From assembly GCA_001871075.1 (NCBI GenBank), contig MNUP01000075.1, positions 1-39,162 on the forward strand: 39,162 nt of DNA. Reading direction: 5' to 3'. Position 1 is the stretch's first letter, and each line of letters begins with the position of its first letter. The translations under genes were made by a program, and so were the position numbers. Source of the DNA: Candidatus Desantisbacteria bacterium CG1_02_49_89. GTDB taxonomy: Bacteria; Desantisbacteria; UBA1551. This document shows positions 1 to 39,162 of the stretch, one piece after another. A model generated the notes under the pieces. The model saw only the letters and a program-made list of their open reading frames with translations, was not told the origin of the DNA and did no database searches.

Positions 1-548
<548 letters not shown>

Positions 549-622
549 TTGCAATTTGTAGTCAAAAAAATCAAAAAGGAAAATTTTTCATTTTTAATTT
601 TATGTTACTAATTGAATACAAT

Positions 623-742
623 GTCCCAGTGATGATAGCGAAGGTGACACACCCGTTCCCATTCCGAATACGGAAGTTAAGCCCTTCAGCGCCGATGGTA
701 CCTCCCTGGAAGCGGGGTGGGAGAGTAGGACATTGCTGGGAC
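623..742 (+). rRNA. rrf: 5S ribosomal RNA
   Basis: The terminal stem is GTCCCAG (623-629) pairing with CTGGGAC (736-742), about 120 nt apart as expected. Internal landmarks are CACCCGTTCCCATTCCGAA, then GAAGTTAAGCCC, and later GGGAGAGTAGG, all typical of bacterial 5S. It follows the 23S end by about 75 nt, so this is a normal 23S-5S tail of an rRNA operon. Confidence 0.97.
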
Positions 743-756
743 TTTTTCTTATTTTA
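731..756 (+). terminator. Possible terminator after 5S rRNA
   Basis: The 3' strand of the 5S terminal stem is followed directly by a T-rich run (743-755), so the 5S stem plus this run could act as an intrinsic terminator. The T run is interrupted and no separate hairpin is seen, so this is only a plausible reading. The 67 nt from here to yebC are very AT-rich; I see no convincing -35/-10 pair in them. Confidence 0.35.
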
Positions 757-809
757 TATATAATAAATAGTAAAGTAATTAAATAGATATATGAGTATTT
801 GAGGTATAT

Positions 810-1556
810 ATGTCGGGACATTCCAAGTGGGCCAGTATAAAACACAAGAAAGCCGATCTTGATGCCCAGCGCGGCAAGGCATTCACAAAGATCATCAAGG
901 AGATCGTCACGGCGGCAAGGCAGAGCGGGGGAAACCCCGATAGCAATCCAAGGCTCCGGCAGGCTATTGCGGATGCGAGAGAGAACAACATGCCCTCCGA
1001 AAACGTGAAAAAAGCTATTCAAAGGGGAACAGGCGAGCTTCCGGGGATCTCGTACGAAGAATCGGTTTTTGAGGGTTACGGCCCGAATGGAGTGGCCGTA
1101 ATGGTCAAGGTGCTTACTGATAACAAGAACCGTGCAACTTCAGAGGTACGCAAGATATTCATGCGCAACGGCGGTAACCTTGGGGAAGCAGGTTGCGTGA
1201 ACTGGATTTTTTCGCAGAAAGGCCTTATTTACATAAGTAAAAAGAGAGTTACCGAAGAAGACCTGATGACGATCGCGATCGAAAACGGCGCGGAAGACGT
1301 GCAGGCAGACGATAAGGAGATGTACCATATAATAACGGAAACAAAAGATCTGGAGAAGATAAAAAAATCATTTGAAAAAATAGGCACGGATAAAGCCGAG
1401 GTTACCATGATCCCTTCAAGCTACGTAAAGCTGGAAGGCGGAAAAGCCGAGCAGATGATCAGGATGATGAACGAGCTGGACGAACAGGATGACGTGCAGG
1501 AAGTATTTGCTAATTTTGATATCCCTGACGAAATATTCGAGAAGGCGATGCCCTGA
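810..1556 (+). CDS. yebC: YebC/PmpR family transcription/translation factor
   Basis: 248 residues, the normal family length. It begins MSGHSKWASIKHKK and continues with the conserved GKAFTKIIKEI and NMPSENVKKAIQRG blocks, both diagnostic of YebC. Family members bind DNA as regulators (PmpR) or relieve ribosome stalling at polyproline (YebC2 types); the sequence alone does not tell me which applies. The ATG has a GAGG motif 5 nt upstream. Its TGA stop overlaps the ruvC ATG by one base (TGATG), which indicates translational coupling. The yebC-ruvCAB order is common in bacteria. Confidence 0.95.
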   Translation: MSGHSKWASIKHKKADLDAQRGKAFTKIIKEIVTAARQSGGNPDSNPRLRQAIADARENNMPSENVKKAIQRGTGELPGISYEESVFEGYGPNGVAVMVKVLTDNKNRATSEVRKIFMRNGGNLGEAGCVNWIFSQKGLIYISKKRVTEEDLMTIAIENGAEDVQADDKEMYHIITETKDLEKIKKSFEKIGTDKAEVTMIPSSYVKLEGGKAEQMIRMMNELDEQDDVQEVFANFDIPDEIFEKAMP

Positions 1557-2041
1557 TGGTGGTACTTGGTTTTGATCCAGGCATAGCAAGAACCGGATAC
1601 GGTATTATAGAAAGCAATGGAAGCCTGAAGGTCCTTGGTTACGGAACCATAGAAACCAAACCGGGGGATCCATTCCACCGGCGTATCCTGAATCTTTGCA
1701 GGCAGGCTGAAGAGCTTGTAAATAATCACAAGCCCGACATAGCAGTTATAGAGAAGGTCTTTTTCAACAAGAACATCAAGACAGCGATAATTACGGGAGA
1801 AGTTATAGGAGCGATCATCCTGACCTGCGCAAGACTTTCGATAGACGTAGTGGAATACACCCCCCTGCAGATAAAACAGGCTATCGTCGGCTACGGGCGT
1901 GCGGAAAAGGTCCAGGTGCAGAAAATGCTGCAATTGCTTCTGGGATTGGAAGAGATACCCAGGTCAGATGATGCGGCGGACGCTCTCGCAGCCGCGCTTA
2001 CGCATATCAATTTGACAAAGTATGATAAATTAATAAAATAG
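1556..2041 (+). CDS. ruvC: Crossover junction endodeoxyribonuclease RuvC
   Basis: 161 residues, usual size. RuvC resolves Holliday junctions made and migrated by RuvAB. The four catalytic acidic residues are visible: D7 in FDPG, E66 in VIEKVFF, and D139 and D142 in the C-terminal DDAADA motif followed by ALTH. The start overlaps the yebC stop by one base. ruvA follows after 10 nt and ruvB after that, so all three resolvasome genes lie in one transcription unit. Confidence 0.96.
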   Translation: MVVLGFDPGIARTGYGIIESNGSLKVLGYGTIETKPGDPFHRRILNLCRQAEELVNNHKPDIAVIEKVFFNKNIKTAIITGEVIGAIILTCARLSIDVVEYTPLQIKQAIVGYGRAEKVQVQKMLQLLLGLEEIPRSDDAADALAAALTHINLTKYDKLIK

Positions 2042-2051
2042 CGGGAATTAA

Positions 2052-2633
2052 ATGCTGGATTATATATCAGGGAAGCTTGTTTTTAAATCGCAGAAATACG
2101 CGGTTATTGACGTTCACGGATTAGGATTCCAGGTATTCGTGCCTCTTTCCACGTATAGTAGGCTGCCTGAAACAGGAAGCAATATCAAGCTTTCGGTTTA
2201 CATGCAAGTAAAAGAAGACGGTTTTGCGCTGTATGGATTCCTGACAGAGACCGAGATCGAGGCGTTCAAAGCGCTTATAACGGTTTCAGGGGTCGGGCCA
2301 AGGGTTGCCACCAGCATCCTTTCCGAATTATCAGCAGGCGAGCTTAAATCAGCGGTGCTTGACGAGAACTTGAAACTGCTCACTTCCATACCGGGCATAG
2401 GGAAGAAGATAGCGCAGAGGATAATCCTTGAAGCAAGGGAAAAAATAGGCGGAATGCCCGTTGAGGGCAAAGCAAGCGCAAGGGAAGTGTTGAATGACGC
2501 GGTTTCCGCTCTTGAGTCCCTGGGTTACTCACTGAATACGGCAAAAGAAGCGGTTGAAAAAGCCGCGAAGGCATTCCGGGGAGAACTCGATCTTGAAAAA
2601 TTGATAAGGAGATCCCTTGAAATCCTGAGGTGA
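2052..2633 (+). CDS. ruvA: Holliday junction DNA helicase subunit RuvA
   Basis: 193 residues, full length. The N-terminal OB-fold starts [12 protein letters not shown]. Two helix-hairpin-helix motifs follow, around residues 70-85 ([13 protein letters not shown]) and 106-125 ([12 protein letters not shown]). The last 45 or so residues form the small C-terminal domain that contacts RuvB. RuvA binds the four-way junction and loads the RuvB motor. Its last codons contain the strong Shine-Dalgarno for ruvB (GAGGTGA, 2627-2633), so the two genes are translationally linked. Confidence 0.96.
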
Positions 2634-2638
2634 CAAGG

Positions 2639-3661
2639 ATGAAAGAAAAGAACATCACAAGCCCCAGGGCTAAAAAGGAAGAAGCCGAGATAGAAAATAA
2701 GCTCAGGCCTTCCACTTTCGGTGAATTCACGGGACAGGAAAAGATCAAGAACAGCCTATCAATTTTTATAGAAGCCGCAAAAAACAGGAATGAGCCCGTG
2801 GACCATATTTTGCTGTCCGGTCCGCCGGGACTGGGTAAAACAACCCTGGCGCATATAATCGCGAATACCGTAGGCAGGCCGATACGAAGCACAACAGGCC
2901 CTGCCATTGAAAAAACCGGCGATCTTGCCGCAATACTTACAGGTCTGGGTAAGGGCGACATTCTTTTTATTGATGAAATTCACAGGCTTCCTGTGGCAGT
3001 TGAGGAAATGCTTTATCCCGCGATGGAAGATTACAGCCTGGATATCATAATAGGCAAGGGGCCAGGCGCCAGGTCGGTTAAGCTGAACCTGCCGCGTTTT
3101 ACACTTATTGGCGCGACAACAAGATCAGGCCTTCTGACATCACCGCTGCGCGAAAGGTTCGGTATAGTGAACCGCCTGGGATTTTATCCCGAAAGCGACC
3201 TGCTGAAGATAACCATACGCTCGGCGGCAATACTGAATATTGAGATAGAAGAAAGCGCAGCAAAGGAAATAGCGGGGCGCTCCCGGGGAACGCCCAGGAT
3301 AGCGAACAGGTTACTAAGGCGGATACGCGATTACGCGCAGGTTAAATCGGCCGGCCGCATCAGCAGCGAGGTATGCCTGGAAGCCCTTGATATGCTCGAT
3401 GTGGACAAACTCGGCCTGGACGAGATGGACCGAAGCATCATGCTGACGATACTTGAGAAATTCAGCGGCGGTCCAGTGGGCCTGGAAAGCCTGGCAGTGG
3501 CGGTAAACGAGGAATCCGACACGATCGCCGATGTTTACGAGCCTTTTCTGATACAGATAGGTTTTATAAACCGGACCCCGCGCGGAAGGGAAGCAACCAG
3601 AACCGCTTTTGATTACTTCCGCGGGCGAGGGTCTTTGCCGGCAAATTGCGAAAAAGGATAG
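2639..3661 (+). CDS. ruvB: Holliday junction branch-migration ATPase RuvB
   Basis: AAA+ motor that drives branch migration with RuvA. From the chosen ATG it is 340 residues. Walker A is GPPGLGKTT at 61-69 and Walker B is LFIDEIHR near 109-116. A sensor segment [18 protein letters not shown] carries the arginine finger, and a C-terminal winged helix ends in DYFRG. I chose ATG 2639 because GAGGTGA sits 5 nt upstream; a GTG at 2630 overlapping the ruvA stop is possible but would lie inside that Shine-Dalgarno. The gene ends the ruvCAB cluster. Confidence 0.96.
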
Positions 3662-3728
3662 ATAAAATAGCTCAATAGCAGCGGATCAGGACAGCAACAA
3701 AAGAAGGATCATGACGGGAGGTACAAGA

Positions 3729-4001
3729 ATGGCAGAAGAAGAGATGGAGATAGACAACGAGGAACAGCCGCCGGTTGACAAAACAATATCTGTCAGCGAG
3801 TTCCGTACCATCAGGAAGGGGAAAAGATGGTGGTCAGCGGTTGCCCTGGTTAAAAGCTTCGGCCGCAACCAGGTAGCTTTTTACCTGTGGCAGAGAAAGA
3901 ACGACAGGTGGGCAAGGAAGCAGAAATTCGTCATACACAACAGGGGTCAGTGGGAGACAATCCTCAACAGCGTTGAGGAATTTCTTCCCGAACTTAAATG
4001 A
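3729..4001 (+). CDS. Small conserved-looking protein of unknown function
   Basis: 90 residues from ATG 3729. I prefer this start to the ATG at 3711 because GGGAGGT (3716-3722) lies 6 nt before it. The first 20 residues are very acidic (about half Glu/Asp), then a basic, Trp-rich region follows (KRWWSAV, LWQRKNDRWARKQKF). The end, IHNRGQWETILNSVEEFLPEL, resembles in layout the small PC4/YdbC-type single-strand nucleic-acid-binding folds, but that is only an impression. Its stop overlaps the queH ATG (ATGA), so it is coupled to the tRNA-modification gene. Confidence 0.75.
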   Translation: MAEEEMEIDNEEQPPVDKTISVSEFRTIRKGKRWWSAVALVKSFGRNQVAFYLWQRKNDRWARKQKFVIHNRGQWETILNSVEEFLPELK

Positions 4002-4540
4002 ACCGTGTACTGCTTCATGTTTGCTGCGGAAACTGCGCCTGTTTTCCTTTAGAGGTGCTGAAGGAAAAGGGATATTCGGTTACTGCTTTCTGGTATAATC
4101 CCAACATCCATCCCCTAAGCGAATACCGCAAGAGGATGGATGCTTTCCTTGCTTTCACTGACAGCCAGGGGATTGAAGCGATCCGCGACGAGTCCTATTC
4201 TGTCAGGGAATTTATAGGGAATCTTGGCGGTGAGCTGGCTTTCCCGAAGAGATGCGCGGCATGCTGGGCTCTGCGGCTCAGGGAAACCGCAAAAACGGCA
4301 AAGGAACGGGGTTTCGGCAGTTTTACCACAACCCTTTTATACAGCATTTATCAGGATAACGGTTTGATCAGGAAAATAGGCGAGGAGACGGCGGGGGAAT
4401 ATGGTCTGGAATTTTATTATTCCGATTTCCGCAGCGGCTGGCAGAAAGGGATAGATATTTCAAAGAAACTCGGGTTATACCGCCAGAATTACTGCGGCTG
4501 CATTTTCAGCGAGGAAGAAAGAAACCTGAAACACAGATGA
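3998..4540 (+). CDS. queH: Epoxyqueuosine reductase QueH
   Basis: 180 residues, QueH (formerly DUF208) family. It catalyses the last step of queuosine synthesis, reducing epoxyqueuosine in tRNA; it is the non-homologous alternative to QueG. The Fe-S and catalytic cysteines are visible: C9-C10 in HVCCGNC, C13, C86 and C89 in KRCAACW, and C166 and C168 in YCGCIFS. The ATG overlaps the stop of the previous gene by 4 nt, and its own TGA overlaps the next ATG. queA, the preceding enzymatic step, lies 1.4 kb downstream in the same run of genes. Confidence 0.93.
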   Translation: MNRVLLHVCCGNCACFPLEVLKEKGYSVTAFWYNPNIHPLSEYRKRMDAFLAFTDSQGIEAIRDESYSVREFIGNLGGELAFPKRCAACWALRLRETAKTAKERGFGSFTTTLLYSIYQDNGLIRKIGEETAGEYGLEFYYSDFRSGWQKGIDISKKLGLYRQNYCGCIFSEEERNLKHR

Positions 4541-4758
4541 ACTTTAATGCACTGGGACGCACATTTATCATACTTGGGGTCCTGCTGGCGATACTCGGGT
4601 TCGCTTTAGTTGTCATGCACCGTATGCCAGGAACAGGTAAACTGCCCGGTGACATATACATCCAGAAGAAAAATTTCAGCTTTTTCTTTCCTGTAACAAC
4701 CTGCCTGATAATCAGCGCCGCCATTTCCCTTCTGATAAACCTTCTTGGGAAAAAGTAA
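4537..4758 (+). CDS. DUF2905 family small membrane protein
   Basis: 73 residues with two predicted membrane helices (about 8-27 and 50-69). Between them is the family signature RMPGTGKLPGDIYIQ followed by FSFFFPVTTCL. These match the DUF2905 pattern (LPGDI then F-x-FPxxTCL). No function is known. The family is often found beside ruvB and queA, as here. The start overlaps the queH stop (ATGA) and the next gene begins 2 nt after its stop. Confidence 0.9.
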   Translation: MNFNALGRTFIILGVLLAILGFALVVMHRMPGTGKLPGDIYIQKKNFSFFFPVTTCLIISAAISLLINLLGKK

Positions 4759-4760
4759 TA

Positions 4761-5927
4761 ATGAAGTCACATCGTATTTCACTACTGTTCACATTTCTTG
4801 TTTCGTTTTCCTTGAGCTGCCCGGCGTACGAACTTGTAAGGGTAAGACTGCTGACGGGACAGCAAAGCGTGAATATATTATGCGCTGAAACGACTTCTCT
4901 CTACGACCCATCCACGGCCCAGGATATTGCGGTAACGCCTTCTTTCGCGGAATATTCGATCACTCCTTCGGACCAGGGCCTCAGGCTTATACAGACAAGC
5001 ATCGATGGCGGAGGTTTTTCCTTTAACCTGCCGTATGAGGTGGTAATTGAGCCCAGGGGTAACGGGACAGTGTCCGTAAACGGACGAGAATACCGCGGAA
5101 GCATTTTTATAAAACTGAAAAACGGCGGCGTTCAGCTGCTTGATGTAATAAACATTATTTCTATCGATGATTATGTCAGGGGAACGGTAAAAGTGGAAAT
5201 ATCGCCGGACTGGCCCGAAGAGATGATCAAGGCACACGTTGTGGCAGCCAGGACTTATGTTTTTTACCAGATGCAGAACAGGGCCGAGCTTGATTTTGAC
5301 GTGGAATCCGGTATAATGTCCCAGGTCTACTGGGGCGTTAACGGAGAAGACAGCGCTTCAAACCGGCTGGTATCCGAAACGGCCGGAGAATACCTGGTTT
5401 ACAGGGATGCGGTCGCGCAGGTGTTTTACCATTCCTGCTGCGGCGGCTACACTGAAGACTCAATGGATGTATGGGGCATTTCAATCCCGTATATCACTAA
5501 TGTCAGATGTCCGTTTTGCAGGAACAGCCCCAGGTACAGTTGGGAAAAGAAATTCAGCACCGGTCAGATCCAGGAAGCTTTGAAAAAAAATGGTATCGAC
5601 ATAGGCAAGATACTGGGGATCTACCTGCTTAAAAAGTCAAGAACCGAAAGGGTGCAGGAGCTTTCAATAAAGGGCGCCGGCGGGGAAAAAAAAATGAGCG
5701 GTGACAGCTTCCGCAGGATCATGGGATATTCTGTCATTCCCAGCACAATGTTCACGGTTGAGCAGAAGGTCAGGGACGAATTGATCTTCAGGGGCAGGGG
5801 ATACGGTCATGGCGTCGGGCTGTGCCAGTGGGGCGCAAAGGAAATGGCGGTAAACGGATACGATTACAAGGAGATCCTGAAATTCTATTTTCCCGGAACA
5901 AAAGTCAAGAAACTTACGAATGATTAG
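4761..5927 (+). CDS. SpoIID/LytB domain protein (putative peptidoglycan glycosidase)
   Basis: 388 residues with an N-terminal signal peptide (about 1-22, ending near CPAYE). The SpoIID core includes YVRGTVKVEIS, DWPEEMIKAHVVAARTY and the closing GRGYGHGVGLCQWGAKEMA...ILKFYFPG. SpoIID proteins are lytic transglycosylases acting on peptidoglycan strands lacking stem peptides; the Glu of the VEIS-DWPEEM segment is in the expected catalytic region. Four cysteines in HSCCGG and VRCPFCR could form a metal site like the zinc site known in clostridial SpoIID. No sporulation gene lies nearby, so a wall-remodelling role is more likely. Confidence 0.88.
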   Translation: MKSHRISLLFTFLVSFSLSCPAYELVRVRLLTGQQSVNILCAETTSLYDPSTAQDIAVTPSFAEYSITPSDQGLRLIQTSIDGGGFSFNLPYEVVIEPRGNGTVSVNGREYRGSIFIKLKNGGVQLLDVINIISIDDYVRGTVKVEISPDWPEEMIKAHVVAARTYVFYQMQNRAELDFDVESGIMSQVYWGVNGEDSASNRLVSETAGEYLVYRDAVAQVFYHSCCGGYTEDSMDVWGISIPYITNVRCPFCRNSPRYSWEKKFSTGQIQEALKKNGIDIGKILGIYLLKKSRTERVQELSIKGAGGEKKMSGDSFRRIMGYSVIPSTMFTVEQKVRDELIFRGRGYGHGVGLCQWGAKEMAVNGYDYKEILKFYFPGTKVKKLTND

Positions 5928-5930
5928 TGG

Positions 5931-5951
5931 CCAGTTACCAACCAGCTACTA
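5931..5951 (+). repeat. Degenerate heptad array before queA (weak)
   Basis: Three 7-nt words, CCAGTTA, CCAACCA and GCTACTA, lie in phase between the spoIID stop and an ATG at 5952. The unit is poorly conserved. I list it only because much clearer arrays of the same kind occur elsewhere in the window. Confidence 0.3.
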
Positions 5952-5969
5952 ATGCCGGCACACTACATA

Positions 5970-6992
5970 ATGGATAAAAAAGATTTTGATTACAACCTAC
6001 CTAAGGAATCTATAGCGCAGGAACCGGCCTCAGAAAGGACCGGATCAAAGCTGATGGTCCTTCATATCTGCAACAAAAAAATAGAACACCGCAGTTTCAG
6101 GGATCTGTCCGAATACCTGAACGCGGGCGATGCCCTTGTTTTCAATAATACCAAGGTCATACCTGCAAGGATCAGGGGCACTAAAAAAGACGGACAGAAA
6201 ATAGAGATACTCCTGGTCCGCGAGATCAGCAGGAACGCATGGGATGTCCTTGTCAGGCCCAGAAAAAAAGTATCTGAAGGCGATGTAATTTATTTTCAGG
6301 GAAAGTTAACAGGTAGAATAAGGGAGCTAAACCCCGTAAGAAGCATAGTCGAGTTTGATTCAAAAGACGATCTCATCAATATCCTTGATGAGATCGGAGA
6401 AATGCCGCTGCCGCCATACATAAAACGTCCTTATTCCGTTTCGGACAAGAGCAGGTACCAGACTGTCTACGCTGAAAAGGAAGGAGCGATCGCAGCTCCG
6501 ACAGCCGGCCTGCATTTTTCAAATGAGTTCATGCGCTCTCTGAGCGCCAAAGGGGTAGAGACCCTTCCCCTGACGCTTCATATAGGCCTGGGTTCGTTCA
6601 TCCCCGTGAGGGAAGAAGACGTTACCCGGCACAAAATGGGCGCGGAGCATTTCACTATACCAGAAGATATATATGCGAATATATTGAACCGCCGTAAAGA
6701 AGGCAGAAGGATAGTCGCTGTCGGCACGTCCACTGTCCGGGCTCTTGAAACAGCGTTTTCAATCCCGGGTTTTAAAGGCGGGAACGCAATTGCCGGCATT
6801 TTTATCTATCCGGGTTTCAATTTCAGGGTAGTTGACTCCATGGTAACAAATTTTCATATGCCTATGTCCACACCCCTTTTGCTGACATGCGCTTTTGGAG
6901 GAAGGGAACTTATACTGAAGGCATACAGGGAAGCCGTGGAAAAGGGATACCGTTTCCTGAGTTACGGGGATTCGATGGCTATCTTTTCTTGA
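5970..6992 (+). CDS. queA: tRNA preQ1(34) S-adenosylmethionine ribosyltransferase-isomerase QueA
   Basis: Transfers and isomerises the ribose of SAM onto preQ1 at tRNA position 34, giving epoxyqueuosine. Family motifs are DFDYNLPKESIAQEP, LVFNNTKVIPARI, the GAIAAPTAGLHF block and VTNFHMPMSTPLLL near the end. From ATG 5970 it has 340 residues and the N terminus matches the family (MDKKDFDYNLP). An in-frame ATG at 5952 adds six residues; neither has a clear Shine-Dalgarno. Together with queH this window carries the last two queuosine steps; the preQ1 genes and tgt are not here. Confidence 0.95.
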   Translation: MDKKDFDYNLPKESIAQEPASERTGSKLMVLHICNKKIEHRSFRDLSEYLNAGDALVFNNTKVIPARIRGTKKDGQKIEILLVREISRNAWDVLVRPRKKVSEGDVIYFQGKLTGRIRELNPVRSIVEFDSKDDLINILDEIGEMPLPPYIKRPYSVSDKSRYQTVYAEKEGAIAAPTAGLHFSNEFMRSLSAKGVETLPLTLHIGLGSFIPVREEDVTRHKMGAEHFTIPEDIYANILNRRKEGRRIVAVGTSTVRALETAFSIPGFKGGNAIAGIFIYPGFNFRVVDSMVTNFHMPMSTPLLLTCAFGGRELILKAYREAVEKGYRFLSYGDSMAIFS

Positions 6993-6993
6993 T

Positions 6994-7106
6994 CCCCCCT
7001 ACTTTCTTGCGAAAGTAACAGGGGGGACCTACACCCGCCAATATTCGTGGCGGGTTTCGGCACAGGGACCTACGCCCGCCAATAACCGTGGCGGGCTACG
7101 GTCGGG
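6994..7106 (+). repeat. Three hairpin elements downstream of queA
   Basis: The gap of about 240 nt between queA and secG holds three inverted repeats. The first (6994-7026) has CCCCCC/GGGGGG arms outside a 7-bp TACTTTC/GAAAGTA stem with a TTGC loop. Then come two tandem copies of a 40-nt unit (about 7023-7062 and 7064-7106), each starting GGGACCTAC and carrying the stem CCCGCCA/TGGCGGG (7034-7054 and 7075-7095). The same CCCGCC palindrome recurs at 12527-12548 inside leuS and, in altered form, at 20771-20793. These are dispersed palindromes, not obvious terminators, since no T run follows. Confidence 0.75.
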
Positions 7107-7140
7107 ATTAAGCTGCTGGGGTCTGCGTCTCTGGGTTCAT

Positions 7141-7166
7141 AAGTGTGGTTTTTAAGTGTAGTTTTT
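7141..7166 (+). repeat. Tandem 13-nt duplication before the secG promoter
   Basis: AAGTGTGGTTTTT (7141-7153) is followed directly by AAGTGTAGTTTTT (7154-7166), with 12 of 13 positions identical. It ends 3 nt before the -35 box at 7170. Confidence 0.6.
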
Positions 7167-7169
7167 CCC

Positions 7170-7197
7170 TTGACTTTTTCTTATGTTTTGATATAAT
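7170..7197 (+). promoter_or_regulatory. Strong sigma-70-type promoter for secG operon
   Basis: The -35 box TTGACT (7170-7175) is separated by 16 nt from a perfect -10 box TATAAT (7192-7197). The expected transcript would start near 7204, leaving a short leader with GGGAGGA (7221-7227) before the secG ATG. It follows the hairpin-rich gap after queA, which fits a new transcription unit starting here. Confidence 0.75.
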
Positions 7198-7231
7198 ATA
7201 GTTTAAAAAATATATTATATGGGAGGATAAC

Positions 7232-7549
7232 ATGCTAATTTTTATTCTGGTATTGTTCATCCTTTCCTGCATAGTGCTGATTTTTTCGGTTATGCTCCAG
7301 ACAGGCCACGGAGGAATTGGGGACGTTTTCGGAGGCAGCGGGGAGCGGGCGCTTTTCGGCGGGACAGGTGCAAAGGGTTTGGTCGTCAAGATCACTATAA
7401 TTTCGGCGGTTGTGTTTTTTGCAACATCCCTGATCCTATCAGTGCTGTATTCAAGGCAGGGCAGGGTTAGCACCGCACCTCAGGTTCCGGTCGAGCAGCC
7501 GGTTGCGCATGTTGGCGGTTCAACGACTGCAATACCGCAGGGTCAGTAG
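7232..7549 (+). CDS. secG: Preprotein translocase subunit SecG
   Basis: 105 residues with two membrane helices (about 1-22 and 52-72). The loop between them has the SecG signature MLQTGHGGIGDVFGG followed by RALFGGTGA. SecG is the accessory subunit of the SecYEG channel in the inner membrane. After the second helix comes a 33-residue Pro/Val/Gln-rich tail. GGGAGGA lies 4 nt before the ATG. The next gene begins 7 nt after its stop. Confidence 0.93.
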   Translation: MLIFILVLFILSCIVLIFSVMLQTGHGGIGDVFGGSGERALFGGTGAKGLVVKITIISAVVFFATSLILSVLYSRQGRVSTAPQVPVEQPVAHVGGSTTAIPQGQ

Positions 7550-7556
7550 TGTCTAA

Positions 7557-9194
7557 ATGAGACTCAAGAAAAGGGCCAAAACAAAAGGGACCTGTATTCT
7601 TTTTCTTTGCCTGTTTTTAGCAGGAGGATGCGCAAAAAAAACAGTCAGGGATTCATCCGAAGAAGCAGGGGCGTTTTCATACGGCGATGCGCTGGTTACG
7701 CCTTCCATAGCGGACGCGATCCAGTTAAACCCTGTTCTTTGCGCGGACAGTTCTTCCGGGGATATTGTGGGCCTTTTGTTCAACGGGCTTGTGAAATATG
7801 ATAAAGACATAAAGCTTACCGGTGATCTCGCCCAGTCCTGGAAGGTTACCGAGGGCGGCCTGGTCATAACGTTCTATCTGAGAAAAGGGGTCAGGTGGCA
7901 TGACGGCAGGGAATTCACCAGCGAAGACGTTAAATTCACTTACGAGCGCCTTATCGACCCAAAGGTAAAGACGCCTTTTTCAAGCGATTTTGAAAGAGTA
8001 AAAAGCCTGGAAACACCGGATAAATACACGGTGGTGGTCACATACAAGGAGCCGTTTGCCCCGGGGCTTGCAAGCTGGGGCATGGGGATCGTTCCGAAGC
8101 ATCTTTTTGAAAAAGGCGATTTTAACACGAATCCATGCAACAGGCGCCCCGTAGGCACAGGGCCCTATATTTTTAAAAAATGGGTTACGGATGAAAAAAT
8201 AGAGCTTGAGGCAAATCCTGATTATTTTGAGGGGAAGCCGTTTATCTCTAAATACATATACAGGATAATATCCGACCAGAGCGTTCAGCTTTCAGAGCTT
8301 GAGAAAGGCACTGTTGACTACATGGGGTTGAACTCCTTTCAATATTCGACCGAGAGCCGGACCCTGCCGGAAAAATACCAGATAAACGTTTTCCGCTATC
8401 CCTCGATCAATTCCTACACCTATCTTGGTTACAATATCGAGAGCCCTTTTTTCAAAGATGTGAAAGTAAGGCAGGCCCTTGCCTGCGCGATAAATAAGAA
8501 GGATATGATCAAGGGCGTTATACAGGGATTTGGAAAGCCGATCACGGGTCCTTACCCGCCCGCGTTCTGGGCTTACAACAACCAGGCAAGGGAATACGCG
8601 TATAATCCTGACAAAGCCCGCAGGGCGCTGGAATCCCTGGGATGGAAGGATAGTGACGGTGACGGCATCCTGGAGAAAAACGGGATCCCTTTCAGGTTCA
8701 CGCTTATAACCAACCAGGGCAATAAAGAAAGAGAATTGTGCGCGACCATCATACAGGAAGATTTCAAAAAGATCGGCATAGATGTCAGCATCAGGATACT
8801 TGAGTGGAGCACCTTCCTGCAGGAATACGTCAATAAAAAGAAATTTGACGCCCTTATACTCGGGTGGAACCTGAGCCTGGACCCGGACCAGTATTCGATG
8901 TGGCATTCAAGCCAGATCGAGAAAGGGTATAACTTCGTATCTTATAAAAACAAGGAAGTCGACAGGCTTCTTGAAGAAGGCAGGAAAATATTCGATCAGG
9001 GAAAAAGAAAAAAGATCTATAACAGGATCCATGCTGTTCTGGCGGAAGAGCAGCCCTACAGCTTTCTGTATGTCAGGGATTCATTCCCGGTCATCCATAA
9101 AAGGTTCAGGGGCATTAAGGTCGAACCTGCGGGCATAGAATATAATTTCGTAAAGTGGTACGTGCCCAGATCTGAGCAGAGGTACGCTCAGTAG
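7557..9194 (+). CDS. ABC transporter peptide-binding lipoprotein (SBP family 5, DppA/OppA-like)
   Basis: 545 residues. It starts with a lipoprotein signal ending LFLAGGC, so Cys25 should be lipidated and the protein anchored at the membrane. The family-5 solute-binding fold is shown by DIVGLLFNGLVKYDKDIKLTGDLAQSW, YLRKGVRWHDGREFTSEDVKFTYERL, and KDVKVRQALACAINKKDMIKGV. Such proteins bind di- or oligopeptides for ABC import. No permease or ATPase gene is adjacent, so partners must be elsewhere. It sits between secG and hflX in the same unit. The exact ligand cannot be told from sequence. Confidence 0.9.
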   Translation: MRLKKRAKTKGTCILFLCLFLAGGCAKKTVRDSSEEAGAFSYGDALVTPSIADAIQLNPVLCADSSSGDIVGLLFNGLVKYDKDIKLTGDLAQSWKVTEGGLVITFYLRKGVRWHDGREFTSEDVKFTYERLIDPKVKTPFSSDFERVKSLETPDKYTVVVTYKEPFAPGLASWGMGIVPKHLFEKGDFNTNPCNRRPVGTGPYIFKKWVTDEKIELEANPDYFEGKPFISKYIYRIISDQSVQLSELEKGTVDYMGLNSFQYSTESRTLPEKYQINVFRYPSINSYTYLGYNIESPFFKDVKVRQALACAINKKDMIKGVIQGFGKPITGPYPPAFWAYNNQAREYAYNPDKARRALESLGWKDSDGDGILEKNGIPFRFTLITNQGNKERELCATIIQEDFKKIGIDVSIRILEWSTFLQEYVNKKKFDALILGWNLSLDPDQYSMWHSSQIEKGYNFVSYKNKEVDRLLEEGRKIFDQGKRKKIYNRIHAVLAEEQPYSFLYVRDSFPVIHKRFRGIKVEPAGIEYNFVKWYVPRSEQRYAQ

Positions 9195-9203
9195 GAGAGT
9201 TTT

Positions 9204-10421
9204 ATTTCAGAAAAGGCCGTTATTATCGGGTTGAAAGGACCGGGCAAAGACCTGGAAGAGATCAGGCGTCTTGTAAATTCTGCGGGAGCCTCAATAGCAA
9301 AGGAATTCACGCAGAGCAGGAGAAGAATAGATTCCGCGTATTACGTGGGCAAGGGCAAAGCCCATGAAGCCGCGGCCTTCGCCAGCGGCACAGGATGCAA
9401 TCTTATTATCTTTGATGGCGAGCTTTCCCCGGCTCAGCAGAGAAATCTTGAAGGCGTCTTTGACATGAAGGTCATAGACCGCACACAGCTTATCCTGGAT
9501 ATTTTCGCTCAAAGGGCAAGGACCAGTGAAGGCAAGCTGCAGGTTGAGCTTGCGCAGCTTTCCCACCTTCTCCCGAGGCTTACAGGGCGCGGGGTTGAGC
9601 TTTCCCAGCTTGCGGGAGGCATCGGTACAAGGGGCCCGGGAGAAACCAAGCTTGAATACGACCGCAGGCGCATCAGGAAAAAGATCAACATTCTTCAAAA
9701 AGAAACAGAAAAGATAAGAGAAAGGCGCGCCGCACAGCGCGATAGCAGGCAGTTTCCCGTAATATCGCTTGTCGGATACACGAATGCCGGGAAAAGCACG
9801 CTCCTGAATACGCTCACGAATTCCAGCGTGCTTGTGGATGACAGGCTCTTCGCAACACTTGATCCCACTACAAGAAAGATCCGGCTTCCCATACACCAGG
9901 ACGTGCTCTTATCGGACACCGTGGGATTCATACGCAAGTTGCCTCACCAGCTGATTGTCGCGTTCCGGGCAACGCTGGAAGAAATAAAGGAGGCAGACCT
10001 TCTCCTGCACGTTGTTGACGTAAGTTCGCCCGAGATGGAAAACGAGATGCACGCTGTCAGCACCGTGCTTGAAGAGATCGGGGCGGTTTCACAACCGGTC
10101 ATAACTGTTTTCAACAAGACAGACAAGTGCGGTTCGCGGGAAGCCGTAGAACGGTTGCTGCGCATCGTGCCTGACAGCGTAGCGGTATCCGCGCTTACCG
10201 GAAAAGGGCTCGATATTCTGCTTGACAGGATTATCCATTTCTTCAGCGGCAGGCGGACTCATGTAAAATTTTCCATCCCGTACGATACAGGTATAAAGTT
10301 CCTGCCGGTTTTTTTCGCCAGGGGGGAGATACTGAAAAAGGAATTCGTGAACGGGAGGATAATTATAGAAGGGATTATTGATAATGAAATAGCGAAGAAA
10401 TTTGAACGATACAGAATCTAA
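9204..10421 (+). CDS. hflX: GTPase HflX, probably starting at ATT
   Basis: HflX splits stalled ribosomes and binds 50S subunits. The Gly-rich N-domain (YVGKGKAHEAA), the GGIGTRGPGETKLE linker and the GTPase motifs GYTNAGKST (G1), DTVGFIRKLPHQL (G3) and NKTDK (G4) are all present. The first ordinary start codon is TTG 9231, but it has no Shine-Dalgarno and would remove the family's first beta strand. Upstream in frame, ATT at 9204 gives ISEKAVIIGLKGPG, which restores that strand, and AGGAG (9193-9197) sits 6 nt before it. No ATG, GTG or TTG exists between the in-frame stop at 9192 and 9231. Confidence 0.93.
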   Translation: MSEKAVIIGLKGPGKDLEEIRRLVNSAGASIAKEFTQSRRRIDSAYYVGKGKAHEAAAFASGTGCNLIIFDGELSPAQQRNLEGVFDMKVIDRTQLILDIFAQRARTSEGKLQVELAQLSHLLPRLTGRGVELSQLAGGIGTRGPGETKLEYDRRRIRKKINILQKETEKIRERRAAQRDSRQFPVISLVGYTNAGKSTLLNTLTNSSVLVDDRLFATLDPTTRKIRLPIHQDVLLSDTVGFIRKLPHQLIVAFRATLEEIKEADLLLHVVDVSSPEMENEMHAVSTVLEEIGAVSQPVITVFNKTDKCGSREAVERLLRIVPDSVAVSALTGKGLDILLDRIIHFFSGRRTHVKFSIPYDTGIKFLPVFFARGEILKKEFVNGRIIIEGIIDNEIAKKFERYRI

Positions 10422-10431
10422 CGGAGGAGCC

Positions 10432-10542
10432 ATGGCAAGAAGCAAGTCCAAGCAGCAAAGGAAGAGGCATATTTTCGCCCTCAAGAGAAAGATGAAAGCA
10501 GAAAGAAAGATGATAAGGGGAATAGAGGCGAGCAAAGCGTAA
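10432..10542 (+). CDS. 36-residue highly basic protein, unknown
   Basis: The reading frame starts MARSKSKQQRKRH and ends GIEASKA. About 40% of residues are Lys or Arg. The start has a near-perfect Shine-Dalgarno, CGGAGGAG (10422-10429), 2 nt before the ATG triplet region, and the gene fills the gap between hflX and leuS (10 nt after hflX, 12 nt before leuS). Its size and charge are like small ribosomal proteins (bTHX, bS22/AURKAIP1-type), but I do not recognise it as any of them. Binding to rRNA or tRNA is an inference from charge and neighbours (HflX, LeuS). Confidence 0.7.
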   Translation: MARSKSKQQRKRHIFALKRKMKAERKMIRGIEASKA

Positions 10543-10554
10543 GCATCGGGAGAC

Positions 10555-13044
10555 ATGATGGGCAGCACCGAAGAAACTGACGTCTATCCTTTTAGGCTTG
10601 CAGAAGCCAGGTGGCAGAAATACTGGGATGAACAGGGCCTTTATAATACAAAGACCGATGCTTCAAGAAAAAAGTATTATGTCCTGGAAATGTTCCCGTA
10701 TCCTTCGGCAAAACTGCATGTGGGGCATATGCGCCCTTATTCCATAACCGACGCGATAGCCAGGTTCAAGATAATGCAGGGTTATAACGTGCTGCACCCG
10801 ATCGGCTATGATTCTTTCGGTATGCCCGCTGAAATAGCCGCCGTTGAAAGAAATATCCATCCTTTCGAGTGGACCAGGAAGTGCATAGAAACCATACGCG
10901 GGCAGTTCAGGCGGCTGGGTTATTCTTACGACTGGCGCAGGGAAGTCATCACATGCGATCCCGGATATTACAGGTGGAGCCAGTATTTCTTTTTAAAAAT
11001 GTTTGAAAAGGGCCTTGCGTACAGGAAAAAATCTCCCGCAAACTGGTGCCCGAAATGCAGCACGGTCCTCGCGAACGAGCAGGTAATAGACGGCCGGTGC
11101 TGGAGATGCGGTTCTACCGTCATCCAGAACGAGCTTGAACAATGGTTTTTAAGAATAACATCTTATGCTGACAGGCTCCTTGATTTTTCAAACCTGAACG
11201 ACTGGCCCGAAAGGGTCCTGCTGATGCAGAAAAACTGGATAGGGAGAAGCGAAGGAGTCGAGATCAAATTCAGTGTCCAGTGTCCAGTGTCCAGTGTCCA
11301 GCTGAAAAATAAAGATCTAATGGTATTCACTACAAGGCCGGACACAATTTTCGGAGCAACATATGTCGTGCTTTCGGCCGGCCATCCGCTTGTCAGCGAT
11401 ATCCTTAAGATCAGCGAGAACAGTTTATTAAAGGATTTTATTGCAAGAACAGGGTCAAAGGATATAACAGTAACCACCATGATAGATATGGAAAAAGAGG
11501 GTGTTTTTACGGGTTTTTATGCTATAAATCCCGTAAATAGGGAAAAAATACCTATCTGGATAGCAAATTACGTTCTTATGGGATATGGAACCGGAGCGAT
11601 AATGGCGGTTCCCACCCATGACCAGAGAGATTTTGAGTTCGCTAAAAAATATAACCTGCCGATGAGAATTGTTATCCAGGATCCAGGATCCAGCATCCAG
11701 GATCCAGCAGAAATGAAGGAGGCTTATGAGGGCGAGGGAACGCTGGTGAATTCCGGACAGTTCAACGGTATACCGAACCTGCAGGCAATAGAAAAGATAT
11801 CGGACTGGATGGAAAAGGAAAAAATGGGCAGCAGGCAGGTCAACTACCGCCTGCGCGACTGGTGCATTTCACGCCAAAGATACTGGGGCACCCCGATACC
11901 CGTAATATATTGTAAAAAATGCGGTATGGTCCCGGTGCCTGAAAAAGATCTTCCGGTCAGGCTGCCTGAAAAGATCAATATCACGGGTAAGGGCAGTTCT
12001 CCTCTTGCCAGAGCGGAGGATTTCGTTAAATGCAGCTGCCCGAAATGCGGCGGGAGCGCGGAAAGGGAGACAGATACCATGGATACGTTTATCTGCTCAT
12101 CCTGGTATTTTTTACGCTACACCAGCGTTAATTCTGATGACGCCGCATTCCATAAAGAGGATTCGGATTACTGGATGCCGGTGGACCAGTATGTCGGCGG
12201 GGTAGAACATGCCATACTGCATCTTCTTTATTCAAGATTTTTTGTCAAATTCTTAAAAGATATCGGGGAAGTAAAGTGCGAAGAGCCTTTTGTGAACCTG
12301 CTCGCGCACGGAATGGTCGTAAAAGACGGCGCAAAAATATCAAAGTCAAAAGGCAACATTGTTGATCCGGATATTATTATCGACAGATACGGAGCCGATG
12401 TCATGCGCCTGTTCATGCTTTTTGCCGCTCCTCCTGAGCCGGACCTCGAATGGAACGATGAGGGAATAGAAGGCGCAAGCAGGTTTTTAAACAGGGTTTG
12501 GAGGCTTGTAAAGCAGTATCCAGTGTCCCGCCCAGCAAGATTGGCGGGCAAGCCCAGTATCCAGTGTCCAGCAGAAAACGACAAAAAGATACAGAGAAAA
12601 CTGCAACAGACGATAAAAAAAGTAACGGAAGACCTGGAGAGGTTTCATTTCAATACGGCGATCGCAAGCCTGATGGAAATGACTAATCTGATAGGCCAGT
12701 CTCCGTCAAAAGAAGTTCTTGAAAAAATAATCCTGCTGCTCGCGCCGTTCGTCCCGCATTTTAGCGAGGAATGCTGGGCGGTCCTTGGCAACAAACCCAG
12801 CATTTTCGGTATACCCTGGCCGGGTTACGACAAAGACGCCATCAGGGAAGAGGAATCTTTGATAATAGTCCAGGTTGACGGTAAGCTAAGGGATAGGGTG
12901 CCTGTTCCCGCAGGCGCCGTGGAGGAAGACGTAAGGAAGATCGTCCTGGCGCGTGAAAAGGTCAGCAGGTGGCTTGAAAACAGAAAGATCGCGAATATTG
13001 TATTTATCAAAGACAAGCTTCTGAACATAGTAACGTCACAATGA
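10555..13044 (+). CDS. leuS: Leucyl-tRNA synthetase
   Basis: 829 residues, full-length class I synthetase. Visible are the HIGH-type motif LHVGHMRPY, a zinc-binding CPKC...CWRCG insert, the editing (CP1) domain with FTTRPDTIFGATY and MAVPTHDQRDFEFA, and the KMSKS-type loop KISKSKGN. The start is ATG 10555 or the adjacent ATG 10558; GGGAG at 10548-10552 fits the second slightly better. Three surface stretches are encoded by short tandem repeats (11271-11301, 11674-11708, 12514-12571), giving SVQCPVSSVQ, VIQDPGSSIQDPA and YPVS...PSIQCPAE. All motifs remain, so the enzyme is probably active. Its stop overlaps plsY (ATGA). Confidence 0.96.
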   Translation: MMGSTEETDVYPFRLAEARWQKYWDEQGLYNTKTDASRKKYYVLEMFPYPSAKLHVGHMRPYSITDAIARFKIMQGYNVLHPIGYDSFGMPAEIAAVERNIHPFEWTRKCIETIRGQFRRLGYSYDWRREVITCDPGYYRWSQYFFLKMFEKGLAYRKKSPANWCPKCSTVLANEQVIDGRCWRCGSTVIQNELEQWFLRITSYADRLLDFSNLNDWPERVLLMQKNWIGRSEGVEIKFSVQCPVSSVQLKNKDLMVFTTRPDTIFGATYVVLSAGHPLVSDILKISENSLLKDFIARTGSKDITVTTMIDMEKEGVFTGFYAINPVNREKIPIWIANYVLMGYGTGAIMAVPTHDQRDFEFAKKYNLPMRIVIQDPGSSIQDPAEMKEAYEGEGTLVNSGQFNGIPNLQAIEKISDWMEKEKMGSRQVNYRLRDWCISRQRYWGTPIPVIYCKKCGMVPVPEKDLPVRLPEKINITGKGSSPLARAEDFVKCSCPKCGGSAERETDTMDTFICSSWYFLRYTSVNSDDAAFHKEDSDYWMPVDQYVGGVEHAILHLLYSRFFVKFLKDIGEVKCEEPFVNLLAHGMVVKDGAKISKSKGNIVDPDIIIDRYGADVMRLFMLFAAPPEPDLEWNDEGIEGASRFLNRVWRLVKQYPVSRPARLAGKPSIQCPAENDKKIQRKLQQTIKKVTEDLERFHFNTAIASLMEMTNLIGQSPSKEVLEKIILLLAPFVPHFSEECWAVLGNKPSIFGIPWPGYDKDAIREEESLIIVQVDGKLRDRVPVPAGAVEEDVRKIVLAREKVSRWLENRKIANIVFIKDKLLNIVTSQ
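11271..11301 (+). repeat. Heptad array CAGTGTC x4.4 inside leuS
   Basis: Four perfect tandem CAGTGTC units plus CAG. The reading frame passes through, giving SVQCPVSSVQ between strands at the start of the editing domain, just before FTTRPDT. The same heptad, in either orientation, occurs at 12514-12571, 35654-35681 and 35772-35803. Confidence 0.92.
11674..11708 (+). repeat. Heptad array ATCCAGG x5 inside leuS
   Basis: Five in-phase 7-nt units: ATCCAGG, ATCCAGG, ATCCAGC, ATCCAGG, ATCCAGC. It encodes IQDPGSSIQDPA in a loop of the editing domain between MRIV and the EGTLVNSGQFNG motif. The unit shares the core ATCCAG with the CAGTATC arrays. Confidence 0.9.
12514..12571 (+). repeat. Heptad array split by a palindrome inside leuS
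   Basis: CAGTATC CAGTGTC (12514-12527) is followed by a 27-nt element with CCCGCC/GGCGGG arms (12527-12548), then CAGTATC CAGTGTC CAG (12555-12571). The two halves of the array are identical, so the palindrome looks nested in, or duplicated with, the heptads. The frame stays open and encodes a linker before the C-terminal tRNA-binding helices. Confidence 0.88.
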
Positions 13045-13628
13045 ACATTTGCGGGCTCTGCCTGGTCGCAGGCGGTTACATTCTTGGGTCAGTATCCCCT
13101 TCATATATTTTCTATAGGAAAAAAAGAGGAGGGGATATTAGGGAAGCAGGAGACGGGAATCCGGGGGCTGCCAATGTAGCGGCATCGTTCGGCAGCGCGC
13201 CCGGTTTTATTATTGCTTTCCTGGATTACTGTAAGGGCATAATTCCTGTATTTGCGGCAAGGATGCTGGGTGTCGGGGATTTTTACCTTATCCTGACAGG
13301 AATAGCAACCGTTGCAGGTCATGATTATTCGATATTTTTGAAATTTAAAGGGGGGAAAGGGACAATGACGTCTCTGGGCGTCCTTTCTTTCTTCCTTCCG
13401 TTTGAGACTGTTCTTGCTTTTTCTGCATGGCTTTTGCTGCATTTCGGTTTAAAGACCAGGTTTATAGGCGCGGTTATAACATTCCTGCTCGTTCCTTTTT
13501 TTACCTGGCTTATTTCCTGCAGGCTGGTCGGGGAGCCTTTGTATTATATCCTGCTCCCTCTTGGCATTCTTGCCCTGTTTTTAACGAGGATGACCGAGAA
13601 TATAGGCAGTTTTTTTAAAAAAAGTTGA
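13041..13628 (+). CDS. plsY: Acyl-phosphate:glycerol-3-phosphate acyltransferase PlsY
   Basis: 195 residues, polytopic inner-membrane enzyme that transfers an acyl group from acyl-phosphate to glycerol-3-phosphate, the first step of phospholipid synthesis. The three PlsY motifs are present: GSVSPSYI near residue 16, GDGNPGAANVA, and the HDYSIFLKFKGGKG loop. The ATG overlaps the leuS stop by 4 nt. Two glycosyltransferase genes acting on lipid or prenyl substrates follow directly, which makes this a lipid-centred segment. Confidence 0.93.
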   Translation: MNICGLCLVAGGYILGSVSPSYIFYRKKRGGDIREAGDGNPGAANVAASFGSAPGFIIAFLDYCKGIIPVFAARMLGVGDFYLILTGIATVAGHDYSIFLKFKGGKGTMTSLGVLSFFLPFETVLAFSAWLLLHFGLKTRFIGAVITFLLVPFFTWLISCRLVGEPLYYILLPLGILALFLTRMTENIGSFFKKS

Positions 13629-13637
13629 GGTCATCCG

Positions 13638-14687
13638 GTGGCATTTCTTCGCAGATACATGCACGTTATTATGCTGGCGATCCTTTCCCTGGCCGTATTT
13701 GTCGTGGTTTCCCGTTCGCTTGAGAATCACGCGAGAAGGGCGGATGAATATATCTACGAAAAAACAGTTCTGTCATTCACGGAATGGTTAAAGCAGCCTG
13801 AACCTTTCCGAAGGGACGTGCTGGACAGATGCTGGAACATCGGGGGGGAGCACCCATCCGTAGTGAAAATAACCTCGGGGATCACATGGATGGCTTGTCA
13901 CGGCCGCATGGGAGATTTAAAATCCCTGCGGCTCGCGACCGCAATTAATTTTTCGCTGCTTATCATGCTTGTTTATATGTTCGCGCGCCAGTTCATGGGC
14001 AGGGCCGTATCTTTGGTTTCGGGAATAATGCTGTTATGCATCCCCGCAGTAACCGAATTCGCGCATTTCGCGGAAATAAATATTAACCTTAGTTTGTTCT
14101 GGGTGCTTGCGGTATTGTTTTTCCTGAAAGGATTACGCGGCAGGAAGGCATGGGTGTGCCTTTCCGGTGTCATGGCGGGTTTTTCCCTGGGCGCAAAGGT
14201 GACCTCTTTGATCATACCAATTTCAATTTTTATCTGGCTTCTTTTGTTCAGCCGTAAAAGGCTGGCGGAGCTTTTTATTCCGTTTTTGATCACCGGGTCT
14301 GTTGCGTTCCTGTTATCGTGGCCTTCTCTCTGGCCGGACCCGGTTACGGGCTTAATAGATCATGCCAGATATCATATGGATGCCGTAGCTGCCGCAAGAG
14401 GCAGGATCTGGCACCTGGCTTTCAGTTCCTTCTTTTCGAATGTGCCAATAGGGATGACGGTGTTATTTATTCTGGGCATTATCAAGACCTTTGCCGATAA
14501 GAACAGTTCCGGATTTTTATGCCTTATAATCATTTTCCTGCTTCTCGGAATATTTTCAGCCGCTGGTATTGATTCTGATGGTATAAGGTATTTTCTTCCG
14601 GCAATACCGTTCTTCTGCGCGATATGCGCAACAGGGCTTGAATTTATCGTCAAACCAGTAATAAAAACAAACGTGATATATGTCTAA
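13638..14687 (+). CDS. Membrane glycosyltransferase, GT39/ArnT-like (GT-C fold)
   Basis: 349 residues with about nine membrane helices. The first loop carries the acidic pair DE (ADEYIYEK) and then GGEHPSVVKI, matching the D-E ... H-P-P layout of dolichyl/undecaprenyl-phosphate-sugar transferases of the PMT/ArnT type. These use lipid-linked sugars outside the inner membrane. Sugar and acceptor cannot be assigned. The GTG start has GAGGT 6 nt upstream. The 3' end overlaps the next gene by 8 nt. At 349 residues it is shorter than ArnT and may lack the C-terminal periplasmic domain. Confidence 0.72.
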   Translation: MAFLRRYMHVIMLAILSLAVFVVVSRSLENHARRADEYIYEKTVLSFTEWLKQPEPFRRDVLDRCWNIGGEHPSVVKITSGITWMACHGRMGDLKSLRLATAINFSLLIMLVYMFARQFMGRAVSLVSGIMLLCIPAVTEFAHFAEININLSLFWVLAVLFFLKGLRGRKAWVCLSGVMAGFSLGAKVTSLIIPISIFIWLLLFSRKRLAELFIPFLITGSVAFLLSWPSLWPDPVTGLIDHARYHMDAVAAARGRIWHLAFSSFFSNVPIGMTVLFILGIIKTFADKNSSGFLCLIIIFLLLGIFSAAGIDSDGIRYFLPAIPFFCAICATGLEFIVKPVIKTNVIYV

Positions 14688-16044
14688 AGGAAAAATCCTG
14701 CTCCTTGCTTCTTTCATAGGCTCGGGCCATAAGAAGGCCGCGGAAGCCGTTGAACTCGCGCTGAAGGAAAAATCCGGCAGCATTGATGTCAAGCTTGTGA
14801 ATTTTTTTGAGTTCGCGAGCCCGGGAGTATCAAAGGCCATAAGCAACCTTTATTTTAAGCTACTTCACTCAAACCCAAGGACATGGGGTTATCTTTATGA
14901 CCCGCGCGAAGGTAAGGCCAGGGTTGCGGAACTGATGGGCATAAGGGGCCTTTGGGAAGGCGCAAGGATGAAAAGGTCCTTTGAGATCGGTTTTGACAAG
15001 GAAGTGGAAAAGGACCTTTCGGAGGCTTTAAGCGATGTTTCCACGGGAGCCATGGGCATGAGAGAGCTGCTTGAGTTCCTGGGGGCTAAGCCGGAGATAG
15101 CTGAAAAGATATATGACGAGAAGAACGATAGGTTTTTATTCCCTTATTCCCTTATCGGCAGGAAGATCAGGCTTTTAAGGAAACTTGGTAGTTTCCTTTA
15201 TACCAGGATGAAGCAGCTGCTGCTGGAGTATGACCCCGGGGCAGTGGTATGCACGCAGGTCCTGCCCTGCATGTTCGTTGACAGGATAAAAGCCAGGGAA
15301 GGGCTGAAAGTCCCCCTTATAGCGGTCCTGACGGATTTCGGCCTTCATTCATACTGGTGCAAACCCAACGTAGATGCTTTTGTTGTTCCGTGCCCTGAAG
15401 TGGCAGAAATGCTTTCAGCCAAAGGCGTGGTGAAGGAGCACACGCATGATTTCGGCATACCGATAGACAGGAAATTCATATCCCGTAAGAACAAGCTGGA
15501 AATGAGGGAGAAACTCGGTTTTAACCCGCAGCTCTTCACGGTGCTGATTATGGGCGGGGGCACAGGATTCCTGGTTGACCTGTCAGCAGCCGTGAGAATG
15601 TGGGAAAAGGAAGGTCTTCCTTTCCAGCTGGCTGTGATCGCGGGGGAAAACGAAGAGTTGAAAATCAGACTTGAAGACCTGCGCCTTAAGATGAAGATCC
15701 CGGTCTTCATTTACAGCTTTATAAACAACGTCGAAGAGCTTATGGCCGCGTCAGACATTATCATAACAAAACCCGGAGGGCTGAGCATTACGGAATCTAT
15801 GATATCCTATCTTCCTATGGTCCTGGTCAAAGTTATACAGGGCCAGGAAGAGAACAATTTGCGATATCTCCTGAAGAAAAGAGCCGCGGTTGATGCGGGA
15901 ACAGGAAGAAAAATAGGCAGGATCGTCAGAGACCTTTACAAAAGTCCCGAGGAGCTCAGCGGGCTGTGGCGCAGGGCAAGAGGCCTGGTCAACGCGGATT
16001 CGGCTTCAAAGATAGCAGATCTGATACTTTCGTATCTTGGTTGA
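14680..16044 (+). CDS. MGDG synthase/UgtP-like diacylglycerol glycosyltransferase
   Basis: 454 residues, GT28-like GT-B fold. The N-terminal MGDG-synthase domain starts KILLLASFIGSGHKKAAEAVE, with the conserved GSGHxxAA motif. The C-terminal UDP-sugar-binding half has VLIMGGGTGF, AGENEEL and ITKPGGLSITESM. Relatives transfer glucose or galactose from UDP-sugar to diacylglycerol. Residues about 78-160 (from REGKARVAELMG to YSLIGRKIR) look like an extra helical insert compared with the roughly 380-residue UgtP. It overlaps the preceding glycosyltransferase by 8 nt and lies close to plsY, so a glycolipid role is likely. Confidence 0.85.
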   Translation: MSKGKILLLASFIGSGHKKAAEAVELALKEKSGSIDVKLVNFFEFASPGVSKAISNLYFKLLHSNPRTWGYLYDPREGKARVAELMGIRGLWEGARMKRSFEIGFDKEVEKDLSEALSDVSTGAMGMRELLEFLGAKPEIAEKIYDEKNDRFLFPYSLIGRKIRLLRKLGSFLYTRMKQLLLEYDPGAVVCTQVLPCMFVDRIKAREGLKVPLIAVLTDFGLHSYWCKPNVDAFVVPCPEVAEMLSAKGVVKEHTHDFGIPIDRKFISRKNKLEMREKLGFNPQLFTVLIMGGGTGFLVDLSAAVRMWEKEGLPFQLAVIAGENEELKIRLEDLRLKMKIPVFIYSFINNVEELMAASDIIITKPGGLSITESMISYLPMVLVKVIQGQEENNLRYLLKKRAAVDAGTGRKIGRIVRDLYKSPEELSGLWRRARGLVNADSASKIADLILSYLG

Positions 16045-16052
16045 AAGCAAAG

Positions 16053-16715
16053 ATGTTCAGCAAAAGAGACCAGATAATCCTTCTGTTCCTGATAACGGCC
16101 GTGGTTGCCGGCGTTGCCGTAATGCTCATAAGGGATTACAGGCAAGGTATTTCTTATGACGGTTCTTCCAGAGTGGAAGTTCTTTTCACAGGCAGGATCA
16201 TAAGGCCGGGCCTTTACACGGTCCAGGTCCAAGATACCTTCGGAGAGATCCTGAGATCATCAGGCGCCGCAAAGGGCCTGCGAGGAGAAATAAAGGTTGA
16301 CGCTGTTGAGCCCGGCGACCAGGCATACGCGGCTGTAAACATTAACAAGGCAACGCTCCGGGAGCTTGAATCCCTGCCAGGGATCGGCCCAAAGCTCGCG
16401 CAGGACATTATTTTATATAGAGGCAAAAACGGATTTTTTTCTGACAAGGAACAATTGATGAGAGTAAAGGGGATCGGGCCTGCCAAATTCAACAGGATAA
16501 AGGAATTCATAACGCTGAACGACGAAACAGAAGGCCCGGTGCCAAAAACCATAAGACTGCTGGTAGGGGATTCAGGCAGTGTTTTGTGCGTCAGCCCTGA
16601 CTCGGGAATGCTGGTTTTGCTTGAATGCGGGGATCTGTTTTCAAACGAGGACATGGCGTCAAGAACGCAGAAACAGGACGGAGTTCCTTTAAGGCTGAGG
16701 ATGGACGTGAGATGA
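16053..16715 (+). CDS. Membrane-anchored ComEA-like helix-hairpin-helix protein
   Basis: 220 residues from ATG 16053 (TTG 16041, overlapping the previous stop, is an alternative). One membrane helix (about 7-27) comes first. An SLBB-like segment follows (VLFTGRIIRPGLYTVQVQDTFGEIL), then the tandem HhH of ComEA: NINKATLRELESLPGIGPK and FFSDKEQLMRVKGIGPAKF. ComEA binds incoming double-stranded DNA at the membrane. A further 60 residues after the HhH domain are not part of ComEA as I know it. No comEC or comF is nearby, so a DNA-uptake role is only inferred. The stop overlaps leuC (ATGA). Confidence 0.82.
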   Translation: MFSKRDQIILLFLITAVVAGVAVMLIRDYRQGISYDGSSRVEVLFTGRIIRPGLYTVQVQDTFGEILRSSGAAKGLRGEIKVDAVEPGDQAYAAVNINKATLRELESLPGIGPKLAQDIILYRGKNGFFSDKEQLMRVKGIGPAKFNRIKEFITLNDETEGPVPKTIRLLVGDSGSVLCVSPDSGMLVLLECGDLFSNEDMASRTQKQDGVPLRLRMDVR

Positions 16716-17980
16716 ACATAACGGAGAAGATACTTTCGGCGCACTGCGGGAGAAGGAATGTAAGCCCGGGCGAATTCATAGAGGCGGATGTTGACCTTGC
16801 TCTGGGCAATGATATTACCGCGCCCCTTGCGATAATGGAGTTTAATAAACTTGGCCTGAAGCGGGTGTTTGACAGGAACAGGATCGTGCTTGTTTCCGAC
16901 CATTTCATTCCCGCCAAAGATATCAAAAGCGCAGGCCAGGCAAGGATGCTGAAGGATTTTTCGGAGAAACACGGCATAAAACGTTATTTTGAGCTTGGAA
17001 GGATGGGGGTGGAGCACGCACTCCTTCCCGAGCAGGGGTTTGTCAGTCCGGGAAACCTTATAATCGGCGCGGATTCCCATACCTGCACATACGGGGCGCT
17101 CGGGGCTTTTTCCACTGGCGTTGGCAGCACTGATCTTGCCGCGGTATTCGCAACAGGAAAGATATGGCTGAAGATCCCGGAAAGCATCAGGTTCATATAC
17201 CGGGGCAGGGCAGGGAAGTGGGTAGGCGGCAAGGACTTTATACTCTTTACGATCGCAAAAATAGGGGTTGACGGCGCGTCATACTGTGCGATGGAATTCA
17301 CAGGTGAGGCAATATCGTCTCTGGGAATGTCAGACAGGCTTGCGATGTGCAATATGGCGATTGAAGCTGGAGGGAAGAACGGGATTGTTCCGCCTGACAT
17401 GACTACTTTGAAATATCTTAACAAATTGAAAATTGTAAATTGTAAATTGAAAATTGTAAATTTAGGGAGCGATAAAGACGCAAAATATAAAAAGACAATA
17501 GAGATAGACGCGGCGAAGATAAGGCCGTTCGTGGCGTGCCCGCCGCTGCCTTCAAGAGGCAAACCCGCGGATGAGCTGGGAAAGGTAAAAATAGACCAGG
17601 CGTTCGTAGGTTCGTGCACGAACGGCAGGATAGAGGACCTGCGCCTGGCAGCATCGGTGCTTAGAGGGCGTAAGGTAAAGAGCGGAGTCCGTTTTATTGT
17701 AAGCCCTGCCACGCAGGCAATGTACCTGCAAGCCCTGAAAGAAGGCCTGCTCGAGCTTTTCACAAAAGCAGGAGGGACCGTTTGCACGCCAAGCTGCGGA
17801 CCCTGCCTTGGAGGCCACTGCGGGGTGCTGGGGGCAGGAGAGGTCTGTATTGCGACAACGAACAGGAATTTCATAGGCAGGATGGGAGACCTGAAAAGCA
17901 GCGTATACCTGGCTAACGCGGCTGTTGTCGCGGCTTCCGCGATCAAGGGCCGAATAACAAGCCCGGCAGAAATAATTTAG
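16712..17980 (+). CDS. leuC: 3-isopropylmalate dehydratase large subunit (LeuC, archaeal/HACN-type)
   Basis: 422 residues from ATG 16712, which overlaps the previous stop by 4 nt. It is an aconitase-family [4Fe-4S] dehydratase; cluster ligands are C302 (GSCTNG), C362 and C365 (SCGPC). Other family motifs are GADSHTCTYGALGAF and CIATTNRNFIGRMG. The length fits the roughly 420-residue LeuC/homoaconitase type rather than the 465-residue enterobacterial type. Residues about 238-250 (KLKIVNCKLKIVN) are encoded by a heptad repeat. Its partner leuD is 128 nt downstream. leuA and leuB are absent, so isopropylmalate is likely but not certain as substrate. Confidence 0.9.
   Translation: MNITEKILSAHCGRRNVSPGEFIEADVDLALGNDITAPLAIMEFNKLGLKRVFDRNRIVLVSDHFIPAKDIKSAGQARMLKDFSEKHGIKRYFELGRMGVEHALLPEQGFVSPGNLIIGADSHTCTYGALGAFSTGVGSTDLAAVFATGKIWLKIPESIRFIYRGRAGKWVGGKDFILFTIAKIGVDGASYCAMEFTGEAISSLGMSDRLAMCNMAIEAGGKNGIVPPDMTTLKYLNKLKIVNCKLKIVNLGSDKDAKYKKTIEIDAAKIRPFVACPPLPSRGKPADELGKVKIDQAFVGSCTNGRIEDLRLAASVLRGRKVKSGVRFIVSPATQAMYLQALKEGLLELFTKAGGTVCTPSCGPCLGGHCGVLGAGEVCIATTNRNFIGRMGDLKSSVYLANAAVVAASAIKGRITSPAEII
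17423..17463 (+). repeat. Heptad array AAATTGW x6 inside leuC
   Basis: Six in-phase 7-nt units: AAATTGA, AAATTGT, AAATTGT, AAATTGA, AAATTGT, AAATTT. It spans about 42 nt, a multiple of three, and encodes KLKIVNCKLKIVN in a likely surface loop before the FVACPP segment. AT content is far above the surrounding gene. Confidence 0.92.
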
Positions 17981-18096
17981 CCACTGAATCCACTGAACAC
18001 ACTGAGTTTTGTAACTCAGGGCTTCAGCCCTGATATCAAACCTAAAGGTTTGAGTTACAGTAAAAAATTCTCAGTGAACTCAGTGTCCTCAGTGGC
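17981..18096 (+). repeat. Composite repeat filling the leuC-leuD gap
   Basis: The gap begins, straight after the leuC stop, with three 9-nt units (CCACTGAAT, CCACTGAAC, ACACTGAGT). It ends with three more in inverted orientation (CTCAGTGAA, CTCAGTGTC, CTCAGTGGC; 18070-18096). Between them GTAACTC (18011-18017) pairs with GAGTTAC (18052-18058), enclosing two hairpins: AGGGCTTCAGCCCT (18018-18031) and AAACC/GGTTT (18038-18051). The whole could fold as a cloverleaf with the inverted arrays as its outer stem. The central GTAACTCAGGGC palindrome recurs near 34043 and 37199. Confidence 0.85.
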
Positions 18097-18108
18097 AAAA
18101 GGATTGTA

Positions 18109-18645
18109 ATGAAGATCAGGGGAAGGGCGTGGAAATTTGGGGATAACGTTAATACTGACGAGATAATACCCGCGAAATATCTCAACATCTCAGACGCGGA
18201 AGAGCTGGCAAAGCACTGCATGGCAGGCATAGACCAGGGATTCTGCGCAAGGGTCAGAAAGGGAGATATTATTATCGCGGGCAGGAATTTCGGGTGCGGC
18301 TCCTCCAGGGAGCACGCCCCTCTTTCCATTAAGGCCTGCGGCGTATCCTGCGTGATAGCCAGGTCTTTTGCCCGCATATTCTTCAGGAACAGCATAAACA
18401 TAGGGCTTCCCATACTTGAATGCAGGGAAGCGGATAAAATAAAGCAGGGCGACACGGTTTCCATAGACCTTGCAAAAGGCGTTATCGAGGATCTGACAAG
18501 AAAGAAGATCTACGAGACAGCGCCTTTTCCGGCTTTCATGCAGGGCATTGTGGATGCAGGCGGGCTTATGAATTATACGGCAAAAAAAATGCAAAAGTCA
18601 AATTGCAAATTGTCCCTAAGGGATTCCCGCATCTTGTCCAGATAG
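18109..18645 (+). CDS. leuD: 3-isopropylmalate dehydratase small subunit (LeuD)
   Basis: 178 residues; swivel-domain subunit that completes the LeuC dehydratase. Family motifs are DNVNTDEIIPAKYL, GRNFGCGSSREHAP and FRNSINIGLP. LeuD proteins of this type normally end just after GLMNYT; here the frame continues for about 20 residues (KKMQKSNCKLSLRDSRILSR) encoded by the repeat that begins near 18593. The extension is therefore probably acquired. AAAAGGA (18097-18103) directly after the 9-nt array serves as a Shine-Dalgarno for the ATG. Confidence 0.92.
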   Translation: MKIRGRAWKFGDNVNTDEIIPAKYLNISDAEELAKHCMAGIDQGFCARVRKGDIIIAGRNFGCGSSREHAPLSIKACGVSCVIARSFARIFFRNSINIGLPILECREADKIKQGDTVSIDLAKGVIEDLTRKKIYETAPFPAFMQGIVDAGGLMNYTAKKMQKSNCKLSLRDSRILSR

Positions 18646-18718
18646 GTAATCGGGACTGCGGGAATAAAAGTCAAATTTTTACAAATTTAATATTTGCAAT
18701 TTAAAATTTGAAATTTGA
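18593..18718 (+). repeat. Repeat element overlapping leuD 3' end and running to pilD
   Basis: A 12-nt direct repeat AAAAGTCAAATT (18593-18604 and 18666-18677) flanks a 61-nt palindromic element with TCCC/GGGA and TCCCGCA/TGCGGGA stems. After the second copy come five in-phase heptads (AATTTAA, TATTTGC, AATTTAA, AATTTGA, AATTTGA; 18684-18718) that end 1 nt before the pilD ATG. The direct repeats could be a target-site duplication or just part of an older array. Confidence 0.8.
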
Positions 18719-18719
18719 A

Positions 18720-19490
18720 ATGAATATTTTGTATGGAGTGATCGTATTCGTGTTCGGGCTGACAATAGGGAGTTTCCTTAACGTCTGCATATACAGGATG
18801 CCCAGGGGAGAATCTATTGTTTCGCCCGGTTCACACTGCCCGGACTGCAATCATCCGCTGGGCGTGTGGGACCTTATACCCCTGATAAGCTTTATCGCTC
18901 TGGGCATGAAGTGCAGGTACTGTAAAAAAGAAATTTCGCCAAGATATTTTTTCGTAGAGCTGGGAACAGGGGTGATGTTTCTCGCGGTTTTCGCCAGGTT
19001 CTTCATATATGAGAATAACCCTCTGGCTTTTGTTTCGTACCTGGTGCTGTGCAGCGCCCTTATCGTTATAACTTTCATTGACCTGGAACATAAAATAATA
19101 CCTGACAAGATAACGTATCCCGGGATGATAGCAGGAATATTCATAAGCATTTTTACGCGTTCGTTCCTGCCTTCGGTGCTCGGGCTGCTGATAGGCGGGG
19201 GCATACTGCTTTTTATCGTGGTTGTATCCAGGGGAGGGATGGGCGGAGGGGACGTGAAGCTTGCCGCAATGCTGGGAGCGTTCCTGGGCTGGAAGCTTAT
19301 ATTTCTCAATCTTTTTCTTGCGTTCCTTCTGGGCGGAATAGCCGCGGTGATACTTCTTATTATGAAAAAGAAGGGCAGGAAAGATTATATACCGTTCGGC
19401 CCGTACCTTGCGATCGCGGGGATGATCACGGTTTTCTGGGGAGACCGTTTACTTTCGATCTTTTTACCATTTCTGGCGCAAACGCATTAA
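18720..19490 (+). CDS. pilD: Prepilin peptidase (type IV leader peptidase, PilD/GspO)
   Basis: 256 residues, polytopic inner-membrane aspartic protease that cleaves and N-methylates type IV pilin-like proteins. The zinc-type tetracysteine cytoplasmic loop is CPDC...CRYC. The catalytic aspartates lie in FIDLEHKIIPD and in GGMGGGDVKL. GSFLNVCIYRMPRGESIV near the N terminus is also diagnostic. I chose ATG 18720; a TTG at 18708 lies inside the heptad array. There is no Shine-Dalgarno, only the AT-rich array. No pilin genes are in the window. A DNA-uptake link with the ComEA-like protein is possible. Confidence 0.94.
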   Translation: MNILYGVIVFVFGLTIGSFLNVCIYRMPRGESIVSPGSHCPDCNHPLGVWDLIPLISFIALGMKCRYCKKEISPRYFFVELGTGVMFLAVFARFFIYENNPLAFVSYLVLCSALIVITFIDLEHKIIPDKITYPGMIAGIFISIFTRSFLPSVLGLLIGGGILLFIVVVSRGGMGGGDVKLAAMLGAFLGWKLIFLNLFLAFLLGGIAAVILLIMKKKGRKDYIPFGPYLAIAGMITVFWGDRLLSIFLPFLAQTH

Positions 19491-19549
19491 ATTTGGCTTT
19501 CTAACCTTTTTAACCATATTAGTTTTTCGTTGTATAATGGGAGAAAAAA

Positions 19550-20653
19550 ATGATAAAATTCATAACAGCGGGAGAATCTCACGGTAAGGGGATCGTAGCG
19601 GTTATAGAAGGCATACCCGCGCACCTGCGTCTGGGCGAGGAAGACATAAATGTAGAGCTCAAAAGGCGGCAGATGGGATATGGCAGGGGAGCCAGGATGA
19701 AGATAGAACTGGACCGCGCTGAGATATTAAGTGGTGTCAGGAAAGGCGAGACCCTGGGTTCGCCTATCGCTGTTGCTGTCTGGAACAGGGACTGGCACAA
19801 TAAACCGATGAGCCCGGTATTCGTTCCAAGGCCGGGTCATGCTGACCTTGCAGGCGCATTAAAATACAGCCAGCAGGATATCAGGAATGTATGGGAAAGG
19901 GCAAGCGCAAGGGAGACCGCGGGACGAGTCGCAGCCGGGGCTGTTGCCAGGAAACTGCTTGGGGAATTCGGCATAGAGATCCTGAGCCATATTGTCGGAA
20001 TAGGATATATTTCTATTGATACAACAGGAATTAGATTAGAGCTATTGAAAAAACAGATTAAATCTGCCGATAAGGCACCTGTAAGATGCGTGAACAAAGA
20101 AGCTGCCAAGGAGATGATAAGGCAGATAGACGAGGCACGGGCAAAAGGGGATACTCTTGGAGGGATGTTCGAAATTATTGCGCTGGGGGTGCCTGCAGGG
20201 CTTGGAACCTATGTCCAGTGGGACGCGCGCCTTGATATGAAGCTTGCCGGAGCCCTGATGAGCATTCCGGGCATACGCGGGGTCGAGATAGGCCTGGGTT
20301 TTGAATCAGCTGGGATGAAAGGTTCTGAAGTCCATGATGAAATTGCCTACAAGGGAAGGTTCACGCGCAAGACCAATAATGCTGGCGGGATCGAAGGCGG
20401 CATTTCAAACGGCGAACCGATAATCCTGAGGGCTGCGATGAAACCTATACCCAGTCTTGCAAAGCCGCTTTGGTCAGTGAACCTGAAAACAAAGAGATCC
20501 GCGAAGGCGCCTGTGCTCCGAGCTGATGTTTGCGCTGTGCCTGCCGCAGGCGTGGTGGGCGAAGCCATGGCCGCGATTGAGCTTGCGTCCGCTATGACGG
20601 ATAGGTTCAGTGGCGATACACTGCAGGAAATGAAAAGGCATTTTAAAGCATAG
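19550..20653 (+). CDS. aroC: Chorismate synthase
   Basis: 367 residues, full length. It converts 5-enolpyruvylshikimate-3-phosphate to chorismate using reduced FMN. Signatures are TAGESHGKGIVAVIEGIP at the N terminus, the arginine-rich RRQMGYGRGARM, and ARETAGRVAAGAVARKLL. GGGAG (19539-19543) lies 6 nt before the ATG. A TATAAT at 19533-19538 overlaps the Shine-Dalgarno zone and is too close to act as a normal promoter. The next shikimate genes, aroK and aroD, lie 3.1 kb away beyond an AT-rich island, so an aro cluster seems to have been split. Confidence 0.96.
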   Translation: MIKFITAGESHGKGIVAVIEGIPAHLRLGEEDINVELKRRQMGYGRGARMKIELDRAEILSGVRKGETLGSPIAVAVWNRDWHNKPMSPVFVPRPGHADLAGALKYSQQDIRNVWERASARETAGRVAAGAVARKLLGEFGIEILSHIVGIGYISIDTTGIRLELLKKQIKSADKAPVRCVNKEAAKEMIRQIDEARAKGDTLGGMFEIIALGVPAGLGTYVQWDARLDMKLAGALMSIPGIRGVEIGLGFESAGMKGSEVHDEIAYKGRFTRKTNNAGGIEGGISNGEPIILRAAMKPIPSLAKPLWSVNLKTKRSAKAPVLRADVCAVPAAGVVGEAMAAIELASAMTDRFSGDTLQEMKRHFKA

Positions 20654-20858
20654 CCTGTCATTGCGACTTCGCCCCGATTACCATCGGGGTGAGGAAGCAA
20701 TCTAATGTTAAGAAGGGATGTTACGTTTTGTAGGGGCGTGATTCATCACTCCCGAGATGTAGCGGTGCCTGCCCGCCAGTCAGTTTGGTGGGCGATTTAT
20801 CGCACGTTTCCTCCAATAGAGCACTGGGTTATCACCAGATAGAGATTTGTTCACCCCT
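20654..20858 (+). repeat. Intergenic cluster of dispersed palindromes after aroC
   Basis: Three inverted repeats are visible. The first has outer arms ATTGC/GCAAT (20660-20664, 20697-20701) around CCCCGAT/ATCGGGG (20672-20689); it has the TGTCATTGCGA...GAAGCAATCT layout found as a dispersed repeat in many bacteria. The second is GTGAT/ATCAC within TAGGGGCGTGATTCATCAC (about 20732-20750). The third is GCCCGCCA/TGGTGGGC (20771-20793), related to the CCCGCC palindromes after queA and in leuS. No T run follows any of them. They mark the left edge of the AT-rich island. Confidence 0.7.
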
Positions 20859-20873
20859 GGAGGTGATTGAGTC

Positions 20874-21050
20874 ATGAAAGAACCAAAAGCAATGAGAGAA
20901 ATCCATGAGATAATGGAGAAGATTTACGAAGAGGAAAAGCACTTGACTCCCGAAGAAAGAGTTAAAAAAATCAATAAAGAGTCAGAAGAGTTTATTAAAA
21001 AGCATAACCTTAACTTAAAACGGGTGGCAAGAAAGCCCGTTCGTATATAA
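20874..21050 (+). CDS. Small antitoxin-like protein without a toxin partner
   Basis: 58 residues, starting MKEPKAMREIHEIMEKIY and ending RKPVRI. It is highly charged and helical, with the TPEERVKKINKESEEFIKKHNL segment that I associate with small type II antitoxins. A very strong Shine-Dalgarno, GGAGGTGA (20859-20866), lies 7 nt before the ATG. No toxin frame follows within the next 280 nt. It is either an orphan or the remnant of a toxin-antitoxin pair. The assignment rests on general resemblance only. Confidence 0.6.
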   Translation: MKEPKAMREIHEIMEKIYEEEKHLTPEERVKKINKESEEFIKKHNLNLKRVARKPVRI

Positions 21051-21336
21051 AAATTGTCGCCTATAAATTCCTTTTCCATATGGACGCCTTTAGGGAATAC
21101 TTTTGAAAATTAAAGTAACTCACAACTAAATACCTGACACCATAATTTTCTGAAAGCATTTTCTTTTGCAATATAACCATTCCAATCCTTAGAAGGATAA
21201 TTAAGTATTGTGTCCCCGGAATTTTTGTCCCCGGAATTTTATTCATGGAAATATTGAAAATGAAAAAAATAAAGGAATCGATAAGTAGAATTTTATATAC
21301 AAGAAGGTTATACAGACAAGCAAAAAAGGAGAAGAA
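21051..21336. other. AT-rich gap between antitoxin-like gene and restriction gene
   Basis: About 286 nt with no convincing gene. It holds one perfect tandem 15-nt duplication, TGTCCCCGGAATTTT (21211-21240), a phrase often seen next to transposase genes in environmental genomes, though no transposase is present. A 35-codon frame starting at ATG 21245 overlaps the restriction-gene start and is unsupported. Base composition is clearly more AT-rich than the flanking aro genes. Confidence 0.6.
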
Positions 21337-21969
21337 ATGGTTAATCACTTGATAGAGATATTTAAAGATGAAAAATTGGTAGATAAAATTAAGGTGCGTC
21401 TGCCGCATTTATTTCAGCTCGCGGAATTAGAAAGTTCAAGAGCGGGAAAAATTGGAATGGAGGTAGGATCAGTTAGAGAAAGGATAGTAGCAGCTCTACT
21501 TATTTATAAATTTGGTGAAAAAAATGTTGAAACTGAAATTCCCATAACAGAGGCAGAAGTTGATGTAAAGTTATTCGGGTCTCCGATTTCCATAAAAACA
21601 ATCACAGGGCAGAGTTTTGGAGGTGTAAAGCTTGTTTGGACTGTAGACGCTCAGAAAGCAAGAGAGTTTTTACAAAACTACCAACCTACCAGTGATATGA
21701 TATTTGTTCAAATTAATTGGAATAATGGCGGAGGTTTTTACCACATTCCTTTAGAAGTTCAAAGAGAAGTTTTCAAAAAGATGGGAAGGCAGAAATATAT
21801 CAAATTGCCGAAAGAAGGTACAAATCCGAGAGGCGCAGAAATGTCAAAAGAAGCATTGGAAGAATTGATAAAACATAAAGATACCAAAAATATCGAGATT
21901 GATTGGAAAAAACAAAAAATAGATTTTGACCCATATAAAAAATGGGTTGATTACTGGAGAGAGGATTAA
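21337..21969 (+). CDS. Type II restriction endonuclease, ThaI-like
   Basis: 210 residues. From memory the pattern LPHLFQLAELESSRAGKIGMEVGSVRERI, then ETEIPITEAEVDVKLFG, resembles the ThaI family (CGCG-cutting). The segment EVDVKLFGSPISIKT could supply the PD-(D/E)xK-type metal-binding residues (Asp72 and Lys82 region). It directly precedes a DNA methyltransferase, with one base between stop and start, which supports a restriction-modification pair. AAGGAG lies about 7 nt before the ATG. High AT content and AGA/AAA-rich codon use differ from neighbouring housekeeping genes, which suggests transfer. Specificity is inferred. Confidence 0.75.
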   Translation: MVNHLIEIFKDEKLVDKIKVRLPHLFQLAELESSRAGKIGMEVGSVRERIVAALLIYKFGEKNVETEIPITEAEVDVKLFGSPISIKTITGQSFGGVKLVWTVDAQKAREFLQNYQPTSDMIFVQINWNNGGGFYHIPLEVQREVFKKMGRQKYIKLPKEGTNPRGAEMSKEALEELIKHKDTKNIEIDWKKQKIDFDPYKKWVDYWRED

Positions 21970-21970
21970 A

Positions 21971-23077
21971 ATGTTAACTACACAAAAAAAATCAGGCACT
22001 AAAACAAGTGCTTTCGGTTCCCCGGGAAGAATTAATCATGATTCCTCTACTTTTTATAATAGTAGATTGTATGAAGGATTGCCAAAAGAAGAATTTACAA
22101 AATATTTTGAAAATCCAATTCCTTCAAAATTCTTGAATAAAATTTTATGCAAAACAAGTGAAAATATGGAAGAATTGCCGGACAATAGCGTTCACCTGAT
22201 GGTTACCTCACCGCCCTATAATGTAGGAAAGGAATATGACGAGAATTTAACTTTAGATGAATATAGGAACTTTTTAAAACGAGTATGGAAAGAAGTTAAG
22301 CGTGTTCTTGTTCCAGGAGGAAGGGTTTGTATTAATGTGGCAAATCTTGGAAGAAAACCCTATATTCCGCTTGATGGTTTTATCATAGATGATATGCTTA
22401 ATTTGGGATTTTTGATGCGAGGTGAAATTATATGGAATAAGGCTTCAAGCGGCAGTCCGTCAACTGCCTGGGGCAGTTGGCTTTCTGCCCAAAATCCAAT
22501 TTTAAGGGATATTCATGAATACATTTTGGTATTTTCAAAAGGAATGTATTCAAGAGGAAATCCAGGGAGAAAAAGCACAATTTCAAAAGAGGAATTTCTT
22601 GAATTCACAAAAAGTATGTGGACCTTTTCTGCAGAGTCGGCGCGAAAAGTAGGTCATCCGGCTCCCTTTCCGGTAGAACTTCCATACAGACTTATTCAAC
22701 TATATACTTATGAAAGAGAGGTTATTCTTGATCCATTTATAGGGAGCGGACAGGTTGCAATCGCAGCTGTTAAAACGAATCGAAATTATGTTGGATATGA
22801 CATCACCGAAGAATATGTAAAGTTAGCGGAGAAGCGAATCAAGGATTTTATCTTGACTTTTAATGCACCCAAATTATTTGAATATAAAACAGACAGAGAT
22901 GGCAAAAGTGAAAAAATTGTATACAATCCAAAACAATTGACGTTATCTGACAATCTTATAGGATATAAAAAAAGAATAGCAAAAAAGAAAAAGGTTGGAA
23001 CGAAACCTAAAAAATCAAGTTTAATAAAAGACCAACTTGCGCATCAAGGGAAAAATGGTATGAATTATCAGAAATAA
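21971..23077 (+). CDS. DNA methyltransferase, probably N4-cytosine (beta class)
   Basis: 368 residues from ATG 21971, one base after the restriction-gene stop, with GAGAGGA close upstream. The catalytic motif is TSPPY (79-83), typical of N4-cytosine enzymes. The SAM-binding motif DPFIGSGQVAIAA comes later, the order of the beta class. It should protect host DNA from the adjacent endonuclease. The last 60 residues are lysine-rich (KKRIAKKKKVGTKPKKS) and overlap a second frame that continues past the stop, so the C terminus may be altered by fusion or insertion. AT-rich like its partner. Confidence 0.88.
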   Translation: MLTTQKKSGTKTSAFGSPGRINHDSSTFYNSRLYEGLPKEEFTKYFENPIPSKFLNKILCKTSENMEELPDNSVHLMVTSPPYNVGKEYDENLTLDEYRNFLKRVWKEVKRVLVPGGRVCINVANLGRKPYIPLDGFIIDDMLNLGFLMRGEIIWNKASSGSPSTAWGSWLSAQNPILRDIHEYILVFSKGMYSRGNPGRKSTISKEEFLEFTKSMWTFSAESARKVGHPAPFPVELPYRLIQLYTYEREVILDPFIGSGQVAIAAVKTNRNYVGYDITEEYVKLAEKRIKDFILTFNAPKLFEYKTDRDGKSEKIVYNPKQLTLSDNLIGYKKRIAKKKKVGTKPKKSSLIKDQLAHQGKNGMNYQK

Positions 23078-23291
23078 AAACTTCAATTTTTTCTAAACTC
23101 TTTATAGATGTATCTCTCGGTTATTACATAAATCCTGAATATTTTCCTATGGACCATACTTTTTTTGGTATAGAACCCTATAAGACACAAGATAAAAGGT
23201 AAAGAGTTTTGGGAAATATAAGAAATCAAAAGAAGGAATAAACATAGATGCCCTTAAGGATATAATAATTGATAAGATTAAAAAGGAGTAG
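23011..23291 (+). pseudogene. Decayed fragments, possibly of another restriction/methylation protein
   Basis: In the frame +2 relative to the methyltransferase, 23011-23202 reads 63 codons with no good start, including RPTCASREKWYELSEI and FIDVSLGYYINPEYFP. The layout R-P-x-C-x-S-R-x-x-W-Y-x-L resembles target-recognition regions of TaqI/Eco57I-type N6 methylases. A different frame, 23196-23291, reads on as KSFGKYKKSKEGINIDALKDIIIDKIKKE before a stop. The two pieces could be one C-terminal fragment with a frameshift. The family is an impression, not a match. Confidence 0.45.
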
Positions 23292-23296
23292 AAGGT

Positions 23297-23668
23297 ATGC
23301 AAATGCTCGGAGAATTCTATAGAGAAAAAATCCTTTCACACAAAGGAACCATTCTTAAATCGCTGGAAAATCATTCCGGAGAAATCAGGATACAGAAGGA
23401 TTTATTTGGATGGAAGCTTTATTCAGGGAAGAATTTCATTGAATGTAAGTCTGAAGAAGAGGCACGTTATTTAAAAGTCTTTCTTGAGGCAGGTTTAACT
23501 GAGGTTCGTGTTCCAAAAGACGATGAATATCTGAATAATATTCTTCCTGAACTTGAGAAATTAAAAATAAAAATTGATAAAATCATAAATTCATACCTTG
23601 AGACCATTATGAGTCGCAAAGTAAGGAATGAACTATTAGCCAAAGTTTGGGCTGACATTTTAAAATAA
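23297..23668 (+). CDS. Hypothetical protein in the restriction island
   Basis: 123 residues, family not recognised. The N-terminal half reads like a small beta-rich domain (EIRIQKDLFGWKLYSGKNFIECKSEEEARYLKVFLEAG). The C-terminal half is helical and charged (ILPELEKLKIKIDKIINSYLETIMSRKVRNELLAKVW). AAGGAG (23283-23288) lies 8 nt before the ATG, so it is probably expressed. Its AT-rich codon use matches the restriction and methylase genes. Directly before it are the decayed fragments, so it may have belonged with that lost gene. No function is proposed. Confidence 0.7.
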   Translation: MQMLGEFYREKILSHKGTILKSLENHSGEIRIQKDLFGWKLYSGKNFIECKSEEEARYLKVFLEAGLTEVRVPKDDEYLNNILPELEKLKIKIDKIINSYLETIMSRKVRNELLAKVWADILK

Positions 23669-23707
23669 GCATAAATTCTAATAGGAAGAAGTAAATAAAA
23701 TATTAAA

Positions 23708-23737
23708 ATCTGTGGTTATCTGTGAAAATCAGTGTCA
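23708..23737 (+). repeat. Decad array before aroK
   Basis: Three in-phase 10-nt units: ATCTGTGGTT, ATCTGTGAAA, ATCAGTGTCA. The same family appears at 27287-27316 (opposite orientation) and 27346-27375 before accC. It ends 9 nt before the aroK ATG. Confidence 0.88.
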
Positions 23738-23746
23738 ATATCTCTT

Positions 23747-24262
23747 ATGAAAAATATAATCCTTATCGGGTTCATGGGAAGCGGCAAGACCGCGGCAGGA
23801 AAGCTCATCGCGAAGAAATTAAGGATGGGTTTTATCGATATGGACCTGCTTATTGAAAAAATCACCCGGATGAAGATAAGCGATATTTTCCGCAGGCACG
23901 GCGAAAAACACTTCAGAAGGATAGAGGGCGGAATGCTTTCGGCTCTTTCTCATCTCAGCAACATAGTCTTATCAACCGGCGGCGGCATAGTGAAAAATCC
24001 CTGGAACCGCGGGATAATGAGAAGGATGGGGAACGTTATATACCTTGACGCTACCCCTGAGGCGATACTGAAAAGGATGAAGAAAACAGAAATAAAGAAA
24101 CGACCTTTGCTTGCGGGCAGCAAAGATTTGGTTAAAACAATAGCTGACATTCTTAAACCCAGGTTGAAACTTTACCGTTCCTGTTCGCACCGGGTTATCG
24201 AAACTTCAGGAAAGACGCTAAAGCAAGTCGCAAAAGAGGCGATACGTTGCGCAAGAAAGTGA
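23747..24262 (+). CDS. aroK: Shikimate kinase
   Basis: 171 residues from ATG 23747. It phosphorylates shikimate with ATP. Visible are the P-loop GFMGSGKTAAGK (8-19), the shikimate-binding DMDLLIEK, the FRRIEGGML segment and LSTGGGIVKNP. The ATG start gives the usual MKNIILIGFMGSGK; a GTG at 23732 lies inside the decad repeat and is less likely. There is no clear Shine-Dalgarno, only the repeat. The stop overlaps the aroD start region. It is the first gene after the AT-rich island. Confidence 0.94.
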   Translation: MKNIILIGFMGSGKTAAGKLIAKKLRMGFIDMDLLIEKITRMKISDIFRRHGEKHFRRIEGGMLSALSHLSNIVLSTGGGIVKNPWNRGIMRRMGNVIYLDATPEAILKRMKKTEIKKRPLLAGSKDLVKTIADILKPRLKLYRSCSHRVIETSGKTLKQVAKEAIRCARK

Positions 24263-24948
24263 AAATAGGCGGTCTTGATTTCAAGGAGCCGCGCATCGCG
24301 GTCACATTGGCCGGCATTACCCCGAAGCTGCTCAAAACAGCAAGGATTGAGGGAGCGGATATCATAGAACTGCGCGCTGATAAAATGAAGAAGCCTGCGC
24401 CCGCGCGGATCATCAAGGCGCTTGACAGGATAAGAAAAGCCGGGTTCCCTTCGATACTGACCATCAGGAATAGGGAAGAGGGCGCGGAAAGGCATATACC
24501 GGATAAAAAGCGGCTCCTGCTTTTCAGGCAGGCCATAAAGGCGGCTGACGCGGTTGATATTGAGTATTTCAGCAGAGACATACGCGACGCGGTCATAAAG
24601 CTCGCGCGCAGGAACAGAAAGACCGTGATAGTGTCCTTCCACGCGCTGGACAGCACGCCTTCTGATTTTCTTTTCGGCAGGGTCCTGAAGCTGGCTTTCC
24701 AAAAAAAAGCTGACATCGTGAAGATAGCGGCAATGGCGAATACATTCGACGATATGGTGCGCCTGTCTTCTTTTACGTATGACAACAGGAATAAAAACAT
24801 AATAACTCTGAGCCTGGGCCAGGTCGGAAGGACCTCAAGGGTTATATTCCCAAGCTTGGGTTCCATTATGACATACGGGTTCGTGGACAGGCCGCAGGCG
24901 CCGGGCCAGATGCGCGTTTCTTTCATCAAGCGCCTTCTGAGCGCGTAA
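24259..24948 (+). CDS. aroD: 3-dehydroquinate dehydratase, type I
   Basis: About 229 residues. Class I aldolase-type enzyme that makes 3-dehydroshikimate through a Schiff base. The active-site residues can be seen: Glu in IIELRADKM, His in VSFHALD and the Schiff-base Lys in ADIVKIA. The C terminus has the GRTSRVIFPSLGSIMTYG block. GTG 24259 overlaps the aroK stop by 4 nt (GTGA) and is my choice; a TTG at 24247 adds four residues. aroK and aroD are thus translationally coupled. aroA, aroB and aroE are not in the window. Confidence 0.92.
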   Translation: MKIGGLDFKEPRIAVTLAGITPKLLKTARIEGADIIELRADKMKKPAPARIIKALDRIRKAGFPSILTIRNREEGAERHIPDKKRLLLFRQAIKAADAVDIEYFSRDIRDAVIKLARRNRKTVIVSFHALDSTPSDFLFGRVLKLAFQKKADIVKIAAMANTFDDMVRLSSFTYDNRNKNIITLSLGQVGRTSRVIFPSLGSIMTYGFVDRPQAPGQMRVSFIKRLLSA

Positions 24949-24957
24949 AAGGACATA

Positions 24958-26028
24958 ATGAGCCTGCAGAGGATAAAAAAATTAAGGGAGAAGATGAAGG
25001 AGCACGGCATTGACGCGCTCCTGGTATCGCATAAGGTTAACCGCGATTACCTGCTGAATATAAACTTTTTCATAGGGGGCGTTTGCCTGGTCACCTCCAG
25101 GAACGCATATTTCCTCGCGGACTTCTGTAACTATGGCGAGGTAAAGAGCAGGACCTGCGGCGATATCAATATGGTTTTGCTGAAAAAAAGTTTCATTGAG
25201 CACCTGCGGGACATAGTTAACGCGGACAAGGTTAAAAAGCTGGGCATAGAACACCAGTATATGTCGGTTGCCAAATACGATGAAATAAAGGCGCTCAAGA
25301 AAGCAAAGGCCGTGTACGCGGGCTGGCTCGTGGAAGAGCTGCGCATGAAAAAGGAAAAAGCGGAAATAGACAGCATAAGGAAGGCAAGCGAGCTTTCTGA
25401 CCTTGTTCTCAATCAGATCCCCGGGTTCTTGAAGCCCGGAATAACAGAGAAAGACGCCGCGCGCAGGATAGACCGGATCATACGCGATAACCGCGGGGAT
25501 ATTGCTTTTGACACGATCGTCGCCTCGGGTGTGCGTTCCGGGTATCCCCACGGCACTGCTTCCGATAAAGTGATAAAACCGGGGGACGCCGTTGTAGTAG
25601 ATCTCGGGGCGCAGCTCAACGGGTATTCTTCTGACTGCACAAGGACTTTTTTCGCGGGAAAGCCCGATTCAAAGCAAAAAAAGGTATACGGTATAGTAAG
25701 GCAGGCGCAGGAAAAAGCGCTAAAACAAGTTAAAGAAGGCGCCATATGTTCAAAGCTTGATTCTTCGGCGCGGGCCCTTATATCAAAAAAGGGTTTTGGC
25801 AAATATTTCGGCCACAGCCTGGGGCACGGCGTCGGAAGGGAAGTGCACGAGCTTCCGCACGTGAGCATGAATAACCTGACAGCGCTTGAGAGCGGGATGG
25901 TGATCACGATAGAGCCGGGCATATACCTGCCGGACGGTTTCGGGGTAAGGATAGAAGACCTTGTGGTGGTTACCAAAAGCGGATTTGAGAACTTGAGCAA
26001 AACAACAAAAGATATGATCTCAGTTTAA
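24958..26028 (+). CDS. M24 family metallopeptidase (Xaa-Pro aminopeptidase/dipeptidase)
   Basis: 356 residues. The N-terminal creatinase-like domain covers about 1-125 and the pita-bread catalytic domain about 130-356. All five metal ligands are visible: Asp in VVDLGAQL, Asp in SSDCTRTFF, His in GHSLGHGVGRE, Glu in ITIEPGIYL and Glu in RIEDLVVV. It removes residues next to proline. The position just before efp is a common arrangement in bacteria. AAAGGA lies about 6 nt before the ATG. The choice between PepP-type and PepQ-type activity cannot be made from sequence. Confidence 0.93.
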   Translation: MSLQRIKKLREKMKEHGIDALLVSHKVNRDYLLNINFFIGGVCLVTSRNAYFLADFCNYGEVKSRTCGDINMVLLKKSFIEHLRDIVNADKVKKLGIEHQYMSVAKYDEIKALKKAKAVYAGWLVEELRMKKEKAEIDSIRKASELSDLVLNQIPGFLKPGITEKDAARRIDRIIRDNRGDIAFDTIVASGVRSGYPHGTASDKVIKPGDAVVVDLGAQLNGYSSDCTRTFFAGKPDSKQKKVYGIVRQAQEKALKQVKEGAICSKLDSSARALISKKGFGKYFGHSLGHGVGREVHELPHVSMNNLTALESGMVITIEPGIYLPDGFGVRIEDLVVVTKSGFENLSKTTKDMISV

Positions 26029-26062
26029 ACAAAAATTATTAAAAATTCACCCTCACCTTATT

Positions 26063-26084
26063 CCTCTCCCGTCCAAGGGAGAGG
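26063..26084 (+). repeat. CCTCTCCC/GGGAGAGG hairpin before efp
   Basis: Arms CCTCTCCC (26063-26070) and GGGAGAGG (26077-26084) with a 6-nt loop. It is preceded by TCACCCTCACCTTATT, the usual flank of this widespread repeat. Identical arms occur at 35697-35717. No T run follows, so it is not a clear terminator. Confidence 0.8.
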
Positions 26085-26113
26085 AACAGGATGGAAATTA
26101 GAAGGGATAAAAA

Positions 26114-26695
26114 ATGGTTACGCCAAATGATTTCAGGACCGGAATGATAGTTATTTTTGAAAACAAACTCTATAAAGTCGTGGAGTTCCAGCACGTTAAG
26201 CCTGGTAAAGGCGGCGCGTTCGTGCGCGCGAGGCTGAAAGACGTCAGGGAGGGTTTTGTTCTGGACAGGACTTTCAGGCACCACGAGACCATGGAAGAGG
26301 TGCATGTCGAAGAAAAACCGTCGCAGTTCCTCTACAAGGAAGGCAGTAATTTCCTGTTCATGGACAAGGAAACGTACGACCAGGTTTCCTTCTCAGAAAA
26401 GCAGGTCGGCGACCAGAAGAAATTCCTTAAAGAAGGCATGGAGGTGCTGGTTGTTTATTACACGGAAAAGACAGACAGGGCAGGCACGCTTGTTCCGCTT
26501 TCGATAGAAATGCCCAATTTTGTGGAGCTTAAGGTAGTTGAATCTCCCCCGGGAGTGAAGGGCGATACGGTAGCGCTTGCTTTAAAAGAGGTTACGCTTG
26601 AAAACGGCTACAGGATCTCGGTCCCTCTTTTCATAAAGGAAGGGGACGTCCTAAAAATAAACACTGCGAATGGGGAATACGTGGAACGCGTCTGA
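26114..26695 (+). CDS. efp: Translation elongation factor P
   Basis: 193 residues with the three beta-barrel domains of EF-P, which relieves ribosome stalling at polyproline. The tip of domain I is VKPGKGGAF, with Lys32 at the position that is modified in many species. No epmA/epmB or other modification gene is in the window. The C-terminal signature PLFIKEGDVLKINTANGEYVERV is canonical. It stands between the M24 peptidase and accB. Given the YebC homologue at the left end, two polyproline-related factors may be present. Confidence 0.96.
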   Translation: MVTPNDFRTGMIVIFENKLYKVVEFQHVKPGKGGAFVRARLKDVREGFVLDRTFRHHETMEEVHVEEKPSQFLYKEGSNFLFMDKETYDQVSFSEKQVGDQKKFLKEGMEVLVVYYTEKTDRAGTLVPLSIEMPNFVELKVVESPPGVKGDTVALALKEVTLENGYRISVPLFIKEGDVLKINTANGEYVERV

Positions 26696-26703
26696 TAAAT
26701 ACA

Positions 26704-26770
26704 GTGTCAACGTATCAGAGTTTTAAAATATAATCACCGTAATCATCTTATATAATCACCGTAATCATTT
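26704..26770 (+). repeat. Octad and nonad arrays before accB
   Basis: Two 8-nt units GTGTCAAC and GTATCAGA (26704-26719) are followed by 9-nt units TAATCACCG TAATCATCT, a 4-nt TATA spacer, and TAATCACCG TAATCATTT (26731-26770). The same combination of octads and nonads recurs at 37146-37264, and the nonads recur inverted at 32247-32283. Confidence 0.88.
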
Positions 26771-26785
26771 TTAACAGGGGGAAAT

Positions 26786-27277
26786 ATGAACCTTAAGGAA
26801 GTAAAGGAGATAATAAACCTGCTTCAAAATTCGGATATAGATGAGCTTGAGATCGAAAGGGAGGGCGTCAGGATACGCGTGAAAAAAACTCCGGGCGTCC
26901 AGCATGTCCCGATCACGTCCACGAATTTACCCTCGCAGATCTTCCAGCAGCCGGTGCCTGTCACAAGCGTGCCGGTCGCGCCGCAGAACGGCGGGCAGGC
27001 AGGCCAGGCCCAGGGGGCAGTCCCGGCTGAAAAAGGCGTTATACAGATAGTGTCTCCGATGGTGGGGACTTTCTACAGGGCGCCCAGCTCTGAAGCGGAA
27101 CCCTATGTTGAAGTGGGCACGGAGGTTACCAAGGGCCAGCCTCTGTGCATAATAGAAGCTATGAAGATGATGAACGAGATAGAATCCGAGGTCAGCGGAA
27201 AGATCGTCAGGATACTGGTGGAGAACGGGCAGACAGTTGAATTCGGCCAGCCGCTCTTCCAGGTAGAAACGCAATAA
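26786..27277 (+). CDS. accB: Acetyl-CoA carboxylase biotin carboxyl carrier protein
   Basis: 163 residues. The N-terminal helix region (MNLKEVKEIINLLQNSDIDELEIE) is followed by a Pro/Gln/Ala-rich linker (about 45-88) and the biotinyl domain. Lys127 in EAMKMM is the biotin site. The protein carries the carboxyl group between AccC and AccAD for malonyl-CoA synthesis. GGGGG lies 4-9 nt before the ATG. accC follows; the pair is typical, and the preceding efp matches the common efp-accB-accC order. Confidence 0.95.
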   Translation: MNLKEVKEIINLLQNSDIDELEIEREGVRIRVKKTPGVQHVPITSTNLPSQIFQQPVPVTSVPVAPQNGGQAGQAQGAVPAEKGVIQIVSPMVGTFYRAPSSEAEPYVEVGTEVTKGQPLCIIEAMKMMNEIESEVSGKIVRILVENGQTVEFGQPLFQVETQ

Positions 27278-27286
27278 AATAATTTA

Positions 27287-27375
27287 GACACTGATTTTCA
27301 CTGATTAACACTGATGTTTGATTTTGCTGCAACATATTCATGCCTATCTGTGAAAATCCGTGCAAATCTGTGTCA
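27287..27375 (+). repeat. Two decad arrays between accB and accC
   Basis: GACACTGATT, TTCACTGATT, AACACTGATG (27287-27316) and, 29 nt later, ATCTGTGAAA, ATCCGTGCAA, ATCTGTGTCA (27346-27375). The first is the reverse-strand form of the second family, so the two arrays are inverted relative to each other and could pair. The second ends 10 nt before the accC ATG. Confidence 0.88.
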
Positions 27376-27385
27376 AAAGGGTTTT

Positions 27386-28738
27386 ATGTTCAAAAAGATA
27401 CTGATAGCCAATCGCGGGGAGATCGCCTTAAGGGTGATGAGGGCGTGCAGGGAAATGGGCATAGCCACGGTCGCGGTCTATTCCGAAGCGGACCGTGATT
27501 CTTTGCACGTAAGGTTTGCCGACGAGCGTATCTGCATCGGTTCTGCCGCTCCGAGGTCAAGTTACCTTAACGTGCCCAGCATAATAACCGCGGCAGAGGT
27601 GAGCGGCGCAGAAGCGATCCACCCGGGTTATGGTTTTCTTTCGGAAAACCAGCATTTCGCCGAGGCGTGCGAGTCCTGCGGCCTGAAATTCATAGGCCCT
27701 TCATCAAAAACCCTTGGTATGGTTGGCGACAAATCCCAGACCAGGCGCATAATGATGAAAGAGGGAGTTCCCTGCATACCGGGATCCAGCGAATCGGTCA
27801 AGAACGAGGCAGAAGCGCTTAAGATCGTCCGCCATATCGGCTACCCTGTGATCATTAAAGCATCTCTTGGCGGCGGTGGGAAGGGGATGAGGGTTGTCCA
27901 GAATGAGGAAGAACTGAAGAAGAATTTTCAGATATCGTCTTCGGAGGCAGAATCGGCATTCGGCAGCAGCGCTGTGTACCTTGAAAAATACATAAGCGAG
28001 CCAAGGCACACGGAATTCCAGATACTCGCGGACGAGCACGGCAATATAGTCCACCTGGGCGAAAGAGACTGTTCCATCCAGAGAAGGCACCAGAAACTGA
28101 TAGAGGAATCGCCGTCCACCGCGATTGACCAGAGGCTGAGAAAGCTGATGGGCAGGTTCGCTATACGCGCGGCCAAGGCTGTAAATTACATCGGGGCAGG
28201 GACAGTGGAGTTCCTGCTGGACAAGGAAGGTAAGTTCTATTTCATGGAAATGAACGCAAGGGTCCAGGTTGAGCATCCCGTAACCGAGTTCGTAACCGGA
28301 GTTGATATATTAAAAGAACAGATAAAAATAGCGGGAAGCGAAAGACTGGCGCTGGCGCAGGAAGAAATAGAATTTTCAGGCCACGCGATCGAGTGCAGGA
28401 TAAACGCCGAAGACACTGAAAAAGATTTTATGCCTGTTCCGGGGAAGATCACTTTTCTGCACCTGCCCGGAGGCCCGGGCGTAAGGGTGGACACGCACAT
28501 TTACCAGGGATACCAGGTCTCGCCGTATTATGATTCTTTGCTTGCCAAGCTCATTGTTTGGGGAGGCAGGCGCGAGGATGCGATAGAGCGCATGCGCGGA
28601 GCCCTCCACGAATTTGTGATCGAGGGTATCCCGACCACGATCCCCTTCCACAAAACCGTAATGAACAACGCATTTTTCAGAAGGGGTGAGATATCCACGA
28701 ATTTTATCCAGAGGCGCATTAACGGTGAGGCTCCTTAA
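27386..28738 (+). CDS. accC: Acetyl-CoA carboxylase biotin carboxylase subunit
   Basis: 450 residues from ATG 27386, the family's usual length and N terminus (MFKKILIANRGEIALRVMRACRE). An upstream in-frame ATG at 27314 would only translate the decad repeats and is rejected. ATP-grasp motifs are KASLGGGGKGMR and the metal/bicarbonate region FMEMNARVQVEHPVTE. It carboxylates biotin on AccB using ATP and bicarbonate. AAAAGGG (27376-27382), just after the array, serves as Shine-Dalgarno. The transferase subunits accA and accD are not in the window. Confidence 0.96.
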   Translation: MFKKILIANRGEIALRVMRACREMGIATVAVYSEADRDSLHVRFADERICIGSAAPRSSYLNVPSIITAAEVSGAEAIHPGYGFLSENQHFAEACESCGLKFIGPSSKTLGMVGDKSQTRRIMMKEGVPCIPGSSESVKNEAEALKIVRHIGYPVIIKASLGGGGKGMRVVQNEEELKKNFQISSSEAESAFGSSAVYLEKYISEPRHTEFQILADEHGNIVHLGERDCSIQRRHQKLIEESPSTAIDQRLRKLMGRFAIRAAKAVNYIGAGTVEFLLDKEGKFYFMEMNARVQVEHPVTEFVTGVDILKEQIKIAGSERLALAQEEIEFSGHAIECRINAEDTEKDFMPVPGKITFLHLPGGPGVRVDTHIYQGYQVSPYYDSLLAKLIVWGGRREDAIERMRGALHEFVIEGIPTTIPFHKTVMNNAFFRRGEISTNFIQRRINGEAP

Positions 28739-28747
28739 GGGGGAAAA

Positions 28748-29086
28748 ATGATAGAGAAGAGCGAACTGGGTATCGTGAAAATATCGGGTAACGCGATCGC
28801 GGGCATCGCGGCACGCGCCGCGCAGGAGGTAAAGGGCGTGACCGGTGTCGGAGGGGGGTTTATACACACCATCCTTAAGTTATTAAAGATCGATTCGCAC
28901 CACGGCATAAGGGTTGATATACTGGCAAACGGCGATGTGATCCTGGTTGTGCCGGTAAGCATCGAATACGGCAGAGAGATCTCCGCTATATCCGTGGAGG
29001 TACAGGAAAAGGTGAAAAAATCCATCGAGGAATTTTCCGGGCTCGAGGCTATAAAAATAGACGTAAATATAGACGGTGTTCAATAA
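28748..29086 (+). CDS. Asp23/Gls24 family envelope stress protein
   Basis: 112 residues spanning a single Asp23 (DUF322) domain: GIVKISGNAIAGIAARAAQEVKGV near the start, then VDILANGDVILVVPVSIEYG and VQEKVKKSIEEFSGL. In staphylococci Asp23 is tied to the membrane by AmaP, and here amaP and a DUF2273 gene follow. A homologue (YqhY) also lies beside accBC in Bacillus, where it affects acetyl-CoA carboxylase homeostasis. GGGGG lies 5 nt before the ATG. Confidence 0.92.
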   Translation: MIEKSELGIVKISGNAIAGIAARAAQEVKGVTGVGGGFIHTILKLLKIDSHHGIRVDILANGDVILVVPVSIEYGREISAISVEVQEKVKKSIEEFSGLEAIKIDVNIDGVQ

Positions 29087-29098
29087 CTGGAGGAGAAA

Positions 29099-29656
29099 AT
29101 GCGCGGTTTAATTAAGTCCTTCCTGATTTTCGGTGCGGCAGCGTTTTTCGGGCTGGCTATCTACACTTTCCTTATATCAGCCAGGATCCTGGATTACGGT
29201 GACGCACAGGAGTTCCTGGTGCTGGGATTAAAGAACCTTGGACGCCTGAACTACAGGTTGATATTCGGCATCATTGCATTCCTGGCACTGGTCATAAGTG
29301 TTGTTTCTTTTTACGCTTCTTTTAAGGAGAGAGTGATAAAAAGGGATATCTCGTTCGGTAATCCTCTGGGCGAGGTCAAAATATCGCTGAGCGCCATCAG
29401 CGATTTCGTCCAAAAGCTGGGCAGCCAGATCGAGGACGTAAAAGATATAAAGCCCAGGGTGGTGGCTGGCAGAAAAGGCCTTGAGATATATAACAAGATA
29501 ACCCTGTATTCGGACAGCAACATACCGGCTGCGAGCGACAGGGTGCAGACGATCGTAAAAAGGTACGTGCAGGATGTGCTGGGCATACAGGAAGTAAGCG
29601 AGGTAAAAGTTTTTGTTGAAAAGATAATACCCCGCGAAACAGGCATTCAGGGTTAA
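29099..29656 (+). CDS. amaP: AmaP-like membrane anchor for Asp23
   Basis: 185 residues with two membrane helices near the N terminus (about 6-27 and 54-76). A soluble C-terminal domain follows (ISLSAISDFVQKLGSQIEDVKDI) and includes an Asp23-like alpha/beta stretch ending VSEVKVFVEKIIP. The helix layout and the position between Asp23 and DUF2273 identify it as the alkaline-shock membrane anchor. AGGAG lies about 6 nt before the ATG. Confidence 0.85.
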   Translation: MRGLIKSFLIFGAAAFFGLAIYTFLISARILDYGDAQEFLVLGLKNLGRLNYRLIFGIIAFLALVISVVSFYASFKERVIKRDISFGNPLGEVKISLSAISDFVQKLGSQIEDVKDIKPRVVAGRKGLEIYNKITLYSDSNIPAASDRVQTIVKRYVQDVLGIQEVSEVKVFVEKIIPRETGIQG

Positions 29657-29676
29657 TAAGATTCCGTGGAGGGGCC

Positions 29677-29889
29677 ATGGGTGAAGAGATCAAGTTCAAT
29701 TTTAGAAGCGGGAGGGCAGCCGGCGCCCTTATAGGGTTTGCGATCGGTATACTGGTGCTCTTCTGGGTATTCCTCTGGAAGATCATATTACTGATCATTA
29801 TCGTTCTTGCGGGTTACTGTATAGGCAGGATCGTTGATAACAAGAGGAACGGGACAGTCATAGACGTTGGCCCCGGCAGGAAAGAATAA
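29677..29889 (+). CDS. DUF2273 small membrane protein
   Basis: 70 residues with one or two membrane helices (about 13-52) and a charged C-terminal tail ending VGPGRKE. The pattern GRAAGALIGFAIGILVL...ILAGYCIGRIVD fits DUF2273, which accompanies Asp23 and AmaP in Firmicutes. GGAGG lies about 6 nt before the ATG. The function is presumably to complete the Asp23 membrane complex. Confidence 0.85.
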   Translation: MGEEIKFNFRSGRAAGALIGFAIGILVLFWVFLWKIILLIIIVLAGYCIGRIVDNKRNGTVIDVGPGRKE

Positions 29890-29895
29890 AAGCCC

Positions 29896-30315
29896 ATGGC
29901 GGACAGGGGGGTTGCGCGGATTATTGATGCCAATGTCAACAGGTGCCTTGAAGGCCTCAGGGTGATAGAAGATGCCGCAAGGTTCATCCTGGATGACAGC
30001 CGCATTACCGCGCGCCTTAAGAAGGTACGCCACGACACAAAGGACGCGGTAAAGAATTTGCAAGATGAGAGTGAGCTTCTGCTATCAAGAGATTCAGGGA
30101 AGGACGTCGGAGCGAAAAGCTTTACCGCAAGCGAGTCCCGCCGGAACAGCGTTGATGACATCCTCAGGGCGAATTTCAGGCGTGTTGAAGAATCATACAG
30201 GGTGCTTGAAGAATACACAAAGCTCATTGATCCGCCGCATTCCGTATGTTTCAAGAACCTGCGTTTCAGGACATACAGCCTTGAAAAAGCTATTTTCATA
30301 AAGCGCGGGATTTAG
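29896..30315 (+). CDS. Stand-alone ThiD2-like domain protein
   Basis: 139 residues. The sequence RIIDANVNRCLEGLRVIEDAARFILDD followed by LKKVRHDTKDAV and RANFRRVEESYRVLEEY matches the N-terminal ThiD2 domain that in some bacteria precedes thiamine-phosphate synthase (ThiE). Here it ends without any ThiE barrel. ThiD2 has been described as an HMP-phosphate kinase-like domain. No thi gene is near, so thiamine synthesis is an inference from the family. It ends 8 nt before the convergent PBP gene. Confidence 0.85.
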   Translation: MADRGVARIIDANVNRCLEGLRVIEDAARFILDDSRITARLKKVRHDTKDAVKNLQDESELLLSRDSGKDVGAKSFTASESRRNSVDDILRANFRRVEESYRVLEEYTKLIDPPHSVCFKNLRFRTYSLEKAIFIKRGI

Positions 30316-30323
30316 GGAAGGAT

Positions 30324-32150
30324 TTACTCGGCAGGCTTGGTTTCAGGCTGGGTACTGGGTCTATAAGCGCCGTTCATGTATTCAGCCCAGATCGGCAGCG
30401 CTACTGCCGCGCCGCTCATTCTGGGTCCCAGGGTTGTTTTATCGTCACGGCCGACATAGACCGTGGTGACGATCGTCGGGGTGAACCCGACAAACCACGC
30501 GTCAGTGAATTCGTCGGTTGTTCCGGTCTTGCCGGCGCATTTGTAGCGGAACCCGTAGGCAGAAAGGTATCTCGCGGTCCCGAATTCAACAACGCCGCGC
30601 ATCAGTTCAGTAACCTGCTCGCAGGTAGAGGCGTTAAGGGCGGTTTCAAACCTGGGCGATGTTTCTTCAAGGATCCTTCCCTCGCTGTCTTTCACAAGTC
30701 TTATAAAGAAGGGTTCGGTCCTGACACCGCGGTTCGCGATCGTTGAAAAAGCCTGCGTGAGCTCAAGCGGAGTTACTTCATAAGTACCGAGTGCCAGAGA
30801 AAGGTCCGCCCCAAGCGGGCTTTTAATGCCGGCCGCGGCAGCGTAGGGAATTACATTTTCGGGTCCTACGAGTTCAATTAATTTTATAGTGGCAAGGTTC
30901 AGGGACTGAGCGATGGCAACCCTTAAAGTAACAGTTCCGTGCATGATCCCGTCATAGTTCTTTGGTTCCCATTTTTTATTCTTTTCAGAAGCAGGATAGG
31001 AAACACCTGAGTCAAGAACAGTGTCGTCAGGTTTGAAGCCCATGTCCAGCGCCGCCAGATAGATAAACGGCTTGAATGCCGAGCCGGGCTGCCTGTGCGC
31101 CTGGACCGCCCTGTTGAACTGGCTCTTTTTAAAATCGCAACCGCCTATCATGGCTTTTACTTCACCGGTCGCGGGGTCTATTGACACAAGCGCTCCGTCA
31201 ATGTTTTCTTTTTTCAGTTCTTTGCGCAGTCTCTGTATATTCGCGGGAAAAACTTTTTCAGCTGTTTTCTGCATAACGGGATCAGCGGTGGTGTATATCT
31301 CAAGGCCGCCCCTGTAGAGGAGCTCGCTCCCGTATTTTTCTTCAAGGTATATGCGCAGGTATTCAATAAAGTAGAGAGGTTTTATTTCTTTGTGCATTGG
31401 CGGGCGGATCACGATATTGGTTTTGCGCGCGTCATATTCTTCTTCGGGAGTTATGTAACCAAGTTCGCGCATTTTTTTTAAAACAAGTTTTTGCCTTGCA
31501 AAGGTATTTTCGGGATTCTGGTACGGAGAGTAGTAATTACTGGGCGATCGGGGAAGGCCGGCAAGCAGCGCGCACTCGGCTGTATTAAGGTTCTGGGTCT
31601 CCTTTCCGAAGAATGTCCAGGCGGCTGAGCCTACGCCGTAGGCCCCGGACCCGTAGTAGATCTGGTTAAGATACATTTCAAGGATCTGTTCTTTGGTATA
31701 CCGGCGTTCTATCTCGAGCGAAAGCATTGCTTCCCTGAATTTTCTAATAAAGGTTTTTTTCCTTGTCAGGAACAGGGAGCGTGCGAGCTGCTGGGTTATG
31801 GTGCTGGCGCCTTCTTTCAGTTTCATATGGAGTATGTCCTGGACCGCGGCACCGAGTATCCTGTAGAAATCCACGCCTTTATGCTTGAGAAATCTTTCGT
31901 CTTCAATGGCAACCGTGGCGTTCCTTAGGTTTTCAGGCATCTGGTTAAGAGAGATCAGGGTTCTGTGTTCCTCGCCGAACTCTGACATGAGCGAACCATC
32001 CGCGTAATAGACTTTGCTTGAGAGTTTGGGCTGGTATTCCTCCAGCGCCTTCAAAGAAGGCAGCCCCGCCATTCCTATAATAAGGAATGTCACACCCCCA
32101 AGCAGTATGATAAGCAAGAGCCATAATACGAATCTCGTTTCTTTTTTCAT
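30324..32150 (-). CDS. Penicillin-binding protein 1A (class A PBP)
   Basis: 608 residues, the only clear minus-strand gene. An N-terminal membrane helix (8-29) is followed by a GT51 glycosyltransferase domain with the catalytic glutamates in AIEDERFLKHKGVD (E83) and STITQQLARSLFL. The transpeptidase domain has QPGSAFKPF (SxxK), QSLNLA (SxN) and KTGTTDEFTDAWF (KTG). It both polymerises and cross-links peptidoglycan at the inner membrane. It is transcribed from a strong promoter (32209-32236) divergent from tyrS. It lacks the long OB-like insert of proteobacterial PBP1A, hence its modest length. Confidence 0.95.
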   Translation of the reverse strand: MKKETRFVLWLLLIILLGGVTFLIIGMAGLPSLKALEEYQPKLSSKVYYADGSLMSEFGEEHRTLISLNQMPENLRNATVAIEDERFLKHKGVDFYRILGAAVQDILHMKLKEGASTITQQLARSLFLTRKKTFIRKFREAMLSLEIERRYTKEQILEMYLNQIYYGSGAYGVGSAAWTFFGKETQNLNTAECALLAGLPRSPSNYYSPYQNPENTFARQKLVLKKMRELGYITPEEEYDARKTNIVIRPPMHKEIKPLYFIEYLRIYLEEKYGSELLYRGGLEIYTTADPVMQKTAEKVFPANIQRLRKELKKENIDGALVSIDPATGEVKAMIGGCDFKKSQFNRAVQAHRQPGSAFKPFIYLAALDMGFKPDDTVLDSGVSYPASEKNKKWEPKNYDGIMHGTVTLRVAIAQSLNLATIKLIELVGPENVIPYAAAAGIKSPLGADLSLALGTYEVTPLELTQAFSTIANRGVRTEPFFIRLVKDSEGRILEETSPRFETALNASTCEQVTELMRGVVEFGTARYLSAYGFRYKCAGKTGTTDEFTDAWFVGFTPTIVTTVYVGRDDKTTLGPRMSGAAVALPIWAEYMNGAYRPSTQPETKPAE

Positions 32151-32162
32151 AAGGAATCCCTG

Positions 32163-32194
32163 AACCGGCTAACCGGAGAACCAGTTAACCGGCA
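32163..32194 (+). repeat. Octad array in the PBP leader
   Basis: Four 8-nt units: AACCGGCT, AACCGGAG, AACCAGTT, AACCGGCA. It lies between the PBP start and its promoter and would be transcribed as part of the PBP leader. Confidence 0.85.
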
Positions 32195-32208
32195 AACAAA
32201 GTAATCAT

Positions 32209-32236
32209 ATTATATACTTTCTTTTTAAAATGTCAA
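32209..32236 (-). promoter_or_regulatory. Consensus sigma-70 promoter for the PBP gene
   Basis: On the minus strand a perfect -35 TTGACA (32236-32231) is separated by 16 nt from a perfect -10 TATAAT (32214-32209). The transcript would start near 32202, about 50 nt before the PBP start codon, and its leader would contain the octad array. Confidence 0.82.
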
Positions 32237-32246
32237 TTATAAAGAT

Positions 32247-32283
32247 GATTACGGTGATTTAAAAAAACGATTACAGTGATTAA
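32247..32283 (-). repeat. Inverted copy of the TAATCACCG nonad family
   Basis: On the minus strand it reads TAATCACTG TAATCGTTT, a T-rich spacer, then AATCACCG TAATCATC. This matches the arrays before accB (26731) and before the terminal gene (37226). It lies between the PBP promoter and the tyrS Shine-Dalgarno. Confidence 0.85.
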
Positions 32284-32312
32284 TGCTGTAAATAAACATA
32301 TCCGAGGAGCAA

Positions 32313-33524
32313 ATGACTATTGAAGATGAACTGAAAATAATAACCAGGAACGTTGTGGATGTGCTGCCGAATAAGGAAGAGCTGAAGAAGCTGCTCCAGG
32401 AACGCAGGCCTTTAAAGATCAAGTACGGCGTTGACCCTACCGCCCCGGACATACACCTGGGCCATACCGTAGTGCTATGGAAGCTGCGCGATTTCCAGAA
32501 CCTTGGTCACATCGTTCAGTTCATACTGGGTGATTTCACAGCCATGATAGGGGATCCTTCGGGCAGGAACGAGGCAAGGAAGACGCTTCCAGAGGATGTG
32601 ATCAGGGATAACGCCAAAACATACCTTGACCAGGTCTTCAAGATACTCAACAAGGAAAAAACGGAAGTAAATCCTAACAGCAAGTGGTTTAAGCAGATGG
32701 GGCTTGACGGTTTCCTGGGACTGGCTTCCCATTACACTGTGGCAAGGGTGCTTGAACGTTCCGAATTCAAGGACAGGTTCGTTAATAAGCAGGAGATAAC
32801 GCTCCTTGAATTTATTTACCCGCTCCTGCAGGGTTATGACTCCGTAATGCTCAAGAACGACATAGAAATAGGCGGCACTGACCAGACTTTCAACCTTCTG
32901 GTCGGCAGGGATCTGCAGAAGGATTACGGCCAGAAGGAGCAGATCGTGCTGACCATGCCGCTGCTTGTCGGGACTGACGGCACCAGGAAAATGAGTAAGA
33001 CATACGGGAATTATATCGGCATAACGGACGCTGCGGAGCAGATGTTCGGAAAAGCGATGTCTATAACCGACAACCTGATATTCACATATTTCAGACTGCT
33101 TACACCCGTGCCGGAAACCAGGATCGCGGGAATGGAGCTGAAGGTCCGTTCCGGCGAAATGAATCCAAGGGATGCCAAGGCAATGCTCGCGTCAGAGCTT
33201 GTTGTCCTTTATCACGGGAAAGAAAAGGCATTAGCCGCATCGGAGGAGTTCGACAGGATATTCAAAAACAAAGAGCTTCCCAGCGAGATGCCCTCAAGCG
33301 TTTACGCGAATTCGGACAAGGTATGGATAGTGGATGCACTTGTGGACAACAAGCTCGCGAAAAATAAAACAGAGGCGAACAGGCTCATCCAGCAGGGCGC
33401 GGTCGAACTGGACGGCAGCGTTATATCGGTGCCGGATTACGACATTTCCCTTGAAAAAGAGCATATCCTCAAGGTGGGCAAGCGCAGGTTCCTGAAGATC
33501 AGGGGAGGGAAGAACACGGTATAA
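32313..33524 (+). CDS. tyrS: Tyrosyl-tRNA synthetase
   Basis: 403 residues, class I synthetase. The HIGH-type motif is PDIHLGHTVVL, the tyrosine-binding region IGGTDQTFNLLVGRDLQ, and the KMSKS-type motif KMSKTYGN. A C-terminal S4-like RNA-binding domain (NRLIQQGAVELDGSVISV) ends the protein. The IHLGHT form with a long C-terminal domain fits the TyrZ-like group. GAGGAG (32304-32309) precedes the ATG. The leader is too short for a T-box. The next gene follows after 2 nt. Confidence 0.95.
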   Translation: MTIEDELKIITRNVVDVLPNKEELKKLLQERRPLKIKYGVDPTAPDIHLGHTVVLWKLRDFQNLGHIVQFILGDFTAMIGDPSGRNEARKTLPEDVIRDNAKTYLDQVFKILNKEKTEVNPNSKWFKQMGLDGFLGLASHYTVARVLERSEFKDRFVNKQEITLLEFIYPLLQGYDSVMLKNDIEIGGTDQTFNLLVGRDLQKDYGQKEQIVLTMPLLVGTDGTRKMSKTYGNYIGITDAAEQMFGKAMSITDNLIFTYFRLLTPVPETRIAGMELKVRSGEMNPRDAKAMLASELVVLYHGKEKALAASEEFDRIFKNKELPSEMPSSVYANSDKVWIVDALVDNKLAKNKTEANRLIQQGAVELDGSVISVPDYDISLEKEHILKVGKRRFLKIRGGKNTV

Positions 33525-33526
33525 AG

Positions 33527-33970
33527 ATGCCAAGAAAGCTTATTATCCTGACAGTTTTCGGCGCGGCAATGGGCTGGTGGGAAGGGGTTGTCGTTGTTTA
33601 TATCAGGAAGATCCTTCAGTTAAGCATTCCTGACCTTACCCGGATGGTTATGGGGCAGGTCCCGCGCGACCTTCTTTCGATAGAAATGACAAGAGAGGCA
33701 GCCACTATAATAATGCTTGTTGCGGTTGCCCTGATGCTTGAGAAAAATTGGTGGCGCAGGCTGGCTGTGTTCTTGTGGGTGTTCGCGGTATGGGACCTGG
33801 TTTATTATGCCGCCCTCAAAGTATTAATAGGCTGGCCGCCTTCTTTTGCCACAATAGACTGCCTTTTCCTGATCCCTGCTCCATGGATCGCGCCGGTTTG
33901 GGTGCCGGTCCTTACAATGGCGGGTTTCCTTGTGTTTTCAGGCTGGTTGTTCCTTAAAATAAAAGAATAA
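33527..33970 (+). CDS. Four-helix integral membrane protein, unknown
   Basis: 147 residues with about four membrane helices (roughly 5-25, 57-73, 80-103, 118-142). Distinctive conserved-looking segments are GWWEGVVVVYIRKI near the start, an IEMTREAATI motif and AVWDLVYYAALKVLIGWPPS followed by DCLFLIPAPWIAPV. The many Trp, Pro and charged residues between helices suggest a cofactor- or lipid-binding role, but I cannot name one. It begins 2 nt after tyrS, so it is co-transcribed. A heptad repeat begins inside its stop codon. Confidence 0.78.
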   Translation: MPRKLIILTVFGAAMGWWEGVVVVYIRKILQLSIPDLTRMVMGQVPRDLLSIEMTREAATIIMLVAVALMLEKNWWRRLAVFLWVFAVWDLVYYAALKVLIGWPPSFATIDCLFLIPAPWIAPVWVPVLTMAGFLVFSGWLFLKIKE

Positions 33971-34088
33971 TTATGAATTATGAGTTATGAGTTATGAATC
34001 AACTGCAAGGGTGTTTATTGTCCCAAAGGGACCCCTTCGGGGTAACTCAGGGCTTTAGCCCTGATTCATAATTTTGCCTTTCGGGCAA
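33969..34088 (+). repeat. Heptad array plus four hairpins between tyrS unit and yicC
   Basis: Four heptads AATTATG, AATTATG, AGTTATG, AGTTATG (33969-33996) start within the upstream stop codon. Then come four small hairpins: TCCCAAAGGGA (34021), ACCCCTTCGGGGT with a UUCG loop (34031-34043), AGGGCTTTAGCCCT (34049-34062) and TTGCC/GGCAA (34074-34088). The third belongs to the GTAACTC palindrome family also seen at 18011 and 37199. The UUCG hairpin could stop transcription, but no T run follows. I see no clear promoter before yicC. Confidence 0.8.
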
Positions 34089-34148
34089 CATTCTCGTGTG
34101 GTTTTGCAGAATGTTTTCGAATTCCATAATTTTATTTAAGGAGAAACA

Positions 34149-35021
34149 ATGCTTCAGAGTATGACAGGTTACGGGTATTGCAGGACAGGCAAAGAGGGGG
34201 TTTCGTTTTTCATAGAAATAAAATCCCTGAATTCAAAATTTCTTGACATATTCCTGAAGCTGCCGGAAGGAATGACGTTCCTTGAGGACAGGATAAAAGA
34301 GGTTATCCAGCAGAAGTTTGACAGGGGGCGGATAAGCCTTTCGATCATCGAAGAGCAGTACAGCGGTAAGGTCCTGTCGGTAGACATAGCGCAGGCAAGG
34401 AAGTATCATAATGCCTTTAAAAAGCTTAAGGAGAAACTTGATATTTCAGGAGAGATCGATATCGGATTATTCCGTGACATTCCGCATATTTTCAGGACGG
34501 GAAAAGAAGGATATTCGCTGTCCGTAATATGGCCGGCGCTCAAAAAAGGCATTGAAAAAGCAGTACTCATGCTCGAAGTTTCAAGGAACAAAGAGGGCAG
34601 GAAAATACAGCGCGCGCTCGCAAAACACGCCGCGGGTATTTCGGCGGCAGTCCTGAAAATAGAGGAGCACGCGCCCGAGGCCGTAAAATTCCACAAGGAG
34701 AAGCTCGAGCATACCCTGAAAGAATTTCTGCCCGAGCTTAACCTGAACAGCCCCAGGCTTGTGGAAGAGCTGACCCTGTTCGCAAGCCGGGTGGACATAA
34801 GCGAGGAGATGATGCGCCTTAAGGCGCACCTGCAGTCCTTCCTTGGCACCCTGGAACTTTCCGGGTCTGTCGGCAGGCGGCTTGATTTTATCGCCCAGGA
34901 AATGTCAAGGGAGATAAACACGCTTTCTTCAAAAGCCAACAGCTACGCTGTTTCGTCGCAGTCGGTCCTGGTAAAAGAAGAACTGGAAAAGATAAGGGAA
35001 CAGGTGCAGAATGTCGAATAA
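34149..35021 (+). CDS. YicC family endoribonuclease
   Basis: 290 residues, full length. The family signature MLQSMTGYGYCRTGKEG opens the protein. IEIKSLNSKFLDIFLKLP follows, and the C-terminal DUF1732 part has the conserved GRRLDFIAQEMSREINTLSSKA. YicC of E. coli has been reported to be an RNase acting on the small RNA RyhB. yicC-gmk-rpoZ is a widely conserved order. AAGGAG lies 5 nt before the ATG. The whole gap to gmk is a heptad repeat. Confidence 0.94.
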   Translation: MLQSMTGYGYCRTGKEGVSFFIEIKSLNSKFLDIFLKLPEGMTFLEDRIKEVIQQKFDRGRISLSIIEEQYSGKVLSVDIAQARKYHNAFKKLKEKLDISGEIDIGLFRDIPHIFRTGKEGYSLSVIWPALKKGIEKAVLMLEVSRNKEGRKIQRALAKHAAGISAAVLKIEEHAPEAVKFHKEKLEHTLKEFLPELNLNSPRLVEELTLFASRVDISEEMMRLKAHLQSFLGTLELSGSVGRRLDFIAQEMSREINTLSSKANSYAVSSQSVLVKEELEKIREQVQNVE

Positions 35022-35063
35022 TTTTAAATTTAAAATTTTAAATTTTCAATTTGCAATTTAAAA
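35022..35063 (+). repeat. Perfect-phase heptad array filling the yicC-gmk gap
   Basis: Six 7-nt units TTTTAAA, TTTAAAA, TTTTAAA, TTTTCAA, TTTGCAA, TTTAAAA run from the base after the yicC stop to the A of the gmk ATG, with no other sequence between the genes. There is no Shine-Dalgarno. It is the same length in units (six) as the array inside leuC. Confidence 0.93.
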
Positions 35064-35647
35064 TGAAAAAGACAGCAGACAGAAAAAAACAACTAGGAAA
35101 AATATTCGTGATATCGGCTCCTTCCGGAACCGGCAAGACCACGCTGGCAGACATACTGCTTAGATCGCGCCGGGGTTTTGTCCGGTCTGTTTCCTATACC
35201 ACGCGAAGACCCAGGGGGAATGAAAGGAACGGCAGGGATTATCAATTTATAAGCAGAGCTGACTTTTTAAAAAAGATAAATAAAAGCTTTTTCGCGGAAT
35301 GGGCTAAGGTGTATACCAACTATTATGGGACAAGCAAAGAATTCCTTGGTTGCGCTTTAAAGAGCGGTAAAAATGTTATGCTCGTTATAGATACCCAGGG
35401 CGGGTTCCAGATACACAGGATTTTTCCCAGGTCAGTCCTGATCTTCATAGCTCCCCCTTCTTTTAAAGAGCTTAAAAGGCGGCTCGCGGGAAGGGGAACA
35501 GAAAAAAGCGGCAGCATGGCAAAGAGGCTTGCCAAAGCAAGAAAAGAGATACGCGAAAGCAGGCAGTATGACCATGTTGTAATCAACGACAACTTGAAAG
35601 AAGCGTCATTTCAGCTTAAAAAAATAGTAACCAGTTATTTAAAATAA
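35063..35647 (+). CDS. gmk: Guanylate kinase
   Basis: 194 residues from ATG 35063. It phosphorylates GMP to GDP. The P-loop is SAPSGTGKTTL (18-28), the GMP-binding segment is SVSYTTRRPRGNERNGRDYQFIS, and VIDTQGGFQIHRIFP and a lid with RRLAGRGTE follow. An in-frame TTG at 35051 lies inside the heptad array and is less likely. The start has no Shine-Dalgarno, so translation may rely on coupling from yicC or on the unstructured AT-rich leader. Confidence 0.93.
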   Translation: MKKTADRKKQLGKIFVISAPSGTGKTTLADILLRSRRGFVRSVSYTTRRPRGNERNGRDYQFISRADFLKKINKSFFAEWAKVYTNYYGTSKEFLGCALKSGKNVMLVIDTQGGFQIHRIFPRSVLIFIAPPSFKELKRRLAGRGTEKSGSMAKRLAKARKEIRESRQYDHVVINDNLKEASFQLKKIVTSYLK

Positions 35648-35653
35648 TTTTCT

Positions 35654-35681
35654 ACTTGGCACCGGATACTGGTCACTGAGA
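35654..35681 (+). repeat. Heptad array after gmk
   Basis: Four degenerate heptads: ACTTGGC, ACCGGAT, ACTGGTC, ACTGAGA. It belongs to the reverse-strand form of the CAGTGTC family seen in leuS. Confidence 0.75.
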
Positions 35682-35696
35682 TCCCCCTCGCCCCGC

Positions 35697-35717
35697 CCTC
35701 TCCCTCAAGGGGAGAGG
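35697..35717 (+). repeat. CCTCTCCC/GGGAGAGG hairpin
   Basis: Arms identical to those at 26063-26084, with a 5-nt loop, flanked by CCCCCTCGCCCCG on the left and GGAGAGGGTGAG on the right, which add a weaker outer pairing. It lies between two heptad arrays. Confidence 0.8.
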
Positions 35718-35771
35718 ATTAAGGAGAGGGTGAGATTTGATTGGTTTTGTTAATTGTATTTTGATATTTTT

Positions 35772-35803
35772 ACTGGATACTTGACACTGGTCACTGGACA
35801 CTG
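35772..35803 (+). repeat. Heptad array before rpoZ
   Basis: In-phase units ACTGGAT, ACTTGAC, ACTGGTC, ACTGGAC and ACTG; the reverse-strand form of CAGTGTC/CAGTATC in leuS. It ends 7 nt before the rpoZ Shine-Dalgarno. Confidence 0.88.
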
Positions 35804-35822
35804 TATTTAAAAGGAGGGTAAT

Positions 35823-36011
35823 TTGGAAAAAGAAAAAGTGCTTGTCGACAATATCTTGAACAGGACCGAGGACAGGTACACCCTGATAAACCTTGCCGCG
35901 AAAAGAGCAAAGGTAATTGTTGAATCCAATGACAATATGAAAATGACAGAAGCAATAAACAGGACGATCGAAGAGATCAGAGAAGGCAAATTAAGGGTAA
36001 AAACCGCTTAA
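35823..36011 (+). CDS. rpoZ: RNA polymerase omega subunit-like protein
   Basis: 62 residues starting at TTG 35823, which has a very strong Shine-Dalgarno AAGGAGG (35811-35817) 5 nt upstream. The omega-type pattern is seen in EDRYTLINLAAKRAKVIVESN and KMTEAINRTIEEIREGKL. Omega assists assembly of RNA polymerase around beta-prime. Position after gmk is the standard yicC-gmk-rpoZ order and supports the call. coaBC, which often follows, is missing. Confidence 0.88.
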   Translation: MEKEKVLVDNILNRTEDRYTLINLAAKRAKVIVESNDNMKMTEAINRTIEEIREGKLRVKTA

Positions 36012-36024
36012 AGGGGGAGGCAAA

Positions 36025-37140
36025 ATGAAGGTGAATAGCGGTAATTTGAGATCACTCAATACCAGGTTCAAGGGTTACCTTGAAGGCAAAAAGATCGATG
36101 AGTTCATGGAAACATTCAAGATAAATTTTGCCGCCGGTCACTGGTGCGCCGGGGGATTCACTGACAGGTTCGCTTCCGGCGGGTATAATCCCGGGCTGGA
36201 TGACTCTATAACGGCGCAGATCGAAAGGGTCGCAGAAGCCGGGGTCAAGGGCATAGAATTCCACGAACAGGTTTTTATAGATGAAAATTACCGTAAGGAT
36301 CCTTCCAAGATATCAGAAGTGAAAGACGCGCTTAAAAAGTTCAAGCTGGTCCCTACGAATATGAACACCAACCTTTTCACCGACCCTAAATGGAAGCTGG
36401 GAGGGGTTACTAACGTGAACAAAGCGATCCGCGAAGATGCTATGGCAGTGGCGCTGCAGGGCGTTGAGATCGCCAGAGAGGTTGGGTGTTCCAGCGTGGC
36501 GCTGTGGCCGGGTTCTGACGGATGGGACTACAATTTTGAGGTAAACTACGGCGGAATCCTTGAAAGGTTCATAAAGGCCTGCGTTAAGATAAACAGGAAA
36601 GCCAAGAGCCTGGGGCTTAGGTTCGGTATTGAGGCAAAGCTCCATGAGCCGCGCGAAGGGAATATGGTCATTCCCACTACACACCTTGCCGCAATGGTAG
36701 CAAGGGAAGTAAACGAGGTATGCGGGGGCAGGAACATGGGTGTTGCCGTTGATTACGGTCACGAACAGATGTATGCGGTTGACCCGGGATTCACTCTTTA
36801 CGCGGTCCAAAGGCTTGGGGTGCAGGTAGTGAACTTCCACCTGAACAACGCAAAGGTGCATTCAAACGACGAGGACCGCGTTGCGGGAACAGGGGATAAC
36901 TGGAGGCTCGCGGATTTCTGTTACGCCGCGATCGATACGGGTTACAGCGGGTGGTTCGGTGAGGACCAGTTCACTTACCGCCTGGAGCCGATAAAGGCGA
37001 TGTCACTTTCAAGGGAATTATTCGCCAATGTTATGAAAAAAGCGCTTATGATATACGCCCGGAAGGATGAGCTTGAAAAGGCGCGCGCGACAGGGGACGC
37101 GGGCAGAGTGATCGACGTTGTCAAGAAAATCCTAGTATAA
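36025..37140 (+). CDS. Xylose isomerase-like TIM-barrel protein
   Basis: 371 residues. The AP-endonuclease-2/xylose-isomerase barrel is suggested by INFAAGHWCAGGF, IEFHEQVFIDE, VALWPGSDGWDY, FGIEAKLHEPREGN, DYGHEQMYAV, VNFHLNNAKVHSNDEDRVAG and WFGEDQFTYR. The Glu, His and Asp residues in these segments fit a divalent-metal aldose isomerase site. Xylose, rhamnose or another sugar is possible. GGGGGAGG lies about 6 nt before the ATG. The next gene is a six-hairpin-glycosidase-like protein, so carbohydrate use fits. Confidence 0.85.
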   Translation: MKVNSGNLRSLNTRFKGYLEGKKIDEFMETFKINFAAGHWCAGGFTDRFASGGYNPGLDDSITAQIERVAEAGVKGIEFHEQVFIDENYRKDPSKISEVKDALKKFKLVPTNMNTNLFTDPKWKLGGVTNVNKAIREDAMAVALQGVEIAREVGCSSVALWPGSDGWDYNFEVNYGGILERFIKACVKINRKAKSLGLRFGIEAKLHEPREGNMVIPTTHLAAMVAREVNEVCGGRNMGVAVDYGHEQMYAVDPGFTLYAVQRLGVQVVNFHLNNAKVHSNDEDRVAGTGDNWRLADFCYAAIDTGYSGWFGEDQFTYRLEPIKAMSLSRELFANVMKKALMIYARKDELEKARATGDAGRVIDVVKKILV

Positions 37141-37145
37141 ACTGC

Positions 37146-37264
37146 GTGTCAACGTATCAGCGTATCAACGTGTCAGAGCAACAGCAAGGAGTTTTATTGT
37201 AACTCAGGGCTTTAGCCCTGATAGATAATCACCGTAATCTCATTTATAATCACTGTAATCCAAA
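37146..37264 (+). repeat. Octad array, palindrome, nonad array before the terminal gene
   Basis: Octads GTGTCAAC, GTATCAGC, GTATCAAC, GTGTCAGA (37146-37177) come first. After GCAAGGAGTTTTATTGT comes the GTAACTC-type palindrome AGGGCTTTAGCCCT (37206-37219). Then come nonads TAATCACCG, TAATCTCAT, a TTA spacer, TAATCACTG and TAATCCAAA (37226-37264), ending 1 nt before the ATG. Octads and nonads appear together in the same order before accB. Confidence 0.88.
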
Positions 37265-37265
37265 A

Positions 37266-39162
37266 ATGAAGACACAGGTAGATTTTAAATACGCATTCGC
37301 AGAACCGCACAGGTTATGCATCTGCCTTCCGGATGCAAGCAGGAAATGCCTTCTGGATGCCTCAAAAACAGGGCTGACAGTGGCCTGGACTGACGCGGAC
37401 CTGACAGGTAATCCCCTGGGCGCGCTTGCGCCCCTTATGGCTTGCTGGTGGCTGGATCTCAGCGCTGACGCTGACGGTTCCGCGCTTCCGGGAAAGGCGT
37501 GGAAACGGGTGGAGAACCGCATTCCGGCCCTGGAATACACCTGGGAAAACGAAAGCGCTTTCGTTGGCATAAAAGCGGTCGCGGTAAAAGACGCGGATGT
37601 TTTTTCTATCAGCGCTAAAAATAAAACTTCTTCATCTTCCAGGATCAGGGTTCTGGGCATCATGCGTAACCATGTTTCGAACCAGATATGGATCGACCCC
37701 GGCTCCAATATAAACGCGTTGCTGCCGACAATAGGCGATACCTCAGACAGGATGCTTTTTCTGGTTGCGGGTGCTCCCAAGCCTTCAAAACTGCCGAAAC
37801 GCGAAAGCATAGTTATCGAATGGGATATCCGGCCCGGCGGGAAAAGGAAAGCGTATCTTGTAAGGCCGCATTTTGCCATTCTGGATGACGCAAAAAAGTG
37901 GCTGTCCAGGAACTGGGAAAACGAAATTGAAAAAGGTCTGGATGCGTGGAAAGACCTGCTCAAAAAAGCACCGGAATTCTCTTTGCCGGACCCTGTTGTA
38001 GCGGACGCGTATTACGCCGGTCTTTCAGATGTGTTCGTTATGCGCGAGGAACAGTCCAACGGCAGGATCGCGCATAGCCCCGGGACAGAATGCTACCGTT
38101 CTCTGGGTTCCGGAGAAGGTTCCCTTGCCGCGGTCGTGCTTGACCAGGCCGGTTACGCGAAAGAATCCGAAGAGGGTATGCGCACGTCACTCGGTTTCCA
38201 GGAGAAGAACGGCAGGTGGGATGACCTGCGCAGGTGGGGCCATGACATGTGGGGGCTGGTTGGTTTCAAGTGCCTCGCGGTTTACCAGCATTACCTGTTT
38301 ACGCGCGACAGAAAATATCTTGCCCGTTGTTTCAGAAGGATGCTTGCGCACGCACGCTGGTCGCATAAAGAGCGGCAGAAGACCAAGATCCCTTATAAAG
38401 GAGAAAAGCCGCTTACGTGGGGGCTTATGCCGCGCGGGATGGGCGACTGCGGGCTGATGGATGGGAATGATCTTTACGGGATCTTCCTTCCCCATAATAT
38501 CTGGCATTGTTACGTTTTAAAAATAGCGCTTTGGTCAGCAAAAGAACTTGGTTTGAAAAAAGAAGCCGCGGAAGCTGAAAAATATTGCTCGGATGCTTTG
38601 CAATGTATCCTTGATTCATTGGAGCGTGGAAGCATAAAAGAAGCCAACGGGACAAGGTGGATCCCCGGTGTGCCGGGTAAAACGTGCGGAAGCAGGTGGG
38701 GAGCTGCAAATGCCATTTATCCCTGCGGGATACTGGAACCGCATCATCCTCTTGCTGACGGAACCCTGAAATACCTGGAAAAAGACCTTAGCCGAGGCGG
38801 GCTCCCGATAAACCTGGGATGGATGCCGGGCGGTTTGTGGGTATCAATAGCCACGGACAACCTTTCCTACGCGCACCTTGCAAGAGAGGAAGAGGACAAA
38901 GCGGAACAGTATCTTTACCCAACGCTCAACCACGGGACCCCGCTTTTCTCTTGGTGCGAAGAAAGAATGCCTGAGCCTGGCGCTTCGCAGGTTTCAGGGG
39001 ACAGGCAGCACGCCTGGACGCCCCTGACTGTTTCAAGGTTTATACGTGATGCTCTTATAATGGAAGACAAGGATATCTTGCATATCTGCCGGGCAACACC
39101 GAGATGGTGGCTTGAGCCAGGGCAGGAGATCAGGGTCAATAACGCGCCTACCCACTTTGGCA
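37266..39162 (+). CDS. Six-hairpin glycosidase-like protein (3' end outside window)
   Basis: The + frame is open from ATG 37266 to the window edge, more than 630 codons. The first 250 or so residues look beta-rich, with ICLPDASRKCLLDASKTG, then IRVLGIMRNHVSNQIWID and VIEWDIRPGGKRKAYLVRP. From about residue 250 an alpha-helical-barrel domain follows, with GRWDDLRRWGHDMWGLVGF, RGMGDCGLMDGND, GVPGKTCGSRWG and a VSGDRQHAWTPL segment. This layout (beta sandwich plus alpha/alpha barrel with Asp/Glu-rich loops) fits the six-hairpin glycosidase superfamily. The GH family and substrate are unknown. No Shine-Dalgarno; a nonad array abuts the ATG. Confidence 0.8.
   Translation, partial: MKTQVDFKYAFAEPHRLCICLPDASRKCLLDASKTGLTVAWTDADLTGNPLGALAPLMACWWLDLSADADGSALPGKAWKRVENRIPALEYTWENESAFVGIKAVAVKDADVFSISAKNKTSSSSRIRVLGIMRNHVSNQIWIDPGSNINALLPTIGDTSDRMLFLVAGAPKPSKLPKRESIVIEWDIRPGGKRKAYLVRPHFAILDDAKKWLSRNWENEIEKGLDAWKDLLKKAPEFSLPDPVVADAYYAGLSDVFVMREEQSNGRIAHSPGTECYRSLGSGEGSLAAVVLDQAGYAKESEEGMRTSLGFQEKNGRWDDLRRWGHDMWGLVGFKCLAVYQHYLFTRDRKYLARCFRRMLAHARWSHKERQKTKIPYKGEKPLTWGLMPRGMGDCGLMDGNDLYGIFLPHNIWHCYVLKIALWSAKELGLKKEAAEAEKYCSDALQCILDSLERGSIKEANGTRWIPGVPGKTCGSRWGAANAIYPCGILEPHHPLADGTLKYLEKDLSRGGLPINLGWMPGGLWVSIATDNLSYAHLAREEEDKAEQYLYPTLNHGTPLFSWCEERMPEPGASQVSGDRQHAWTPLTVSRFIRDALIMEDKDILHICRATPRWWLEPGQEIRVNNAPTHFG

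Follow-up and report, generated by a model that had tools for sequence, protein, structure and literature searches.

Three heptad arrays in an essential gene

How do short tandem repeats come to lie three times within the reading frame of leuS, an essential gene, and what do they mean for its product? The question is raised by a 39,162-nt stretch of Candidatus Desantisbacteria bacterium CG1_02_49_89 (hereafter the window), which is contig 29 of a 2.48-Mb genome available as a draft in 150 contigs (93.5% complete). An earlier interpretation made from the letters alone (the sequence-only reading) held that three repeat arrays inside leuS are read through and that the catalytic and editing motifs of the enzyme are intact. 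Both TRF and the sequence itself place the arrays where that reading had them, and a single open frame does run through all three (Table 1). LeuS is 71% identical to its orthologue in the nearest relative (G001, of the same order), matches LeuRS structures in the PDB down to E 8.6e-256, and retains the HVGH, KISKS, TTRPDT, and HDQRD motifs. An AlphaFold2 model (mean pLDDT 86) likewise finds LeuRS structures as its best PDB matches (TM-scores 0.85–0.89, by query length), such that motifs and predicted overall fold identify the product as a leucyl-tRNA synthetase.

All three arrays follow a common plan, (CAGNRTC)x4+CAG, of 31 nt, which a hairpin element interrupts exactly halfway in array 3 to give a composite of 58 nt. 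They translate as SVQCPVSSVQ, IQDPGSSIQDPA, and YPVSRPARLAGKPSIQCPA, all within the one open frame. Arrays 1 and 2 are free of palindromes, array 3 holds a 22-nt palindrome (CCCGCC...GGCGGG, 12527–12548), and array 1 lies in a hairpin of the CP1 editing domain, directly before FTTRPDT.

Table 1. Coordinates of leuS and of the repeat features of the window (an empty strand cell: strand not given).
Feature	Position	Strand	Remarks
leuS, leucyl-tRNA synthetase	10555..13044	+	829 aa, intact frame; ORF list
Array 1, (CAGTGTC)x4+CAG, 31 nt	11271..11301	+	Residues 240-249; TRF CAGTGTC x4.4
Array 2, CAGGATC CAGGATC CAGCATC CAGGATC CAG, 31 nt	11677..11707	+	Residues 375-385; TRF ATCCAGG x4.9, extent 11674-11707
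Array 3, left half, CAGTATC CAGTGTC	12514..12527	+	
27-nt hairpin element CCGCCCAGCAAGATTGGCGGGCAAGCC	12528..12554	+	Midpoint of array 3
Array 3, right half, CAGTATC CAGTGTC CAG	12555..12571	+	Composite 58 nt, residues 654-673
AAATTG(T/A) heptad array in leuC-like gene (16625-17980)	17423..17462	+	Read as KLKIVNCKLKIVN
AAATTTG-type heptad array	18683..18721		
AATTATG/AGTTATG heptad array, 29 nt	33969..33997		Intergenic
AATTTTA-type heptad array	35020..35059		Between two genes
CAG-family member CTGGATA CTTGACA CTGGTCA CTGGACA CTG, 31 nt	35773..35803	-	Intergenic; TRF ACTGGAC x4.6

The leuS sites in a relative and in the predicted fold

G001 was the sole relative used for presence and absence, and with one relative the differences reported here cannot be polarised; LeuS relatives in GTDB contigs, tried as a means of dating the arrays, proved useless because the best full-length matches fall below 50% identity. 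At none of the three leuS sites does the DNA of G001 carry heptads. The sequence-only reading had predicted three added peptide segments, absent from relatives, in surface loops and with lengths in multiples of three, and this prediction fared unevenly. All three segments do lie in loops of the predicted fold, and the net length differences are all whole codons, as an intact frame requires. Site 1 is longer as foreseen, by 9 residues than in G001 and by ~7 than the usual LeuRS loop, and is modelled as a coil (243–253) in the turn between strands 231–242 and 254–259. Site 3 exceeds G001 by 10 residues and is long against G001 only, its total loop length being that of many other bacteria; in the model it is a coil between helices 635–653 and 673–695, with pLDDT <50 for 658–671, and the segment is predicted to be disordered. 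The claim fails at site 2. The loop there has 2 residues fewer than its G001 counterpart and exceeds the usual LeuRS length by 1, a similar loop (VIERPGEPLPEP) aligns in Thermus LeuRS, and the model gives a coil (376–383) at pLDDT ~90. By sequence comparison, site 2 appears to be a loop that was replaced or overwritten, not an addition.

A dispersed class of arrays with a near-fixed number of cores

The leuS arrays are not a product of chance, since CCAGNNTCCAGNNTCCAG has 42 matches in the genome and its reversed control pattern has none. Degenerate tandem units of seven bases are dispersed here in many copies: a 492-kb sample (41 stretches of this genome) holds 84 arrays of period 7, along with 2 of period 6, 20 of period 8, and 19 of period 9. 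Period-7 lengths peak at 29–31 nt (47 of 84 arrays), a peak that partly depends on the detection threshold, and period-9 arrays peak at 39 nt (4x9+3). Both peaks fit four pitches plus about three bases, i.e., five cores, so that core count rather than length is constant across the two periods. Exact CAG cores number three, four, and five in 5, 9, and 13 of the 27 CAG-type arrays, respectively, and six or more in none; when one mismatch per core is allowed, three arrays reach six. Under a constant chance of extension, the probability that 0 of the 13 five-core arrays would have extended further is ~8e-8.

The usual explanation for simple repeats is slippage, and slippage favours no particular length. 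The main rival to a dispersed origin is growth in place, in which slippage would start from a chance duplication of seven bases and shared unit types would reflect a mutational preference; we judge it rather improbable, on evidence that points both ways. The variability of copy number expected of slippage is not seen, and the narrow length distribution, with its ceiling of five exact cores, argues against free slippage, as does the constancy of core count over periods 7 and 9. Growth in place is also hard to square with the small number of unit families (the 84 arrays comprise 35 unit types, the largest a family of 11, where random heptads would give ~81 types and no family of more than 2) and with identical 31-mers, found at three places in the sample. 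Yet units within one array are more alike than units of different arrays, as copying in place would produce, which counts against dispersal. The array at site 2, moreover, starts on a conserved V-I-Q, whose codons (..ATC CAG..) could have served as a seed, and in many bacteria the most frequent long simple repeats have heptanucleotide units, for which slippage of ~7 nt has been proposed (Mrazek 2007, as relayed in PMC4679880 and PMC4692102).

CCAG arrays are patchy in other genomes: of 290, 19 have them, and they are numerous in G108, G190, and G244. The arrays of G244 and G108 are also short (mostly 27–31 nt), while G190 has long CCAG arrays (42–118 nt), its CCAGTAT and AAAGTAAC arrays of 42–127 nt (L217, L218) being much longer than those of the present genome; the CCAG unit can thus also expand, in favour of growth in place. 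G001 shows one exact period-7 run in 158 kb, and a search of it for a CCAG array found none. Since arrays of this class abound here but are all but missing from G001, they most likely spread after the two lineages parted, to judge from this sequence comparison.

That the arrays are an assembly artefact of a metagenome bin is scarcely credible: the draft state of the genome is a reason to ask, but the arrays (31–58 nt) fit within a read, the frame is kept in leuS and in several other genes, and the array classes occur on dozens of contigs.

Two further patterns were observed among the intergenic arrays. TTTAAA often stands directly or a few bases after intergenic CAG arrays (L048, L053, L107, L109, L113, L114, and window 35773–35811). 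Arrays of the AATTATG type occur as inverted pairs 36–45 nt apart, like the arms of a ~100-nt MITE (L093:19576–19678, L104:15348–15449, L127:444–544, and L134:14937–15034).

A hairpin element at a fixed phase within the arrays

The hairpin of array 3 is itself a dispersed repeat. CCCGCC..GGCGGG palindromes occur at 170 sites in the genome vs. 25 for the control, and the hairpin core of the leuS family has ~46 genome copies (two mismatches allowed) vs. 0 for its control; in 279 other genomes no copy of the core was found (one mismatch allowed). The hairpin is inserted precisely into heptads, as seen in these core copies and in five clear cases: removal of 27 nt from the sequence restores a continuous array of 31–32 nt at L175, L179, L180 (leuS), L191, and L201, where the left part of the array measures 14–17 nt. 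Continuity upon excision holds for 11 of 30 hairpin copies vs. 15 of 600 random positions. The phase is fixed as well, with 20 of 30 copies directly after “TC”; the preceding words are GTAG or CGTC in some copies and other ..TC words in most, and the host arrays include CAGTRTC, AAGTRTC, GTGCGTC, GCGTATC, and 8-base types. Often the hairpin sits exactly between units 2 and 3, as at leuS site 3 and in an MBL-fold hydrolase gene. Slippage leaves such a midpoint hairpin unexplained, which again tells against growth in place.

Two candidate connections were rejected. In one, insertion of the hairpin would have duplicated a 14- or 17-nt target and so created the arrays, in an ABAB layout; site 3 fits this layout and most arrays do not. 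An association of the REP/RAYT kind fails in that Y1 transposase (Y1_Tnp) genes exist, at 10 loci in the genome, but are unlinked to the palindrome, none of which was found near these loci up to ~1.5 kb on each side. Separately, the window carries two tandem CCCGCC..GGCGGG palindromes between genes (7034–7095), near ctac/gtag tags as in GTAG-type REPs.

Arrays in other coding genes

Arrays lie mostly outside genes. Predicted genes cover 80% of the sample yet hold 22 of its 84 arrays, a density ~11-fold lower in coding DNA, where the figure is approximate because genes were called by a simple codon-score script. Those within genes occur in leuS (3), valS, aspS, carB, leuC, an xer-type recombinase gene, a glutamate-synthase-like gene, an AIRS-domain (thiL-like) gene with two arrays, a radical-SAM UPF0004 gene, and an rnfC-like gene. 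The proposal that arrays enter housekeeping coding DNA and seem tolerated there is thus borne out beyond leuS.

Relative to G001, which lacks arrays in these four genes, the products differ in length by +25 aa (valS), +29 (xer), +7 (carB), and -8 (aspS). valS and xer thereby depart from G001 by 25–29 aa at once, together with a dispersed hairpin or a second array, contrary to growth in place. The valS-like gene (L179, C19) carries a 58-nt composite that adds ~25 residues just before TTRPET, a site that corresponds to leuS site 1. In the leuC-like gene the array falls in a LeuC loop where the G001 gene (L240) has a different insertion encoded by tandem repeats, CGGRVYSAGLCGGRVYSAGL.

Position within genes is also skewed, with 9 of 22 coding arrays falling within 45 codons of the start, where 13% would be expected (P 0.001), and many of these encode the hydrophobic part of apparent signal peptides, e.g., MKKILLLIFYFQLSAFSFQLCRAE. 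Heptad arrays were likewise noted in the hydrophobic core of apparent signal peptides of several secreted or envelope proteins (L099:2966–2995, L099:4928–4952, and L099:9279–9310), with further cases at L093:16021–16051, L105:7986–8015, L123:5544–5574, and L138:873–901. A comparison of open and closed frames in coding arrays (Fisher P 0.009) was discarded as circular: only an open array can lie inside an open frame.

Could the added peptides have been selected for a changed LeuRS function, e.g., in editing or tRNA contact? Two of the three leuS arrays lie in the CP1 editing domain, and leuS holds 3 of 27 CAG arrays where ~0.03 would be expected per gene of such size, an excess noticed after the fact. 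The same arrays, however, turn up in genes unrelated to leuS and in signal peptides, and most are intergenic; the site 3 segment is predicted to be disordered, and the site 2 loop is of normal length; we therefore hold selection to be very unlikely. What is seen in leuS is an instance of a genome-wide process, and the gene is not a special target.

Origin of the arrays

The reading that we prefer, if by a modest degree of confidence, is that leuS holds three copies of a short dispersed repeat of fixed plan, that the hairpin was inserted later, and that the arrays are tolerated passengers. The repeat would consist of a core of at least 3 bases at a 7-base pitch (8 or 9 in sister families), mostly with five cores over ~31 nt, and we infer that it was copied in trans rather than grown in place. 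It would land anywhere, often replacing some native bases, and selection would purge most coding DNA of it. Copies in genes would survive in permissive loops or signal peptides, provided that the net length change is a multiple of three and that the repeat is open in that phase. The hairpin, a second repeat of 27 nt that resembles REP or SDR elements, would then insert after “..TC” within arrays. The peptides so encoded would be carried as passengers, presumably neutral for LeuRS. Against dispersal, beside the likeness of units within arrays, it counts that neither site 2 nor aspS has gained length on balance, and their loops may have been overwritten or may have grown in place. We also found no enzyme, target duplication, or guide able to move a 31-nt array.

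How the copying would proceed is a more tentative matter. A breaks-and-patches route, in which gene conversion or templated repair fills a break with an array copy from elsewhere at the cost of some native bases, would be a special case of copying in trans that needs no dedicated mobile element. It would suit identical arrays at several places and the variable native loss (leuS site 2 and aspS have become shorter on balance, leuS site 1 and valS longer), but no shared flanking homology between arrays was seen except the frequent TTTAAA beside intergenic CAG arrays, and we consider this route unlikely. Bolder, and possible though doubtful, is the suggestion that five-core arrays are a tiny mobile or templated DNA unit, whose machinery would count or copy cores at a pitch of 7, 8, or 9 bases, with the hairpin landing at the midpoint and the unit spreading even into essential genes.

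Under dispersal by copying in trans, the near-fixed core number at several pitches and the midpoint hairpin call for an undescribed mechanism of copying or recognition, which would be testable in close relatives or in a cultured host with similar arrays. The coding copies, for their part, offer a natural insertion map of permissive loops in LeuRS, ValRS, AspRS, CarB, and LeuC.

Comparison with known repeat systems

Heptamer repeats are common and mostly intergenic. They include the short tandemly repeated repetitive (STRR) heptamers of heterocystous cyanobacteria, as well as heptanucleotide repeats in Xanthomonas, Nostoc, and Beggiatoaceae (PMC4692102; PMC4679880). Shared with these sets are dispersed short arrays of 7-base units, located mainly between genes and patchy across phyla. 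Whereas copy number varies in the published sets and most of their arrays are intergenic, those described here keep to a narrow length of about four units and a core, come in many unit types within one genome, have sister families at 8- and 9-base pitch, and are found in many copies within housekeeping genes.

In Nostoc punctiforme, Elhai and colleagues reportedly described in 2008 hairpin-forming small dispersed repeats (SDRs) of 21–27 nt that often lie within heptameric repeats. The ~27-nt hairpin found here precisely inside heptad arrays is likened to them by description, and differs in its phylum, in its fixed phase (after TC), in its frequent place at the midpoint of a 31-nt array, and in occurring also inside genes. 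Precise insertion of SDR5 within HIP1 has also been documented (PMC4390886).

REPs tagged with GTAG or CGTC and Rickettsia palindromic elements lie in frame in housekeeping genes, including those of tRNA synthetases, and intragenic ones sometimes occur twice in one gene (PMC3733652; PMC10969869). Like them, the arrays described here are short dispersed repeats carried in frame by housekeeping genes, including those of tRNA synthetases. Those elements are palindromes, whereas leuS arrays 1 and 2 are not; no REP-type transposase gene was found next to the palindrome up to ~1.5 kb on each side of the Y1 loci, and in place of the ~100–150 bp in-frame palindrome of the Rickettsia elements there are 31-nt arrays without a palindrome and a composite of 58 nt. 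Our literature search found no account of heptad arrays of fixed length. What seems new is the near-fixed core number over several pitches together with the midpoint hairpin, and the presence of palindrome-free heptad arrays inside several essential genes of one genome.
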